NCBI GenBank assembly: GCA_025153445.1
Contig: JANZNS010000004.1
Coordinates: 1-64,000 of the forward strand
Origin: Marinobacter sp. BGYM27
GTDB lineage: Bacteria > Pseudomonadota > Gammaproteobacteria > Pseudomonadales > Oleiphilaceae
Length of the DNA stretch: 64,000 nt
Direction: 5' to 3'
Shown: positions 1 to 64,000 of the stretch, piece by piece
Position numbering within the stretch: position 1 is the stretch's first letter
Layout of the letters: each line of letters starts with the position of its first letter
Made by a program: the position numbers and the translations under genes
The notes under the pieces: generated by a model
The model's database searches: none
Seen by the model: the letters and a program-made list of their open reading frames with translations, nothing else
What the model was told of the DNA's origin: nothing

Positions 1-18
1 ACAAATTACTTGGTCAAC

Positions 19-31
19 TTTTTAAAGAGCG
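19..31 (-). promoter_or_regulatory. boxA antitermination element of an rRNA leader
   Basis: Read leftward, this stretch is CGCTCTTTAAAAA, very close to the rRNA boxA consensus TGCTCTTTAACA bound by NusB/NusE. It lies about 28 nt downstream of the last of three tandem promoters, which is where the leader boxA of a rRNA operon is expected. The 16S gene itself must lie beyond the left edge of the window, so the assignment rests on motif and position. Confidence 0.65.
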
Positions 32-58
32 GGGCGTGTAGCCCTGTTGAGAGCGCGT

Positions 59-86
59 ATTCTACAGCGATCCTCAACCTTGTCAA
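59..86 (-). promoter_or_regulatory. rRNA operon promoter, proximal copy
   Basis: On the minus strand there is a perfect -35 TTGACA (81-86), a 16-nt spacer and a -10 TAGAAT (59-64). The bases after the -10 are GC-rich (ACGCGCTC), the kind of discriminator that confers sensitivity to ppGpp and DksA. The region upstream of the -35 is AT-rich, like an UP element. This is the promoter nearest the presumed rRNA genes. Confidence 0.8.
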
Positions 87-179
87 CCACTAATTTGAAA
101 CTCTTTAATTCTTTTCAAATCAGCTAGTTAACACTCGTTTCGGTTTGACTTTAAGCCGTTACCCTGAAGCGAGGCGCGC

Positions 180-207
180 ATTCTACAGCGCTTCAAAATC
201 TTGTCAA
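180..207 (-). promoter_or_regulatory. rRNA operon promoter, middle copy
   Basis: Second copy of the same arrangement on the minus strand: TTGACA (202-207), 16-nt spacer, TAGAAT (180-185), followed by GCGCGCCTCGC as a GC-rich discriminator. An AT-rich stretch at 208-240 upstream of the -35 could serve as an UP element. The unit is clearly related in sequence to the copies at 59-86 and 303-330. Confidence 0.8.
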
Positions 208-302
208 CCGTTAATTTATAAACTTAAATATGTCTAAAAATCAATTGGTTGCATTCTCTTTCGGCGTTGCCGTGTAGGCCGTTACCCCCGAAAGAGATGC
301 GC

Positions 303-330
303 ATTCTACAGACTGACTGACCGGTGTCAA
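303..330 (-). promoter_or_regulatory. rRNA operon promoter, distal copy
   Basis: Third copy on the minus strand: TTGACA (325-330), 16-nt spacer, TAGAAT (303-308), then GCGCATCTC. The upstream AT-rich element (331-360) reaches almost to the tyrS stop codon, so the rRNA control region begins directly after tyrS. All three copies have identical hexamers and the same 16-nt spacing. Confidence 0.8.
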
Positions 331-368
331 CGCTGCTTTCTAAATTAGTTAAATTAAATGCTGATCGT

Positions 369-1571
369 TTATTTTGTGATCGAAATCTTCGCGATTTTCT
401 TCTTCCCTGCCTGAATAACCGCGACATCACCCTCAATAAACATCCGATCACCTGAAAGCTGTACTCCATCTATATAGACGGCACCACGAGCAAACACGTC
501 TTTTGCTGCCTTTCCGTTCTGGGCCAGCCCGGCTTCGCGCAACAAGGACACGATATGCACATCCTCCCTACCAGCAAGCGCGACCTCTACTTCAGGCACG
601 TTGTCAGGAATTGCACCAAGCGCAACCTGGTTGCCCGCTGATTTATGCGCTCCCTTTGCAGCCTCTTCATTATGGAAGCGGGTAATAATTTCCTCTGCAA
701 GCACGCGCTTGAACTCCTGAGGGTTCGCACCGCCATCAACTGCCGCCCTGAACTCGTTCACTTCCGCCATTGGACGGAAACTCAGCAGTTCGAAGTAACG
801 CCATAGCAGCTCGTCAGGTATTGATAGCAACTTGGTGTACATTTCGCCTGGGGAGTCATTAACGCCAATATAGTTGTGCAACGACTTCGACATCTTCTGC
901 ACGCCATCCAACCCTTCAAGGATCGGCATGGTAAGAATAGCCTGCGGCGCCTGACCATAATGCTTTTGCAGAATCCGCCCCATCAGGAGATTGAACTTCT
1001 GATCCGTGCCGCCCAATTCAACATCCGCCTCCAAAGCCACCGAGTCATACCCCTGGACCAACGGATAGAGAAACTCATGGATGGCGATCGACTTTTCAGC
1101 GGCGTAGCGCTTGGCAAAGTCATCCCGCTCGAGCATGCGCGCAACCGTGTACTGACCCGCCAGACGAATCATGTCTGCAGCTGACATCTTGCTCATCCAG
1201 TCGGAATTGAATGCAACCGTCGTTTTCTCAGGATCCAGGATTTTGAATACCTGCTCTTTATAGGTGCGCGCATTTTCAGCGATCTGCTCCGTAGTGAGCG
1301 GTGGCCGGGTTGCACTCTTGCCGGTCGGGTCTCCGATCATGCCCGTGAAATCGCCGATCAGGAAAATAACTTCGTGGCCAAGATCCTGGAACTGCCGCAA
1401 CTTGTTGATCAACACCGTATGCCCCAGATGAAGATCCGGTGCAGTGGGATCAAACCCCGCCTTGATGCGCAAACGACGCCCCGACTTCAGTTTTTCGACA
1501 AGTTCATCTTCCGGCAGCAGTTCGTCAACGCCACGTTTAATAATCGCGAGGGCATCATCAATTGCGGTCAT
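369..1571 (-). CDS. tyrS: Tyrosyl-tRNA synthetase (TyrZ type)
   Basis: Charges tRNA-Tyr with tyrosine in the cytoplasm. The 400-residue protein has the class I signature HLGH at residues 48-51, the KMSKS loop at 226-230, and a C-terminal S4 RNA-binding domain from about residue 335. Length and the sequence around KMSKS fit the approximately 400-residue bacterial type found next to rRNA operons in Pseudomonas. It is divergent from the M23 peptidase gene, and its stop is followed within 40 nt by rRNA promoters reading the same way, so read-through from tyrS could enter the rRNA operon. Identification is secure. Confidence 0.97.
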
Positions 1572-1880
1572 TCTTTTTCCCTTTATATATGCAAAACAGT
1601 TTTACAAAGATCAACAGAACAGCTCAGAGCGTTACCGGCTTACCTGATACAGTCTAATCTGATTAAATTTTAGACAACCTCTATCACTGGGGTTTTCAGC
1701 CCATTAGCATGTCAGGCGCGCAGTATAACAAGCGCCGGGCCATTTGAGCGGCACCCAAAAGTAATACCCTGTGACGCCGACGCGCACGCTTTTTACCACC
1801 ACGGGCTTGAATTATACTTAAGACTGTATTTAATTAATTGACACAACATATCGAAGTGTCAGGAAAAACAGGTTATCAAT
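1572..1880. other. Divergent intergenic region between tyrS and the M23 peptidase gene
   Basis: These 309 bases must hold the promoters of both genes. The part next to the peptidase gene (about 1807-1846) is AT-rich and contains TTGAAT and TTGACA hexamers, but I cannot pair either with a convincing -10. No structured RNA, T-box-like hairpin or open frame of interest was recognised. Confidence 0.4.
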
Positions 1881-3338
1881 GTGCTCAACTCATTCCCCAA
1901 AACCCACCTGTTAGCTGCGGGCGCCTTAAGCGCAGTGGTTGGCCTTGGACTTATCTTTAGCCCCAGCGCACCCGTTGAGGCCAAGCGCACATCATTATCA
2001 CTGGATCTCGATAGCGGCGAAACGTCCCGCATCGTCCCACTTAATAAAGAACTGACTGAAGCGGTAGAAACCGAGACAGCATCGGTACCGGCCAACATCA
2101 GCCCTGTATCCGATGCCCAGAAAGCCGCTGCTGAAACCACCGCATCGCCGGCCGATATAGCTGACAGCGCGCCACCTGTGGCAGCAACACCACCAACATC
2201 GTCCACAAAAAGTGCCGCATTAAAGTGGCAGGACTTTACCATCAACAGCGGTGACAATTTGTCGGCCCTGTTTAGCAAAGCCGGCTTTGATTATGGTCTG
2301 ATGCTTTCGGTGATTCATGGCGACGGCGAAGCCAAGAAAATCGAACGCCTGTATGAAGGAGAGACCATATCGTTCGCAACAAATGCCGACGGTGAGCTTG
2401 AGCGCATTAAGCTGAGCCGGAATCGCCTCGACTCTCTCCTCATTACACGGACAGAAGATGGATTCAAAGGAGAGACCGTTTCCCGAACGCCCGAACAACG
2501 CACGGCCTATGCATCAGGGAAAGTCGATGGGTCGCTTTATCTTGCCAGCCGTGGCGCCGGACTAAGCGATCGCCTTACGATGGAGCTGGTCGGGATTTTT
2601 GGTTGGGATATCGATTTCGTTTACGACATCCGCAAAGGCGATCACTTCGAAATTCTTTACGAAGACCTTTATCTGGACAATGAAAAGTTTGATACCGGAC
2701 GAATCCTTGCGGCAACCTTTGTGAATCGGGGCAAGCCTGTTACCGCACTGCTGTACACCGATAAAGACGGCCACTCGGATTACTACACGCCGGAAGGCAG
2801 CAGCCTGCGCAAAGCCTTTCTCCGCACCCCCATTAATGCGCGCGTATCGTCTGCATTCAATCTGCAGCGTCGCCACCCGGTGCTTGATGTCGTCCGCCCA
2901 CATGAAGGCACCGACTACGCCGCCCCTCCGGGCACACCAATCAAGGCAGCGGGTGATGGCCGCATCCGGTCCGCCGGATGGAAAGGTGGCTACGGCCGCA
3001 CCGTTGTTATCCAGCATGGGGACAATATCTCCACGCTCTATGCCCACATGCGCGCTATCGCAAAGGGCATGAAAAGCGGAGCCCGGATCAAGCAGGGCCA
3101 GACCATTGGCTACGTCGGCTCATCCGGCATGGTTACCGGTCCGCATTTACATTACGAATTTCGTGTGAACGGCTCACCGCGCAACTCCCGTACGGTGAAA
3201 TTGCCGGATGCATCACCTATCCCAAAATCCGAGATGGCCTCCTTCAAGGCAGCCACTCAATCGTTGTTAGCCAGCCTTAATGAAGCCAAAGGCGAGCGGC
3301 AGCTGGCCCTCGCAGATTCCGAGGAAGACGAGGGATGA
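1881..3338 (+). CDS. M23 family metallopeptidase (MepM/OapA-like)
   Basis: Probable periplasmic zinc endopeptidase that cuts peptide cross-links in peptidoglycan to allow wall growth. The 485-residue protein starts at GTG 1881, has an N-terminal hydrophobic segment (residues about 9-29), a Pro/Ala/Thr-rich linker, an OapA/LysM-like region (about 115-190), and a C-terminal LytM domain with the zinc motifs HxxxD (H341, D345) and HxH (422, 424). All zinc ligands are present, so it should be active rather than an EnvC-like activator. It overlaps anmK by 4 nt (ATGA), linking wall cleavage to recovery of anhydro-sugars. The closest named relative is MepM/YebA. Confidence 0.9.
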   Translation: MLNSFPKTHLLAAGALSAVVGLGLIFSPSAPVEAKRTSLSLDLDSGETSRIVPLNKELTEAVETETASVPANISPVSDAQKAAAETTASPADIADSAPPVAATPPTSSTKSAALKWQDFTINSGDNLSALFSKAGFDYGLMLSVIHGDGEAKKIERLYEGETISFATNADGELERIKLSRNRLDSLLITRTEDGFKGETVSRTPEQRTAYASGKVDGSLYLASRGAGLSDRLTMELVGIFGWDIDFVYDIRKGDHFEILYEDLYLDNEKFDTGRILAATFVNRGKPVTALLYTDKDGHSDYYTPEGSSLRKAFLRTPINARVSSAFNLQRRHPVLDVVRPHEGTDYAAPPGTPIKAAGDGRIRSAGWKGGYGRTVVIQHGDNISTLYAHMRAIAKGMKSGARIKQGQTIGYVGSSGMVTGPHLHYEFRVNGSPRNSRTVKLPDASPIPKSEMASFKAATQSLLASLNEAKGERQLALADSEEDEG

Positions 3339-4435
3339 GTGACGACGCCTATATTGGGCTAATGTCAGGGACCAGCATGGACGCTATTGATGCGGTGCTG
3401 GTCTCCTTCCCACACGACACCATTCAGATTCGCGCAACCCACTTACACCCATACCCCGATACACTGAGAATGCGTCTTGCCCGTGCAGCGCAAAATCAGG
3501 GTACACCGGACGAGATCGGCGAACTTGACCACGAAATGGGCGCCCTGTTCAGCGAAGCTGCAAACGCATTGCTGGCAGAAGCCAACGTGCCGGCAAACAG
3601 CATTCGCGCAATTGGCAGTCACGGCCAGACCGTACGCCATCAGCCCTATGGGACTGCACGTTTTTCGATGCAGATCGGCGACCCCTCACTCATTGCAGAA
3701 AACACCGGCATCACCACAGTAGCCGATTTTCGGCGCCGTGATCTGGCAGCCGGGGGCCAGGGCGCCCCGCTGGTTCCGGCATTTCATGCTGCTTACTTTG
3801 GCAGTGACAGTGAGGATCGCTGCATTGTGAACATCGGCGGTATCACCAATATCAGCTGGCTTCCCGGCGATAAATCGAAAGCCGCTACCGGTTTTGACAC
3901 TGGCCCGGGCAATGCGTTAATGGATGACTGGTGTTACGACCAGACCGGCCGACATTATGATGACGACGGCCACTGGGCAAAGTCCGGCTCCTGCAATGAG
4001 GCCTTGCTGAGCGACATGTTAAGCGATGCCTACTTTGCCCAACCCACCCCCAAAAGCACGGGGCGTGAACGCTTCAACCTGAACTGGCTCAAGACAGTGA
4101 TCGCACGCCATCCGGATATTTCGCCGGAAGACATTCAGCGCACCCTGCTGGAACTGACCGTACGATCATTAGTGAGCCAGCTGCCTCAAGCCCCTGCCCG
4201 ACTCTTTGTATGCGGCGGCGGTGCTTTAAACACGCTATTGATGACGCAACTCGCCGAGGCATTGCCCGGGTGCACAGTGGAAACAACGTCCGCACTGGGG
4301 CTTGATCCTGAATGGGTGGAGGGCGTTGCCTTTGCTTGGTTGGCCAAGCGTTGTCTGGACGGAGTACCGGGAAATCTTCCTGAAGTCACAGGAGCCGAAG
4401 GCCCCAGAATACTGGGCGCGATATATCAGGCGTAA
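3335..4435 (+). CDS. anmK: Anhydro-N-acetylmuramic acid kinase
   Basis: Cytoplasmic enzyme that cleaves and phosphorylates 1,6-anhydroMurNAc, with ATP, to MurNAc-6-phosphate for wall recycling. The 366-residue protein begins with the family motif GLMSGTSMDAIDAV, and has the acetate/sugar-kinase fold signatures NIGGITN and FDTGPGNALMD in the middle and CGGGALN near residue 290. Full family length. It is translationally coupled to the upstream M23 peptidase by an ATGA overlap, a sensible pairing because the peptidase helps liberate the material that AnmK recycles. Confidence 0.97.
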   Translation: MSDDAYIGLMSGTSMDAIDAVLVSFPHDTIQIRATHLHPYPDTLRMRLARAAQNQGTPDEIGELDHEMGALFSEAANALLAEANVPANSIRAIGSHGQTVRHQPYGTARFSMQIGDPSLIAENTGITTVADFRRRDLAAGGQGAPLVPAFHAAYFGSDSEDRCIVNIGGITNISWLPGDKSKAATGFDTGPGNALMDDWCYDQTGRHYDDDGHWAKSGSCNEALLSDMLSDAYFAQPTPKSTGRERFNLNWLKTVIARHPDISPEDIQRTLLELTVRSLVSQLPQAPARLFVCGGGALNTLLMTQLAEALPGCTVETTSALGLDPEWVEGVAFAWLAKRCLDGVPGNLPEVTGAEGPRILGAIYQA

Positions 4436-4490
4436 ATGCTGGAAGTCCGGTAAGCGCAATATAAAGCGATAGGCGTGATTACAATAACAG

Positions 4491-4512
4491 GCCGGCGGGC
4501 AAATCCGCCGGC
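4491..4512. terminator. Hairpin between convergent anmK and erpA
   Basis: GCCGGCGG (4491-4498) pairs perfectly with CCGCCGGC (4505-4512) around a 6-nt loop. Reading leftward the hairpin is followed by a T-containing stretch (CTGTTATTGTAAT), so it most likely ends the argC-erpA transcript. No comparable U run follows on the plus strand. Confidence 0.55.
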
Positions 4513-4520
4513 TTCAGGCG

Positions 4521-4874
4521 TCAGATGGTAAACGAGGACCCACACCCGCAGGTGGTGGTGGCATTGGGGTTCTGGACAATAAACTGCGAGCCTTGCAGCC
4601 CTTCCTGATAGTCGATTGTCGCGCCAATCAAATACTGATAACTCATGGGGTCGACCAGTAACGTCACACCGTCTCGCTCGATCGCGGTGTCGTCTTCCTC
4701 GTGATCTTCCTCAAAAGAAAACCCGTACTGAAAGCCAGAACAGCCTCCTCCGGTCACAAAAACACGGAGTTTCAGATCGGGATTGCCTTCTTCTTCTACC
4801 AGATCCCGAACTTTCGCCACGGCATTCTCGCTGAAGAAAAGGGGGGTCGCTATTTGTTCCTGAACGGCACTCAA
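4521..4874 (-). CDS. erpA: Iron-sulfur cluster insertion protein ErpA
   Basis: A-type carrier that delivers Fe-S clusters to apoproteins such as IspG. The three cluster-ligand cysteines are present in GGGCSGF and the C-terminal [10 protein letters not shown] place the start at TTG 4874 because a perfect AGGAGG lies 5 nt upstream (4880-4885), giving 117 residues, the normal family length. A longer reading from another TTG at 4922 adds 16 residues but has no comparable ribosome-binding site. It is the last gene of the leftward argC group. The TTG start may hold translation down. Confidence 0.93.
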
Positions 4875-4942
4875 GGTCGCCTCCTGAAGATATCTAAGCG
4901 GCTGGGCACTAGGATTATCCAATTCCCGACTAATTTAGTCAA

Positions 4943-5413
4943 TTATTCAGCACGACTGTCGTCGTGCGCCTCACTACTGTTTTCAACTTCTGCTGTCGCA
5001 GTTGACGATGCCGCCTCCCCCTGACGCAACAAACCAATAGGTTCTTTCTGATGGACGAGGTTGCCATTAACGGCGGCGCCTATCGCCATCTGGATCAGGT
5101 TGTAATACACGTTACCGTGAATAGATGCCTTCTGAGCCAACTCCAGGTGAGCCGACGCATAAACGTCACCGCGGATCGTGCCGTTGATGACAACATGAGG
5201 TGCGACAATATCACCCTCAACCTCACCAATTTCTGAAATTCTGAGAATGGCATCAGCACCGTCTTCTGCGACGATTTTACCGCGCACCTTGCCATCAACA
5301 TGAAGACCGCCGGAAAACTGCACGTCGCCCGAGATTGATGTTTTGCTGGAGATCAACGTATCGAAATGGCCCGTCGATGGCTTGCGCGCTTTCTGGTTCT
5401 TCTTACCCAACAT
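4943..5413 (-). CDS. Bactofilin family protein
   Basis: A 156-residue polymer-forming cytoskeletal protein. The core (about residues 20-125) is built of short repeats with alternating hydrophobic and glycine positions (GDVQFSGG, GKVRGKI, GEVEGDI, GTIRGDV, ASIHGNV), typical of the right-handed beta-helix of bactofilins. It has a short charged N-terminus and an acidic Ser/Glu-rich tail, and no membrane segment. It lies 3 nt from the upstream coiled-coil membrane protein gene, which may anchor or regulate it. Bactofilins usually organise local wall synthesis or envelope structures; the role here is unknown. Confidence 0.92.
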   Translation of the reverse strand: MLGKKNQKARKPSTGHFDTLISSKTSISGDVQFSGGLHVDGKVRGKIVAEDGADAILRISEIGEVEGDIVAPHVVINGTIRGDVYASAHLELAQKASIHGNVYYNLIQMAIGAAVNGNLVHQKEPIGLLRQGEAASSTATAEVENSSEAHDDSRAE

Positions 5414-5416
5414 CCG

Positions 5417-6157
5417 TTATTTCTCCATCACCGTTTTCCAATCAAACGTTCGTTCGCTTTTCGCTGCTTTTCTGCCCTGAGATTTGGCGACTACCTGAAT
5501 CTCGATCGGCTCGAACTGTTCCGGGAGCACTAGCACCCCTTTGATGTCCTGAAAGTACCGGTAGCGAAAATGAATCCCAAGATCTTCGACCTCATCAGCC
5601 AGATCGCGCAGTGGAATGACCTGACGTTCTCCGTCCTGCATGCCGATTACATTTACCGCGACCACACCTTCAATGTAGCTCTTATTATCGCCCACCTGTG
5701 TCAGTACAAGTTTGTACGCAAAAGCATTCGCTTTCCGGCGGGCATCAATTTCAAACCGCTGGACCTGCAATCCGGTGTCACTCTGCGAGGGCGCCATAAT
5801 GTTCTTGTAGAACGTCAGATCCGAATTGAGCGAGACCATACGGGTTTCGAGGCCGGCAATGGTTTCCCGGGCCTGCTTGAGCGCCTGCTGATCAATGCGG
5901 CGACCCCGTTCCAGATTAATCCGCTCCTGCTGCAGCGTGGTTGACTTGGTTCTTAACTCGTCAAGTTCTTCGGAGAGCAGGTTACGGGTTTTCGTCATGT
6001 CCGAAAAACGGAAGCCACCCTGCGCCATCCCGAACATATAGCCCAGCATGGCAGCGACAACAGAGAAAGTAAGCAATATCAAAAAACGGCGAATACCCTG
6101 CCCCGGCCGATGCCGGACAATGACGAATTCGCCCTGGTTCTTCCTGTCTTCAGCCAA
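5417..6157 (-). CDS. DUF6776 family membrane coiled-coil protein
   Basis: A 246-residue protein with one transmembrane helix at about residues 22-46, preceded by a short basic cytoplasmic segment, then a heptad-rich coiled coil (about 55-115) and a C-terminal domain of about 120 residues that looks beta-rich (FEIDARRKANAFAYKLVL). This arrangement matches DUF6776, found between argC and bactofilin genes in Pseudomonas-like bacteria; function unknown. It sits 14 nt from argC and 3 nt from the bactofilin gene, so it is surely co-transcribed. A scaffold role for the bactofilin is a guess from position. Confidence 0.8.
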   Translation of the reverse strand: MAEDRKNQGEFVIVRHRPGQGIRRFLILLTFSVVAAMLGYMFGMAQGGFRFSDMTKTRNLLSEELDELRTKSTTLQQERINLERGRRIDQQALKQARETIAGLETRMVSLNSDLTFYKNIMAPSQSDTGLQVQRFEIDARRKANAFAYKLVLTQVGDNKSYIEGVVAVNVIGMQDGERQVIPLRDLADEVEDLGIHFRYRYFQDIKGVLVLPEQFEPIEIQVVAKSQGRKAAKSERTFDWKTVMEK

Positions 6158-6171
6158 CGTCCGCTTCTCCC

Positions 6172-7209
6172 TCAGGGCAACAATGCAGGCGCATCCAGAC
6201 CGGCCGATTCATTCAGATCAAACATGACATTCATATTCTGAACAGCCTGCCCTGCGGCACCCTTTACAAGGTTGTCGATTACTGACGTCACGATCACGAT
6301 CGGGCTGTCTTCCTGACGGTGCAACGCCATGCGGCAATGGTTGGCCCCCCTTACACTGCGAGTTTCCGGGTGGCTGCCGAACGGCATGACATCTACAAAA
6401 GGTTCATTGGCAAAACGCGTTTCATAAAGCGCCTGAAGCCTGTCGAAATCAGCCGGATCCTTCAACTCAGCATAGAGGGTGGCCTCAATACCGCGAATCA
6501 TCGGCAGCAGGTGCGGCACGAACGTCACGCCCACCTGACCGCCAGCCGCAGTTTCAAGCCCCTGCCTGATTTCGGGGAGGTGGCGATGACCGGACGCACC
6601 ATAAGTCTTGAAGCTCTCGCCAATTTCACCATGCAATACGCCAACACTGGCCTGACGGCCTGCACCGCTGGCGCCTGACTTTGCATCTGCAATCAGGTGA
6701 CGTGTTTCAACCAGCCCTTGCTCCAGCAGTGGCAAAAAGCCCAGCTGAACGGCGGTAGGGTAACACCCGGGATTTGCGACCAATTGCGCGCCTCGGATAT
6801 CGTCCCGAAACACTTCAGGCAGGCCATAGACCGCTTTATTAGCCCATTCAACTGATTCGTGGGGCATGCCGTACCACTTGGCCCAGACATCCAGATCACG
6901 AATCCGGAAGTCTGCAGAAAGATCGACAATTCGAGTGCCCGCTGCAAGCAGCGTGGGCGCCATGCGCATGGCCACGCCATGAGGGGTAGCAAAAAACACC
7001 AGATCACACTGCGCCAGTTTCGCTTCGTCCGGTTCGGAAAATTCCAGATCAAAATGCCCACGCAGATTGGGATAGAGGTCGGCAACCTGAAGGCCTGCTT
7101 CGGATCGCGAGGTAATCATCACCACCTGCGCCTGAGGATGACAGGCAAGAATACGAAGCAATTCAACGCCTGTATAACCCGTACCACCAACAATTCCGAC
7201 CTTGATCAC
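6172..7209 (-). CDS. argC: N-acetyl-gamma-glutamyl-phosphate reductase
   Basis: Third step of arginine biosynthesis: NADPH-dependent reduction of N-acetylglutamyl-phosphate to the semialdehyde. The 345-residue protein opens with the dinucleotide-binding motif [14 protein letters not shown] and contains the catalytic cysteine in [14 protein letters not shown] (near residue 150). Full length, long form of the family. First gene of the leftward group argC-DUF6776-bactofilin-erpA. No ArgR box was recognised with confidence upstream. Confidence 0.97.
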
Positions 7210-7253
7210 CTTACGCTCCTCATGTTCAGCTGAAAAAATCAGGCGGTAAGTCT

Positions 7254-7277
7254 AGCATGATAATGATCATGCTTTTT
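7254..7277. promoter_or_regulatory. Palindrome in the argC/ClC divergent region
   Basis: AGCATGAT (7254-7261) and ATCATGCT (7266-7273) form an 8-bp inverted repeat around AATG, followed by TTTT. It lies between two genes transcribed away from each other, so it is unlikely to be a terminator of either. The core GATAATGAT resembles half of a Fur box, but the other half does not match. An operator for one of the two promoters is the simplest idea. Confidence 0.35.
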
Positions 7278-7356
7278 GCACCCATGTTGATGCCGATTAC
7301 ACTAGACTAAGCGGCTGTCTCCACTGCACTCCTGAACTTAACGGGCCTCATCACTC

Positions 7357-9138
7357 ATGCGCAGTTTGAAACACCGGATTACGGAAGATCTGATCCCTCT
7401 CTTCAGGCGGCGGCTATCAGGTGTTGATGCTCTTCCTCAACTGGCACTTCTGGGTCTGATTTCCGGCATTATCACCGGCGTGGTCATCCTGCTTTTCCGC
7501 TTTGCAATTGAGTGGCCACTGGAAACCTTCCTGCCTGCGAGGCACGACGAAGCCTTTGAAAGCCTGGATCTTATCACTCGTGGGCTCCTGCCCCTGGGTG
7601 GCGCCCTGATACTCGGCCTGTTGATGCACCGCCTGGCGATCAGCGATCGCAAAGTGGGGGTAACTTACGTCATGGAGCGGCTAAATTACCATCAGGGCTA
7701 TATTTCCCTGCGCAGCGGTATTGTTCAGTTTGTACTGGGCATCGGCACCGTCATCACCGGCCAGTCGGCGGGCCGGGAAGGACCGGCGGTGCATTTGGGC
7801 GCCGCCTTTTCAAGCCTCCTCGGGCAGGTATTGAAACTGCCCAACAACAGCATTCGCACCCTGGTCGCCTGTGGCTGCGCGGCGGCTATTTCGGCCTCGT
7901 TCAACACCCCTATCGCCGGCGTTATCTTCGCGATGGAAGTGGTGATGATGGAATATACCATCGCCGGCTTCACCCCGATCATTCTGGCCTCCGTCAGCGC
8001 AGCGGTTGTCAACCAGGTGGTTTACGGCGCCGAGCCCGCGTTCAGTGTGCCGCCACTTACCATGACGTCGCTGATGGAAATCCCCTGGATTCTCGCCATA
8101 GCGCTTGTCATCGGCGTTGCATCCGCCACTTTTGTACGTTTACTGGTACTTTCAACCCGGTTCAACAACCAGCCTATTTTACTGCGGATGGGCGTCGCCG
8201 GTTTGCTGATGGTGCCCTTCGCTATCCTGGTGCCCGAAGTCATGGGGATCGGCTACGACACCGTCAGCGAGACTATCCATGGCCAGTTGCCGATGTTGCT
8301 GCTGCTGGGAATTGCCGTCGCGAAACTCACGATCACTTCCGTCACGATTGGCCTGGGCATGCCCAGCGGTGTGATCGGCCCCACGATATTCATTGGCGCC
8401 ACGCTCGGTGGCGCAATGGGGATGCTGGGCGCAACCATTGCACCGGACTATGCCTCCAGCACAGGCTTCTACGCCATGCTGGGAATGGGCGCGATGATGG
8501 GGTCCGTATTACAGGCGCCACTCGCTGCACTGATGGCGCTGATCGAGTTGACGCGCAATCCGAATATTATTCTGCCGGGCATGCTGGTCATCACCATATC
8601 CAGTCTGGTGGCGAGCGAAGTCTTTGGCCAACGGTCGATATTCCTGAGTCTGCTCAAGAGCCAGGGCCTCAGCTATCAGAACTCACCGGTTATTCAGGCG
8701 CTGAGGCGGGTTTCAGTGGGCGCGATCATGGAGCGCAGCATCCGTCGCATCGATCGTCGCATCACGGCTGAAGCCGCTCGCGACATTCTCAAAGCAGAAC
8801 CCCGCTGGCTCGTGATTGATGGCCAGAACGGCCCTACCGCTTTGCTCCCCTCTGTGGATCTTGCACGCTATCTGGAGGATCATGCGGACGCACTCGTGCC
8901 GAATGACGACACACCCGATGTCATTCCGGAGATTGATTTGATGGAAATCCCTGCCAATCGCCGGGACGTGGGTCCAGTGCAATATCAGGCCACGCTGGAA
9001 GAAGCGATGGCCGCATTTGAAGAATCTCATGCCGAGGCACTTTACGTTCAACGGCACGTTGCGCCCATGATCAAACGTATTATAGGTGTGGTACTCAAGT
9101 CCGATATCGAGAGCTACTACCAGTACAAGAAGGTATAA
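7357..9138 (+). CDS. ClC family anion antiporter with C-terminal CBS region
   Basis: Inner-membrane transporter of 593 residues. About 430 residues of hydrophobic ClC fold carry the gating-glutamate motif GREGPAVHLGA, so H+-coupled exchange rather than a channel is expected, and the later motif GMPSGVIGP. The usual selectivity loop GSGIP is not present; the equivalent stretch reads KVGVTYV. The C-terminal 140 residues look like a degenerate CBS pair (RRVSVGAIMER; DVGPVQYQATLEEA). It is 5 nt upstream of hemJ. This variant subfamily is common in Pseudomonas-type bacteria; its ion is not certain. Confidence 0.88.
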   Translation: MRSLKHRITEDLIPLFRRRLSGVDALPQLALLGLISGIITGVVILLFRFAIEWPLETFLPARHDEAFESLDLITRGLLPLGGALILGLLMHRLAISDRKVGVTYVMERLNYHQGYISLRSGIVQFVLGIGTVITGQSAGREGPAVHLGAAFSSLLGQVLKLPNNSIRTLVACGCAAAISASFNTPIAGVIFAMEVVMMEYTIAGFTPIILASVSAAVVNQVVYGAEPAFSVPPLTMTSLMEIPWILAIALVIGVASATFVRLLVLSTRFNNQPILLRMGVAGLLMVPFAILVPEVMGIGYDTVSETIHGQLPMLLLLGIAVAKLTITSVTIGLGMPSGVIGPTIFIGATLGGAMGMLGATIAPDYASSTGFYAMLGMGAMMGSVLQAPLAALMALIELTRNPNIILPGMLVITISSLVASEVFGQRSIFLSLLKSQGLSYQNSPVIQALRRVSVGAIMERSIRRIDRRITAEAARDILKAEPRWLVIDGQNGPTALLPSVDLARYLEDHADALVPNDDTPDVIPEIDLMEIPANRRDVGPVQYQATLEEAMAAFEESHAEALYVQRHVAPMIKRIIGVVLKSDIESYYQYKKV

Positions 9139-9143
9139 ACCGT

Positions 9144-9566
9144 ATGCTGTGGGTGAAAGCCTTTCACATTATTGCGATGGTCTGCTGGTTTGCCGGGTTG
9201 TTTTATCTGCCGCGACTGTTTGTCTACCATGCGGCCTGCGAAGATCAGGCTGGACGTGAACGCTTCAAGGTTATGGAGCGCAAGCTCTATCGGGGGATTA
9301 CCACGCCCTCGATGGTGATCACCATCGCCCTCGGAATTTGGCTCGTCAGCTTCGCCCCGGCGGTTTATGCCAGTCAGGGTTGGTTCCACGCGAAACTGCT
9401 ACTGGTCGTTATACTGGTGGGCTATCACGTTTATTGCGGGCGACTGGTGAAAATTTTCCGAGATGACGCCAATCGCCATAGCCACGTATTTTATCGCTGG
9501 TTCAACGAGTTCCCGGTATTGATTCTGGTTTCTGTGGTAATTCTCGTTGTCGTCAAACCCTTCTGA
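9144..9566 (+). CDS. hemJ: Protoporphyrinogen IX oxidase HemJ
   Basis: A 140-residue membrane protein with about four helices that oxidises protoporphyrinogen IX to protoporphyrin IX late in heme synthesis. The N-terminus WVKAFHIIAMVCWFAGLFYL carries the conserved histidine of the family, and YLPRLFVYH follows. It is directly downstream of the ClC gene and upstream of thiD, with hemL only 1.5 kb away, so two heme genes share this transcription direction. Length is normal for HemJ. Confidence 0.93.
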   Translation: MLWVKAFHIIAMVCWFAGLFYLPRLFVYHAACEDQAGRERFKVMERKLYRGITTPSMVITIALGIWLVSFAPAVYASQGWFHAKLLLVVILVGYHVYCGRLVKIFRDDANRHSHVFYRWFNEFPVLILVSVVILVVVKPF

Positions 9567-9581
9567 TCACTAAGGTTTTTC

Positions 9582-10379
9582 ATGTATCAACGCCCTCATG
9601 TGCTGATTGTTGCAGGTCTCGACCCGTCCGGCGGTGCCGGTATTCAGGCTGACATTCAGGCCGTGACCGCCCTCGGTTGCCATCCCCTCCCCGTTGTCAG
9701 CTGCCTGACGGTTCAGGACACCTGCAATGTCTACGGCGCCGACGCTATTGCTCCGGAGCTCATCGTTCGCCAGCTCGAATGTCTGGCTGCGGATGTGCCG
9801 ATACACGCCATCAAAACCGGAGCCATGGGCAGCGCTGCGATTGTGGAGGCACTGGCGCGGTTCCTGGCTGATCGCAGGGAGATTCCGTTGGTGGTGGACC
9901 CCGTCATCAAAGCCGCAGGCGGCGGTGATCTGGCAGACGATGCGCTGGTAGAGGCCATGAAGCAGTATCTGTTCCCACTGGCCGATGTGATCACACCCAA
10001 CGGTATTGAGCTTGCGCAATTGGCAGGGCTGGACGATATCGGACAGGCTGCGGAAACGCTGATATCGCAAGGCTGCCCAGCAGTGCTGGCCACGGGCGGC
10101 CATGGCACCGGGCCGAAGATTATCAATCAACTCTTCCGTCCCGCGCAGGACGCGAGCCGCTGGGCTATCACCCGCCGAGGCGGCGAGTATCACGGTTCCG
10201 GCTGCACATTAGCGGCATCTATCGCGGCTGGTCGAGCCAAAGGTCTTGATCTGGATACGGCAATTGATGAGGCCCAGCGCTTTGTCGCCACCGCAATCGA
10301 CAGCCCGCTGAAGGTGGGGCGAGGCCAGCCGGTCCCGGATCGTGCCGCTTCGCTACCCGGCGCGACCCCGGCACAATGA
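9582..10379 (+). CDS. thiD: Hydroxymethylpyrimidine / phosphomethylpyrimidine kinase
   Basis: Phosphorylates HMP and HMP-phosphate to HMP-pyrophosphate in thiamine synthesis. The 265-residue ribokinase-fold protein starts with IAGLDPSGGAGIQADIQ-type substrate residues (VAGLDPSGGAG) and has the C-terminal anion-hole motif near GSGCTLAASIAAG. AAGG lies 6 nt before the ATG. It overlaps thiE by 4 nt (ATGA), so the two enzymes that make and join the pyrimidine moiety are translationally coupled. Confidence 0.96.
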   Translation: MYQRPHVLIVAGLDPSGGAGIQADIQAVTALGCHPLPVVSCLTVQDTCNVYGADAIAPELIVRQLECLAADVPIHAIKTGAMGSAAIVEALARFLADRREIPLVVDPVIKAAGGGDLADDALVEAMKQYLFPLADVITPNGIELAQLAGLDDIGQAAETLISQGCPAVLATGGHGTGPKIINQLFRPAQDASRWAITRRGGEYHGSGCTLAASIAAGRAKGLDLDTAIDEAQRFVATAIDSPLKVGRGQPVPDRAASLPGATPAQ

Positions 10380-11017
10380 ACACGCCATTTGTTCCGCGCG
10401 GCCTCTACGCCATCACTGACCCGGAGCTACTGCCGGAAAGTCGCCTTATCCCTTCAGTGGCAGCAGCAATCAGGGGCGGCGCCGTATTGATTCAGTACCG
10501 CGATAAAACCGCAACAGACACCGACAAGCTCAGGCGCGCTAAAAATCTGGCGAGCCTTTGCCGCGAAGCCCAAGTGCCGCTGCTGATCAACGACGACGCA
10601 CGGCTTGCCCGGCGAGCCGGTGCCGACGGCGTCCATCTTGGCCAGAGCGATGACGACCTGGTTGAAGCACGCACGCTGCTCGGGGAGAATGCCATTATCG
10701 GTGTCACCTGCCACGCAGATCTCGAGCTGGCTCATCAGGCTATCGCCGGCTCCGCGGATTACGTCGCTTTTGGCCGGTTCTTTTCGTCAATGACCAAGCC
10801 CGGAGCGTCGAATGCGACGGTGGATATTCTTACCCAGGCCCGCAAGCTCAACCACCCGATCAGTGCAATTGGCGGCATTACGCTTGAGAACGCACCGCTT
10901 GTGCTGGCTCACGGCGCTGACTTGCTCGCTGTGATCGGCGGCCTGTTCGCGACGGATGACATCGAAGCGCGCGCTCGCGCTTACAGCCGACTCTTTCAAG
11001 CTCAACACTCAGTTTAA
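10376..11017 (+). CDS. thiE: Thiamine-phosphate synthase
   Basis: Joins HMP-pyrophosphate and thiazole phosphate to thiamine monophosphate. The 213-residue TIM barrel carries the family motifs YRDK (substrate lysine/aspartate), [18 protein letters not shown], and the phosphate-binding IGGI near the C-terminus. Its ATG overlaps the thiD stop. hemL follows 25 nt downstream. No TPP riboswitch precedes thiD; the gap there is only 15 nt. Confidence 0.96.
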
Positions 11018-11042
11018 AACCCATCAACCGGGAGCCTCCCTG

Positions 11043-12323
11043 ATGACACAATCCGACACTCTATTTGAAGACGCTCAGCGCTATATTCCCGGCGGCGTCA
11101 ATTCCCCGGTTCGCGCATTTAAAAGCGTTGGCGGCACGCCCGTTTTTATCAAAAATGCAGAAGGCGCCTATCTGTTTGATGAAGACGGCAAGCGCTATAT
11201 CGACTTTATCGGTTCATGGGGGCCAATGATTCTGGGTCATCGCGATCCTCGCGTGATTGATGCACTCCACGCCCAGATCGATGTAGGCGTTGGGTACGGC
11301 GCTCCGACCGCTATCGAAACCGCGATGGCTAAAAAGATCTGCGAAATGGTGCCCTCAATCGACCTGGTTCGAATGGTCAATTCCGGCACCGAAGCCACCA
11401 TGAGCGCTATCCGCCTGGCTCGGGGCTTCACTGGCCGCGACAAAATCGTCAAGTTCGAAGGTTGCTACCACGGCCATGTGGATTCATTGCTGGTGAAGGC
11501 CGGCTCGGGCGCTCTGACCCTGGGTGAACCCAACTCCCCAGGGATCCCGGCAGCACTCGCCGAACTGACGCTCACGGTTGATTTCAATGACATCAATAGC
11601 GTGAAAGAGGTCTTCGAGAAAATGGGCGATGAAATCGCCGCCATTATCGTCGAGCCCGTCGCCGGCAATATGAACTGCATTCCGCCAGTCCCGGGATTTC
11701 TGGAAGGGCTGCGTGAAATATGTGATCAGCATGGCAGCGTGCTGATTTTCGACGAGGTTATGACGGGCTTCCGCGTTTCCCGAGGCGGGGCGCAGGAGCG
11801 CTACGATGTAACGCCAGATCTGACAGCACTGGGCAAAGTGATTGGCGGTGGGCTTCCGGTCGGCGCCTTTGGCGGCAAGCGCGAAATCATGTCCCATATT
11901 TCGCCGCTCGGACCGGTCTATCAGGCTGGCACACTGTCCGGCAATCCGCTGGCCATGCGCGCCGGACTCACCACTCTGGAAGCAATTTCAGAGCCGGGCT
12001 TCCATTCACGCCTGATCGAGAAAACCAATCGGGTCCGTGACGGCATAAAAGCGGCTGCAGACGCGGCAGGGGTTCCACTGGTGGTCCAGAGTGCCGGCGC
12101 CATGTTCGGCTTCTTCTTCACCGACCAGACTGAAGTGAACAGTTTTGATGCCGTTATGGCCTGTAACGCAGACCACTTTAAAGCCTTTTTCCTGGGCATG
12201 CTGAACGAGGGGGTCTACCTTGCGCCCTCAGCCTTCGAGGCTTCTTTCGTCAGTGCAGCCTTGTCCGATGACGATATCGAGCACACGCTTCGCGCTGCTG
12301 AAAAGGTAATGAAAACGCTTTGA
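11043..12323 (+). CDS. hemL: Glutamate-1-semialdehyde 2,1-aminomutase
   Basis: PLP enzyme that makes 5-aminolevulinate from glutamate-1-semialdehyde in the C5 heme pathway. I start it at ATG 11043, with GGGAG 8 nt upstream (11030-11034), giving 426 residues, the standard length. A longer in-frame reading from 10956 runs into thiE and is not credible. The N-terminal [13 protein letters not shown] and the PLP lysine motif [15 protein letters not shown] are intact. It is likely co-transcribed with thiD and thiE. Confidence 0.97.
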
Positions 12324-12330
12324 TCCTATC

Positions 12331-12357
12331 GCGCCGGCCCGTGCATCGGGTCGGCGC
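12331..12357. terminator. Hairpin after hemL
   Basis: GCGCCGGCCCG (12331-12341) pairs with CGGGTCGGCGC (12347-12357) around TGCAT, an 11-bp stem with one G-T pair, 8 nt after the hemL stop. There is no U tract, so it may be a weak or Rho-assisted terminator, or a 3'-end stabiliser. Confidence 0.5.
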
Positions 12358-12452
12358 AGCGTCTCAAACGCACATTAAAGGATCGTAATTCCCCGCCAGC
12401 ACCCGTTATCCGCCACAATTACCGTTATCTACCTGACTAACAGAGCGTCCCT

Positions 12453-13352
12453 ATGAAAAGCGCCCTATTGAGCTGTCTGCTAGTCGCGGCTGCGGCCTCT
12501 ACGCTGACAGGCTGTGATGAACTGGACGACATTCTGGACAATGAGAGCGGGAAGAACGGCCAGATTTCAATCAGTCTGGCAGACGCACCGGTCGACAACC
12601 TGACCGAGGTGAGTATCACGGTTACCGCTATAGAACTGAAACCAAAGGATGAGAGCGCCAGCACCTACACCTTTGATAACCCGAAGCGTTTCGATTTGCT
12701 TGACCTGCAGAACGGCAACAGCGCCTTGTTACTGACCGAGGACAAGGTGCGCGCGGGCGACTACAACTGGATGCGCCTTGTTCTGAGCGATGCGAGCGGC
12801 GCTCATTACGTCGTTGACCGCATCGGTGGCCAATACCCGTTGGTGGTGCCCTCCGGTTCTGAAAGCGGATTGAAGATCAATACCGGGTTTTCGGTGCCGA
12901 AAAATGGCGAGGGCCGATTTACCATTGATTTCGACGTTCGAAAGTCACTGGTCGAGCCAGAGAGCAACACCACAGATTACTTGCTCAAGCCAAGTTTGCG
13001 ACTGGTCAATAACGATGATGTGGGTTCGATCTCCGGCACAGTCGATGCCTCGACAGTCGTCGCCTCTGAATGCGACGACGCCCAGACCTATGCCGGACTG
13101 GTGTATGTCTTTGAAGGTGAAGATGCCAGCATGGATGACATAGGCAGTGCCAATCCTCCTGTCGTGGTCGCACCGCTTCAAGGCGCTTCCGGCGATTACT
13201 CGTTCAAGGCCTCGTTCCTGAGCGCCGGCGACTACACAGTGAGCTACACTTGCGACGAAGACGACATTGAAGCGAACGACAGTCTGAACTTTGTCAGGGA
13301 ACGCAATGTTCAGGTCACCGCTGGCAGCTCAACCACCACTGATATTCAGTGA
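12453..13352 (+). CDS. DUF4382 domain lipoprotein
   Basis: A 299-residue predicted lipoprotein: basic start, hydrophobic h-region and the lipobox LTGC (Cys at about residue 21) followed by acidic residues, which suggests outer-membrane sorting. The segment from about residue 30 to 170 (ISISLADAPVDNLTEV, then FDLLDLQNG) matches DUF4382, a beta-sandwich domain of unknown function found in secreted proteins. The remaining C-terminal part looks like a carboxypeptidase-regulatory-type beta domain (SGTVDAS; YTVSYTCDEDD). It stands alone between hemL and the convergent mrcB-lpoP group. Function unknown. Confidence 0.8.
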   Translation: MKSALLSCLLVAAAASTLTGCDELDDILDNESGKNGQISISLADAPVDNLTEVSITVTAIELKPKDESASTYTFDNPKRFDLLDLQNGNSALLLTEDKVRAGDYNWMRLVLSDASGAHYVVDRIGGQYPLVVPSGSESGLKINTGFSVPKNGEGRFTIDFDVRKSLVEPESNTTDYLLKPSLRLVNNDDVGSISGTVDASTVVASECDDAQTYAGLVYVFEGEDASMDDIGSANPPVVVAPLQGASGDYSFKASFLSAGDYTVSYTCDEDDIEANDSLNFVRERNVQVTAGSSTTTDIQ

Positions 13353-13354
13353 GT

Positions 13355-13396
13355 AAAAAAATGCCCGACCGATCAACAACGTGATCGCCGGGCATT
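13355..13396. terminator. Terminator between the DUF4382 gene and lpoP
   Basis: AATGCCCG pairs with CGGGCATT and an inner stem CGATCA/TGATCG extends the hairpin (13361-13395). Reading leftward it is followed by TTTTTTAC, a good intrinsic terminator for the mrcB-lpoP transcript. On the plus strand, where the DUF4382 gene ends, only a weak T content follows. Confidence 0.75.
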
Positions 13397-13427
13397 GCTA
13401 TTCTCCGTGCCGTTCAGGGCGTTGTGA

Positions 13428-13979
13428 TCAGAGCGCCTGAGCCCGGGCCTCCGCTTTCTGGGCACCCGCCACATTACCGCCAGCCCGACGGATATCCGCC
13501 AGCAGCGACCAGCCCGTGCGCTGCAGATCCGTGCTCGAGCCAGCCAGAGATAACCCTTTCAGCGTAAACTGCTCGGCTGCACCGAGTCGATTATCCGCAT
13601 AATAGGCTTCGGCCAGCTTGAAGTAGACCTTGCCTGCCCGGGGCGAAATCCGCTGGGCACGCTCAAGCTGGCTTATCGCCGCGCGGGTATCACCGTTCGC
13701 CAGCAGCGCATCGGCTTTGTTCACCAGGCTTGCTGCCGCGGGAGACAGGGACTCGCTTTCTGCCTGGTGGTGGGGTTTCGGACGCGTCGCCTCCTGCTCC
13801 GGCGCAGATTGCTCTGACGCCCTTTCCGGTTCGCGATTGGTATCCGTTTCCGGCGGTGGCGGCGCATCTGCCGGCGCCTGGCCAGACGGTACATAAACCG
13901 GGCCGCCCGGGCCTGTAGCACAACCGGCCAGTAGCGACACACCCAGTACAAGCACGGGCAGGTAACGTTTAATCATCAT
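13428..13979 (-). CDS. lpoP: TPR lipoprotein, probable PBP1b activator LpoP
   Basis: A 183-residue outer-membrane lipoprotein: signal peptide with lipobox LLAGC (Cys near 20), a Pro/Glu-rich linker to about residue 80, and a C-terminal TPR region (about 90-170). I start it at ATG 13979, which overlaps the mrcB stop by one base (TGATG). In Pseudomonas aeruginosa a TPR lipoprotein, LpoP, is the activator of PBP1b. Domain layout plus coupling to mrcB makes the same role likely here; this is an inference because the sequence outside the TPRs is low complexity. Confidence 0.75.
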   Translation of the reverse strand: MMIKRYLPVLVLGVSLLAGCATGPGGPVYVPSGQAPADAPPPPETDTNREPERASEQSAPEQEATRPKPHHQAESESLSPAAASLVNKADALLANGDTRAAISQLERAQRISPRAGKVYFKLAEAYYADNRLGAAEQFTLKGLSLAGSSTDLQRTGWSLLADIRRAGGNVAGAQKAEARAQAL

Positions 13980-16330
13980 CAAAAGATTCCTTCAAACCAG
14001 CCCCGGAGGCGTTGAGTGAAATCCCCGGAGCAATTAACGGTATCAGTAGGCTCACTGCCGGTAATAAACGGCACAAAGCGCGCTTCACTGCAGTTTTCAT
14101 TGGTCAGCGCCTGCTCTTCGCTGTTCACCCAGTGGTATTGAACATCCGCCGGCACGATCGGTGAAAAACCATACTGCGGAATCTGCGACATCACATTCGA
14201 CCATACCGGCAGAGCACCCGTGGCGCCGGTCAGGGCCGTCGGTCCATTATCATCACGCCCGACCCAGGCAACGGTGACCAGATCACCGCTGAAGCCGGCA
14301 AACCAGCTATCGCGTCCATCATTGGTGGTGCCGGTTTTGCCTGCAAGTCCCAGCTCTTCCGGCAGGTAGCGGTATGCTGAACGGCCGGTGCCTTCGCGCA
14401 TCACTTCCTGCATGGCGTATTGGACGAGATGTACCGCTGCCGGGTCAACCACCTGATCCACCGCCAGGCCGTATCGCGTCAGACTCTCGCCATCCGCATC
14501 GGTAACTTCCCGGATCGTGCGCAGTGGCGTGTTGAAGCCGGACGTTGCCAGCCCCTGATAAATCGAGGCCACATCCACCGGTGATAAATTAACCGAGCCC
14601 AACAGCATCGAAGGATAGCTTTGTACCGGTTCCCCCACCCCAAGCTTCTGCAGATTGTCGATCACCGCATCGACCCCAACATCCAGGCCCACCCGCACGG
14701 TGGCCAGGTTGTAGGATTTGGCCAGCGCCTGATGTAACGGTACCAGACCGTGAGACTCCCGGTCGTAGTTTTGTGGCTCCCAGCGCCGGCCGTCGTCAAA
14801 CACGAGTGAGAAAGGCTCGTCCTTTATCGGCGTGATCAACGTGTAACGATCCGGATGGCTCAGCGCGGTCAGGTAAATAAACGGCTTGATCAGCGACCCT
14901 ATGGGCCGCCGCGCATCTACCGCGCGGTTAAAGCCGGCGAATTTGGGATCCCTGCCGCCCACCAGCGCCAGCACTTCGCCGCTGTCACGAGACGTCACCA
15001 CGGTGGCCGCCTCGAGTTTGAAATCCGCTTTGCTGCCACGCTCCAATTGCGTCAGCGTGCGCTCAACCGCTGTTTCGGTGGTGTACTGAATACCCGGGTC
15101 CAGCGTGGTGAAAATGCGCAGACCTTCGCTTTGCAAATCCTCATCCCTGTATTCGCGAGCCAGATGCCGACGTACCAGATCAAGGTAGGCTGGATAGCGG
15201 GCATTGCTGTACGACGGCTTCGATACCACGTCGAGTGGTTTCTGACGCGCCTTGTTCGCTTCTTTCAACGAAACCTGCCCGTTGTCCGCCAGCATATTGA
15301 TGATCAGATTGCGGCGCTTGAGTACGCGCTCCGGATGACGGCGGGGATCGTAATAACTGGGGCCTTTTATAATCGCCACCAACAACGCCACTTCATGCAG
15401 ATCAAGGTCGTTGAACGGCTCGCCGAAGTAGAACTGGCTGGCCAGACCAAAGCCATGGATCGACCTGGTGCCCGCCTGACCGAGATAGACCTCATTAAGG
15501 TAGGTTTCGAGAATTTCGGGCTTGTCATAGTGCAACTCGAGCAACAATGACATCAGCGCCTCGTTACCCTTGCGCAGCAGGGTCTGGTCGCGTGTCAGAT
15601 ACAGGTTCTTGACCAGTTGTTGGGTCAGGGTGCTGCCGCCCTGGACCACGCGACCGGCCTGTAGGTTGACCCACAGCGCCCGCATGATCGACAAAGGCGC
15701 CACGCCCCAGTGATCGTAAAAATCCCGATCTTCCGTCGCCAGCAACGCCGCTTCGAAATGTTCCGGCATGTCATCCAGCTGGATCAGTACCCGGTCTTCC
15801 TTGTGAGCGGGGTAAATGCCTCCGATCTGTTCCGGATCGAGGCGCACCACCGACGCCTGCGGCCCTGACGTCACTCGAAAACCCGTTACACGATCGCCGG
15901 CGATTTCAAAGCGGATACGTCGATCCGGCTCTTGCCCATCAGGAAAGCGGAACCCTCTGGTATGAATTTCGAATCGGCGACCAGCACGACTGTAGGAACC
16001 GCGATCAGTGGCCGAGCGGACCTTGCCATAGCCCAGCTGGCTCAGCTCATTGCTCAGCCCGGCTGCGGTTACTGCCGCGCCATCATAGAGCTCCAGTGGA
16101 CGGGCATAGACGCGTGACGGCACTTCCCAGCGGCGACCTTCAAAGCGGGAGGTCACCACAGCGTCCAGGTAGACCGTCCAGCCTGCGAGCAGCACGATGC
16201 CCACAAGCCCCAGGCGCCAGCATATTCGCCAGAGCGCGGAGCGGAATCCCGATTTACCCGAAGCCGGGCGTTTCTTGTTCGACTTGCCGTTTGAACGGCG
16301 TTTTGGCGCAGATTTTTTCATGCGGCGCAT
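13979..16330 (-). CDS. mrcB: Penicillin-binding protein 1B, bifunctional
   Basis: Polymerises and cross-links peptidoglycan at the inner membrane. After a very basic cytoplasmic tail and one transmembrane helix come a UB2H-like domain, a GT51 glycosyltransferase with the catalytic glutamate in EDRDFYDHWG and motif GGSTLTQQLVKN, and a transpeptidase with SxxK (SLIKPF), SYN and KTGT. I use ATG 16330, giving 783 residues; another ATG at 16321 and a GTG at 16360 are alternatives, none with a clear ribosome-binding site. Its stop codon overlaps the start of the TPR lipoprotein gene. Confidence 0.95.
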   Translation of the reverse strand: MRRMKKSAPKRRSNGKSNKKRPASGKSGFRSALWRICWRLGLVGIVLLAGWTVYLDAVVTSRFEGRRWEVPSRVYARPLELYDGAAVTAAGLSNELSQLGYGKVRSATDRGSYSRAGRRFEIHTRGFRFPDGQEPDRRIRFEIAGDRVTGFRVTSGPQASVVRLDPEQIGGIYPAHKEDRVLIQLDDMPEHFEAALLATEDRDFYDHWGVAPLSIMRALWVNLQAGRVVQGGSTLTQQLVKNLYLTRDQTLLRKGNEALMSLLLELHYDKPEILETYLNEVYLGQAGTRSIHGFGLASQFYFGEPFNDLDLHEVALLVAIIKGPSYYDPRRHPERVLKRRNLIINMLADNGQVSLKEANKARQKPLDVVSKPSYSNARYPAYLDLVRRHLAREYRDEDLQSEGLRIFTTLDPGIQYTTETAVERTLTQLERGSKADFKLEAATVVTSRDSGEVLALVGGRDPKFAGFNRAVDARRPIGSLIKPFIYLTALSHPDRYTLITPIKDEPFSLVFDDGRRWEPQNYDRESHGLVPLHQALAKSYNLATVRVGLDVGVDAVIDNLQKLGVGEPVQSYPSMLLGSVNLSPVDVASIYQGLATSGFNTPLRTIREVTDADGESLTRYGLAVDQVVDPAAVHLVQYAMQEVMREGTGRSAYRYLPEELGLAGKTGTTNDGRDSWFAGFSGDLVTVAWVGRDDNGPTALTGATGALPVWSNVMSQIPQYGFSPIVPADVQYHWVNSEEQALTNENCSEARFVPFITGSEPTDTVNCSGDFTQRLRGWFEGIF

Positions 16331-16503
16331 TATAACCAGAGGAAGGTCATCGAAGTGCACACCTGTTAAAACCGTAATGGACTATTTTTTATCGACAATT
16401 CAGCCTTCCGCCGCGCGGCACTGCGAAACCGTCGAGTGTCATTTAGCAAAGGTGGACGCTATCATGGAACGCAACAATGACGACGAGCGAAAAGGAGAGT
16501 TTC

Positions 16504-18063
16504 GTGAGCACCGAGTTAATCAGCGCGCTGCAGAATCCCGATCTTTATGACCACCCGATAGAGTCTTTCAAGGTTCTGGAAACGCACATTTCCTGGGTAA
16601 TCCTCACGGGACCTTACGCCTACAAAATCAAGAAGCCGGTAAATTTTGGTTTCCTCGATTTCTCCAGCCTTGATCGCCGCAAACATTTCTGCGAGGAAGA
16701 GTTGCGCCTGAACAGCCGGCTGGCACCAGCGCTTTATCTGGATGTGGTCGCCATCACCGGCACGGCAGAGCAACCGCGTATCGGCGACGCCGGCGAGCCG
16801 TTCGAATACGCGATCCGGATGCGCCAGTTTGACCAGGGCAACCTGCTTGATGTGATGCAGGAGAACGATCAACTGGATCCCGACATGATGCGTGATCTGG
16901 CACGACAGGTTGCTGCCTTCCATCAGGACCTGCCCAAAGTCGCTGACGACAAGCCGCTGGGCACGCCCGATGCGGTCTTTGCCGCGATGCAGGAAAACTT
17001 CGAACAGATTCGCCCGCTACTCGATGACGACAGCCTGCTGCCACAACTGGATGCGCTGCAGAGCTGGACGGAATGCACCTTCGAGCGCCATCAGAACACC
17101 ATTGCCGCCCGCCGTGAAAGCGGATTTGTGCGGGAGTGTCATGGTGATCTTCATTTGGCCAACATCACCCGGTTTGAAGATCAGATCACGGTGTTTGACT
17201 GCATTGAGTTCAACGAACCGTTTCGCTGGATCGACACCATCAACGATCTCGCCTTCCTGCTGATGGATCTCGAGTCCCGCGATGAATATGCCCTGTCGGC
17301 CGATGTCCTGAATGTCTATCTCGAATACAGCGGCGATTTTGACGGCGTTCAACTACTGCCGATGTACAAGACCTACCGCGCACTGGTGCGTGCCAAGATC
17401 GCCCTGTTCACACTTGGCAACCCGTCACTGAGCGAAGACGAAAAGCAGATATTGCGTGACCGTTACCGCAGCTACGCTGCTCTGGCGGAAAGTTACAGCG
17501 AAACACCTATTCCCTACCTGCTGGCGACGGCGGGGCTGTCTGGTAGCGGCAAATCCGTCATCAGCGCCATGTTATCCCGCAAGCTCGGCCTTATCCGGCT
17601 ACGCTCAGATGTCGAGCGCAAGCGGCTACACGGCCTCGACCCGCTGGCCTCCAGCCGCTCAGGCATCGGCAAAGACATGTACAGCGAAGATTCCAATCGC
17701 CGAACCTATGAACGGCTGGCATCCCTGGCCACCCAATTGCTGCTGGGTGGCAATCCGGTGATTATCGATTCTGCTGCACTGCGCCAGTCCGAGCGGGCCG
17801 CCTTTGATGATGTCGCCACCAATCTGGGCCTGCCGTTTGCGCTGATCGACTGCAAAGCGCCGGAGGAAACCCGTAAAAAGTGGGTGCGGGAGCGCCAGGG
17901 GGATGCCTCGGAAGCAACCGAGCAACTGCTTGAAGAACAGAAAAAATGGGTAGAACCGCTAACCGCGGAAGAAAACGCTCACACGGTACACGTGCATACC
18001 GACACCGATCGGGTAGCTGAAAGCCTGGCAGATCGCATCCGCGCGCACTTCGGCCACGGCTGA
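16504..18063 (+). CDS. Aminoglycoside-phosphotransferase-like / P-loop kinase fusion
   Basis: A 519-residue two-domain protein. Residues 1-330 resemble the phosphotransferase fold of COG2187, with a catalytic loop CHGDLHLANITRF and IFDCIEFNEPFRWID-like metal-binding region. Residues 345-519 are a P-loop kinase (COG0645) with Walker A GLSGSGKS and a lid rich in arginine. I start it at GTG 16504 because AAGGAG lies 6 nt upstream; an ATG at 16477 has no such site. It is widespread in Proteobacteria but the substrate of either half is not established, so calling it a resistance gene would be misleading. Confidence 0.85.
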   Translation: MSTELISALQNPDLYDHPIESFKVLETHISWVILTGPYAYKIKKPVNFGFLDFSSLDRRKHFCEEELRLNSRLAPALYLDVVAITGTAEQPRIGDAGEPFEYAIRMRQFDQGNLLDVMQENDQLDPDMMRDLARQVAAFHQDLPKVADDKPLGTPDAVFAAMQENFEQIRPLLDDDSLLPQLDALQSWTECTFERHQNTIAARRESGFVRECHGDLHLANITRFEDQITVFDCIEFNEPFRWIDTINDLAFLLMDLESRDEYALSADVLNVYLEYSGDFDGVQLLPMYKTYRALVRAKIALFTLGNPSLSEDEKQILRDRYRSYAALAESYSETPIPYLLATAGLSGSGKSVISAMLSRKLGLIRLRSDVERKRLHGLDPLASSRSGIGKDMYSEDSNRRTYERLASLATQLLLGGNPVIIDSAALRQSERAAFDDVATNLGLPFALIDCKAPEETRKKWVRERQGDASEATEQLLEEQKKWVEPLTAEENAHTVHVHTDTDRVAESLADRIRAHFGHG

Positions 18064-18148
18064 GGAGCTTCTCGGGGGTGATCGCAAAATGCGGCGCCCC
18101 CGACAGTTTCAGCTACACTTGCACCAACACTTTCGGGGAGTTTTTGCT

Positions 18149-18502
18149 GTGGAAGAGAACGTACGCATTATTGATGATCCGCTGTATCAGACTCTGCGGA
18201 ATGAGAACATCGACGCCTTTAACGAGGCCAAAGCGAAAATCAGCGCCTGCCCCAGTTTTTCTCACGGCGATTTCAGAGGGCTGGATCTGCGCGGTATCAA
18301 TGTCGAGGGCATGGATCTCAGTCATGCCTATTTCAGGGGTGCCGATATTCGCGGCGTGGATTTCAGCAAAACCAATATGGAAGGTGCGAGCATCGCGGGC
18401 GCAAAAATTTCCGGCTGCCTTTTTCCTACCGAGCTGCATGCCGACGAAATTGTGATGTCACTGAATCACGGCACTCGCATGCGATACAATGTAGGCAAGT
18501 GA
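18149..18502 (+). CDS. Small pentapeptide-repeat protein
   Basis: A 117-residue protein whose residues about 40-95 carry consecutive A(D/N)LXX-type pentapeptides (DFRGL, DLRGI, NVEGM, DLSHA, YFRGA, DIRGV, DFSKT, NMEGA), enough for two to three coils of a quadrilateral beta-helix. The start is GTG 18149 with GGGGAG 8 nt upstream; an upstream ATG at 18089 is less convincing. The N-terminal 40 residues are a predicted helical cap. Short repeats of this size occur in many bacteria without known function; it is too short to call a Qnr-like gyrase protector. Confidence 0.8.
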   Translation: MEENVRIIDDPLYQTLRNENIDAFNEAKAKISACPSFSHGDFRGLDLRGINVEGMDLSHAYFRGADIRGVDFSKTNMEGASIAGAKISGCLFPTELHADEIVMSLNHGTRMRYNVGK

Positions 18503-18584
18503 CGCCCGACCAAGCTGCCCTGCCATGGGTATCGCGCCACACAACCGATCATCATTCACGTTATTCAAGGATCAGCCCGTCCGG

Positions 18585-18920
18585 ATGCCAGAACCCCTTA
18601 CCCACCGCATGGCCAATGATCTGGCTGAACTGGAATGCCGTGAGATTGAACTGGCCGAAGGGGTGACCGGTTTTGTCATCCGGATCGACAACCAGTTCTA
18701 CGCCTACCGCAATCGGTGCCCGCATCTGGGCATCGAACTCAACTGGATGCCCAATCAGTTTCTGGATGCCGACAAGTGCTTCATTCAATGTTCGACCCAC
18801 GGCGCGCTGTTTACGCCAGATGACGGCCATTGCATTGCAGGCCCCTGCGCCGGCGACCAACTGACGCCCTGGCAGGTTCAGCAAGAAAACGACAGCCTGC
18901 TGATCACGGCTACAATCTAG
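18585..18920 (+). CDS. Rieske [2Fe-2S] domain protein
   Basis: A 111-residue stand-alone Rieske protein. The cluster ligands are present as CPHLG (Cys, His) and CSTHGALF (Cys, His), 20 residues apart. There is no oxygenase catalytic domain, so it probably serves as a small electron carrier or a subunit whose partner is elsewhere. The start is uncertain: I take ATG 18585, because alignment with stand-alone Rieske proteins should begin soon after; an ATG at 18525 would add 20 residues. Its 3' end overlaps the convergent sfsA gene by 11 nt. Confidence 0.82.
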
Positions 18921-19626
18921 CGGTAACGGGTAACGCGTCCGTCAGCGTCAATCGTGTCGGCGACAATGCCGCCCGCCAGGCTAACACCTCCACGCCGTGC
19001 GCAATCGCTTGCCTCAGCAATGCACCATAGTCAGGATCGATATGATCTGCAGGCGCGACCCGGTCAATCCCCGTGTGGTTAACACAGAACACCAGTACGG
19101 CCCTGTCACCGGCATCAACTTGCGCCATGAGTTCTCGCAAATGCTTCTGCCCTCTCAGCGTGACGGCATCCGGAAAATAGCCTTGCCCGTCATCTCCTGC
19201 CAGGGTGACATTCTTGACCTCAACCCAGGCATCCGGTGCCGTATCGTGGCCTGACAAATGCAGATCGATCCGACTTTTCTCCGCACCGTACCTGACCTCG
19301 CTGCGTATGGTCGCATAGCCTTTCAGCGGCTCGATAACACCCTCTTCTATGGCCTGGCGCACTTGCCGGTTTGGCCTGGCAGTATTGATCATCGCCAATT
19401 CATCCGGGCCGGTTTCAACCAACTCCCAGGTGTACGCCAGCTTGCGTTTGGGATCACGGCTTTCACTGAGCCAGACCCGGCTACCTTCCCCCTTGCAGCC
19501 GGACATGGAGCCGGTGTTGGGGCAATGTGCCACAACAACCTTCCCATCCGGCAATTCAACGTCTGCCAGAAAGCGCTTATAGCGTTTTATCAGCCGGCCT
19601 TCGACCAGCGGCTCCTCAAACGTCAT
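18910..19626 (-). CDS. sfsA: DNA/RNA nuclease SfsA
   Basis: A 238-residue protein of the sugar fermentation stimulation family. The N-terminal OB-like fold ([25 protein letters not shown]) is followed by a PD-(D/E)XK nuclease-like domain with the acidic-lysine core RIDLHLSG and WVEVKN. I start it at ATG 19626, preceded by AGGTGGAG; an in-frame GTG 12 nt upstream lies inside that ribosome-binding site. In Pseudomonas-type genomes sfsA lies just upstream of dksA, as here, though divergently. Its cellular role remains poorly defined. Confidence 0.95.
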
Positions 19627-20016
19627 AAAAAACTCCACCTGTTACCAGCGCCATCACCGAACCACATAACCGCGAACGGATCGCATTTCTATAGAAATCA
19701 TTAGCCTATAGTACCCTGAGCCGGAGCTTGCGACACGGTCGGCAATTCAATCCCGCGCGACCCGCCAAGACACTAGCGCGACCCAGACTAATCTGCTATT
19801 TTCCGCAGATTAATTTTGGCCCGCCGCTCCACGCCTTGAGTCTGTTGATGCCAATACTGTGCAAGGCAGATATAGTGTTAAACACCTGATACATTCGGGG
19901 CGAGCGACAGGAATTCGAAGCGAGCGTACTTCCTACGTTCGCCAGGCCCTACGGGCAGGACATTCGCACCACCGGTGACGAACATCTCCCGCAGTAAAGG
20001 AAAGAGGCTGGTTTAT
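19627..20016. other. sfsA/dksA divergent region and structured dksA leader
   Basis: These 390 bases separate two divergent genes. A perfect 8-bp hairpin, TAATCTGC (19789-19796) with GCAGATTA (19805-19812), is followed by ATTTT. Further on, GCGAGCGTA and TACGTTCGC (about 19919-19941) form a 9-bp stem with one G-T pair around CTTCC, within a GC-rich stretch that may be the dksA 5' leader. No open frame or known RNA family was recognised. Confidence 0.45.
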
Positions 20017-20457
20017 ATGCCGAAGACTAAAGAGAAAGCCCAAGACGGCTTTACAAACTTCACGCCTTACGAAATGAAGAAAGGCGAGGAGTACATGAGT
20101 GATGAGATGCACGATCACTTCCGCAGCCTTCTGCTCAAATGGAAGCAGGAACTGATGGAAGAAGTGGATCGCACCATGCATCACATGCAGGAAGACGCGG
20201 CGAACTATGCTGATCCGAGCGACCGTGCAACCCAGGAAGAAGAGTTCAGTCTGGAATTGCGCACCCGTGATCGTGAGCGCAAGCTGATCAAGAAAATTGA
20301 CCAGACCATGGATCGCATCGACAAAGATGACTATGGCTTCTGCGATCAGTGCGGCGTTGAGATCGGCACCCGCCGTCTTGAAGCCCGCCCGACAGCGACG
20401 CTTTGCATCGACTGCAAAACACTGGCCGAGATCCGCGAACGCCAGACCGGCATCTGA
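20017..20457 (+). CDS. dksA: RNA polymerase-binding transcription factor DksA
   Basis: Binds the RNA polymerase secondary channel and works with ppGpp to repress rRNA promoters and activate others. The 146-residue protein has the coiled-coil tip motif DPSDRATQEEEF, with both acidic tip residues, and a four-cysteine zinc finger (CDQC and CIDC). The start is ATG 20017 with AAAGAGG 9 nt upstream; the longer reading from 19975 is rejected. It has an N-terminal extension as in Pseudomonas DksA1. It sits 50 nt from gluQ. Confidence 0.97.
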   Translation: MPKTKEKAQDGFTNFTPYEMKKGEEYMSDEMHDHFRSLLLKWKQELMEEVDRTMHHMQEDAANYADPSDRATQEEEFSLELRTRDRERKLIKKIDQTMDRIDKDDYGFCDQCGVEIGTRRLEARPTATLCIDCKTLAEIRERQTGI

Positions 20458-20507
20458 TACCGGCAGACGGAACCGGGAAGGCGCTGCCTTTCCGGTCACC
20501 TCATCTC

Positions 20508-21428
20508 ATGCATTCAGACTACCGGGGCCGCTTTGCTCCGTCTCCCACAGGCCCGCTTCACTTTGGCTCACTGGTTACAGCCGTGGCCTCGTACCTGGAA
20601 GCTCGCACCCGCAACGGTGCCTGGCTGGTACGCATTGAAGACCTTGACCCTCTGCGCGAATCACAGGAAGCCACATCGGCTATCCTGCGTAGCCTGGAAG
20701 CCCACCACCTGAACTGGGACGAGACGGTCCGCTACCAGTCAGCGCGTCATGATGCCTACGCCGAGACTATCGACCGGCTAGTCGCCGCCCGCAACGCCTA
20801 CTCTTGCATCTGTTCCCGCAAGGAACTGAATGCCCATCAGGGCCGACATCCTCATCACTGCCGCGACCGAAGACCCAACAGCGCAGCTGACGACTTGCCC
20901 GCCGCCACCCGGTTTCGCCTCGACGATCAAACCATTGAATGGCACGACCGCCTGCTGGGACCGCAATCACAGACCCTGCGAGGCGAAATCGACGATCCCG
21001 TTATCCAGCGCAAGGAAGGATTTTACGCCTATCAGCTGGCGGTTGTTGTGGATGACATTGATCAGCAAATTACCGATATCGTCCGCGGCTCGGACCTGCT
21101 CGAAACGACCGCATCCCAGATCTGCCTGTACCGCGCTATCGCCGCCGTACCGCCGGATTATCTGCATATCCCGGTGATCCTTAATACCGATGGCCAGAAA
21201 CTAAGCAAACAGACCCACGCCGCTGCGCTCGATGACCGGAAGCCGGGACAGAACCTGTGGCAAGCGCTCTTCGCTCTGGGCCAGCAACCACCATCTGCGC
21301 TTTTTACAGCGCCACCAGCCGAGACACTGGCATGGGCAGAAACCCACTGGACACCTTCACAGCTCCCGCTCGCACCGGCACAACAACAGGATTCAACGCC
21401 TGACAGCCCGGGCAGTCCCGTGGTATAA
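20508..21428 (+). CDS. gluQ: Glutamyl-Q tRNA(Asp) synthetase
   Basis: Attaches glutamate to queuosine in the anticodon of tRNA-Asp. The 306-residue protein is a truncated GluRS-like catalytic domain with RFAPSPTGPLHFGSL (HIGH-like), a zinc site (CICS and HHC) and KLSKQ in place of KMSKS; the anticodon-binding domain is missing, as expected for the family. The start at ATG 20508 places RFAPSPTG at residue 8. The dksA-gluQ pairing is conserved in enteric and Pseudomonas genomes and often gives a joint transcript. Confidence 0.95.
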   Translation: MHSDYRGRFAPSPTGPLHFGSLVTAVASYLEARTRNGAWLVRIEDLDPLRESQEATSAILRSLEAHHLNWDETVRYQSARHDAYAETIDRLVAARNAYSCICSRKELNAHQGRHPHHCRDRRPNSAADDLPAATRFRLDDQTIEWHDRLLGPQSQTLRGEIDDPVIQRKEGFYAYQLAVVVDDIDQQITDIVRGSDLLETTASQICLYRAIAAVPPDYLHIPVILNTDGQKLSKQTHAAALDDRKPGQNLWQALFALGQQPPSALFTAPPAETLAWAETHWTPSQLPLAPAQQQDSTPDSPGSPVV

Positions 21429-21462
21429 ACGGCCATTCACGACAGCAGGGAACGATAGTCCG

Positions 21463-21639
21463 ATGTACATCTACCGCCTGGTTTTTCTGCTCGTTCTGGC
21501 CGTTTATATTTTCTCGCCCAACATTCTCGACTGGCTGATTCAGCCGGGAACAGCCTGGTACAGTCCTTTTGTTGCCTGGGCGTGTCTGATTGCGGTCGGC
21601 TTCTGGCTCGAATGGCGACGGGATCCAAATGAGTTTTAG
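21463..21639 (+). CDS. cbrX: Small membrane protein CbrX
   Basis: A 58-residue protein with two predicted membrane helices (about residues 4-26 and 33-51) and a charged tail (WRRDPNEF). It lies directly before the cbrA sensor gene and overlaps it by 11 nt. Pseudomonas has a small gene named cbrX of the same size in the same overlapping position, thought to couple translation of cbrA. I infer the same identity from size, topology and place; sequence conservation could not be checked. Confidence 0.8.
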   Translation: MYIYRLVFLLVLAVYIFSPNILDWLIQPGTAWYSPFVAWACLIAVGFWLEWRRDPNEF

Positions 21640-24586
21640 CCTTACGACGCTGATTCTGGTCAGCTTCGGGTATCTGTTGCTGCTGTTTGGTATCGCTCAC
21701 ATTACCGAGCGCGGCATCATCCCCAAGCGCTGGGTACGCCACCCTGTTGTTTATGTGCTGAGCCTCGGCGTCTACGCCGGCACCTGGGCCGTATACGGCG
21801 CGGTCGGTATGGCGGGCGAGTTCGGCTTCGGCTTTATTGCCTATTACATCGGCATCAGTGGCGCCTTCCTGCTCGCGCCGGTATTGCTTAATCCGGTTCT
21901 GCGCATCGGACGCGCCTACCAGTTGACGTCGCTGGCTGATCTTTTTGCTTTCCGCTACCGCAGTCAGTGGGCAGGCACTCTGGTTACCCTGCTATCAGCC
22001 GCTGCCATCCTCTCGCTGCTCAGCATGCAGATCAAAGCCGTTGCGGATTCTGCCGCCCTGCTCTCGCCCCATACCTCGCCTCGTATGGTCGGCATCCTCT
22101 TCAGCGTGGCCATGATCCTGTTTACCGTTTTGTTCGGCGCGCGGCACGAACAAGGCGGCGACAGCCATCAGGGGCTGGTGATCGCCATTGCTTTCGATTC
22201 GCTCGTCAAGCTGTCGGCGTTGTTGCTACTGGGCGCGGTGCTGCTGTATTCGGTTTTCGGTGGACTCTCCGGACTGGATCAGTGGCTTGCATCCACCTCC
22301 TATTCACCCAGCCCGTTTTCCCAACAGCTGAACGACGGCGGTTGGCGTGCCCTTATGCTGATGTCGTTTTCAGCCGTGCTGGTTTTACCCCACATGTACC
22401 ACATGGTTTTCAGCGAAAACCCGAGCCCCAAGGCGCTCGCCAAAGCAAGCTGGGGTTTGCCGCTCTACCTGTTTCTGCTGAGCCTGCCTGTGCCGATCAT
22501 CCTGTGGGGCGGCATTGCACTGGAAGCACCCACAACCGCAAGTTTCTATGCCCTCGGCACTACGTTCTCCCTTAACAGCCCGGCACTGACTCTGGTCATG
22601 TACATCGCAGGCCTGTCCGCCGCCAGCGGCCTGATGATTGTCAGCACCCTGGCGCTTGCGGGCATGGTGCTGAACCATGTGGTGCTGCCGTTGCGCCCCC
22701 CGAGAGAGCAGTCCAACATCTATAGCTGGCTACGCTGGGTCAAACGGCTGCTGGTCGCCATCATCATTTTTGCGTCACTGCTGTTTTATGACTGGGTGGG
22801 ATCACGCCTGGACTTCTCCACGTTGGGTATTCTCGCACTGTCAGGCGCACTCCAACTCCTGCCCGGCGCACTCGCCGTTATTTACTGGCCGGAAGGCAAT
22901 CGGAAAGGCCTGATCGCAGGGTTGTTGGCAGGCGCCGGCGTCTGGATTCTCGGGCTGGTTCTGCCTTTTTCATATGCCCCCGACCTGTTGCACCGACTGG
23001 GATTGCCGGTCGTCGATCCAAGCAACTCGCACATCTACGTGTTTGCGAGCCTTACGCTCAATGTCGTGGTGTTTGCGCTGGTGTCGCTCCTGTCGCGCAC
23101 ATCAAATGAAGAAAGCAGTGCGGCGCAGGCCTGTTCGCTCGGCGCGCTGTCCAGGCCGCGCAGGCGCGAACTGCTATCCGGGTCATCAGAGGAGTTCAAG
23201 CAACAGCTCGCCAAACCGCTGGGCATTGCCGTGGCTCAGCGGGAAATTGACCGTGCCCTGACCCAGCTTCGGTTACCGCCCGTCGAATACCGCCCCTACC
23301 AGTTGCGGCGGCTACGGGACCAAATCGAAGTCAACCTGTCAGGCCTGATGGGGCCTTCTGTAGCCCAGGACATCGTCAAACATCACCTGGGATTCAAACC
23401 CCAGGCCGGACGAGGCTCTGGCCAGGATATCCATTACATCGAAAAGGCGCTGGGAGATTACCAGAGCCAGCTGACAGGTCTTGCCGGTGAGCTGGACAAT
23501 CTGCGTCGGCACTATCGTCAGACCTTGCAAAACCTGCCTATCGCAGCCTGCTCCGTCGGCGACGATGGCGAAATACTGATGTGGAACCACGCAATGGAAA
23601 GGATCACCGGCATCGCTGCCGATGATGTTGTGGGGGCACGCCTGAATGCGCTTCCCGATCAGTGGAACGAGATGCTGGACGACTTCGTCAGCGGCGAAGA
23701 GCTTCACCGGCACAAGCACCGGCTGGACATGAAAGGCCGGCCGCGCTGGTTCAACCTGCACAAGTCCACCCTCAGTGGCCCGGATCATCCGGAAGGCGGC
23801 AACGTCGTGCTGGTGGAGGACCAAACCGAAACCCGGCTACTCGAAGATGAGCTGATGCACAGTGAGCGGCTGGCATCTGTTGGCCGCCTTGCCGCCGGCG
23901 TAGCCCATGAAGTCGGCAATCCGGTCACCGGCATTTCGTCACTGGCACAGAATCTCAAGCTTGAAACCGATAATCCGGACATCCTCCAGACAGCGGATCA
24001 GATTCAGCAACAGACCCGGCGAATTTCCCGTATCCTCCAGTCACTGATGAATTTCGCGCGCTCCGGCAATCATGCCCAGGCCAACCGATACGAGCCGGCG
24101 GTGATCAGGCGCTGCGTGGATGAATCCATTAACCTGGTATCACTCAGCGGGAAGGGGCGCAGCCTCAATTATCAGAACGACTGCCCGGAGGACTTGATGG
24201 TGCTGGGCGACGAGCAGCGCCTGGTTCAGGTTTTTGTTAACCTGCTTGCGAATTCACGCGACGCATCACCGGAAGGCAGTACCATCCGCGTGAGTGGAAA
24301 GCGGGAAGCTTACTCCGCTATCATCGAAGTGATCGATGAAGGTGATGGCATACCCGCAGACCAACTCGACCATATTTTTGAGCCCTTCTATACGACCAAA
24401 GGACCTAACCAGGGCACCGGCCTTGGGCTGGCTCTGGTGTACAGTATCGTGGAAGAGCACTACGGCAACATTCAGGTGGAAAGCCCGGTTTCCGACGCCG
24501 GACAAGGCGGCACGTGCATCCGCCTGAAGCTACCTGCCTATGAAATTGAAGACGACGCCCAAGAGCGTTCCGGAATCGTCGACTGA
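21629..24586 (+). CDS. cbrA: Sensor histidine kinase CbrA with SLC5-like transporter domain
   Basis: A 985-residue inner-membrane sensor. The first about 500 residues form 12-13 hydrophobic helices like a sodium/solute symporter (SLC5), followed by a linking region (STAC-like, about 520-610), a PAS domain (about 635-745), HisKA with the phospho-acceptor in VAHEVGNP, and a HATPase domain with DEGDGIP and GTGLGLA. I use ATG 21629, which overlaps cbrX; an in-frame ATG at 21590 lies deep inside cbrX. In Pseudomonas, CbrA transports and senses histidine and drives CbrB in response to carbon/nitrogen balance. Confidence 0.95.
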   Translation: MSFSLTTLILVSFGYLLLLFGIAHITERGIIPKRWVRHPVVYVLSLGVYAGTWAVYGAVGMAGEFGFGFIAYYIGISGAFLLAPVLLNPVLRIGRAYQLTSLADLFAFRYRSQWAGTLVTLLSAAAILSLLSMQIKAVADSAALLSPHTSPRMVGILFSVAMILFTVLFGARHEQGGDSHQGLVIAIAFDSLVKLSALLLLGAVLLYSVFGGLSGLDQWLASTSYSPSPFSQQLNDGGWRALMLMSFSAVLVLPHMYHMVFSENPSPKALAKASWGLPLYLFLLSLPVPIILWGGIALEAPTTASFYALGTTFSLNSPALTLVMYIAGLSAASGLMIVSTLALAGMVLNHVVLPLRPPREQSNIYSWLRWVKRLLVAIIIFASLLFYDWVGSRLDFSTLGILALSGALQLLPGALAVIYWPEGNRKGLIAGLLAGAGVWILGLVLPFSYAPDLLHRLGLPVVDPSNSHIYVFASLTLNVVVFALVSLLSRTSNEESSAAQACSLGALSRPRRRELLSGSSEEFKQQLAKPLGIAVAQREIDRALTQLRLPPVEYRPYQLRRLRDQIEVNLSGLMGPSVAQDIVKHHLGFKPQAGRGSGQDIHYIEKALGDYQSQLTGLAGELDNLRRHYRQTLQNLPIAACSVGDDGEILMWNHAMERITGIAADDVVGARLNALPDQWNEMLDDFVSGEELHRHKHRLDMKGRPRWFNLHKSTLSGPDHPEGGNVVLVEDQTETRLLEDELMHSERLASVGRLAAGVAHEVGNPVTGISSLAQNLKLETDNPDILQTADQIQQQTRRISRILQSLMNFARSGNHAQANRYEPAVIRRCVDESINLVSLSGKGRSLNYQNDCPEDLMVLGDEQRLVQVFVNLLANSRDASPEGSTIRVSGKREAYSAIIEVIDEGDGIPADQLDHIFEPFYTTKGPNQGTGLGLALVYSIVEEHYGNIQVESPVSDAGQGGTCIRLKLPAYEIEDDAQERSGIVD

Positions 24587-24606
24587 AAGAGGCATTAAAC
24601 CGAAGC

Positions 24607-26010
24607 ATGCGCCGTATCCTGATCGTAGAAGATGAAGAAATTATCCGCTCCGCGCTACGCAAGCTGCTGATGCACGCGGACTATGATGTGTCAGATGCAG
24701 GCTCGGTTGACGAAGCCCGCACCCGATTCAATCTCGACAATTTCGACCTGATCATTTCAGACCTTCGTCTTCCGGGCGCTGCCGGCACCGAATTGATCCG
24801 GCTGGCTCCCAACACGCCAGTCCTCATCATGACCAGTTACGCCAGCCTTCGATCGGCCGTCGACTCAATGAAACTGGGCGCCGTCGAATACATTGCCAAG
24901 CCGTTCGATCACGATGAAATGCTCGCCTCCGTAGAAGAGATCATCCGACGTAGTGACGGCACAACATCCGATGAAACCGCCTCCGGCCTGCCCGGCGAAG
25001 ACATCGACCAGCATGACGCCGATCCTTCCCGCATCATGTTCGGCGAGTGCAGCGCCATGCAGCGCGTCTTCACCTTGATCCGAAAAGTCGCCCCGACTGA
25101 TACAACCGTACTGATTCAGGGCGAGTCAGGCACGGGCAAGGAGCTGGCAGCCCGGGCACTGCACCAACTGAGCCCGCGAGCTCGACAGCCATTGATCTGC
25201 GTTAACTGTGCAGCCATCCCGGAAAGTCTGATTGAATCGGAACTGTTTGGTCATGAAAAAGGCGCCTTCACCGGCGCAGTATCTGCCCGCACAGGGCTGA
25301 TTGAAGCCGCGGACGGTGGCAGCCTGTTTCTTGATGAAATAGGCGAACTGCCAGCCGAGGCTCAGGCCCGTTTACTGCGGGTATTACAGGAAGGCGAAAT
25401 TCGCAAAGTCGGCTCAACCCAGAGCCGCCAGGTCAACGTGCGGATGATCGCGGCCACTCACCGCAACCTCAAAGCAATGACGCGCACGGGCGAATTCCGG
25501 GAAGACCTTTATTACCGCCTCAACGTCATGCAGGTGCGCATTCCTCCGCTGCGCGAGCGGGATGCCGATATCCTCGGGCTGGCCAGACGCTTCCTGCAGC
25601 GGCAAGCCAAACGTATGGAAAAACCCGGCCTCAGCCTGGCGCCAGACGCTATGCGCCTGATCGAGCGGCATCGCTGGCCTGGCAACGTGCGGGAGCTTGA
25701 GAACGCCATCGAACGGGCCGTCATCCTCTGCGACGACGACCTGATCACTGCATCCTTGCTGGATCTGGACTCGGAAAGCGACGATTACCCTATCCCGGAA
25801 ACACTGCTTGAAGAGGACAACCCGTCCCCGAGTCAGGATCCTCAGGCCACGAACGACCTCTCACTGGAAGATTACTTCCAGCACTTCGTTCTCGAAAACC
25901 AGGACAAGATGAGCGAGACCGAGCTGGCCCAGAAGCTGGGCATTAGCCGCAAGTCGCTGTGGGAGCGCCGGCAACGTCTTGGCATTCCGCGCAAAAAAGC
26001 AGGCACCTGA
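24607..26010 (+). CDS. cbrB: Sigma54-dependent response regulator CbrB
   Basis: NtrC-family activator of 467 residues. The receiver domain (1-120) has the phospho-acceptor aspartate in IISDLRLPG and the conserved lysine in AKPFDHDE. The AAA+ domain (about 140-380) has Walker A GESGTGKE and the sigma54-contacting loop GAFTGA. A Fis-type helix-turn-helix is at the C-terminus (AQKLGISRKSLWERRQRL). It is 20 nt downstream of cbrA. Its expected main target, a sigma54 promoter for a CrcZ-like RNA, lies about 300 nt downstream. Confidence 0.96.
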   Translation: MRRILIVEDEEIIRSALRKLLMHADYDVSDAGSVDEARTRFNLDNFDLIISDLRLPGAAGTELIRLAPNTPVLIMTSYASLRSAVDSMKLGAVEYIAKPFDHDEMLASVEEIIRRSDGTTSDETASGLPGEDIDQHDADPSRIMFGECSAMQRVFTLIRKVAPTDTTVLIQGESGTGKELAARALHQLSPRARQPLICVNCAAIPESLIESELFGHEKGAFTGAVSARTGLIEAADGGSLFLDEIGELPAEAQARLLRVLQEGEIRKVGSTQSRQVNVRMIAATHRNLKAMTRTGEFREDLYYRLNVMQVRIPPLRERDADILGLARRFLQRQAKRMEKPGLSLAPDAMRLIERHRWPGNVRELENAIERAVILCDDDLITASLLDLDSESDDYPIPETLLEEDNPSPSQDPQATNDLSLEDYFQHFVLENQDKMSETELAQKLGISRKSLWERRQRLGIPRKKAGT

Positions 26011-26017
26011 TAACCGC

Positions 26018-26036
26018 GGCCGGCGCAATGCCGGCC
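26018..26036 (+). terminator. Hairpin after cbrB
   Basis: GGCCGGC (26018-26024) pairs perfectly with GCCGGCC (26030-26036) around GCAAT, 7 nt after the cbrB stop. No U tract follows, so strength is uncertain, but the position fits the 3' end of the cbrAB transcript. Confidence 0.5.
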
Positions 26037-26174
26037 TCCGCCGCCCCCCATTCCGAACAACACCGCAGTACCGCTTCTCTCGCCCGCCATCAACGTGTGC
26101 AATTGTCGGTCCGAATATCGCAGCCCCCTCAGCTATTCGAATCCTGGCCATAAACAAATGAATCAACTTTCAAC

Positions 26175-26233
26175 TGTTACCGCACGTTACCTCAGGGAAC
26201 AGCCTTGGTCTGAAAAGTGAGATCCAAGTAACA
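26175..26233. promoter_or_regulatory. Candidate CbrB upstream activating elements
   Basis: TGTTAC (26175-26180) is followed after 15 nt by GGAACA (26196-26201), one mismatch from GTAACA, and an exact GTAACA lies at 26228-26233. A further GTTACC is at 26185-26190. As I recall, CbrB sites in Pseudomonas are inverted TGTTAC/GTAACA half-sites. These lie about 100-160 nt before the predicted start of the small RNA, the usual distance for a sigma54 enhancer. Confidence 0.55.
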
Positions 26234-26307
26234 CTTTCGTATAAAAACAGTCTCTCGGTAAACCCGTATATTTCGTAAATCACTGTTAATAAAGAACTAA
26301 TAAAAAC

Positions 26308-26323
26308 TGGCACACGCAATGCA
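26308..26323 (+). promoter_or_regulatory. Sigma54 promoter of the CrcZ-like RNA
   Basis: TGGCAC-ACGCA-ATGCA carries the invariant GG (26309-26310) and GC (26321-26322) separated by exactly 10 nt, matching the -24/-12 consensus TGGCAC-N5-TTGCA with one change in the -12 box. Transcription should begin about 11-14 nt after the GC, near 26333-26336. It lies downstream of a sigma54 activator gene, with candidate activator half-sites further up. Confidence 0.8.
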
Positions 26324-26332
26324 ATCTTATTG

Positions 26333-26716
26333 GGGTGAACAACAACAAGAATTGAATGACGCAGCGTCAAAAACAAAAACAAAAAGCTGCAATGCGCTCA
26401 GCAACAAAAACAAGAATTGAGCGCGAGCGAACTGAGTGTTTTGGGTGCTGGGCTTTTTAGTGGTACCTGACTGTTGCGAGTTGCACATGTAGATAAGAAT
26501 CGTCTTCCAGACGCCGCTATATTTGCTCCAATCTCGTGAAAAGTCATTGTCACTCTATGTGGTCAAAGCGTTCCGCTCGCATCATTCGCTCTCAACCTGG
26601 AGCCATGCTCTAAAAATTTGAGAGCTTACGTCCCCACTTTCGGGATGTGCCACAACAACAAAAATGCAGATCGTCTACTCTTCTCGGCGGGTTCGTGATT
26701 CACGATCCCGCCTTTT
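26333..26716 (+). ncRNA. crcZ: CrcZ-like small RNA (Hfq/Crc decoy)
   Basis: No credible gene occupies this 940-nt gap between cbrB and pcnB; instead a sigma54 promoter feeds a stretch of about 384 nt ending in a strong terminator. It holds four A-rich CA-motif clusters of the AANAANAA type at 26338-26351, 26369-26386, 26403-26416 and 26654-26664, two of them followed by the same AGAATTGA. In Pseudomonas, CrcZ (about 400 nt, same locus, same sigma54/CbrB control) uses such motifs to sequester Hfq with Crc and relieve catabolite repression. The 5' end is predicted, not measured. Confidence 0.82.
26686..26716 (+). terminator. Intrinsic terminator of the CrcZ-like RNA
   Basis: GGCGGG (26686-26691) pairs with CCCGCC (26707-26712) and an inner TCGT/ACGA stem closes a small loop; TTTT follows at 26713-26716. 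This is a classical Rho-independent terminator and defines the 3' end of the RNA, well before pcnB. Confidence 0.88.
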
Positions 26717-26951
26717 GATTTTCTGGGCCAGACGTTTTCTGTCAGGCGAAGAACAGGCCTTCATCGGATAGAACTTCACCCCTGTTCATTTTCCACCTGC
26801 CCTTGGCACAGGCATCGCCCGCGCGGTTTGAGTTCTGCGGTTCGCCTTCCCCGCCACAAAACGTTAAACTCCCGTCCTGACTGTGAGCAAAGACGGCTCA
26901 ATGCCGCACAGACTCACTGGCCACCCGACGCATTCATCAGAACTGGTCTAG

Positions 26952-28304
26952 ATGCTAAAAAAAATCATGTCCTATATGCCCGGGAAGGGCAGAAAAAAAC
27001 AACAGCCGACTTATCAGCGACAGGTCATCCCCCGGGACCAACATACGGTATCCCGCTCGCTGATCAGTGAACCCGCCAAAAAAGTGCTGAGCCGACTCAA
27101 CAACGCCGGCTTTGAAGCTTACCTGGTGGGCGGCGGTGTCAGGGACATACTGCTCAACGGCCGCCCGAAAGACTTCGACGTGGCCACCAACGCCACGCCG
27201 GAAGAAGTCCGGGACCTGTTCCGAAATTCTCGCATGATCGGACGGCGGTTCCGCATCGTCCATGTTCTGTTTGGCCGCGAAATTATCGAAGTCACCACCT
27301 TTCGCGGTAATGCAACAGAAGCCGAAGACAGCAGCGATGACCAGCGCCGCGCCAGCGAGCACGGCCTGCTGTTGCGCGATAATGTATATGGCAGCATGGA
27401 AGAAGACGCCCTGCGCCGGGACTTTACCGTCAACGCGCTCTACTACTCGCTTGAAGATTTCAGCGTTATCGATTTTACCGGTGGCGTAGACGATCTTAAC
27501 AATCGCCGCCTGACACTGATCGGGGATCCCGAAACACGCTACCGGGAAGACCCTGTGCGAATGCTTCGAGCGGTGAGATTTGCGGCCAAACTCGATTTCA
27601 GCATTGCCCCTGACACAGAAGCCCCTATCCAGACATTGGCGCCATTGCTGACGCACGTGCCCTCAGCGCGCCTGTTTGAAGAAGTTCTGAAACTGTTTTC
27701 TGCCGGTTATGGCGCAAAGACTTACGAGCTGCTGACCCAATACGGACTGCTGGCGCCGCTGTTCCCTGCTACCGCTGCGGCCATCGCAAACGGCGAACCC
27801 GATGACTTGATCCGCCGCGCGCTGGAGAATACGGACAACCGCATTCATCAGGGCAAGTCAGTCACACCTTATTTCCTCTATGCAGCGCTTCTTTGGCCCG
27901 CGTTGCAGGCCGAGTGGCAGCGACGTCAGGATAATGGTGAGCCCGCACAACCGGCGCTCCACCAGGCCATCGGCAAGGTAATCGGCCAGCAGGTTCAGGC
28001 TACCGCAATCCCCCGTCGCTTCTCAGGCCCGATGAAGGAAATCTGGGAACTGCAGATGCGACTGCCTCGCCGGAATGGCAAACGAGCACTTGTCACGCTC
28101 GAACATCCCCGCTTCCGCGCTGCGTACGACTTCCTGCTGGTCAGAGAAGCTGCCGGCGAAACCAACGAAGGCCTGGGTGAGTGGTGGACCGACTTCCAGA
28201 AAAAAGATGAAAAAGGCCGTGAGCGTATGCTGTCAGAGCTCGCGCCAAGTGGCCCAAAGAACCGGCGGCGCAAGCGCAAAAAGCCGGCAACGCCAAAGGA
28301 CTGA
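26952..28304 (+). CDS. pcnB: Poly(A) polymerase I
   Basis: Adds 3' poly(A) tails that promote RNA decay. The 450-residue protein has a basic N-terminus, the nucleotidyltransferase signature LVGGGVRDILL with KDFDVAT providing the metal-binding aspartates, the bacterial PAP region RRFRIVHV, and an arginine-rich C-terminal tail (NRRRKRKK) typical of PcnB rather than of CCA-adding enzymes. It lies 235 nt downstream of the CrcZ-like terminator and 6 nt upstream of folK. A possible second sigma54-like site at 26804-26818 precedes it. Confidence 0.96.
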   Translation: MLKKIMSYMPGKGRKKQQPTYQRQVIPRDQHTVSRSLISEPAKKVLSRLNNAGFEAYLVGGGVRDILLNGRPKDFDVATNATPEEVRDLFRNSRMIGRRFRIVHVLFGREIIEVTTFRGNATEAEDSSDDQRRASEHGLLLRDNVYGSMEEDALRRDFTVNALYYSLEDFSVIDFTGGVDDLNNRRLTLIGDPETRYREDPVRMLRAVRFAAKLDFSIAPDTEAPIQTLAPLLTHVPSARLFEEVLKLFSAGYGAKTYELLTQYGLLAPLFPATAAAIANGEPDDLIRRALENTDNRIHQGKSVTPYFLYAALLWPALQAEWQRRQDNGEPAQPALHQAIGKVIGQQVQATAIPRRFSGPMKEIWELQMRLPRRNGKRALVTLEHPRFRAAYDFLLVREAAGETNEGLGEWWTDFQKKDEKGRERMLSELAPSGPKNRRRKRKKPATPKD

Positions 28305-28310
28305 CAGCGC

Positions 28311-28835
28311 ATGCCGGTCGTTGATGTCTACATCGGCCTTGGCAGCAACCTGGCCGACCCGCTACGCCAGCTTGCCGGCGCCATTACGGCACTGGCTGCG
28401 CTTCCGGAAACCTGCCTGATTGCCCAGTCACCCTTTTACGCCAGCAAACCGGTTGGCCCTCAGGATCAACCGGATTTCATCAACGGCGCAGCGCACCTCA
28501 GAACATCATTGCTGCCGCTTGAACTGCTGGATCAACTCCAGAACATAGAACAACACCACCAGCGCGAGCGCATTCAGCATTGGGGTCCACGCACGCTGGA
28601 TCTGGATTTACTGCTATTCGGCATGCAAACGATAAACGAGCCCCGGTTGACCGTCCCCCATCGCGAACTGGCTAATCGGGATTTTGTCTTGCAACCACTG
28701 CTCGACCTGGCACCTGAGCTGACACTCCCGAACGGCGACACTGTTGCCGAATTGCGCCAGCGATGCCCTGACAATCAGTTACGCCTGCTTAATCCTGTCC
28801 CCTCGAGTCTTGCCACCCCCAGGCCTGAAGATTAA
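28311..28835 (+). CDS. folK: HPPK, 2-amino-4-hydroxy-6-hydroxymethyldihydropteridine pyrophosphokinase (copy 1)
   Basis: Transfers pyrophosphate to 6-hydroxymethyl-dihydropterin in folate synthesis. The 174-residue protein begins YIGLGSNLADP and carries the signature WGPRTLDLDLLLFG with the two magnesium-binding aspartates, then VPHRELANRDFVLQPL. It sits between pcnB and panB, the usual place in Gammaproteobacteria. A second, divergent HPPK gene is only 3.5 kb away with folB, so this genome region codes for two such enzymes. Confidence 0.95.
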   Translation: MPVVDVYIGLGSNLADPLRQLAGAITALAALPETCLIAQSPFYASKPVGPQDQPDFINGAAHLRTSLLPLELLDQLQNIEQHHQRERIQHWGPRTLDLDLLLFGMQTINEPRLTVPHRELANRDFVLQPLLDLAPELTLPNGDTVAELRQRCPDNQLRLLNPVPSSLATPRPED

Positions 28836-28961
28836 CCTTAGGGACTGACTTTTATAGCCGGTCGTTTCTGACCCTTTAGAAAGCCGCTGCCCGGCTCATA
28901 CCTCAGTAAACGGGCATCAGGCAGCCTCTCAAACAGAACCCACGAAAAAGGCGAGGATCTT

Positions 28962-29756
28962 ATGGCCGTCACTATCAATACCCTTCGGGAACGCAAAGCA
29001 AAAGGTGAAGCCTTTTCTGCATTGACTGCGTACGACGCAACCTTCGCCCAACTGGTCAGCGAAGCGGGTGTGGATGTCATTCTAATTGGCGACTCCCTTG
29101 GCATGGTCCTGCAGGGCCATGACAGTACGCTTCCCGTTACACTGGAACAAATCAGCTATCACGTCCGCTCCGTCGCCAAGGGCAATCGCGGGGCACTGAT
29201 CATGGCGGACATGCCATTCATGACTTATGGCACAGTCACAGCAGCGCTGGACAACGCGGCCGAACTGATGCGCGCCGGCGCCCAGATGGTCAAACTCGAA
29301 GGCACCGACTGGATGGCCGAAACGATACGGGCCCTGAGTGACCGTGGCGTGCCGGTTTGCGCACATTTGGGGCTCACGCCCCAGTTTGTGAACAAGTTTG
29401 GTGGCTACAAAGTACAGGGCCGCGGTGAAGAACAGGCGGATGAGATGGTCAGGCATGCCCAATTGCTTGAAGAAGCAGGCGCCGACGTCCTGCTGCTGGA
29501 GTGCGTACCTTCCGCACTCGCCAAGCGCATCACGGAAGCGGTCAAGGCTCCGGTAATTGGCATTGGTGCCGGCGCGGATACTGACGGCCAGGTGCTGGTC
29601 ATGCACGACATGCTGGGTGTCACCACTGGTAAAACAGCACGTTTTGTAAAGAACTTCCTCGCAGAATCAGATTCGGTACAAGCCGCCTTCGCCGCCTATG
29701 CAAAAGCTGTCAGGGAACGCAGTTTCCCTGCCCAGGAGCACACGTTTAAAGCATGA
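28962..29756 (+). CDS. panB: 3-methyl-2-oxobutanoate hydroxymethyltransferase
   Basis: First committed step of pantothenate synthesis: adds a hydroxymethyl group from methylene-tetrahydrofolate to alpha-ketoisovalerate, giving ketopantoate. The 264-residue TIM-barrel protein has LIGDSLGMV, the metal-binding [14 protein letters not shown] and VIGIGAG. GGCGAGG precedes the ATG. The 126-nt gap from folK contains no recognised signal. Its stop overlaps the start of panC (ATGA), so the two are coupled. Confidence 0.97.
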
Positions 29757-30601
29757 GAACCGTCCACTCAATACGGGAGCTTCGCTCGCTTCTTAATAGC
29801 CACCGCCAAAACGGCCTCAAGATTGCATTGGTACCCACCATGGGTAATTTGCATGAAGGGCACATATCACTGGTCGAGAAAGCCAGGCAACACGGCGATA
29901 TCGTGGTGACCAGCATTTTCGTGAACCCGATGCAGTTCGGGGCTAACGAAGACCTGAACACCTATCCCCGCACGCTCCGCGAAGACCAGCAAAAACTGGA
30001 AGATGCCGGCAATCACATTGTCTTTGCGCCAACCGCCGAAGAACTCTACCCGAACGGCTTGGCACAACAGTCGCAAGTCTCGGTGCCTGTGGTCAGCGAA
30101 GGACACTGTGGTGCCAGTCGCCCCGGACATTTTAACGGTGTCTCCACAGTGGTCACCATGCTGTTCAATATCGTGCAGCCTGACTATGCCATCTTTGGCG
30201 AGAAAGATGCCCAGCAGTTAGCCGTGATCCGAAAAATGACGAGCGACCTGTTCATGCCGGTTGAAATTGTCGGTGGCCCAACCATCCGCGAAGAGGATGG
30301 TCTCGCAAAAAGCTCTCGCAACGGCTACCTCTCGGCGTCAGAACGGCAGGTTGCACCAGCCCTCCATCAAGCCCTGCAAACAGCGGCCAAAGCGCTGGCA
30401 ACCGGAAGCACCGATTACGCCGGTATTGAGCGGGACGCTATGGAGTCACTATCCCGGGCAGGTTTCCGACCCGATTACTTCAATATCAGCAGCAGCCTGA
30501 CCCTTAAACCCGCTGCCCCGGACGACAAAGCACTGACGATTCTTGCTGCCGCATTTCTGGGCACCACCCGTCTGATAGATAACGTCACAATTGACCGTTA
30601 A
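29753..30601 (+). CDS. panC: Pantothenate synthetase
   Basis: ATP-dependent ligation of pantoate and beta-alanine. The 282-residue class I synthetase-like protein has [14 protein letters not shown] (HIGH-like motif), [17 protein letters not shown] and the KMSKS-like KSSRNGYLS. Start overlaps panB by 4 nt. The panD gene for beta-alanine supply, found between panC and pgi in Pseudomonas as I recall, is absent here; only 37 nt separate panC from pgi. Confidence 0.97.
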
Positions 30602-30638
30602 ATCATCTGCCATTACAGCCAGGGAGAGGCCCCAAAAC

Positions 30639-32297
30639 ATGAGCCACAGTTCTCTTACCAGTAAATCGGAATGGAAAAACCTGACAGCCCACCAGCAAGA
30701 GCTCAAAAATACGCATATGCGGGACCTGTTCGAACAGGACCCTCAGCGTTTTGACCGCTACTTTCTCAAGGCTGCCGGTATTTCACTGGATTATTCCAAG
30801 AATCTGATTGCCGATGACACCATGCCGCGCCTGACCGCACTGGCACGCGCTTGTGACCTGCCCGATAAAATCGAAGCCATGTTCCGGGGCGACAAGGTCA
30901 ACAACACCGAAAACCGCCCGGCGCTCCATACGGCACTCCGCAACCTGTCGGACACGCCAATAGAAGTGGACGGCCAGGACATCATGCCGGAAGTCCGCAG
31001 CACCCTGGCTCGCATGGAAGAATTTGTCTGGCGTATCCGCAGCACCCAGTGGCGCGGCTTCACCAACAAACCGTTTACAGACGTTGTCAGCATCGGGATA
31101 GGCGGCTCCTTCCTCGGCCCCAAACTGGTATCCGCAGCCCTGAAACCCTATTGGCACGGTCACCTGAACTGTCATTACGTTGCCAACATCGATGGCAGTC
31201 ATATCACCGAAGTACTGCGACACATCAACCCCGAAACCACTCTGTTCCTGATCCAGTCGAAATCTTTCCGCACTCAGGAAACGCTGGAAAACACCAAGGT
31301 GGCCCGGGAATGGTTCCTTCACAACGGTGGCGATGAGAACCTGATTTCCAAGCACTTTGTTGCCGTGACAGCCAATGAAGCAGATGCGGTGGAGTTTGGC
31401 ATAGCGCCTGAAAACATCTTCCCGATGTGGGATTGGGTCGGCGGTCGCTATTCATTGTGGTCCGCCATAGGACTGCCGACCGCACTCACCATTGGCATGG
31501 AGAATTTCAGAGCACTACTGTCCGGTGCCCATGCGATGGACCAGCATTTCCGCACTGCGCCTCTGGAGCAGAACCTGCCAGTGACAATGGCCATGCTCGG
31601 TGTTTGGTATGGCAATTTCTGGGGTGCCGATGCTCACGCCATTCTGCCTTACGATCACTACCTCCGTGGCTTGCCGGCCCATTTGCAGCAACTGGACATG
31701 GAAAGTAATGGCAAGTGTGTGACCCGCGACGGCGTCGCCGTTGATTACGACACTGGCCCCATTATCTGGGGCGGCGCAGGCGCGAACGGCCAGCACGCCT
31801 ATCACCAGCTATTGCATCAGGGAACGCGCCTGTCACCGGCGGACTTCATTATTCCGATGCGCACTCATAACCCGGTAGCGACCCATCATCCGATCCTGTT
31901 CGCCAACTGCCTGAGCCAGACTCAGGCACTGATGCAGGGCAAGAACCTGAAAGAAGCGAAAGCCGAACTCCGGGATCAGGGGCTGGACGCCACCGCTATC
32001 GAGAAACTGGCGCCGCACAAGGTTATTCCCGGCAACAAGCCGTCCAACACCATCCTTTTTGAACGGTGCACGCCGCGTATTGTGGGGGCTCTGGTGGCGC
32101 TATACGAACATAAAACCTTCGTACAGGGTGCAATCTGGGATGTGGATTCGTTCGATCAGTGGGGGGTCGAGCTGGGTAAGCAATTGGGACAGGATATTCT
32201 TGACCGATTGATGAAACCGGAAAATGGCGTCAAAACCGACAGCTCAACTGACGGTCTGATCGCCCTGTTCCGGCACAAGCACCAGGACGACGCCTGA
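30639..32297 (+). CDS. pgi: Glucose-6-phosphate isomerase
   Basis: Interconverts glucose-6-phosphate and fructose-6-phosphate. The 552-residue protein has [10 protein letters not shown], the PGI signature [16 protein letters not shown], the catalytic glutamate/histidine region [15 protein letters not shown] and QWGVELGK near the end. I start it at ATG 30639, with AGGGAGAGG 9 nt upstream; a longer reading into panC is rejected. Probably the last gene of the pcnB-folK-panB-panC-pgi run. Confidence 0.97.
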
Positions 32298-32324
32298 TGC
32301 CTGCAGTCGCGACATTCAGGCGTC
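32289..32324. terminator. Convergent hairpin spanning pgi and folK2 stops
   Basis: GACGCCTGA (32289-32297) and TCAGGCGTC (32316-32324) form a perfect 9-bp stem around an 18-nt loop. Each arm ends in the stop codon of one of the two converging genes. No U tract follows on either strand, so function as a terminator is plausible but unproven. Confidence 0.5.
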
Positions 32325-32894
32325 AGCAGCGCTGACCTCTGAACTATCATCGGAACTATCGCCTGAACTATGGATGGCGCGGGGTGAGATCACCTCGCCC
32401 CGCCAACTGAAAGGCACCACCCACAACTTCTGATCGCGAGCGTACTGGCTCCAGAGTTCAGTATAATTCTGACCATTGACCGGATGCTGATCCACCGGCG
32501 CAATCTCGGCCAGCGGACATAGCACAAAGGCATTGGTCAGAATTTCCGAGCGCGGCAACTCAACACCATCAAAGACGCCCACCCGATCATCGTAGGTCAG
32601 AATATCAAGATCCAGCGTTCGGGCACTGAACTTGGGCGCATCATGGTGACGACCGTTCTCAGCCTCCAAAGCTTTGAGGAACCGTGATAGCGTGGACACC
32701 GACTCTTCCGTCTGCAGTCCAACTACCAGGTTCAGAAAGTGCTCTCCGTCAAATCCGACCGCTTCACTTTCATAGACTGACGATACGGTCAGCCTGCCAT
32801 AATGTTCTGCCAACGCATTCAACGCAGCATGGATATGGCGCTCACGCTCGATGTTACTGCCAATGCTGATATAAACCCTTGCCGCGTTTGACAC
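32316..32894 (-). CDS. folK: HPPK, second copy, coupled to folB
   Basis: A 192-residue second HPPK with YISIGSNIERE at the N-terminus and the active-site core SARTLDLDIL. Start is GTG 32894, whose G is also the last base of the folB stop (TAGTG), with GAGGGA upstream; longer readings overlap folB heavily. It is longer than copy 1 and ends in a Ser/Asp-rich tail (GDSSDDSSEVSAADA). It differs widely in sequence from the copy at 28311, so an ancient paralogue rather than a recent duplication. Coupling to folB supports a real folate role. Confidence 0.9.
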   Translation of the reverse strand: MSNAARVYISIGSNIERERHIHAALNALAEHYGRLTVSSVYESEAVGFDGEHFLNLVVGLQTEESVSTLSRFLKALEAENGRHHDAPKFSARTLDLDILTYDDRVGVFDGVELPRSEILTNAFVLCPLAEIAPVDQHPVNGQNYTELWSQYARDQKLWVVPFSWRGEVISPRAIHSSGDSSDDSSEVSAADA

Positions 32895-33250
32895 TATCGT
32901 GTCCCTCTCTCTATTCGAACACCCACTGCACGCGCCGTTGGAACAGCGCCGGGTTTGCGTATGACAAGCCGTACCCAGGACGTACCGAACTGCGTCCGGA
33001 TCAAGCCGGCAATGGCCTCCGCTGCGCACTCCAGTAACTGGGGCTGGTTCTGCTCAAACCAACCGGTGACAGCTGCACTGACGGCAGCATAGTCTAACGC
33101 ATCTTCCACTGCGTCAGACTGACCGGGAATGCCGATATCCCAGGCCATCTCCAGATCAATCTCGAGTCGCTGCAATATCTCCCGCTCCCAGCCATAAACG
33201 CCGATTACGGTTTCCACTGCCAGACCTTCAATAAAAACAGTATCAGTCAC
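32894..33250 (-). CDS. folB: Dihydroneopterin aldolase
   Basis: Cleaves dihydroneopterin to hydroxymethyl-dihydropterin, the substrate of HPPK. The 118-residue protein begins DTVFIEGLAVETVIGVYGWE with the conserved glutamate and has LVIRKPGAVPTARAVGV near the end, with the catalytic lysine of the family. Overlaps folK2 by one base, so consecutive folate enzymes are coupled. Divergent from plsY across 162 nt. Confidence 0.95.
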   Translation of the reverse strand: MTDTVFIEGLAVETVIGVYGWEREILQRLEIDLEMAWDIGIPGQSDAVEDALDYAAVSAAVTGWFEQNQPQLLECAAEAIAGLIRTQFGTSWVRLVIRKPGAVPTARAVGVRIERGTR

Positions 33251-33412
33251 ACCAACTCCGGTTCTTTAAAACTTGCAGCCGGCAACCCATTCACTTTAAC
33301 GTAACTGGAACCGACCTCCCGCTGGTCGTAACTGACCCGCTTATCCCGCCAGTCTCCTGACAGCTTTTGGGGAAGCGATTCTCGCATAATCAGACGATGC
33401 GCGTCTCTGCCC

Positions 33413-33997
33413 ATGACCGATTCACTTGTATCTGTTTTGTTTAGCCTCGGTGCCTATTTGTCAGGCTCCGTTATGTTTGCGCCGATTGTTTGCCGGCTAT
33501 GGTCACTTCCCAATCCCCGTGCACAAGGCTCCGGTAATCCTGGCGCGACCAACGTCTACCGCATCGGTGGCTGGCTCCCGGCAAGTCTCACGCTGTTGCT
33601 GGACGCCGCAAAAGGCGCACTGCCCGTATACGCAGCGGCGGCGTACGGTTTGGGGATTATTCCGCAGGCGTTTATCGGGCTCTGCGCCATCACCGGCCAC
33701 ATGCTACCTGTTTTCGCGCGCTTTCAGGGGGGCAAAGGTGTCGCTACAGCACTTGGGGCAGGTGTTGCGCTGGCACCCGCCACAACACTGATACTTGCCG
33801 CTATCTGGGGGCTGATCGTCTGGCGCTGGCGCATCTCATCTCTGGCATCTGTGTGCGCAGTATTGGCCGGGCCTGTCATCAGCGCACTTTTGGAGCCCGA
33901 TGCCTTGCCCCTGTTCGGCCTGCTCGCCTTGCTGATTCTGGTGCGGCACAGGGACAATCTGATCCGGCTGGCACAGCATCGCGAACCACCTGTATAA
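33413..33997 (+). CDS. plsY: Glycerol-3-phosphate acyltransferase PlsY
   Basis: Inner-membrane enzyme that acylates glycerol-3-phosphate using acyl-phosphate to start phospholipid synthesis. The 194-residue protein has about five to six hydrophobic helices and three conserved loops: GSGNPGATNVYR, GHMLPVF-(A)RFQGGKGVAT, and the C-terminal RHRDNLIRL. Divergent from folB and convergent with tsaD, 21 nt apart. The folB-plsY-tsaD neighbourhood is standard for Gammaproteobacteria. Confidence 0.96.
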   Translation: MTDSLVSVLFSLGAYLSGSVMFAPIVCRLWSLPNPRAQGSGNPGATNVYRIGGWLPASLTLLLDAAKGALPVYAAAAYGLGIIPQAFIGLCAITGHMLPVFARFQGGKGVATALGAGVALAPATTLILAAIWGLIVWRWRISSLASVCAVLAGPVISALLEPDALPLFGLLALLILVRHRDNLIRLAQHREPPV

Positions 33998-34018
33998 AGA
34001 GCAGGCCAAACACCCCTG

Positions 34019-35074
34019 TTAGCGCTTCAACCCGTCCTCACAACGCTCTTCCAGTGATGGCAGCGTATCCATTGGCCAGCGCGGCACCGCGATAATCCGG
34101 TCGCCGTCACGCTGCCCTGCTTTCAACCGTTGGCAACCGGCATAGGCGATCATCGCACCATTGTCAGTGCAGAATTCCGGGCGGGCGTAGAAGACCCCGG
34201 CGTTGAGCTTACGCACCATTTTTTCGAGCGCGCCACGCAACCGCTGGTTGGCACTCACACCACCTGCGACCACCAGACGTGAGCAACCACTCGCTTCCAG
34301 AGCTCGGCGACATTTGATAGTCAGCGTCTCGACAACAGCCACTTCAAACGCCAATGCAATATCTGCGCGGGTCTGATCATTCAGATCACCTTCCGCCCTG
34401 GCCGCATTGACGGTGTTCAAGGTGAAGGTTTTCAGACCACTGAAGCTGAAATCCAGCCCGGGACGATCCGTCATTGGCCGAGGGAATCGATAGCGCCCCG
34501 GCGCACCCTGACCTGCCAGCCTCGCAATGCCCGGACCGCCGGGATAATCAAGTCCCAGCATTTTGGCGGCCTTATCGAACGCCTCGCCGGCAGCGTCATC
34601 GACTGACTCACCCAACAAATCGTACTGACCAATGCCATCAACTCTAACCAATTGGGTGTGACCGCCCGACACCAGCAACGCAACAAACGGAAACGCCGGC
34701 GGATTATCTTCCAGCATTGGCGCCAGCAAGTGCCCTTCCATGTGATGAACGCCCAGCACTGGGATATCCAGCGCTAACGCCAGCGCGTGCGCCACTGAAC
34801 CGCCCACCATCAGCGCACCAATCAGGCCCGGCCCGGCGGTATAGGCAATAGCGTCCAGGTCAAGCCGACCACAACCCGCCTCAGCCAATACCTCATCGCA
34901 TAAAGGCAACAGCTTTCGCACGTGATCTCTTGATGCCAGCTCTGGCACTACGCCGCCGTAATCCGCATGCACCTCAATCTGGCTGTATAACGCGTCGGAC
35001 AAAAGCCCTCGCTCACTATCAAACAGCGCGACTCCTGTCTCATCACACGACGTTTCAATTCCAAGAACCAGCAT
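34019..35074 (-). CDS. tsaD: tRNA N6-threonylcarbamoyladenosine synthase subunit TsaD
   Basis: Transfers threonylcarbamoyl to A37 of ANN-decoding tRNAs, with TsaB and TsaE. The 351-residue ASKHA protein starts [16 protein letters not shown], and has the metal-binding [11 protein letters not shown] and the phosphate loop [10 protein letters not shown], then [12 protein letters not shown]. Full length. Divergent from rpsU with a 369-nt gap, the classic position beside the rpsU-dnaG-rpoD operon. Confidence 0.97.
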
Positions 35075-35249
35075 TCAGGTCGCCTCAACCATCAAAAACA
35101 TGGCGCCCAGCGCACCTACTGCGCGAGCAATCGAACAAACTCCCGCTATTTTATCAGAGAAGCGCACACCTCGACGCTACGAATCACCCGCAAATCCTCC
35201 CAGGGTGTACCTGGAAAGACCGGCCCCTCTGACTTATCTGATTGCACGC

Positions 35250-35279
35250 TTTACAACCAGATAGATTAGGCGCTATCAT
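35250..35279 (+). promoter_or_regulatory. Probable sigma70 promoter of rpsU-dnaG-rpoD
   Basis: TTTACA (35250-35255) and TATCAT (35274-35279) are 18 nt apart, a reasonable sigma70 promoter about 160 nt before rpsU. The rest of the 369-nt tsaD/rpsU gap (35075-35443) shows no other recognised signal, although TAAGTGTCAGAG-type sequence near 35400 may form part of the leader. Confidence 0.5.
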
Positions 35280-35443
35280 TGCCGCCCTTAAATCTGTGCT
35301 GATCGAGTTTTGGCCAATGTCACTTTTGGCGGATGTTACCGGATCAGTCTCAGAACTAACGAATCATCAGGTCACGCGCAAACGTATTATCCGCGCGGGG
35401 CTCTGACACTTAATCCGATTTGATAAAGGTAGGTGATTCCCGA

Positions 35444-35659
35444 ATGCCAGCTGTTAAAGTGAAAGAGAACGAGCCATTCGACGTAGCTCTGCGTCGCTTC
35501 AAGCGGTCTTGCGAAAAAGCCGGTGTCCTGTCTGAAGTGCGTCGTCGTGAGCACTACGAGAAGCCGACTGCAGTTCGTAAGCGTAAAGCTGCCGCTGCCG
35601 TGAAGCGTCATCTCAAGAAGCTTCAGCGTGAGCAGCGCAAGTTCGAGCGCCTGTACTGA
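35444..35659 (+). CDS. rpsU: 30S ribosomal protein bS21
   Basis: Small basic ribosomal protein needed for initiation. The 71-residue sequence [20 protein letters not shown] with a very basic C-terminal half is unmistakable. Start is ATG 35444 with AAGGTAGG upstream; an in-frame ATG at 35420 is rejected. First gene of the macromolecular synthesis operon; a terminator follows before dnaG. Confidence 0.98.
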
Positions 35660-35759
35660 GTTTTAGTCAGAGCTGAACTGCGGCTGACTGCCTGACTGCA
35701 AAGCCGATTGATACTAGCAGCATCACAGTATCAAGGCGCAGTCCGGGGTAATCGCATAC

Positions 35760-35793
35760 AATGCCGTCGTGGCCTCGCCTCGGCGGCATTTTT
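35760..35793 (+). terminator. Terminator between rpsU and dnaG
   Basis: AATGCCG (35760-35766) pairs with CGGCATT (35784-35790), with TTT following. In E. coli a terminator at this same place lets far more rpsU than dnaG be made. Sequence and position support the same use here. Confidence 0.75.
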
Positions 35794-35916
35794 GGCTTGT
35801 AGCCAGCCTCACGATACTGACTCCGCAGCCTGATACCGGTCGACCTTTTAAACAGGCGAATGCCGGTGCCTGAGCTAATCTCTAGGTGCTGACAACACCG
35901 CAACTCCGGAGATGCC

Positions 35917-37647
35917 ATGAGCGGAATGATCCCTCAACGCTTTATTGACGACCTGCTCGATCGCATTGATCTGGCCGAGTTGATAGGCAACAGGGTCACG
36001 CTCAAAAAAGCAGGCGGTAGCTACAAGGCCCGCTGCCCGTTTCACGATGAAAAAACGCCGTCGTTTAACGTACGTCCGGACAAAGGCTTCTATCATTGTT
36101 TCGGCTGTGGCGCCCATGGTGATGCCATCAGCTTTATCCGGGAGTTTGACCATCTCGGATTTACCGAAGCGGTAGAAGACCTTGCCCGACGCGCCGGCCT
36201 CGAAGTCCCTTACGATCAGGCAGCCCGCCAGGAAATCCAGCAGGCGCGCACCCTGACCGACGCACTGGACTTTGCCAACCAGTTCTATCGCAATGCGCTT
36301 GCCGAGCCCGGATCGGGCTTCGCCCGTGACTATCTTCAGAAGCGGGGTCTGGATAAGGCGATTATCGAGCTTTACCAGATCGGTTTTGCACCCGCTGACG
36401 GCAACGCGCTTCATCTTGCGGCCGAGCCGGCACTGCAAGGCCCGCTAAACGAAACAGGCACCGTCTCCGACCGGTTTGGCCGGCCAAGAGACTTGTTTCG
36501 AAACCGGATCATGTTTCCGATCCGCAATACCCGCGGCAGAACCGTTGGCTTTGGCGGCCGCACGCTGGGTGATGACAAGGCGAAGTACATTAACTCGCCC
36601 GAGTCAGACGTTTTTCATAAAAGTCGCGAAGTCTACGGACTCTATGAAGCGCAACAATCGCTTCGACGGCTGGATCGCCTACTGGTGGTCGAAGGCTACA
36701 TGGACGTTATTGCACTGGCGCAAAACGGCATTCATGAGGCCGTCGCAACTCTGGGCACCGCGACAAACCAGGACAGCCTGCAAGCGCTACTGCGTCACGT
36801 CCGCCATATTATTTTCTGTTTTGACGGCGACAATGCCGGTTTCAGGGCAGCTGACAAGGCGATGGAAAACGCCCTTGAATTACTGGCTGACGGCATGCAT
36901 CTCCAGTTTCTGATGCTGCCGGACGGGGAAGATCCAGACACCCTGATCCGCAAAGAAGGAGCTGAGGCCTTTCGCAAGCGAATTGACGGCGCAGCCCCTC
37001 TGTCGAGATTTCTTTTCGATCGACAAAGTGCCGGCCTTGACCTGAATCTTCCGGAACATCGGGGCGAGCTTCGGGCCCGGGTAGAGCCTTTGCTGAACCG
37101 CATGCCCCGCTGCACATTGCGGGACGCCATGTGGCACGAAATGCTGCGGCTGTGCGGGCGTCGTGAGTGGCAGGGACGGCAGGACTGGAAAAAAGGCGAC
37201 GGCAGACGGGAGCGAATCAACGAAGAACCGGTCGAAGTAAGACTGAATCCCGATAGTAGCCTAAGCCTGGCATTGATCGAAGCGCCTGAACTGGCCAACG
37301 AAATACTGGAAGCCGGCATGCGCGACCGCCGGCTTCGACAATCAACAGCACTCGCCCAGTGGATACGGGACGAGCAGCTAAACAAACACGGCGACGTGAT
37401 CGCCGCTTTGGCCTTTAACCACAAGGCCCGGGAACGCTTCTACCATCTGTTTGATGGCATTGAACATGTTCCGACAAGAGAAAACCTTCTCGCAACAGCG
37501 CGGGAAATGCTAACACCTAACCAGGAAGCCGTCCGCAAGCAGAAGATTGCGGCCCTGATCAGACGGAAGACGTCAGGCGAGTTTACCGAGGACGATCATC
37601 GTGAACTCAAGCGCCTGAGTAGCGGAACCATTCAGGATCAGGGATAG
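35917..37647 (+). CDS. dnaG: DNA primase
   Basis: Makes RNA primers at the replication fork. The 576-residue protein has an N-terminal zinc-binding domain (CPFHDEKTPSF and CFGCG), a TOPRIM catalytic core (VVEGYMDVIAL; CFDGDNAG), and a C-terminal helical region that should bind DnaB. GGAG lies before ATG 35917. Length is close to the E. coli enzyme (581). It is separated from rpsU by a terminator and from rpoD by a hairpin and a promoter. Confidence 0.97.
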   Translation: MSGMIPQRFIDDLLDRIDLAELIGNRVTLKKAGGSYKARCPFHDEKTPSFNVRPDKGFYHCFGCGAHGDAISFIREFDHLGFTEAVEDLARRAGLEVPYDQAARQEIQQARTLTDALDFANQFYRNALAEPGSGFARDYLQKRGLDKAIIELYQIGFAPADGNALHLAAEPALQGPLNETGTVSDRFGRPRDLFRNRIMFPIRNTRGRTVGFGGRTLGDDKAKYINSPESDVFHKSREVYGLYEAQQSLRRLDRLLVVEGYMDVIALAQNGIHEAVATLGTATNQDSLQALLRHVRHIIFCFDGDNAGFRAADKAMENALELLADGMHLQFLMLPDGEDPDTLIRKEGAEAFRKRIDGAAPLSRFLFDRQSAGLDLNLPEHRGELRARVEPLLNRMPRCTLRDAMWHEMLRLCGRREWQGRQDWKKGDGRRERINEEPVEVRLNPDSSLSLALIEAPELANEILEAGMRDRRLRQSTALAQWIRDEQLNKHGDVIAALAFNHKARERFYHLFDGIEHVPTRENLLATAREMLTPNQEAVRKQKIAALIRRKTSGEFTEDDHRELKRLSSGTIQDQG

Positions 37648-37694
37648 GCAGGAAAACGGGAACTAGCTGCCAGTGCAGCGTTGCGATGTGCCAC

Positions 37695-37723
37695 TGCCCG
37701 AAACCCGAGAGGTTTTCGGGGCA
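37695..37723 (+). other. Hairpin between dnaG and rpoD
   Basis: TGCCCGAAACC (37695-37705) pairs, with a small bulge, with GGTTTTCGGGGCA (37711-37723) around CGAGA. No U tract follows. In E. coli the dnaG-rpoD boundary is an RNA processing point; this hairpin may serve that purpose or protect the 3' end of dnaG. Confidence 0.45.
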
Positions 37724-37775
37724 AACAATGACACTGCCCTTGAAATACGGGCAAATCGCCACCAGTTAGTGGGAA

Positions 37776-37804
37776 CTGGCAGAGTTTTTTGCGACAGCTA
37801 TAAT
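37776..37804 (+). promoter_or_regulatory. Internal promoter of rpoD
   Basis: A perfect -10 TATAAT (37799-37804) lies 17 nt after CTGGCA (37776-37781), which matches the -35 consensus at four of six positions. It would start transcription about 40 nt before rpoD, letting the sigma factor be made independently of rpsU and dnaG. Confidence 0.6.
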
Positions 37805-37851
37805 GGCTGTTTATCTTTTCATCTTTTCTACAGCGAGTCCATAGGGTGTCT

Positions 37852-39687
37852 ATGTCAGGCAATTCGCAGAAGTCACGTTTGAAAGACCTCATCGCACGAG
37901 GCAAAGAACAAGGGTACCTGACCTACGCCGAAGTCAACGACCACCTCCCTGAGGATATAGCGGATCCGGATCAGGTGGAAGACATCATCCGGATGATCAA
38001 CGACATGGGCATTCAGGTGTCCGAAGTTGCCCCTGACGCTGATACCCTGCTGATGACCGATGGCGATACCTCGGCCGATGAAGCCGCTGCAGCAGAAGCA
38101 GCTGCAGCCCTGGCCGCGGTCGAAAGCGATGCTGGCCGGACGACGGATCCTGTGCGTATGTACATGCGCGAGATGGGTACCGTTGAACTGCTGACCCGCG
38201 AAGGCGAGATTGTCATTGCAAAGCGCATTGAGGAAGGGATTCGCGACGTTATGGCCGCGATTGCCCATTTCCCGGGCACCGCCAGCACGGTTATCGGGGC
38301 ATACGACCGCATTATCGAAAATGAAGGCCGTATCAGCGATATCGTAACCGGGTTCCTTGATCCTGACGGCGCCGAGCCGTTCATGGGCGAAACGCCTGCT
38401 CCGGAAGAAGACACGTCAGATAGCAACGACGACGATGACGACGACGAAGAGGAAGAAACCGAGAGCGGCCCGGATCCTGAAGAGACCCGCCTGCGCTTCG
38501 AACTTCTGAGAGAGAAGCTGGCCATTGCCGACGCCGCCCTGGAAGAGCATGGCCGCGACAGCAAGGTCACACAGGATGCCCTGAACGAACTGGGCGAAGT
38601 ATTTGCCCCGTTCAAACTGGCCAATAAAGCATTTGACGAGTTGGTTCGGGTTATTCGCTCAACCAATGAAGCGGTTCGCGCAAACGAGCGCACTATAATG
38701 AACCTCTGCATTCGCGAAAGCCGTATGCCGCGCAAGGACTTCATCAAGTCTTTCCCCGGTAACGAGACCAATATCGAATGGGCGACCAAAATCGCCAAGA
38801 GCAAGAAGCCATACGCCGACAAAGTCGCTGAACGACTGGATGAAATCCTCCGTATGCAAAAGCGCATACTGAACATCCAGACTGACGTCGACCTTGTGGT
38901 TTCCGATATCAAGGAAATCAACCGCCGCGTCTCTATCGGCGAAGCCAAGGCCCGTCGTGCCAAGAAGGAAATGGTGGAAGCCAACCTGCGCCTGGTTATC
39001 TCCATCGCTAAAAAGTACACCAACCGCGGTCTGCAATTCCTCGACCTGATCCAGGAAGGCAACATCGGACTGATGAAGGCGGTCGACAAATTCGAGTACC
39101 GCCGTGGTTACAAGTTCTCGACCTACGCCACCTGGTGGATTCGTCAGGCGATTACCCGCTCGATTGCAGACCAGGCACGGACTATCCGTATCCCGGTTCA
39201 CATGATCGAAACGATCAACAAGCTCAATCGGATTTCCCGCCAGATGCTGCAGGAAATGGGCCGTGAACCGACACCGGAAGAGCTGGGCGAGCGCATGGAA
39301 ATGCCTGAGGACAAGATCCGCAAGGTACTGAAGATCGCAAAAGAGCCGATCTCCATGGAAACCCCAATCGGTGATGACGAAGATTCACACCTGGGCGATT
39401 TCATTGAGGACATTCAGGCCCTTTCACCGGTTGATTCCGCTACAGCGGAAGGCCTTCGCGAAGCAACACGCTCCGTACTGGCCGGACTGACAGCACGCGA
39501 GTCCAAGGTACTGCGGATGCGCTTCGGCATCGAAATGAACACCGACCACACCCTTGAGGAAGTCGGCAAGCAGTTCGATGTTACCCGTGAGCGAATTCGT
39601 CAGATCGAAGCCAAGGCATTGCGCAAACTGCGTCATCCTTCGCGCTCCGATCACCTGCGTGGCTTTATCGACGATCATAACTCCTGA
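37852..39687 (+). CDS. rpoD: RNA polymerase primary sigma factor RpoD
   Basis: Housekeeping sigma70 of 611 residues. Region 1.1 is at the N-terminus ([18 protein letters not shown]), followed by region 1.2, a non-conserved insert containing a run of acidic residues near 185-200, then the -10-binding region 2 ([17 protein letters not shown]), region 3 and region 4 ([22 protein letters not shown]). I start it at ATG 37852; a GTG 6 nt upstream is in frame but unnecessary. Ends with a terminator and a tRNA gene 70 nt downstream. Confidence 0.98.
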
Positions 39688-39708
39688 TAACACCTCATCA
39701 GGTATAGC

Positions 39709-39746
39709 GGGCGCCTTACCCTATGGGTATAATGGCGCCCGTTTTT
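39709..39746 (+). terminator. Terminator of the rpoD operon
   Basis: GGGCGCC (39709-39715) pairs with GGCGCCC (39734-39740); an inner TACCC/GGGTA stem lengthens it; GTTTTT follows. Strong intrinsic terminator 20 nt after the rpoD stop. A TATAAT at 39728-39733 lies within the hairpin and may be the -10 of the following tRNA. Confidence 0.85.
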
Positions 39747-39757
39747 ACTTCCTTTTC

Positions 39758-39834
39758 GGGCCCATAGCTCAGTTGGTTAGAGCAGTCGACTCATAATCGA
39801 TTGGTCCCTGGTTCAAGTCCAGGTGGGCCCACCA
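39758..39834 (+). tRNA. tRNA with CAU anticodon, probably tRNA-Ile2 (lysidine-modified)
   Basis: A complete 77-nt cloverleaf with encoded CCA. The acceptor stem GGGCCCA pairs with TGGGCCC; D-loop AGCTCAGTTGGTTAGAGC, anticodon loop CTCATAA, T-arm GGTTCAAGTCC. The CAU anticodon could mean Met or Ile. The anticodon stem-loop and flanks (CGACTCATAATCG, then TTGGTC) closely match E. coli minor tRNA-Ile (ileX) rather than elongator Met, so I prefer the AUA-reading isoleucine tRNA that TilS modifies. Confidence 0.92.
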
Positions 39835-40341
39835 TTCTTTTCAGCTTCTCTCCTCCCATAAAAGACTATTTCCGCACACCACCTCCCAAACTGCAGCAAT
39901 GAATCCAATTTACGCCTCCTGCTGCCCACAGAATCCGTCAAAAACACATTCAAAACGCAACACGCCACATAGATAAAACCACCCGTTTTGAGATGTTCGT
40001 CACAGCAAAATCAAGATAAATATTTGGCAATGGAACGGTAATCCGTTAGAGAGGCTCAATCAAAAAACGAAAGAATAATTATTATCTAATTGTTTTTTAT
40101 AGATTTATTTAGATCCCATTCTCATCTATTTAATTGACATACCGCTTTCGGAACCCACTTCCCGGCCTTTAATGACTAGTTCGACCCGCCAACCTGTCAC
40201 TCCGGCCAAAACTTCTGCTGCATCTCCGATTTAAGATAGCCGTATAACAATGTACAAATGTTCCGCTTTAAATCGCAGTCGCCCTCACCTGTTCCAGTCC
40301 AGACCGCGGGCAGAAAAATAAGCATAAAAAGGAGTATCCAG
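39835..40341. other. AT-rich intergenic region between the tRNA and the FadL-like gene
   Basis: About 500 nt, clearly richer in A+T than the surroundings, especially 39960-40140. A TTGACA lies at 40134-40139 without a good -10. Near the end, AAAAATAA (40314-40321) fits the AANAANAA pattern of Hfq/Crc sites, directly before the ribosome-binding site. No gene, no copy of the tRNA 3' end and no mobile element remnant was seen. Confidence 0.4.
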
Positions 40342-41673
40342 ATGACCACTTCGGCACCAACGTATCGGCGTATTCTCACCTCCGCAGTCAGCCTTGCATT
40401 GGCAGGTATGGCCTCCACAGCTTCAGCCAGTATGGGTAACATCGGCACCACCTACGGCATTCTTCCATCGGACATTGCGTCCGCACAGGCCCTGTCGATG
40501 TTCAACTCGCAGGTATCGGCCACTTACTATAATCCGGCCTATCTGGCGAAAGATGACCGCGGCGAGCTTACAACCGGTATCTTGCACGCCGAACCCGAGC
40601 TTCGCGCCTCATCAGCGAACCGCAATGGCGATATCCTGTCGAACCAACCTAGTCAACACGTGCTGATCGGCATGAAGACAGACCTGTCATCACTCACCCG
40701 CTTTGATCACCCGTTCTACCTGGGCTTTATGGCGGGCGTCGAAAAGTACGGCAAGGAAATGCTGGCCTTTGAATCAGAAACCTCAACTGAAGGTCAATTC
40801 ATGGAATACGGCCGCCAACCGCTGTTCCTGAACCTGGGTGGCGCTACCACCGTCTGGCGCGGTATCGATGTTGGCTTGTCGTTCCGTATCACCCTGCAAT
40901 CGGAAGCCTCACTGACCACTACCACCGATCTCGCCGGTAACACGCAATACGAAACCCTGACCGTCAATGCTGAACCGTCGCTCCGCTCCATTCTGAGCAC
41001 CAGCGTTGATATGGGTGAAACTTTCTGCCCCGACTCTTCCTGCTGGCTCGACGGTTTTGAAACAGCCTTCGCTTATCGCAGCAGTTCCAGCACCAGCACC
41101 CAGGTTGACGCCAATACCGTTATCCCCGGCCTGATTCCCTCCAGCAACCCGCTGGTTTTCTCGGTTCTCACTTACGACTCCTATCAGCCATCCATCTACA
41201 GTCTGGCGATGCAGTACGCGACCGATGACTGGCGCGTGGGTGTGACGCTCGAGCAACAGAACTGGTCCGAACTCGAAGACCGGTTTGAGACGGACACCAT
41301 CAAGGATCAGGGCAATGCCCAGTTTGACGATATTGTGATTCCGCGCATTGGTGCCGAGTACCGTTTCGCCGAGCATTTCGGTGTGACTATGGGCTTCGCC
41401 TACCAGGAGTCCGCCCTGAAAAGCGACAGTACTCAGGACGTGAACTACTTCGACAATGACAAGTACATCATTGGCCTGGGTCTGTCCGCCGAGTATACGA
41501 AAACCCGTTATCTGACCTACCCCATACGCTTCGACTTCGGCTACCAGCGCCAGATGCTGCAGGATCGGGATTTCACCCTGGACAACACTCAGCCAGGCAG
41601 CACTACCGGTACCACCGTCTCTACCAGCGGCGATGTTGACGTATTCAGCGGCTCAGTCACGCTGAAATTCTGA
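40342..41673 (+). CDS. OmpP1/FadL-like outer membrane beta-barrel protein
   Basis: A 443-residue secreted protein: signal peptide with probable cleavage after ASTASAS, then alternating beta-strand sequence to a C-terminal aromatic residue (SGSVTLKF), as for barrel insertion by BAM. The N-terminal mature part and strand pattern resemble the FadL/TodX transport family for hydrophobic compounds, though the call is by style rather than by a diagnostic motif. Start ATG 40342 with AAAAAGGAG upstream. The next gene, 16 nt away, is a large lipoprotein, so the two probably form one envelope system. Confidence 0.7.
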   Translation: MTTSAPTYRRILTSAVSLALAGMASTASASMGNIGTTYGILPSDIASAQALSMFNSQVSATYYNPAYLAKDDRGELTTGILHAEPELRASSANRNGDILSNQPSQHVLIGMKTDLSSLTRFDHPFYLGFMAGVEKYGKEMLAFESETSTEGQFMEYGRQPLFLNLGGATTVWRGIDVGLSFRITLQSEASLTTTTDLAGNTQYETLTVNAEPSLRSILSTSVDMGETFCPDSSCWLDGFETAFAYRSSSSTSTQVDANTVIPGLIPSSNPLVFSVLTYDSYQPSIYSLAMQYATDDWRVGVTLEQQNWSELEDRFETDTIKDQGNAQFDDIVIPRIGAEYRFAEHFGVTMGFAYQESALKSDSTQDVNYFDNDKYIIGLGLSAEYTKTRYLTYPIRFDFGYQRQMLQDRDFTLDNTQPGSTTGTTVSTSGDVDVFSGSVTLKF

Positions 41674-41689
41674 TCGAGAGGTGTCAGCG

Positions 41690-44600
41690 ATGAAACATTA
41701 CAAGTTATTGGCTCTGGCCCCTGCTGTGCTGCTCGCAGCCTGCGGAGGCGAAGAACAAACGGTTACTCAGCCCACATCACCGGGCTCAGTCGTGTACACC
41801 TTCCCGGCGGATGGTCAGGCAAACGTATCGCCGAAAGCGGATCTGGTCCTGCGTTTCTCTGATGCCATCACGGACGACGCCATTGCAAGCAAGGTTCAGG
41901 TTGCGCCGAGTGGTGGCGGAGACCCGGTCAGCTTCAGCGTCACCCCGGTCGACAACGGCCTCAGCCTGGTTCTCACACCGTCTGACGAGCTCAAACCCGG
42001 TACTGAGTACACTGTCAGCTTCGCCAACAACCTTGGCGCTGCAGGCAACCGCTCGATTGCAACTCCCAATGCGACGGGGCCCGACGGTATCCAGTTCACC
42101 ACCCGTGGTAGCTTCAGTCAGGTTGCCAAGCTGGCCAATCTGAGCGACACATTCGAAGTGATCAACACGCTACCGGACGGGGATTTCTTCCGGTTCATGG
42201 ATTTCTCCACGATTCGCTTGCAGACCAGCCAACCGATTCATCCGGAATCGGCCATTTATGGTCAAACCGTGTCACTGCTGGACGGTGAGGGTGAACTGGT
42301 CCCTGCCGATTTGCTGGTCAAAGGCAACAACCTGACAGTTGATCCCTGCACGCTGGACGATCGCGCCCTTTGCGGTAGCGGAGAGGACAAGCTCAACCCG
42401 GATGAGACCTACACCCTGAGCATCGCCGGACTGATGAATCAGGAAGGTGATGTCCTCGAGTATGAGAAATCATTCCAGCCCCAGAACACCGGGCCCAACG
42501 AAGTTCTCTACCAGAAAGCTGTGGATTCCGGTTTCTCCGAGCAGTCGATCCTGAACGGTCAGTTCGTGAATGTCGTGACGCTGAACTCCGTCCTTCAGGG
42601 GAAAGCAGGGCCCTCTCAGCAAACCGGCGCACTCTATGCCGAGCTGGCGTATGCGCCGAACTTCCCCGGCGACACACCGGTGCCGCTGCGGGTCCCCAAA
42701 GGCACCGTTCTGGAAAGCACCAGCCTGGATGTACTGGTCAACGGCAGTGTGCCTGTGCTGGACGCCGCTACCGGCGAGCAGCAAAAAACCGGCACCATCA
42801 AGGTCACAATGATCTCCGATGCGTCGGGCTACCTCTATCCGAACCCCTACAGCGATGCAGACGATGCACCACGCCACGTGCGTTTGTGGATGGATGTATC
42901 GATGAATACAGAAGAGGCTCAGCCCAACGCATCTCTGTCACAGGACCTGCTAAGGGTTGAGCTAAGCGGTATTGCACTTGTCCGCGACGGCAAGCTGGTT
43001 ATCGATGCCATTGGCATGGTTGAACCGAACCTGTTGGGTCAGGAATATACCGATTCGACCATCGCGTTCAGACTGTCAGCGGATACCGGTGCGCAGGACA
43101 CCGCTCCCGAGCGCCCAATCGACCGCACGGCTCCCAAGCTGGTCAGCTGGATGCCCGGCCCCGTGGATGCCATTCCCGCCACGCGCCAGGACATGCAGCG
43201 CCCGGGCGACCCACTCGTTCTGAATTTTGACGAACCGCTTGATCCTGAAACCGTCGCCAGCGGCCTAACCCTGATTGGTGACGGTTCAGAAGTGCCAGAC
43301 CTGCGCACCAAAGTTGACGGCACCACAGTAGCCATCAACCCCAAAGGCGGCCTGAAGCACGGTGTTGATTACACGCTTAATATTGCCAATTCACTGACGG
43401 ATATAGCGGGTAACGGGGCGACTTCACAGGACCTGAAGTTTGCGCTGCCTCCAATCGACAACGGTTCTGTGACCCAACGCCCACCCCTGGCATTGACCAC
43501 TTATCCTGGCTATCCGTGCGAAACCAATTTTGACGATCTCGATCTAAACGCCGGCATTCTTGGTCAATGTTTTGATGCTAGCGGTGATGCATACTCCGGC
43601 GGCAGAGATGCAACAATCGACACCTTGCCGGTCAGCAAAATGCCAGCTGACAGGCCCATCACCGTCGTATTTTCCCAGTCAATGGATCCTGACTCTATCC
43701 GCTTGGGAGAAACCTTTATCGTCGAAAAGGTATCAGCTGATTCAAACGGCAAGCCTGCCGGGACAGCCGAAGTCGTATCGGGGCGCCTGGAGAAAAACAA
43801 CCAACGCATCCGCTTCTACCCGGATAAGCCGTGGTCGACCGGCGACTTTTACCGATACACAATGAAATCTCGGCAGGATCCCAATCCAAACACCTGTAAA
43901 CAGGGTTCCCCTGACTCAGTATGTGGTGTGAATGGGCTCGCTTTAAAGACCGACCTGCTGGAAGGCTTGGATGACGGCGGTGGTGATAATGGTTCCGACG
44001 ATCTCGTTATCTATTTTGAGGGTGAAGAGGCTAAAAACACCGTTTTTACTCCCTTGCGCAACCTTCCTATCCGCGATACCAACTCAAACTTTATTGTTGA
44101 CTGCAATACAACGATAAACTCTCACGGCGGTTATGTTGTTGATAATATGGACCCAAATTGCCTGGAGCCATTTTCCCATGCCGGCAGTGACAGCGAAGGC
44201 TGGGCCCCTTCAGCTAATTCCACAAAACTAGGTGTTATCGGCGGTACAGCACAAGCAAGCCCGCTTGCCGGCGGAGAAATCCCTGCTCAGGTTGGATGCG
44301 AGGCTGGCGAAGGCACCACATGCCCCAGAGCAAAATTCATCTATCAAACCTATGGTCTCAACACTGAAGTTAAAGGCCCGGGGACTTACGACCCCACACC
44401 CGGCCAGCCTGGAGACGAGGTAGAAGGTGTTTTGATAGATCTCTATCCAACCCTGCTTACAACCTCTTCAATCAGCGTATTCACGAGGATTAAACTGATA
44501 TCACTGATCCCCTTGCAACAAGAAACCGTGACCAACACACAGGTTCTGAGGATGAGGTATGCCAAGGACGATCCGACATGCATTGGTGAGAGTTGTGCCA

Positions 44601-44965
44601 GAAACTCCTTAATCCCCGGAGTTATCACTGAAGGCGAAGATGGCCAGCCTGTCTTCATCACTCGCGCCGAACTGCTATTAGATGCGCCGGAGATGGTTAT
44701 TCCGCTCGGAGGGACGCATGATCTTTATGGCCGCCCCTTCACTCTTGAACTAAAAGGAGACATCACCTTTTTCGATGATGGCAGAATGCAAATCGAGCAG
44801 CGCAACACCAACGTGGTCGGTAACAGTGATGAACTAATGGTCACGGCAAACACTGCGGGCATCGAAGACATTGGTCTTGTAACAATTGAACTGCCTTTAC
44901 AAATACCAAGCGGTGGTGCCTATCTCAACTTCATCTCCAACCCAATCAAGGAGATCACCGAGTAA
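41690..44965 (+). CDS. Large Ig-like domain outer-membrane lipoprotein
   Basis: A 1091-residue predicted lipoprotein with lipobox LLAAC (Cys about residue 18) followed by GGEE. Residues about 35-130 and 465-570 each look like SbsA/Big_5-type Ig-like domains (SPKADLVLRFSDAI; GDPLVLNFDEPLDPETV), and a third follows near 640-720 (DRPITVVFSQSMDPDSI). Start ATG 41690, GAGAGG 8 nt upstream. The C-terminal third (from about 43900) is visibly more AT-rich than the rest. No lipase or protease motif was found. Co-transcription with the barrel gene suggests a surface partner of the transporter. Confidence 0.75.
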   Translation: MKHYKLLALAPAVLLAACGGEEQTVTQPTSPGSVVYTFPADGQANVSPKADLVLRFSDAITDDAIASKVQVAPSGGGDPVSFSVTPVDNGLSLVLTPSDELKPGTEYTVSFANNLGAAGNRSIATPNATGPDGIQFTTRGSFSQVAKLANLSDTFEVINTLPDGDFFRFMDFSTIRLQTSQPIHPESAIYGQTVSLLDGEGELVPADLLVKGNNLTVDPCTLDDRALCGSGEDKLNPDETYTLSIAGLMNQEGDVLEYEKSFQPQNTGPNEVLYQKAVDSGFSEQSILNGQFVNVVTLNSVLQGKAGPSQQTGALYAELAYAPNFPGDTPVPLRVPKGTVLESTSLDVLVNGSVPVLDAATGEQQKTGTIKVTMISDASGYLYPNPYSDADDAPRHVRLWMDVSMNTEEAQPNASLSQDLLRVELSGIALVRDGKLVIDAIGMVEPNLLGQEYTDSTIAFRLSADTGAQDTAPERPIDRTAPKLVSWMPGPVDAIPATRQDMQRPGDPLVLNFDEPLDPETVASGLTLIGDGSEVPDLRTKVDGTTVAINPKGGLKHGVDYTLNIANSLTDIAGNGATSQDLKFALPPIDNGSVTQRPPLALTTYPGYPCETNFDDLDLNAGILGQCFDASGDAYSGGRDATIDTLPVSKMPADRPITVVFSQSMDPDSIRLGETFIVEKVSADSNGKPAGTAEVVSGRLEKNNQRIRFYPDKPWSTGDFYRYTMKSRQDPNPNTCKQGSPDSVCGVNGLALKTDLLEGLDDGGGDNGSDDLVIYFEGEEAKNTVFTPLRNLPIRDTNSNFIVDCNTTINSHGGYVVDNMDPNCLEPFSHAGSDSEGWAPSANSTKLGVIGGTAQASPLAGGEIPAQVGCEAGEGTTCPRAKFIYQTYGLNTEVKGPGTYDPTPGQPGDEVEGVLIDLYPTLLTTSSISVFTRIKLISLIPLQQETVTNTQVLRMRYAKDDPTCIGESCARNSLIPGVITEGEDGQPVFITRAELLLDAPEMVIPLGGTHDLYGRPFTLELKGDITFFDDGRMQIEQRNTNVVGNSDELMVTANTAGIEDIGLVTIELPLQIPSGGAYLNFISNPIKEITE

Positions 44966-44993
44966 CTTCATAAGAAGGACAAAGAGTACTCCA

Positions 44994-45018
44994 GGCCAGC
45001 CTCGCGCTGGCCTTTTTT
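44994..45018 (+). terminator. Terminator of the barrel-lipoprotein operon
   Basis: GGCCAGC (44994-45000) and GCTGGCC (45006-45012) form a perfect 7-bp stem around CTCGC, followed by six T. A clear intrinsic terminator 28 nt after the lipoprotein stop. Confidence 0.9.
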
Positions 45019-45143
45019 ATGTTCCAAACCAAATCTAGCCTTTCAGGCCACGCGCGGCAGACATCCGTCTGGGGTTAGTTCGTCAGATGCTTTATCCTGT
45101 GCAGCCGGGTCGAATGGCCGCCAATTCCTGACAGGAGAGACCG

Positions 45144-45605
45144 ATGCCCCCATGGTTGCAATGGACACTGATCAGCGCAGGACTGCTGACGATCGTGCTG
45201 CTAGGGCTGTTTATCCGCCATCGTGTGTCACTGTTGCGCCGCCACCAAAGGGCTCAGGCCAAAACTCAGGCGTTACAGCAGGAACGTACCGCCAGCATGA
45301 TCGACAGCATCAGAGTTTTGGCAATGGCGATTGAGCAGGATCAAGTTGAATATTCTGAAGCCTGTTTGCGGATCAAGGGATTGCTGGATCACGTCTCACC
45401 GGAGTTGCTGCAGCAAACGCCCTACCGGGTTTTTCAGGACATGCACGACGCCCTCGACCACATGCCGACCCACCAGAGCAGGCAGGACACCGATCCTCAA
45501 TTTCTGAAGAAGATGGACGAGCAACGATTCGCGTTGGAAAAAGAGCATTCTGATGCGATAAGGCGCGCGGCTACCGCCATACGCCACTATAATTTCCAGC
45601 CATAA
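45144..45605 (+). CDS. DUF2489 family membrane protein
   Basis: A 153-residue protein with a single N-terminal transmembrane helix (about residues 5-24) and a helical cytoplasmic part with IRVLAMAIEQDQVEYSEACLRIKGLLD, the core of DUF2489. AGGAG precedes the ATG. Monocistronic, between two terminators. Function of the family is unknown. Confidence 0.82.
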   Translation: MPPWLQWTLISAGLLTIVLLGLFIRHRVSLLRRHQRAQAKTQALQQERTASMIDSIRVLAMAIEQDQVEYSEACLRIKGLLDHVSPELLQQTPYRVFQDMHDALDHMPTHQSRQDTDPQFLKKMDEQRFALEKEHSDAIRRAATAIRHYNFQP

Positions 45606-45627
45606 AAAAGCCGGCCCTGAGGCCGGC
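45603..45627. terminator. Terminator after the DUF2489 gene
   Basis: GCCGGCC (45610-45616) pairs with GGCCGGC (45621-45627) around CTGA. The run of A before it becomes TTTTTT after the hairpin on the minus strand, so it best terminates leftward transcripts, such as that of the small gene at 45817-46092; it may act on both strands. Confidence 0.65.
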
Positions 45628-45816
45628 AAGTTCACCCGCTTTTGCAGATACAACCTGAGTACTCCCATTCCCGGACAAGCGCCTTTGTCGCCTCACTTGG
45701 CCCGGAATAATGCACATCCACGCGATTGCAGAATCAGTTCGATAAATCCAACTACCGAAAAACATTCGCTATTCACATGCTATATATCTGTTTACGGCAC
45801 CCTGCTGCATTCGGAT

Positions 45817-46092
45817 TCAATGGCGACTTAAAAAAACCTGCTCGCTGTTTGCAGGCTGCTCAACGCCACCTTCATCCATAAGCGCGTCAATGACGTCCGC
45901 ATCGAGATTGGCCCATAAATGCCGAAAATGCTTCTGGATGACCTGATCGCGGGAGCGCGAAGTTTCGCGTAACAATGCAAGACGCTCATCGTCATCAGCG
46001 AGGTGAAAGTGCCGACCGCCCCGGCGCCTGAAATGGCACTCGAGTTGCTGCAAGTGGAAGATACTGCCCGAAGTGAATATGAACCTTTCCAT
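45817..46092 (-). CDS. Hypothetical 91-residue protein
   Basis: Not recognised. Start ATG 46092 has GGTAGG 6-7 nt upstream; an earlier in-frame start gives 105 residues. The product is soluble and charged, opening MERFIFTSGSIFHLQQLECHF, with several histidines and arginines in the middle (RRRGGRHFHLADDDE) and a helical acidic second half. The regular amino-acid use, a good ribosome-binding site and a leftward terminator at 45603-45627 support a real gene. It lies between DUF2489 and the HDOD gene. Confidence 0.55.
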   Translation of the reverse strand: MERFIFTSGSIFHLQQLECHFRRRGGRHFHLADDDERLALLRETSRSRDQVIQKHFRHLWANLDADVIDALMDEGGVEQPANSEQVFLSRH

Positions 46093-46350
46093 TGGACCTA
46101 CCCCGCTATCAAACGTGGTAGCCCGATACGACACTGCTACCCCTTGCTATGACGGGTCAGTTTCGGGCATTGCTGTATTTAACTTAGTCCAAGACAGGAG
46201 AAAAGGAAGGGAACGCCGGCCGATGATAAAAATGACGGTCACGTCAAATTATTGATAGCCGGTAACCATTTGAATAGTAAAGATTTAATAAATCAGGACA
46301 ACCAAAAAGTTACAATAATTTACACATCAAACAACGGATAGTTTCCAGAC

Positions 46351-47730
46351 TCAGGACTGCATCATACCTGCCATAGCCAAAATGCTATCCCGGTTCTCCA
46401 TCATATCGTCAAACTGTTCAGCCACAGCAGCCGGATCCAGCCCCAGCGACTGATACATGTCGTCAGGCACAGGCACAGCTGAGCCCAGCTCTACCCCGCG
46501 CTCGATAAGCAACTGGCGTCCAAGCCAAAGCAGCCGCGCATAAACCGCATTGGTGCCGGAATAATCGGGGTTCTTCTGCTGCCGAATGGCAGTCACCACC
46601 TCGTCTGGCATACCCCAGTTTTCCATCAACTGGGCACCCAACTGTTCACGGGTAACCCCCAACAAATGATGCTCGACTAACGATGAATCCAGCTCGCTAT
46701 TGGCTTCAAGGTTGCGGCAGACAAGACGAAAATGCGGCGGAAACACCTGATTTAACACCAGATAACCAAAATTGTGCAGCAACCCGCTGAGATAAGCCAA
46801 ACCAAACGATGGGCGCTCACCACGACGCATCATGGCCGATAGAATACCCGCAGACTGAGCTTGCCAAATGGCTTGCTGCCAGTAGCCAATATACCCGTCT
46901 GGCTCGTCTTCAGGTGCTTTGAGTGCTCGCCCGAGCGACAGCCCCATTGCCAGGTTCATGACCATTTCAAAGCCAAGTACACGCGACACCGCATCATGCA
47001 CAGAGCGGACCTGCCCTGCAGCGGCATAGAAAGAAGACGAAGCCCAGCTGACAACCTGAGCTGCAAGGCTGGGGTCGCTTTCAACCACATCCACAAGGTC
47101 GTTCATGACAGCATTGGGATTAACCCGGAGATGGATAATCCGCTGGGCGGTTTCGGGTAGCGGCGGCAACTCAAGTGTATCTTCCAGACGCTGACGAATG
47201 CGCAGATTGGTTAATCGTTTGATAGCATCATGGACCTGCTCACGATCCAGCTCAGGCTCTGACAGGTTAACGTCAATAGAGGACTGGGGCGTGGTCGTTG
47301 TGAACCGGCGGATATCGCCCGTCAACTCGCGATAGGCGGCAGCCGTCATATCAATGACGGGCCCCTGTGACTGAAAGGACAGGTTGATCCTGTTCAGTCC
47401 GTCGACCGCAGGGTCTACCAGTGAAGGCCACCCCGTAAGCGATGGCAGGGCCGGTAGCGTCTGCACTTCAAGCCGACTGGTCAGGCGACGCAGCTCCCGG
47501 CGATTGATCGCCCGAAAATCACGGCCAAGCTGCTTGTTCAGAAGTGTGACATCAAGCAAGTCGACCTGGCGGCAAATCACCTGCAGCTTGCCGTCGACAT
47601 CTTCCAGAGGCACCATCCGTACCGCATTTTCGGGCGAGCTTTCAGATTGCATTTGATAGGCAGGCACGCCCTCACTATCTGAAACTGTCTTCAACGCATC
47701 GATGAGTGCAAGCGGTAGCTGTGTGGTCAT
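46351..47730 (-). CDS. YbaK-like / HDOD domain protein
   Basis: A 459-residue protein. The N-terminal about 150 residues resemble the YbaK/EbsC aminoacyl-tRNA deacylase fold (IDALKTVSDSEGVPAYQM; RQVDLLDVTLLNKQLGRDF). Residues about 185-400 form an HDOD domain (LEDTLELPPLPETAQRII; VVESDPSLAAQVVSWA; LSGLLHNFGYLVL), the signalling relative of HD phosphodiesterases without the metal site. Start is ATG 47730 with AGGAAGG upstream. It lies 41 nt downstream of recG, reading the same way. Likely a regulatory protein; whether the first domain still deacylates is unknown. Confidence 0.82.
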   Translation of the reverse strand: MTTQLPLALIDALKTVSDSEGVPAYQMQSESSPENAVRMVPLEDVDGKLQVICRQVDLLDVTLLNKQLGRDFRAINRRELRRLTSRLEVQTLPALPSLTGWPSLVDPAVDGLNRINLSFQSQGPVIDMTAAAYRELTGDIRRFTTTTPQSSIDVNLSEPELDREQVHDAIKRLTNLRIRQRLEDTLELPPLPETAQRIIHLRVNPNAVMNDLVDVVESDPSLAAQVVSWASSSFYAAAGQVRSVHDAVSRVLGFEMVMNLAMGLSLGRALKAPEDEPDGYIGYWQQAIWQAQSAGILSAMMRRGERPSFGLAYLSGLLHNFGYLVLNQVFPPHFRLVCRNLEANSELDSSLVEHHLLGVTREQLGAQLMENWGMPDEVVTAIRQQKNPDYSGTNAVYARLLWLGRQLLIERGVELGSAVPVPDDMYQSLGLDPAAVAEQFDDMMENRDSILAMAGMMQS

Positions 47731-47771
47731 TCCCCTGAAATCCCTTCCTGAAAACATGTAAGTGCGACCGG

Positions 47772-49847
47772 TCAGACTTCACCGTAGCGAATACGCTCGC
47801 CCAGCCAACGACGAATAAGAGCGTCAACGCGGGTCTGATCCGACATCAATGCAGGTGCTGCATCGCGGACAGTGCCGATCCAGCCCTTGTCTCGCTCGAA
47901 ATCTGCCAACCTGAACTGCATCATACCTGTCTGGCGGGTTCCGAGCACTTCCCCCGGGCCACGAATTTCAAGGTCTTTCTCGGCAATGACAAATCCGTCC
48001 TGGCTGTCGCGCAGCACCTGGAGCCGCGCCTTGCCATTGAGCGACAACGGCGGATGATACATCAACACACAAAAACTGGCCTCATGGCCCCGACCGACCC
48101 GGCCACGCAACTGATGCAACTGCGCGAGCCCCAACCGTTCCGGGTTCTCAATAATGATCAATGAAGCATTGGGCACATCCACCCCTACTTCAATAACAGT
48201 GGTTGCAACCAGGAGATCCAGCTCACCAAGGGTGAACCGCGCCATAACCTCCGCCTTTTCCGCAGCTTTCAAACGACCATGTACCAGACCAATAGCCAGG
48301 CCCGGCAAGCGCTGCTGCAGCTCTTCGGCGGTCACTTCCGCCGCCTGGCACTGCAAAGCCTCGGATTCTTCTATCAGTGTACATACCCAGTAAGCCTGGC
48401 GGCCGGAACGGCATGCCTCTTCAACCCGATTGATCACATCTTCCCGACGTGCGTCCGGTATCGCGATCGTCTCAATCGGTTTACGCCCTGGCGGCAACTC
48501 GTCAATCACCGAGGTATCAAGGTCGGCATAGGCGCTCATGGCCAAGGTACGGGGAATTGGTGTCGCTGTCATGATTAACTGGTGCGGCGCAAGAGCCCCG
48601 GCTGCGCCCTTCTCGCGTAGCGCCAGTCGCTGGTGAACCCCAAACCGGTGCTGCTCATCAATAATTGCAAGGCCCAGCCGCTCAAAGGCAACATCATCCT
48701 GAAATAGCGCATGGGTACCGATCACCATTCGGGCAGTCCCGGTCGCAAGCTGGTGCAGCACCGCCTCTCGCGATTTACCTTTCACCTTGCCCGACAGCCA
48801 CCCCAGCTCGATACCCAGAGGCTCGAACCAGCGCTGAAAGTTGAGGAAATGCTGCTCTGCCAGAATTTCAGTAGGTGCCATCAAGGCCACCTGTGCTCCG
48901 GCAGCAATGGCCTGCAACGCGGCGATCGCCGCCACCACGGTTTTGCCCGAACCGACATCCCCCTGGACAAGACGCAGCATGGGCAACGGCTGACTGAGAT
49001 CCTGTCGGACGTCACTTAACACTCGCTGCTGGGCGGGCGTCAGACTGAATGGCAGGGCTTCCAGGAACCGCTCAATCAAAGTACCTTGCGGCAACAAAGG
49101 GATGGCCTGGCGCGACTGAATCTGGGCCCTTACCCGCAACAAGCTGAGCTGGTGGGCCAACAACTCCTCCATTACCAGACGCTGTTGTGCTGGATGACGC
49201 CCCTCCAGCAGCGCTGGCACCGGCGCTCCCGCATGCGGGGCGTGCACCATCTGCAAGGCCTCATTGATACCGGGAAGCTGGAAGTCGGCAAGCAACCCTT
49301 CAGGCAACCACTCCTTGACCGGATAGCGCGCAAGATAACCCAGGGCCTGTTGGCACAGGCTGCGGATTCGTGGCTGCTGAATGCCTTCGGTAAGAGGGTA
49401 GACCGGAGTCAGCGTGGCACGCTCGGCCGGCGGCATGGGTGCAGGATTCACCTGATATTCAGGGTGATAGAACTCCAGCCCGGCCCGGCCCGGCCGGACT
49501 TCACCAAAACAGCGCACTCGCGCGCCTTCTGATAACTGGTTTTTCTGGGCGGCATTAAAATGGAAAAAGCGTAGAGCAAGAAAGCCGGAATCGTCGCGAA
49601 GCGTCACCTGCAGGCTCCGGCGGCGCCCCATCACAAGGCTGGATTTAACAACCTCACCTTCAACCACCGCAGTGTCGCCAACATGCAGGCTACCAATCGG
49701 GATAACGCGCGTGCGGTCTTCGTAACGGTGAGGCAGGTGGAACAATAAGTCCTGCAGCGAATGAATGCCGAGCTTGCCCATGGTGGCTGCCAGCGCAGCC
49801 CCCACGCCTTTGAGGGCTGTGACGTTAATGTCTGCCAGTGCTGCCAT
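47772..49847 (-). CDS. recG: ATP-dependent DNA helicase RecG
   Basis: Remodels stalled forks and Holliday junctions. The 691-residue protein has an N-terminal wedge/OB domain, then helicase motifs: Walker A GDVGSGKT, DEQH box (IIDEQHRFG), MTATPIPRT, and the motif VI region QLRGRVGRG, with the TRG-type end. Full length. It starts 7 nt after the oxyR stop, an oxyR-recG pairing also known from Pseudomonas aeruginosa, which ties a repair helicase to peroxide response. Confidence 0.97.
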   Translation of the reverse strand: MAALADINVTALKGVGAALAATMGKLGIHSLQDLLFHLPHRYEDRTRVIPIGSLHVGDTAVVEGEVVKSSLVMGRRRSLQVTLRDDSGFLALRFFHFNAAQKNQLSEGARVRCFGEVRPGRAGLEFYHPEYQVNPAPMPPAERATLTPVYPLTEGIQQPRIRSLCQQALGYLARYPVKEWLPEGLLADFQLPGINEALQMVHAPHAGAPVPALLEGRHPAQQRLVMEELLAHQLSLLRVRAQIQSRQAIPLLPQGTLIERFLEALPFSLTPAQQRVLSDVRQDLSQPLPMLRLVQGDVGSGKTVVAAIAALQAIAAGAQVALMAPTEILAEQHFLNFQRWFEPLGIELGWLSGKVKGKSREAVLHQLATGTARMVIGTHALFQDDVAFERLGLAIIDEQHRFGVHQRLALREKGAAGALAPHQLIMTATPIPRTLAMSAYADLDTSVIDELPPGRKPIETIAIPDARREDVINRVEEACRSGRQAYWVCTLIEESEALQCQAAEVTAEELQQRLPGLAIGLVHGRLKAAEKAEVMARFTLGELDLLVATTVIEVGVDVPNASLIIIENPERLGLAQLHQLRGRVGRGHEASFCVLMYHPPLSLNGKARLQVLRDSQDGFVIAEKDLEIRGPGEVLGTRQTGMMQFRLADFERDKGWIGTVRDAAPALMSDQTRVDALIRRWLGERIRYGEV

Positions 49848-49854
49848 GAATTAT

Positions 49855-50820
49855 TCAGGCGCTGGCCGGAACAGCATGCAATGCCTGGTCAGTCTTCTCG
49901 ATCACCCTACACTGACTGGCGGCAAGGGCCAGTACATCGATCGCTTTCGGCCTTGGGAAGGTTACCCGCCAGGCCAGGGCAACCGTTCGGAAAGGCACCG
50001 GGGCCTTGAACGGCCGCACTGCCAGCACATCATCCTTGTATTCCATCGCCGTCGCAGCAGATAGCGGCAGTACCGTAACCCCAAGACCTGACGCCACCAT
50101 GTGCCGGATGGTTTCCAGTGAACTCCCCTCCGTCACCAGTGATGGTTGCTCCCCCGATTTCGACGACCGCGTAGCAATGGCATTCTCAAGCGGAGGACAG
50201 GATTCAAGCACCTGATCGCGGAAACAATGACCGGGGCCCAATAGCAGCAACTGCTCTTTCGCCAGCTGCTCCGCCGTCAGTGATTCTTCTTTGGTAAGCG
50301 GATGGTCTGCAGGCAACAGCACAACGAAAGGTTCGTCGTACAGGGGCAGGGTTACTACCTCTGGCTCTTCAAACGGCAAGGCAATAATAATTGCGTCCAG
50401 CTCCGACTGGCGCAGCTTCTTACGCAGATCAGCGGTATAATTCTCTTCGATGAAGAGCGGCATATCCGGCGCAGCGCGGCGCAACTCCGGCAGAAAATGG
50501 GGGAACAAGTAGGGTCCGATGGTGTAGATGGCCCCGACTTTGAGCGGCGAACTCAACTGGTTCTTGCCGTTCTGCGCCATATCACGGATCACGCCCACCT
50601 GATCAAGTACGCGCTGCGCCTGCTCGATAATACGGGTTCCTGTTTCCGTCACTCGAATGCTGCTTTTGCTGCGCTCGAACAGAGGAATACCGAGCTCATC
50701 TTCCAGTTTCTTAACCGCAACACTCAGGGTAGGCTGGCTCACGTGGCACCGTTCGGCCGCCCGGCCGAAGTGTTTCTCGCGAGCCAGCGTGACGATATAA
50801 CGCAATTCTGTCAGGGTCAT
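49855..50820 (-). CDS. oxyR: Hydrogen peroxide-sensing regulator OxyR
   Basis: LysR-type regulator of 321 residues. The N-terminal helix-turn-helix (HFGRAAERCHVSQPTLSVAVKKLE) and the redox-cysteine motif GHCFRDQVLESC, containing both disulfide-forming cysteines, identify OxyR rather than a generic LysR. GGAG precedes ATG 50820. Upstream of recG on the same strand, and divergent from the SDR gene with only 73 nt between starts, where it may regulate its own promoter. Confidence 0.96.
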   Translation of the reverse strand: MTLTELRYIVTLAREKHFGRAAERCHVSQPTLSVAVKKLEDELGIPLFERSKSSIRVTETGTRIIEQAQRVLDQVGVIRDMAQNGKNQLSSPLKVGAIYTIGPYLFPHFLPELRRAAPDMPLFIEENYTADLRKKLRQSELDAIIIALPFEEPEVVTLPLYDEPFVVLLPADHPLTKEESLTAEQLAKEQLLLLGPGHCFRDQVLESCPPLENAIATRSSKSGEQPSLVTEGSSLETIRHMVASGLGVTVLPLSAATAMEYKDDVLAVRPFKAPVPFRTVALAWRVTFPRPKAIDVLALAASQCRVIEKTDQALHAVPASA

Positions 50821-50893
50821 GAAATACTCCGGCCAATCACAGGAACAGCAGATAGATACTCAATCATGTACAGAATAAGGATTGATATTGACT

Positions 50894-51760
50894 ATGGCAA
50901 TCAGTGAACCACGCATTCTTGTCGCCGGTTGCGGCGCACTGGGCAGCAAAATCGCCAAAGGGCTCGCCACGACCGCCAGGGTCTACGGCTTGAAGCGTCA
51001 CCCCGACAGGCTCCCTGAGGGCGTGCTGCCACTGGCTGCCGACCTGCAAATGCCGGATCAACTCGCTCAGGTAGTGCCTGCCAATCTTGATGCCGTGATC
51101 TATTGCCTGACGCCTAACAGCTACGACGACGAGGGTTACCGAACAGCTTTCGTGAGCGGCCTGGAGAACCTGATCAACACGATGAAGGCGCAGGGACAGG
51201 AACTGAACCGACTGTTATTCGTTTCAAGCACAGGTGTCTACCAACAGGATGACGACAACTGGATTGACGAAAGCAGCCCGACTACCCCCCTACGTTTTGG
51301 CGGAAAACGTCTTCTGGAAGGTGAGCAATGTGCAGCAATGGCACCCTGGCCTTCGACGACCATCCGGTTCAGCGGCATATACGGCCCGGGCCGCACACGC
51401 TTTCTGGAATCGGTAATCAACGGGGAACTGAAACCTGCCGCTCCCTACCCCTATACCAACCGCGTGCATGAAGACGATGCGGCCGCAGCTGCGGTGCACC
51501 TGATAAACAGGTCGTTACGAGGAGAGCCACTGGAGACCTGTTATCTGGCCAGCGACAGTGAACCGGTAACACTTGGCGATATTGTGCAGTGGATCCAGTC
51601 ACAGATCAGCTGTCAGCCACCGACGGCAAATGCACGCTCAGGAAGGCGCGCTGGCAGCAAGCGAATCAGTAACCAGCGCTTGCTCGAGAGCGGATTCCGT
51701 TTCCGCTACCCGAGCTACAGGGAAGGCTATGGCGAAATGATTCAGTCGCGCCTCAGCTGA
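50894..51760 (+). CDS. SDR family oxidoreductase (YeeZ-like)
   Basis: A 288-residue extended-SDR/epimerase-type protein with a Rossmann motif at the very N-terminus ([15 protein letters not shown]), NAD-binding [17 protein letters not shown], and [11 protein letters not shown]. The usual YxxxK is not evident; after the Ser-containing strand comes GGKRLLEGE, as in the YeeZ subgroup. Start: ATG 50894; a TTG at 50888 has better spacing from AAGGA and is an alternative. Its last 8 nt overlap the convergent ridA. Substrate unknown. Confidence 0.82.
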
Positions 51761-52139
51761 GCACCATAACGGCGTCCATCTCAACACCCACGCCTTTGGG
51801 GAGCGCGGCGACACCAATCGCTGCGCGGGCAGGATAGGGTTCGTGGAAATAGGTCGCCATGATTTCATTAACGGTGGCAAAGTTGCCCAGATCCGTCAGA
51901 TAAATGTTCAGCTTGACGATGTCCTGCAACTTACCGCCCGATGCTTCACAGACAGCCGTCAGGTTATCGAAGACCCGGCGGATGCTGGTGGCGATATCGC
52001 CGCCAACCACTTCCATGGTTTCAGGATCAAGCGGAATCTGGCCAGAAAGATAGACGGTATCGCCCGCTTTTACAGCCTGGGAATAGGTTCCAATGGCTGC
52101 TGGCGCGTTGTCAGTCTGAATCACTGATTTGTTGGTCAT
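51753..52139 (-). CDS. ridA: Reactive intermediate deaminase RidA
   Basis: Hydrolyses reactive enamine/imine intermediates from PLP enzymes. The 128-residue YjgF/RidA protein has [25 protein letters not shown] and the catalytic arginine region [14 protein letters not shown], with the terminal VEMDAV. Standard size. It lies 108 nt downstream of spoT on the same strand, an arrangement shared with Pseudomonas. Confidence 0.96.
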
Positions 52140-52247
52140 ATTGTCGTAACCCCTGATGGCTCCGACGCAAGCCGGAGCATGGACAAAAAATGAAGGCGGT
52201 GATCGTCGCCGCGACCTGCACCACCTGTCAACTAAAGCATGTCAGAA

Positions 52248-54470
52248 TCAGTAGCGGATGCGACTGATATGGGTAACGGCCCGAATATTCCGGACCCGTC
52301 GCATGACTCTCGCCAGATGACGCCGACCATTGACGTGCACAACGAGACTGACAACGCTGAGGCGCGCGTTCTGCTCTTCAACGTTGATGCGCTCGATGTT
52401 CCCGTCCGCTTTGGCTACCGCACTGGCCATCTCGGCAATCACCCCGCGTTGGCGCTCAAGCTCGACACGCAGTTCAACCGAGAATTCGTCGGTAATATCT
52501 TTCGCCCATTTCAGATGTGTCAGGGCAGAACGATCACCGTGCTTATCACGCAGTCGACGGCAGGTATCGGTATGGATCACCATGCCGTTGCCCGACTCCA
52601 TAACGCCAACCACCGGATCGCCGGGGATCGGTTTACAGCAGCTGGCAAAACGGACCAGTAATCCCTCGGTACCGCGAATGGTAACTGAGCCGCGCCCGTT
52701 GTCCTGCAAGCTGACCACATTCGGCGTCTCGGACGCGCTGTCCGACTCACGGCCATCATCTTTGAGGTCTGACGTCAGCTGGCGGGCAATAATGTAGGCC
52801 ATCCGGTTGCCCAGCCCGATTTCGCCCAGCAGATCATCGAAGTCAGTCTGTTGATTATGCTTGACCACACGTTCACGCTGCTGATCGCTGATTTCGGACA
52901 ATTTGGCGCCAAATCCGACCAGCGACTTCTTCAGCAGCGCCTTACCCAGCTCAACAGATTCAGTCCGCTTCTGGTATTTCAACACATGGCGAATGGAGCT
53001 GCGGGCCTTGCCGGTTACGACAAAGCTCAGCCATGCAGGATTGGGGCGCGCCCCCGGCGCAGTGATGATTTCAACGGTCTGCCCGCTCTGCAAGGGCTGG
53101 CTCAGTGAACCCAGATTGCGGTTAATCCGGCAGGCCACGCAGGCGTTGCCGATATCAGTGTGAATGGCGTAAGCAAAGTCAATCGGCGTGGCACCGCCCG
53201 GAAGCTCAAGGATCTTGCCTTTGGGAGTGAAAACATAAATTTCGTCCGGGAACAGATCGACTTTTACATGTTCGATAAATTCCAGCGAGTCGTCTGTGCG
53301 CTCGCGCATCTCGATGAGCCCCTGAACCCAGCGATCGACCCGACGCTGGCTGACCTCAATGGCGGTGGAGTTATCGTTCTTATAAAGCCAGTGTGCTGCA
53401 ATCCCGTTGTTGGCGATCTGCTCCATTTCCTCGGTGCGGATCTGAATCTCGATATTCACGTGCATGCCGAACAAGGTGGTATGCAGCGACTGATAGCCGT
53501 TCGCCTTGGGCATCGCAATGTAATCTTTGAAGCGGCCAGGCAGGGGCTTATAGAGGCTGTGCACAGCGCCCAGAATGCGATAACAATCGTCAGTTGAATC
53601 AGTGATGATGCGGAAGGCGTAGACGTCCATGATTTCATGAAAGGACTTATGCTTGAACTTCATCTTGTTGTAGATGCTGTTCAGGTGCTTCTCTCGGCCC
53701 AGAATGCGTCCGGGCATGCCTCGCTCTGTCAGCTTTTCCTCAACGCGCGCCTGGATCTCTTCGATAATTTCCCGGTGACTGCCCCGCAGTTTTTCTACCG
53801 CTTTGGAGATATAACGTGAGCGCATCGGGTGGAGAAATGAGAAGCCGAGATCCTCGAGCTCCGTGCACAAACTGTGCATCCCCAGGCGGTTCGCAATGGG
53901 GGCGTAAATGTCCAGCGTTTCGGTCGCTATACGCTGGCGCTTCTCATACGACATGTGCCCCAGCGTGCGCATGTTGTGCAGCCGATCAGCCAGCTTGACC
54001 AGAATCACCCGAATATCACGGGCCATGGCCAGTGTCATTTTCTGGAAGTTTTCCGCCTGCGCCTCGGCACGAGTGCGGAACTCAATCTGGGTCAGCTTGC
54101 TCACACCGTCGACCAGATCCGCCACCGGCTCACCAAACTGTTCTGCCAGGGCATCTTTGGGAATACCGGTGTCTTCGATCACATCGTGCAACATCGCCGC
54201 CATCAGGCTTTGATGGTCAAGCTTCATGTCTGCAAGAATGTGCGCGACCGCCAGCGGGTGCGTAATGTAATGCTCACCGGAACGGCGCATCTGGCCTGCA
54301 TGGGCCTGTTCGGCATAATAGTATGCCCTGCGCACCTGATTAATCCGTGGCGTATCAAGGTAGGTACTGAGCTGGTCCGCCAATTGGTCGATCGTCATCG
54401 ACGAAACGGCATCAGCCGGATCGGACGGGGATGTACCGGTTTTAGAGAGTGCCGTAGCCTCTGCTGACAC
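52248..54470 (-). CDS. spoT: Bifunctional (p)ppGpp synthetase/hydrolase SpoT
   Basis: Controls the alarmone (p)ppGpp. The 740-residue protein has an HD hydrolase domain (ITHPLAVAHIL; HDVIEDTG), a synthetase domain (RFKDYIAMPKANGYQSLHTT), TGS (PKGKILELPGGATPIDFAY), a zinc-finger/helical region and a C-terminal ACT domain. I place the start at GTG 54470, 4 nt after GGAGG; an earlier TTG at 54506 lies in the U tract of a terminator, and an internal ATG at 54398 would match the 701-residue Pseudomonas form but has no ribosome-binding site. Confidence 0.96.
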   Translation of the reverse strand: MSAEATALSKTGTSPSDPADAVSSMTIDQLADQLSTYLDTPRINQVRRAYYYAEQAHAGQMRRSGEHYITHPLAVAHILADMKLDHQSLMAAMLHDVIEDTGIPKDALAEQFGEPVADLVDGVSKLTQIEFRTRAEAQAENFQKMTLAMARDIRVILVKLADRLHNMRTLGHMSYEKRQRIATETLDIYAPIANRLGMHSLCTELEDLGFSFLHPMRSRYISKAVEKLRGSHREIIEEIQARVEEKLTERGMPGRILGREKHLNSIYNKMKFKHKSFHEIMDVYAFRIITDSTDDCYRILGAVHSLYKPLPGRFKDYIAMPKANGYQSLHTTLFGMHVNIEIQIRTEEMEQIANNGIAAHWLYKNDNSTAIEVSQRRVDRWVQGLIEMRERTDDSLEFIEHVKVDLFPDEIYVFTPKGKILELPGGATPIDFAYAIHTDIGNACVACRINRNLGSLSQPLQSGQTVEIITAPGARPNPAWLSFVVTGKARSSIRHVLKYQKRTESVELGKALLKKSLVGFGAKLSEISDQQRERVVKHNQQTDFDDLLGEIGLGNRMAYIIARQLTSDLKDDGRESDSASETPNVVSLQDNGRGSVTIRGTEGLLVRFASCCKPIPGDPVVGVMESGNGMVIHTDTCRRLRDKHGDRSALTHLKWAKDITDEFSVELRVELERQRGVIAEMASAVAKADGNIERINVEEQNARLSVVSLVVHVNGRRHLARVMRRVRNIRAVTHISRIRY

Positions 54471-54503
54471 CACGCCTCCAGAGACAGTTAAATGAAACAC
54501 CGA

Positions 54504-54534
54504 CAAAAAAACCCGAATGTTTGCGCACTCGGGT
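54504..54534 (-). terminator. Terminator/attenuator between rpoZ and spoT
   Basis: On the minus strand ACCCGAG and TTCGGGT form a 7-bp stem (54511-54534, one G-T pair) followed by seven T. It lies between rpoZ and the chosen spoT start, so part of the gmk-rpoZ transcription should stop here. A weaker hairpin CTCTTA/TAAGAG sits at 54573-54587. Confidence 0.8.
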
Positions 54535-54627
54535 CTTCCGTAGCCCTTACAGGACTTTTATCTGCCCTGCTCCTCTTACTATAAGAGCACAGGCACAGAT
54601 TTCAATCAGCGATTAGCAGAATACCGC

Positions 54628-54840
54628 TTATTCTTCGTCACGCTCATAGGCCAGCTTGCGATCAACCAGGCCTTCCGCGATTTCACGCAGCGCAATAACC
54701 GTCGGCTTGTCGTTTTCTTCGGCAACCATTGGCTCGTGACCCTTGGTCGCAATCTGGCGCGCGCGCTTGGTCGCCAACATAACCAGTTCAAAACGGTTAT
54801 CTACGTGATCCAGACAATCTTCAACGGTGACTCGTGCCAT
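54628..54840 (-). CDS. rpoZ: RNA polymerase omega subunit
   Basis: Promotes RNA polymerase assembly and forms part of ppGpp site 1. The 70-residue protein opens [20 protein letters not shown], keeping the N-terminal residues that contact ppGpp, and has ATKRARQI and [14 protein letters not shown]. It ends at about the position where other omegas continue with an acidic tail, so it is some 18-20 residues shorter than the Pseudomonas or E. coli protein. Between gmk and spoT, as usual. Confidence 0.95.
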
Positions 54841-54930
54841 AACTTCCCCGACTATAATCGATAAGTAAACTGAGAGCTCGGATTGGACCGACCCGGTCCG
54901 GAGCAGACCGCGAAGTATAAAAGCTAATGA

Positions 54931-55614
<684 letters not shown>

Positions 55615-55660
55615 TCAATGTCTCCGAACACCAGCTCACCGGCATGGTGCTCACAGACTA

Positions 55661-56527
55661 TTACTCCAGGTTCTGGACCTGCTCTCGCATCTGTTCGATC
55701 AACACTTTCAGATTAACAGCCACACGGGTGACTTCAGCATCAATGGATTTGCTGCTCAGGGTGTTGGCTTCGCGATTGAGTTCCTGCATCAGAAAATCAA
55801 GCCTGCGACCGATGGCGTCATCGCCCTTGAGGGTATCGGTCACTTCGCCCACATGGGCATCCAGTCGATCAAGCTCTTCCGCGACATCAGCCTTCTGGGC
55901 CGCCATCACCATCTCTTGAGCCAGCCGGTCTGAATCCAGTTCGATTTTGGCAGCATCAAACCGGTCACGCAGCGTCTGCGCCTGCTTCTCAAGCAGCTCA
56001 GGCATGCGCTTTCTGACCACAGCGACCGATTCGGAAATTTCTGTCAGGCGATCATTAAACAGAGGGCGCAACCGCTCGCCTTCCCGCTCCCGCACACTGA
56101 CCAGTTCTGCCACTGCCTCATCAAAAAGCGACTGAGTTGCTGCCTTTACGGGCGCAAGATCACGCTCAGCGGTTTCCAGTACACCGGGCCAACGCAGGAT
56201 ATCCAGTGCATTGATGTGCGCGGGATTATCCAGAATCCGATTGACCTGATTGGCCGCATTGTTGAGCTCTTCAGCCAGGGCCTCATTGACGTTCAGCCCT
56301 CCGGTCACGCGCTCAGCCAATTGCAGACGCATCCCGATTTCGACTTTCCCCCGGCGCAGCTGCCCACGCAGCCGCTCACGAAAATCATTCTCCAGCTCGC
56401 GCAATGTCTCGGGCAGCCGAAACGATGTTTCAAGGTAGCGGTGGTTCACCGTGCGGATTTCACAGGTCAGCGTTCCCCAGTCCGCTTCAAGGTCTTTTCG
56501 GGCAAAGGCAGTCATGCTTCTGATCAT
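55661..56527 (-). CDS. YicC/YloC family endoribonuclease
   Basis: A 288-residue protein beginning MIRSMTAFARK, with the family motifs CEIRTVNHRYLE, FRERLRGQLRRGKVEI, and the conserved end SKSIDAEVTRVAVNLKVLIEQMREQVQNLE. Members of this family are divalent-cation endoribonucleases implicated in small-RNA turnover. GGAG precedes the ATG. Upstream of gmk and divergent from rph, a widely conserved layout. Confidence 0.95.
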   Translation of the reverse strand: MIRSMTAFARKDLEADWGTLTCEIRTVNHRYLETSFRLPETLRELENDFRERLRGQLRRGKVEIGMRLQLAERVTGGLNVNEALAEELNNAANQVNRILDNPAHINALDILRWPGVLETAERDLAPVKAATQSLFDEAVAELVSVREREGERLRPLFNDRLTEISESVAVVRKRMPELLEKQAQTLRDRFDAAKIELDSDRLAQEMVMAAQKADVAEELDRLDAHVGEVTDTLKGDDAIGRRLDFLMQELNREANTLSSKSIDAEVTRVAVNLKVLIEQMREQVQNLE

Positions 56528-56667
56528 GGGAACTCCGCATCGGCATCATAAGGTGGGCAATAGTTTAACAGGCGACAGCCCTGCAGGGCGACTGGCGTGC
56601 TCCGATCCTGTGCGTCCGTGCTATACTGGCGCGCTATTTTAAACATTCATTCGAGATAGGAAACCGT

Positions 56668-57384
56668 ATGCGACCCAGTGGCAGAACGCCTGAGCAACCG
56701 CGCGACATCCGCATCACCCGCAATTACACCAAACATGCGGAGGGGTCAGTCCTGATCGAATTTGGCGACACCAAAGTGATCTGTACTGCATCGATCGAAA
56801 ACAGTGTGCCCCGCTTCCTCAAGGGCACAGGCAAAGGCTGGATTACCGCCGAATACGGCATGCTGCCGCGCTCAACCGGCAGCCGCATGGGCCGCGAAGC
56901 CGCTCGCGGCAAACAGGGCGGGCGCACGGTAGAGATCCAGCGTCTGATCGGTCGATCCCTGCGTGCTGCGGTTGATCTGACCAAGCTTGGCGAGCACAGC
57001 ATCACGATCGATTGCGACGTGATTCAGGCGGATGGCGGCACCCGTACTGCTGCTATCACCGGCGGCTGCGTCGCCCTGGTCGATGCCCTGAACCACCTGG
57101 TCAGCACCGGCAAACTGAAAGCATCACCACTGGTACAAATGGTCGGCGCAATTTCGGTCGGCGTATTCGAGGGCACAACCGTTGTCGACCTGGATTACCC
57201 GGAAGACTCCGCTGCCGAAACCGATATGAACGTTATCATGACGGACCGCGGCGGCTTCATCGAGATTCAGGGTACGGCGGAAGGTGCGCCTTTCGACCAG
57301 ACAGAACTGGACAGCATGCTGAGTCTGGCCAAGCAGGCCATTAACCAGCTGTTCGAACTGCAGAAAAAAGCGCTCGAAAGCTAA
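56668..57384 (+). CDS. rph: Ribonuclease PH
   Basis: Phosphorolytic 3'-5' exoribonuclease that trims tRNA precursors. The 238-residue protein has [49 protein letters not shown] with the catalytic aspartates, and DLDYPEDS. Full length and intact, unlike the frameshifted gene in E. coli K-12. TAGGAAACC precedes the ATG. Convergent with crc, as in Pseudomonas. Confidence 0.97.
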
Positions 57385-57402
57385 AACAGAGAAAACAGTG
57401 AA

Positions 57403-57424
57403 CCGGCCTGCGAGCGCAGGCCGG
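57403..57424. terminator. Hairpin between convergent rph and crc
   Basis: CCGGCCTGC (57403-57411) pairs with GCAGGCCGG (57416-57424) around GAGC. It lies between two converging stop codons and probably serves both, although neither side has a long U tract (TTCACTGTTTTC follows on the minus strand). Confidence 0.6.
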
Positions 57425-57427
57425 GAA

Positions 57428-58234
57428 TCAAAATCCTATTTCAATATCATAATCAACGATTACCGGCGCATGGTCCGAGAATCGTGTAGCCCCATCAATC
57501 CAGGCATCTTCAATTGCCTTGCGAATGCCCGGCGTGACCAGTTGATAGTCCGTCCGCCAGCCCGCATGACGGCGCCAGCCCTCAGCCCATTCAGGCCACC
57601 AGGTAAATTGATCACCGCTTTTATTGATTTCACGGAATGCATCCACGCACCCCATTTCATCAAACAGGCGATCCAGCCAAGCCCTTTCATGCGGTAGAAA
57701 GCCGGACACATCGAGCTTGTGGTAGCGGGCGCTGGTGTCGGTTACGTGATGCGCCGTTTGCAAATTGGCACAGAAGATAAACTGTCGACGCTTGCGCAGC
57801 GTTTTCTGGAGGTGCATACCGAAAGCTTCCAGAAAGCTGTCTTTATGATCCAGCGCGGTCAGATCATCATCGCCAATTGGCACGTCTTCGCGCCCCAAAG
57901 CACTCGGAGCCAGCGCACAGGCCACACTGACCTTGTCAAAATCAGCCTGAATAAAGCGGCCTTCGCGGTCAGCCTGTTCATTGGCGAAACCGTAGATAAT
58001 CGCTTTCGGGAAATGACGGGTGTAGATGCCGACGCCACCGTGCTCGGTGTCCTCACCGTCTATAAAGTAGGGTTCATAGCCTTCGGGGACATATCGCGGG
58101 TCATCAAATTCATAGATCCGCATGCGGTGATCCTGCACGCAAACCACGTCTGCATCCTGCTCGGCCAGCCAGTCAAAAAAACCACGGTCAACCGCCTGCT
58201 TGAGACCGTTAACACTGATTGATACTACCCGCAT
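57428..58234 (-). CDS. crc: Catabolite repression control protein Crc
   Basis: A 268-residue member of the exonuclease III/EEP fold. Nuclease residues are altered: the metal-binding glutamate of LQET is Asp (CVQDHR, D35) and the GDxN motif reads CANLQ, while SDHAP is kept. The same losses define Crc, which has no nuclease activity and stabilises Hfq on A-rich mRNA sites. Position between rph and pyrE is the position of crc in Pseudomonas. AGGGAA precedes ATG 58234. The alternative, an active ExoIII, fits neither the residues nor the context. Confidence 0.92.
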   Translation of the reverse strand: MRVVSISVNGLKQAVDRGFFDWLAEQDADVVCVQDHRMRIYEFDDPRYVPEGYEPYFIDGEDTEHGGVGIYTRHFPKAIIYGFANEQADREGRFIQADFDKVSVACALAPSALGREDVPIGDDDLTALDHKDSFLEAFGMHLQKTLRKRRQFIFCANLQTAHHVTDTSARYHKLDVSGFLPHERAWLDRLFDEMGCVDAFREINKSGDQFTWWPEWAEGWRRHAGWRTDYQLVTPGIRKAIEDAWIDGATRFSDHAPVIVDYDIEIGF

Positions 58235-58314
58235 AGATGTTCCCTGAAACTTTTGTGTGTATGATACCGTTTTTATGACGTTTTAACAGATTCCAACCCG
58301 CCAGAAACCTTGTC

Positions 58315-58953
58315 ATGCACCACTATCAGCACGATTTTATAGAATTTGCCATTCGCCGCGATGTTCTTCGCTTCGGCGAGTTCACGCTCAAGTCTGGCAG
58401 AACCAGCCCCTACTTCTTTAATGCAGGCCTGTTTAACCAGGGATCAGACCTCGTTCAGCTCGGTCAAGCCTATGCTTCAGCCTTGCAAAATAGCGGCCTG
58501 AATTATGACATGCTGTTCGGACCTGCCTATAAGGGCATTCCGTTGGCAGCCGCGACTGCCATCGCACTCGCCCAGTCCGATGATGACCGCCCCTATGCGT
58601 TCAATCGCAAGGAGAAAAAGGATCACGGCGAGGGCGGACAGATCGTCGGCGCACCGCTACAGGGCAAAGTCCTGATTGTCGATGACGTCATCACCGCCGG
58701 CACCGCCATCCGTGAATCCATCGATATTATCCGGGCCGCCGGAGCAGAGCCCGCGGGCGTGCTGATTGCCCTTGACCGCCAGGAGCGTGGGCAGGGCAAA
58801 CTGTCCGCCATTCAGGAAGTCGAGAACGAGTTTGGGCTGCCGGTTATCAGCATTATCCGCCTCGAGCAGGTTATCAGCTACCTCAACAAAAGTGCTGACT
58901 TTTCTGAAAATGCCCGCCAAGTTGCCGAATATCGGGAAAAGTACGGCATCTGA
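58315..58953 (+). CDS. pyrE: Orotate phosphoribosyltransferase
   Basis: Converts orotate and PRPP to OMP in pyrimidine synthesis. The 212-residue protein has [42 protein letters not shown] and the PRPP-binding loop [17 protein letters not shown]. Standard length. Divergent from crc with 80 nt between starts; no attenuator hairpin or leader peptide was recognised, so the rph-linked attenuation known in E. coli does not apply here. Confidence 0.97.
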
Positions 58954-59027
58954 CATTTTCTTCCACGCGCTGGAAAAGGTCTGTTATGCTTCATGGCAAA
59001 CCGTATAAAACAGTGATGTAGCATTCT

Positions 59028-59693
59028 ATGAGACACCTACCACGACTTGCATTGGCCGCAGTTATCCTTGCCAGCCTGGTTAGCACGTCTGCCACTGCCT
59101 CCACCATGTACCGTTATAAAGACAGCAACGGACGCATGGTTATCAGCAATACCGTGCCTTCCGAAAGCACGACCCGGGGCTACGAAATCCTCAACGACAA
59201 GGGTCGCGTCATTCAGGTGATCGCGCCCGCGCCTACCGAAGAAGAGCTTGCCGACCGCGACGCCCAGAAAAAACGCAAGCAAGCGCTAGAGGAGCAGCGC
59301 AGAGAAGACGCCGAACTGCTGCGCACCTTCAGCCATCCGGACGACGCCGTCAAAGCCCTGCGCCGCAAGCTTCAGGAGCTTGAGAGTATTTCTCAACTCA
59401 AACGCGGCAATATTTCGGTGATCGAAAGCCAATTACAGGAGCAGCAAAGCAAGGCTGCCGACCTGGAACGATCGGGCCGCGAGGTTCCGGACAATCTGCG
59501 AAACCGCATCGACCGCCTCCGGTCACAGATTCTCGACATCGAGCGCGAAATCTCGGCACAATCCCAGGAGACCCAATCCATACGCGAAGCATTCGAAGAC
59601 AAGATTGAGCGACTGGAGAAACTTACCGGCCAGGAACGCACTCTGGAACTGAACCCGCCGACTCCCGGCAGCGAAGCCAGCGACAAGCCCTGA
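59028..59693 (+). CDS. DUF4124 domain coiled-coil periplasmic protein
   Basis: A 221-residue protein with a signal peptide (cleavage probably after SATAS), a DUF4124 module at about residues 25-60 (TMYRYKDSNGRMVISNTVPSE) and a long coiled coil from about 75 to 205, rich in Glu, Arg and Gln. DUF4124 occurs at the N-terminus of many periplasmic proteins; its role is unknown. Follows pyrE by 74 nt. Confidence 0.82.
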   Translation: MRHLPRLALAAVILASLVSTSATASTMYRYKDSNGRMVISNTVPSESTTRGYEILNDKGRVIQVIAPAPTEEELADRDAQKKRKQALEEQRREDAELLRTFSHPDDAVKALRRKLQELESISQLKRGNISVIESQLQEQQSKAADLERSGREVPDNLRNRIDRLRSQILDIEREISAQSQETQSIREAFEDKIERLEKLTGQERTLELNPPTPGSEASDKP

Positions 59694-59714
59694 CGGGGAG
59701 CCTATCCGCGGCAC

Positions 59715-59746
59715 AAAAAAGGGACGCCTCAGCGTCCCTTTTTTTT
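59715..59746. terminator. Bidirectional terminator after the DUF4124 gene
   Basis: GGGACGC (59721-59727) and GCGTCCC (59732-59738) pair perfectly around CTCA, with six A before and eight T after, so it has a U tract on both strands. It serves the DUF4124 gene and the convergent phasin-like gene. Confidence 0.92.
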
Positions 59747-59762
59747 ACTCTACTGAATCCGC

Positions 59763-60170
59763 TTACGCAGATGCAGACGCCTTCTTGGCTGGCGCTTTAC
59801 GTGCAGTCGTTTTGCGGTCACTGGAAGTCGTGGACTTCTTGACTGGCCGCGCTTCCTTGGCCACCCCTTCAGCAGCCTCAGAAACCGCCTCAGCACTTTC
59901 AGCTGTTTCCTTTTCGATCTTCGCTACCAAGTCAGCAGCGAAGTTGCCCAGCCGTGAATTCAGGCTGCGAAGCTGGCCAAAAACGTTGTCGCTGTAGCCA
60001 TCGTAACGCTTGCGCAGCGATTTTACGCTGTACTCACGCGCTTCGGATTCAAGCTTTTCGGCATACTCAAACGGCTTCGCTGCCAGCTTCTTTTGCTGCT
60101 CTTCAGCGGCGTTGATGCCTTTCTCGACGATATCCTGAATTTGTTCCTGATAGTTTCTAAGCTTACCCAT
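59763..60170 (-). CDS. Phasin-like helical protein with basic tail
   Basis: A 135-residue protein. Residues 1-95 are entirely helical with heptad spacing (QDIVEKGINAAEEQQKKLAAKP; LRSLNSRLGNFAADLVAKIEKE), and the last 35 residues are Lys/Ala/Ser/Thr-rich (KKSTTSSDRKTTARKAPAKK), resembling the histone-H1-like tails of PhaF and AlgP. Start is ATG 60170 with GGAG upstream; a longer reading is rejected. It may be a granule-associated or nucleoid-associated protein; no polyhydroxyalkanoate genes are in the window to support the former. Confidence 0.65.
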   Translation of the reverse strand: MGKLRNYQEQIQDIVEKGINAAEEQQKKLAAKPFEYAEKLESEAREYSVKSLRKRYDGYSDNVFGQLRSLNSRLGNFAADLVAKIEKETAESAEAVSEAAEGVAKEARPVKKSTTSSDRKTTARKAPAKKASASA

Positions 60171-60479
60171 AAGGTTTCTCCATTGCATTGTTCCGGATTC
60201 AATCAAGCGCCGATGACGCCTACCTTGATAGCAGCATGAAGAATACGAGTAAAATTTAGAATGTTCATACTAACCCGGACGTGGTTTATCGTCAGGTAAA
60301 CTGCCCTCTCTGTGCCAGAACCCTCAATCCTACATAAATTTCATTTGAGTCCACTTTGTGAATTTGCATAATGCTCATGCGCAATGATTCAGAGGGTGGG
60401 GATATCGGACCTCGTTTTACCTCTTTGATAAAATAAGCCTGCCTGAGCAGGTAACAATCAAGAGAATACGGGCCATTCC
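60171..60479. other. Divergent intergenic region upstream of the phasin-like gene
   Basis: About 309 nt between two divergent genes, AT-rich in the middle. It should contain both promoters, but no pair of hexamers, hairpin or known RNA stands out. Confidence 0.35.
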
Positions 60480-61046
60480 ATGTTTGACTCTACCCTTATT
60501 ACCGGGCGGCTTTCGCTTGCCCTGTGGTTCACTATTGCTATTGCCTTGAGCGGCTGCAAAGGTGGTGACCAGGCGCTAACAAGTACGCTACTCGAACCCG
60601 CTCAACCATCCGCCTCAAGAACAGCACAGTCTTCGCGAAGCGACATCACTTCACCTTCCGGCACCCAGCAGTCAGATAGAGAGGACTCTGTCACTGAAAC
60701 GCCTGTAGCCGCGGTTCCAGAAACTTCCGAATCAGCCAAAAATAACAGCAATTCTGTAGCCCGCGAAGCAAGTAACGGCAGTAGCACGCCTTCACTGAGT
60801 TGGGTTGCCCCGGCCACAAGGGCTGACGGCAGCAAGCTTTACACCGGGGAAATCAAGGGCTACCGGATCTACTACAAGCTGCGCCATGAAAACAGCTATC
60901 AGGTTATCCAACTCTCTGATGCCACCAGAACCCGACTAAAGCTCTCCAACTTCAAAGCCGGTGTATACGAGTTCGCAGTCACCACTCTGGACACCGATGG
61001 CCTGGAAAGCACCCGATCAAAAGCGGTTTCCGTTAATATTATCTGA
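60480..61046 (+). CDS. Fibronectin type III-like lipoprotein
   Basis: A 188-residue predicted lipoprotein with lipobox LSGC (Cys about 24), a low-complexity Ser/Thr/Glu linker (residues about 30-105), and a C-terminal domain of about 85 residues with the FN3 pattern (SLSWVAPATRADGS; IKGYRIYYKL; YEFAVTTLDTDGLES). Similar small FN3 proteins occur singly in marine Gammaproteobacteria. Function unknown; probably binds a carbohydrate or protein at the cell surface. Confidence 0.72.
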   Translation: MFDSTLITGRLSLALWFTIAIALSGCKGGDQALTSTLLEPAQPSASRTAQSSRSDITSPSGTQQSDREDSVTETPVAAVPETSESAKNNSNSVAREASNGSSTPSLSWVAPATRADGSKLYTGEIKGYRIYYKLRHENSYQVIQLSDATRTRLKLSNFKAGVYEFAVTTLDTDGLESTRSKAVSVNII

Positions 61047-61084
61047 GCGGGTGGCTCCGCGCCGCAAGCGGTGGCAAACCGGCA

Positions 61085-61402
61085 TCACCACTTGAACAGT
61101 ACCCAGCTCGGCACCACGAGCTGGGAACCATCCTGACGAATGAATCCGCCATTGTCCGCCGGCACCAGGTAGTAGACAGGCCCCACTTCAGGCTCAACCC
61201 GAATTTCCTTCAACTCACCGTTTACCCGGTATTCGTAATAGGTTTCTTTTTCGCCGGAGCGGATCACCACCTGAGGGTCACTCGGACTTGGTCGGTATTC
61301 GGATGCACGAACCGGGGCTGATGGCGCCGCTTCCTCTGCTTGCAGCACCGGGGAAAGCGTCACTGCAGCCATGACAATCGCACTTGAAATTATCTGTTTC
61401 AT
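61085..61402 (-). CDS. DUF2782 family periplasmic protein
   Basis: A 105-residue protein with a signal peptide (cleavage near VLQAEE) and a compact domain containing VVIRSGEKETYYEYRVNGE and VGPVYYLVPADNGGF, matching DUF2782. AAGG precedes the ATG. In Pseudomonas-like genomes this gene neighbours polA, as it does here, divergently. Function unknown. Confidence 0.85.
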   Translation of the reverse strand: MKQIISSAIVMAAVTLSPVLQAEEAAPSAPVRASEYRPSPSDPQVVIRSGEKETYYEYRVNGELKEIRVEPEVGPVYYLVPADNGGFIRQDGSQLVVPSWVLFKW

Positions 61403-61492
61403 GTTAACCTTGGTTTCCTGAAATTCTTTTAATACGTCTGAGCGTTACACAAGACCGCACGCTTCACAACCTGATTCCGGATACTGCTATTT

Positions 61493-64000
61493 ATGAGCCA
61501 GAAACAGACTCCTCCGGTCATACTTGTCGACGGATCGTCATACCTTTTCCGTGCCTTTCACGCACTGCCGCCCCTGATCACCAGTAAAGGCCAGCCTACG
61601 GGAGCCATCAAGGGCGTCATTTCCATGATCCGCCGTCTGGACCAGGATTTCCCCGGCTCCAAGGTGGTGGTGGTTTTTGATGCCAAAGGCAAGACGTTCC
61701 GCCATGAACTCTATGCCGAGTACAAGGCCAATCGGCCGCCCATGCCCGAAGACCTTGCGTCACAAATCGCACCTATCCACGAAATCATTCGCGCCATGGG
61801 CCTGCCAATGCTGATCGTGAAGGACGTTGAGGCTGATGATGTCATCGGCACGCTGGCGGTCGAAGCCACGAACAAAGGCGTGGACGTCATCATCTCCACC
61901 GGTGACAAAGACATGGCGCAGCTGGTGAGCGATCACGTTTCACTGGTGAATACCATGACCGACACCCACATGGATCGCGATGGCGTTAAGACTAAGTTTG
62001 GCATCACCCCGGAACAGATTATCGACTATCTGGCATTGGTCGGCGACAAGGTCGACAACATTCCCGGCGTTGACAAATGCGGGCCTAAAACAGCCGTTAA
62101 ATGGCTGGAGTCCTACGAAACCCTCGACAACCTGCTCGAGCATGCCGACGAGATCAAAGGCAAGATTGGCGACAATCTCCGTAGCGCGGCTGAACAACTC
62201 CCTCTGAGCAAAGAGCTGGCCACCATCAAAACTGACGTTGAACTGGAGTTCGGCATCCGTCAGTTAACTCACGAAGCGCCAGACAACGATAAGCTACTCG
62301 CCATGTTCCGGGAAATGGAGTTCAAGTCCTGGGTTGCAGAACTGGAACAAGGCGCCACTGCCAGCAGTGATGACAGCGAGCCGACACCGGAGATTCCTGA
62401 GAAGCACTACTCGATCATCCTCGACCAGTCGGAACTGGACAGCTGGGTCAAGCGACTCAATGATGCCGACCTGTTTGCTTTTGACACCGAAACCACCAGC
62501 CTCAACTACATGGATGCTGAAGTCGTGGGCGTATCGTTCGCCATACAACCCGGTGAAGCGGCATACGTGCCATTTAGCCACGACTACATGGGAGCCCCGG
62601 AACAACTGGACCGGAACAGCGTACTGGCCCAACTCAAACCACTGCTTGAGAACCGGGAAAAGAAAAAAGTCGGGCAAAACCTGAAGTACGACAAAAACGT
62701 GCTGGCCAATCACGATATCAGCCTCGACGGCATTGCTGAAGATACGATGCTGGAATCTTATGTACTCAACTCCACCGTGACCCGCCACGACATGGACAGC
62801 CTCGCCCTGAAATACCTCGGTGAAGCAACTGTTTCGTTTGAGTCGATCGCGGGCAAAGGCGCCAAGCAACTGACCTTCAACCAGATAGATCTGGAGCAGG
62901 CCGGACCCTACGCTGCAGAGGATGCTGATATCACCCTGCGCCTCCATCAGGCACTGCGCCCCCGACTCGCCGCAGAGGGAAAACTCGCCTCAGTTTACGA
63001 GACCATCGACCTGCCGCTCGTGCCAGTTTTGTCCCGCATGGAGCAGCGCGGGGTGATGATCAACGCCAGTACATTGCGAAACCATAGCCAGGAGCTGGCC
63101 GAGCGCATGGCTGAGCTGGAGAAGGCCGCTCACGATGAAGCGGGTGAAACCTTCAATCTTGGCTCGCCAAAACAGTTGCAGGCTATTTTCTATGACAAGC
63201 TTGGCCTGCCGGTTATCAAGAAAACGCCAAAAGGCGCTCCTTCGACAGCGGAGCCCGTGCTGCAGGAGCTGGCGCATGATTATCCGTTGCCGAAGCTCAT
63301 TCTGGAGCACCGCAGCCTGAGCAAGCTGAAATCCACCTATACCGATCGCCTGCCGGAAATGATCAACATGCGCACCGGGCGGGTGCACACATCTTACCAT
63401 CAGGCGGTCACCGCAACGGGCCGGCTGTCGTCTTCGGAACCCAATCTGCAAAACATCCCGATTCGGTCCGAGCAGGGTCGGCGTATCCGTCAGGCGTTTG
63501 TTGCCCCGGAGGGCTACCAACTGGTGGCTGCCGACTACTCGCAAATTGAACTGCGTATCATGGCCCACCTGTCCGGCGACAAGGGACTACTGAAAGCATT
63601 TGCCGAAGGACAGGATATTCACAAGGCGACCGCCGCTGAAGTATTTGGCGCCAGCCTCGACGAGGTCACGTCCGATCAACGCAGAAGCGCCAAAGCGATC
63701 AACTTCGGTCTGATCTATGGCATGTCCGCTTTCGGCCTGGGACGCCAACTAGGTATCGCGCGCAAGGTGGCGCAGGAGTATATCGACCTCTACTTCAACC
63801 GTTATCCCGGCGTGCTGAAATACATGGATGATATCCGTGCCCGCGCCCACGATCAGGGCTTCGTGGAAACCCTGTACGGACGCCGGCTCTACCTGCCTGA
63901 AATCAATGCCCGCAACAAGCAGCTCCAGCAAGCCGCGGAGCGCACGGCCATCAACGCGCCGATGCAAGGCACAGCAGCCGACATCATCAAACGCGCGATG
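61493..64000 (+). CDS. polA: DNA polymerase I (3' end beyond the window)
   Basis: Repair and lagging-strand polymerase. The first 836 codons are present without a stop; E. coli PolA has 928, so about 90 residues lie off the right edge. Visible domains: 5'-3' exonuclease (ILVDGSSYLFRAFHAL; VEADDVIGTLA), 3'-5' exonuclease with the metal-binding DTET at about residue 330, and the polymerase with motif A YSQIELRIMAHLSGD and motif B RRSAKAINFGLIYG. The proofreading site appears intact. Start ATG 61493; the ribosome-binding site is weak. Confidence 0.96.
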   Translation, partial: MSQKQTPPVILVDGSSYLFRAFHALPPLITSKGQPTGAIKGVISMIRRLDQDFPGSKVVVVFDAKGKTFRHELYAEYKANRPPMPEDLASQIAPIHEIIRAMGLPMLIVKDVEADDVIGTLAVEATNKGVDVIISTGDKDMAQLVSDHVSLVNTMTDTHMDRDGVKTKFGITPEQIIDYLALVGDKVDNIPGVDKCGPKTAVKWLESYETLDNLLEHADEIKGKIGDNLRSAAEQLPLSKELATIKTDVELEFGIRQLTHEAPDNDKLLAMFREMEFKSWVAELEQGATASSDDSEPTPEIPEKHYSIILDQSELDSWVKRLNDADLFAFDTETTSLNYMDAEVVGVSFAIQPGEAAYVPFSHDYMGAPEQLDRNSVLAQLKPLLENREKKKVGQNLKYDKNVLANHDISLDGIAEDTMLESYVLNSTVTRHDMDSLALKYLGEATVSFESIAGKGAKQLTFNQIDLEQAGPYAAEDADITLRLHQALRPRLAAEGKLASVYETIDLPLVPVLSRMEQRGVMINASTLRNHSQELAERMAELEKAAHDEAGETFNLGSPKQLQAIFYDKLGLPVIKKTPKGAPSTAEPVLQELAHDYPLPKLILEHRSLSKLKSTYTDRLPEMINMRTGRVHTSYHQAVTATGRLSSSEPNLQNIPIRSEQGRRIRQAFVAPEGYQLVAADYSQIELRIMAHLSGDKGLLKAFAEGQDIHKATAAEVFGASLDEVTSDQRRSAKAINFGLIYGMSAFGLGRQLGIARKVAQEYIDLYFNRYPGVLKYMDDIRARAHDQGFVETLYGRRLYLPEINARNKQLQQAAERTAINAPMQGTAADIIKRAM

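Follow-up and report, generated by a model that had tools for sequence, protein, structure and literature searches.

A probable CrcZ-type RNA between cbrB and pcnB in Marinobacter, and the occurrence of its layout in the order Pseudomonadales

In Pseudomonas, the RNA CrcZ sequesters proteins that would otherwise prevent less-preferred nutrients from being used. Like CrcZ, other A-rich Hfq ligands carry ARN repeats fitting the Hfq distal face, and they are not expected to have synteny, promoter or core in common with the RNA described here. CrcZ of P. aeruginosa is described as a 407-nt RNA with six A-rich stretches, of which the three in its first 151 nt give three Hfq shifts (PMC4063720). CrcY and CrcX of some Pseudomonas, and CrcY of Azotobacter, are described as Hfq/Crc-antagonizing RNAs of the same kind (PMC8871633, PMC6292655). 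The CbrB subsites reported for P. putida comprise a forward TGTTAC and two reverse subsites of the GTAACA type, with centers 20 to 25 bp apart (PMC6296734). The CbrAB system has been called unique to Pseudomonadaceae in a review (PMC8871633) or, in the wording of another paper, exclusive of pseudomonads (PMC6296734). A marine metatranscriptome paper, matched by CbrB together with Marinobacter, reports cbrAB transcripts and, in the parts of its text considered here, no Crc (PMC5073097). Among open-licence PMC papers we found none joining CrcZ with Marinobacter or with Alcanivorax, and a report elsewhere is possible. As traits of a CrcZ-type RNA we considered a position immediately downstream of cbrB, a sigma54 promoter with CbrB-type sites upstream, multiple A-rich (AANAANAA or ARN) stretches, a core of sequence and structure common to Pseudomonas CrcZ, and the presence of Hfq and Crc in the genome.

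Here, we describe a predicted CrcZ-type RNA on the + strand at 26333..26722 of a window of 64,000 nucleotides (positions 1 to 64,000 of contig JANZNS010000004.1 of Marinobacter sp. BGYM27), its start placed from a sigma54 element and its end from a terminator. The RNA would begin ~320 nt after the cbrB stop, and pcnB is the next gene downstream. Directly upstream of cbrB lies a cbrA-like sensor kinase (21629..24586, +; Pfam, scanned from 21632), with ~600 N-terminal residues that have no Pfam match, followed by PAS, HisKA and HATPase_c domains; its start was taken as the first ATG of the frame. A short hydrophobic frame overlapping this start (21463-21639, +) resembles cbrX, a gene described upstream of Pseudomonas cbrA (PMC8871633). 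The product of cbrB (24607..26010, +) is a sigma54-activating response regulator by Pfam, with 64 to 67% identity, among the matches listed, to rows of family f20, which we infer to be Pseudomonadaceae, and its C-terminal motif LSLEDYFQHFVLENQDKMSETELAQKLGISRKSLWERRQRLGIPR is seen across the order where C termini were compared. The downstream synteny anchor pcnB (26952..28304, +) encodes a poly(A) polymerase (TIGR01942, 530 bits, over the cut-off). The order cbrB-RNA-pcnB is observed in 6/6 genomes of the genus and is the same in six named Pseudomonas loci and in Stutzerimonas. A first-pass annotation of this DNA had seen no convincing gene in the gap, in agreement with which no + strand ORF of at least 60 aa lies between 26162 and 26827; a - strand frame of 70 aa (26170-26382) overlaps the start of the RNA interval.

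A sigma54 promoter at the start of the interval and a terminator at its end had also been proposed, and candidates for both are found. The -24/-12 element TGGCACACGCAATGC (TGGCAC-N6-TGC, GG-N10-GC) is located at 26308..26322 (+), and a sigma54-like element is also present in 5/5 other genomes of the genus. Further upstream on the same strand are a CbrB-type forward subsite TGTTAC (26175..26180; consensus from PMC6296734), a possible reverse subsite GGAACA (26196..26201) with one mismatch to GTAACA, and a reverse subsite GTAACA (26228..26233). The spacings are 21 and 32 bp, the second exceeding the described 20 to 25 bp. By sequence match, therefore, the RNA has a putative sigma54 promoter with CbrB-type sites upstream. 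IHF-like sites in the same region are one-mismatch matches only, against an IHF consensus. At the other end, a hairpin with an interrupted T tract, GGCGGGTTCGTGA-T-TCACGATCCCGCC-TTTTGATTTT, is predicted by folding at 26686..26722 (+); a simple terminator scan gave no call there.

The terminator bears on another explanation, in which the stretch belongs to the pcnB mRNA as a long 5' leader, not a free decoy, and its clusters recruit Hfq to control that gene. The stretch does lie directly upstream of pcnB, and two loci of family f8 (L147 and L148) and one of genome G320 (L152) have the RNA beside pcnB with cbrB elsewhere or not found. However, the hairpin is kept in 5/5 other genomes of the genus and ends the RNA 230 nt ahead of the pcnB start, the clusters are distant from that start, and the sigma54 and CbrB-type sites correspond to what has been described at crcZ, which together make a leader very unlikely in our judgment.

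On the + strand of 26333-26716 we observe four clusters of the AANAANAA type, as reported at first pass: cluster 1 (26338..26351, a run of 5 ARN triplets), cluster 2 (26369..26385, 6 triplets), cluster 3 (26403..26416, 6 triplets counting from 26400) and cluster 4 (26654..26664, 4 triplets). The window RNA thus contains multiple A-rich stretches, four against the six described for P. aeruginosa CrcZ, three of them within the first 85 nt and the last toward the 3' end; a fifth cluster at 26299 is located upstream of the sigma54 element. Loss of the clusters from relatives with the same gene order, which would have spoken against a CrcZ-like RNA, is not observed: in 6/6 genus genomes, counting the window's own, the gap from cbrB to pcnB retains four clusters after the sigma54 element. 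The RNA region folds better than 100/100 shuffles (z -3.6). The clusters have a mean predicted unpaired probability of 0.90 versus 0.60 for other A, and the value is higher for clusters in 176/176 non-identical RNAs, many of them closely related and with A-rich runs tending to be unpaired anyway.

Such clusters could also represent chance A-richness of an AT-rich intergenic region that gives no RNA. The G+C content of the interval (0.47) is indeed below that of the window (0.56), in 22/191 gaps the cluster count was reached by more than 2/200 shuffles, and some gaps have equal or near-equal clusters on the opposite strand (L122, 5 and 5; L103, 6 and 4). Yet four clusters were reached by only 3/5000 dinucleotide shuffles of 26333-26716, and elsewhere in the window, on both strands, any 340-base stretch beginning at a cluster has at most two. 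In 169/191 gaps, a set that includes some loci fetched twice, the count was reached by at most 2/200 shuffles, and 187/191 reach a sigma54 score of 14.5 or more. The G+C-rich Halomonas gaps L187, L190 and L191 (0.62 to 0.63) keep 7, 8 and 7 clusters against shuffle means of 0.4, 0.1 and 0.1. In addition, a layout defined as a sigma54 score of 16 or more followed, within 420 nt, by three or more clusters occurs 0 times in 1,513,044 control bases (the remainder of the named loci on both strands, and the opposite strand of the gap), and stems are kept through paired changes, as set out below. Chance is accordingly close to negligible as an explanation.

The first-pass annotation suspected that a family model built on Pseudomonas may miss this RNA and suggested a search with the Rfam CrcZ model, RF01675. 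The model aligns full-length at 26345-26745 with 33.1 bits (E 3.5e-6 in a 5-kb scan, 6.7e-7 in the genome search), the best place in the genome, the next-best having 13.4 bits (E 0.38). As the gathering cut-off of 95 bits is not reached, the window RNA is not filed under RF01675 as thresholded; this cut-off is a curation setting and not a biological trait. A second CrcY/CrcX-like copy in the window genome was considered and rejected, since the next RF01675 match has only 13.4 bits and our core model R1 (see below), in a draw of the class, gave one place in this genome; CrcY and CrcX are extra copies, whereas the window genome has no significant second match to RF01675. At E 0.1, RF01675 finds all six genomes searched in the genus, with scores from 33.1 bits in the window genome, the lowest, to 58.9 bits. 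In a draw of 151 genomes of the family, which includes the genus, 140 match at E 0.01 and 0/151 are above the cut-off. Control genomes gave 0/14 matches at E 0.01 in the family-draw search, 5/14 at E 0.1 and 9/14 at E 10, so weak matches to RF01675 alone mean little, because controls also match at looser thresholds. Those of 22 to 29 bits in the search of the order, several of them partial, were not counted as CrcZ by themselves.

The full-length alignment is at odds with the first-pass impression that the sequence between the clusters seems unrelated to known RNAs, as is a core common to Pseudomonas CrcZ at 26427..26589 (+), delimited from alignment A2 and its pair counts. As in Pseudomonas, this is an AACTGA-UUUUGG core with a long-range partner, and in the window its long-range helix pairs 26434-26444 with 26562-26573. 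The window RNA has a GCTTTTTAGTGG element after the core start, in contrast to the aligned Pseudomonas rows. A2 contains 29 sequences (18 of the family, 2 of f2, 1 of f34 and 8 Pseudomonadaceae-type), taken from 30 extracted rows after L103, with its shorter core, was dropped and the tails of seven rows were trimmed. For the 20 predicted pairs, 94.1% of cells are paired versus 34.1 to 45.6% when slid, a G-U to U-A exchange occurs in 11 rows, and the covariation score was reached by 0/500 shuffles. The count of pairs changed on both sides was reached by 161/500 shuffles and that of further pair types by 477/500.

Ahead of the core, where the structure line of the RF01675 model also has a hairpin with an A-rich loop, folding predicts the hairpin GCGCTCA / TGAGCGC (26394..26424, +) with cluster 3 in its loop and with paired changes in the family. 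Its six pairs were evaluated in 21 family sequences, chosen from 41 rows by leaving out L005 and L006 (repeats of L004) and 18 rows of other arm lengths (Hahella-type, Halospina-type, f2, Pseudomonas and others). Here 99.2% of cells are paired versus 13.5 to 47.6% when slid, 4/6 pairs are changed on both sides, and the covariation score was reached by 0/500 shuffles; 44/500 reached the count of doubly changed pairs and 498/500 that of further pair types. For core and hairpin alike, the covariation score, the share of paired cells and the number of doubly changed cells are above those of all 500 shuffles, for structures derived from the very sequences on which they were tested. With the same limit, a core of sequence and structure common to Pseudomonas CrcZ is found (A2). 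Because the core helix and the cluster 3 hairpin are kept through paired changes, the window RNA appears to be homologous to CrcZ beyond a similar layout. The repeated module AGAATTGA, which had been proposed from the bases following two clusters, is not conserved: after cluster 1, five relatives in the genus have AGAACTGA, and the bases after cluster 3 are a stem arm that changes with its partner.

A model derived from the locus itself had been suggested as a further check, and R1, built on the core, does find it in genera outside its training set: family genus g4 (L054 and L062-L064) at 77 to 91 bits and f20 genus g140 (L137) at 81 bits. The window row, which belongs to the training set, scores 142.4 bits. 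On 76 sources, R1 finds the window's family, f34 and g140 of f20, with weak matches in L079 (22 bits), L082 (16 bits) and L147 and L148 (15 bits), and gives no match in the Halomonadaceae-type loci L097-L100, L178, L189 and L199, in Oceanospirillum (L184, L220), in Alcanivorax (L195, L224) or in most other families. We therefore rejected it as a detector for every family, and homology in the families that R1 does not find rests on architecture; for Halomonas and allied loci, a paired motif seen by pattern in 43/43 loci adds a further basis. Run on 369 genomes drawn from across the class, R1 gave six matches, strong only in the window's own genome and one of f20, the other four (20 to 26 bits) being probably chance; three listed genomes of the order, from f35 and f36, had none. 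Weak matches of R1 on the opposite strand were disregarded as reflections of the self-complementary core.

The partner genes are also present. A probable crc orthologue lies at 57428..58234 (-), flanked by rph (56668-57384, +; TIGR01966) and pyrE (58315-58953, +; TIGR00336), the neighbors that crc has in Pseudomonas also. Its best PDB match is 4jg3, which we take to be P. aeruginosa Crc; the two best matches (253.7 and 253.1 bits) carry the name catabolite repression control protein, 2myi in third place (248 bits) carries that of exodeoxyribonuclease III, and the next has 151.1 bits. The protein is over the cut-off of NCBIfam TIGR00633 (xth), and a possible loss of the exonuclease III catalytic motifs was judged by eye only. 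Residues aligned to R138-R141 of P. aeruginosa Crc read RKRR. For P. aeruginosa, mutation of R138-R141 is reported to abolish the contribution of Crc, and R140E and a quadruple patch mutant to leave no more repression than a crc deletion does (PMC9890229). The window genome encodes RpoN and Hfq, so that Hfq and Crc are both found, and Hfq has 6 differences from that of P. aeruginosa in residues 1-71, among them F at position 25, where P. aeruginosa has Y. A Y25D mutant of P. aeruginosa Hfq is described as defective in CrcZ binding (PMC4063720).

These genes help to weigh a further possibility, an A-rich RNA that binds Hfq alone, as a sponge or base-pairing sRNA, with no role in Crc action or catabolite control. 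ARN runs are reported to bind the Hfq distal face by themselves (PMC4063720), and the core at 26427-26589 could serve something besides presenting A-rich clusters. Against this, the genome has crc, next to rph and pyrE and with its basic patch, and CbrB-type sites with a sigma54 element stand upstream both here and in most relatives, and we regard an Hfq-only RNA as improbable.

Instead, we consider it very probable that 26333-26722 is a CrcZ orthologue, driven by CbrB and sigma54 and sequestering Hfq/Crc, its decoy function being drawn by analogy from Pseudomonas. It shares with Pseudomonas CrcZ (RF01675) the position after cbrB, the sigma54 and CbrB-type promoter sites, several A-rich clusters and a similar length. 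On exhaustion of preferred carbon, CbrA/CbrB would activate sigma54 RNA polymerase at 26308-26322 via the upstream TGTTAC/GTAACA sites, giving a transcript of ~390 nt that would end at the hairpin ahead of pcnB. The four A-rich clusters, predicted to be single-stranded and one of them in a hairpin loop, would engage Hfq hexamers at their distal face, along with Crc, so that Hfq/Crc would be drawn off catabolic mRNAs and catabolite repression lifted, as in P. aeruginosa. Counted against orthology are an RF01675 score below the gathering value and lowest in the genus, numbers of doubly changed pairs and further pair types that are not unusual among shuffles, four clusters in place of six, F at Hfq residue 25, the 32-bp second site spacing, the one-mismatch IHF-like sites and a terminator unreported by the simple scan. 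The main idea of the first-pass annotation, a CrcZ-like RNA outside Pseudomonas, has good support from the gene order, the promoter sequence, the A-rich clusters, the partner genes and the paired changes, its statements on unrelated sequence and a repeated module being those that failed. The coordinates of the locus give an exact site for deletion.

Across the whole genome, long AAN runs are scarce. A 17-nt pattern (five AAN followed by AA) occurs at 2 places in 4.03 Mb, one of them cluster 2; the other (L234, G000:C15:120899) is inside a long open frame of 858 codons that reaches the end of the locus, in AT-rich surroundings. A 14-nt AAN pattern matches 17 times, with overlaps, at 15 places, of which 3 are inside this RNA; a reversed-pattern control is uninformative here, the pattern being symmetric. 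Three of the 14-nt runs, at genes named by eye, mark candidate Hfq/Crc targets from their position. Two lie 31 nt ahead of a gene start, one for a peptide-transporter-like ATPase (L250) and the other for a Tat-signal protein (L251), and the third is close to where an acyl-CoA-synthetase-like gene starts (L240). As few of the 12 places outside this RNA are near or just before start codons, and in view of the lack of a control, we make no claim on mRNA targets.

L004, the locus of another genome of the genus, recurs without a single difference inside that of Marinobacter halodurans YJ-S3-2 (L155; Marinobacteraceae of NCBI). In the order, 304/390 genomes and 117/142 genera have a CbrB match at E 1e-120, those near this value possibly being paralogues, and outside the family the identity is 60 to 67% among the matches listed. 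RF01675 matches 72/390 genomes of the order at E 1e-3, with 19 over the cut-off, 16 of these in f20 and 3 in f2. A Crc match at E 1e-50 is present in 281/390 genomes, a count blurred by exonuclease III paralogues, and we therefore claim no correlation of co-occurrence with Crc. We sampled 100 regions from 98 genomes, hand-picked among the matches listed, 67 placed on a cbrB match and 33 on an RF01675 match. The layout defined above is present in 84/100 (53/67 and 31/33, respectively) and in 22/24 sampled families, f4 and f9 being represented by a single region each, with two clusters. Among named loci (the best 80 of 566 confirmed), 76/80 have the layout, with the genera Marinobacter, Hahella, Halomonas, Oceanospirillum and Pseudomonas; those without it are L173 and L216, on short contigs, and the Alcanivorax loci L195 and L224. 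This distribution corrects the literature statement of exclusivity to Pseudomonadaceae.

We think it likely that the CbrAB-CrcZ-Hfq/Crc switch is ancestral to the order Pseudomonadales in the GTDB sense and has been kept by its architecture (CbrB sites, sigma54 element, A-rich clusters and pcnB as neighbor), while much of the RNA sequence has turned over beyond family models and has in places been elaborated into tandem arrays and very long decoys of ~20 clusters. Such an RNA may keep its job via a repeated short binding motif and a promoter as its other sequence escapes curated models. If the window RNA works as CrcZ, the main carbon-preference switch of Pseudomonas would be spread over the order, including Marinobacter, a genus of hydrocarbon degraders, and Halomonas, industrial halophiles, in both of which carbon catabolite control has practical weight.

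Several loci depart from the common arrangement. In f8, the layout is present in 0/5 cbrB-side regions (L092-L096) and in 2/3 RF01675-match regions, both adjoining pcnB (L147 and L148): the CrcZ-like RNA is upstream of pcnB and cbrB elsewhere, ~187 kb away in G329, with TGTTAC and GTAACA still preceding the RNA in L148. In G320 of f36 (L152), the RNA adjoins pcnB and a gene that looks gluQ-like by eye, with no cbrAB between them; the RNA has a sigma54 element followed by eight clusters, without exact TGTTAC or GTAACA, and this genome is absent from the CbrB matches at E 1e-120. The two Alcanivorax loci have A-rich clusters and TGTTAC/GTAACA and no clear sigma54 element between cbrB and pcnB, and both genomes have RpoN. 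Other gaps are enlarged. In L080, L082 and L084 (f38), and also in L076 and L116, the gap between cbrB and pcnB contains from 2 to ~4 successive groups of a CbrB site and A-rich clusters, reaching 18 clusters in 2.1 kb in L080; these look like tandem arrays of decoy RNAs, with strict sigma54 matches in only one or two groups, and an open frame of ~130 aa is also located in the gaps of L080 and L084. Finally, downstream of cbrB in L091 (G177, f28), a single sigma54 element is followed by 21 A-rich clusters in ~750 nt, possibly a very long decoy RNA.
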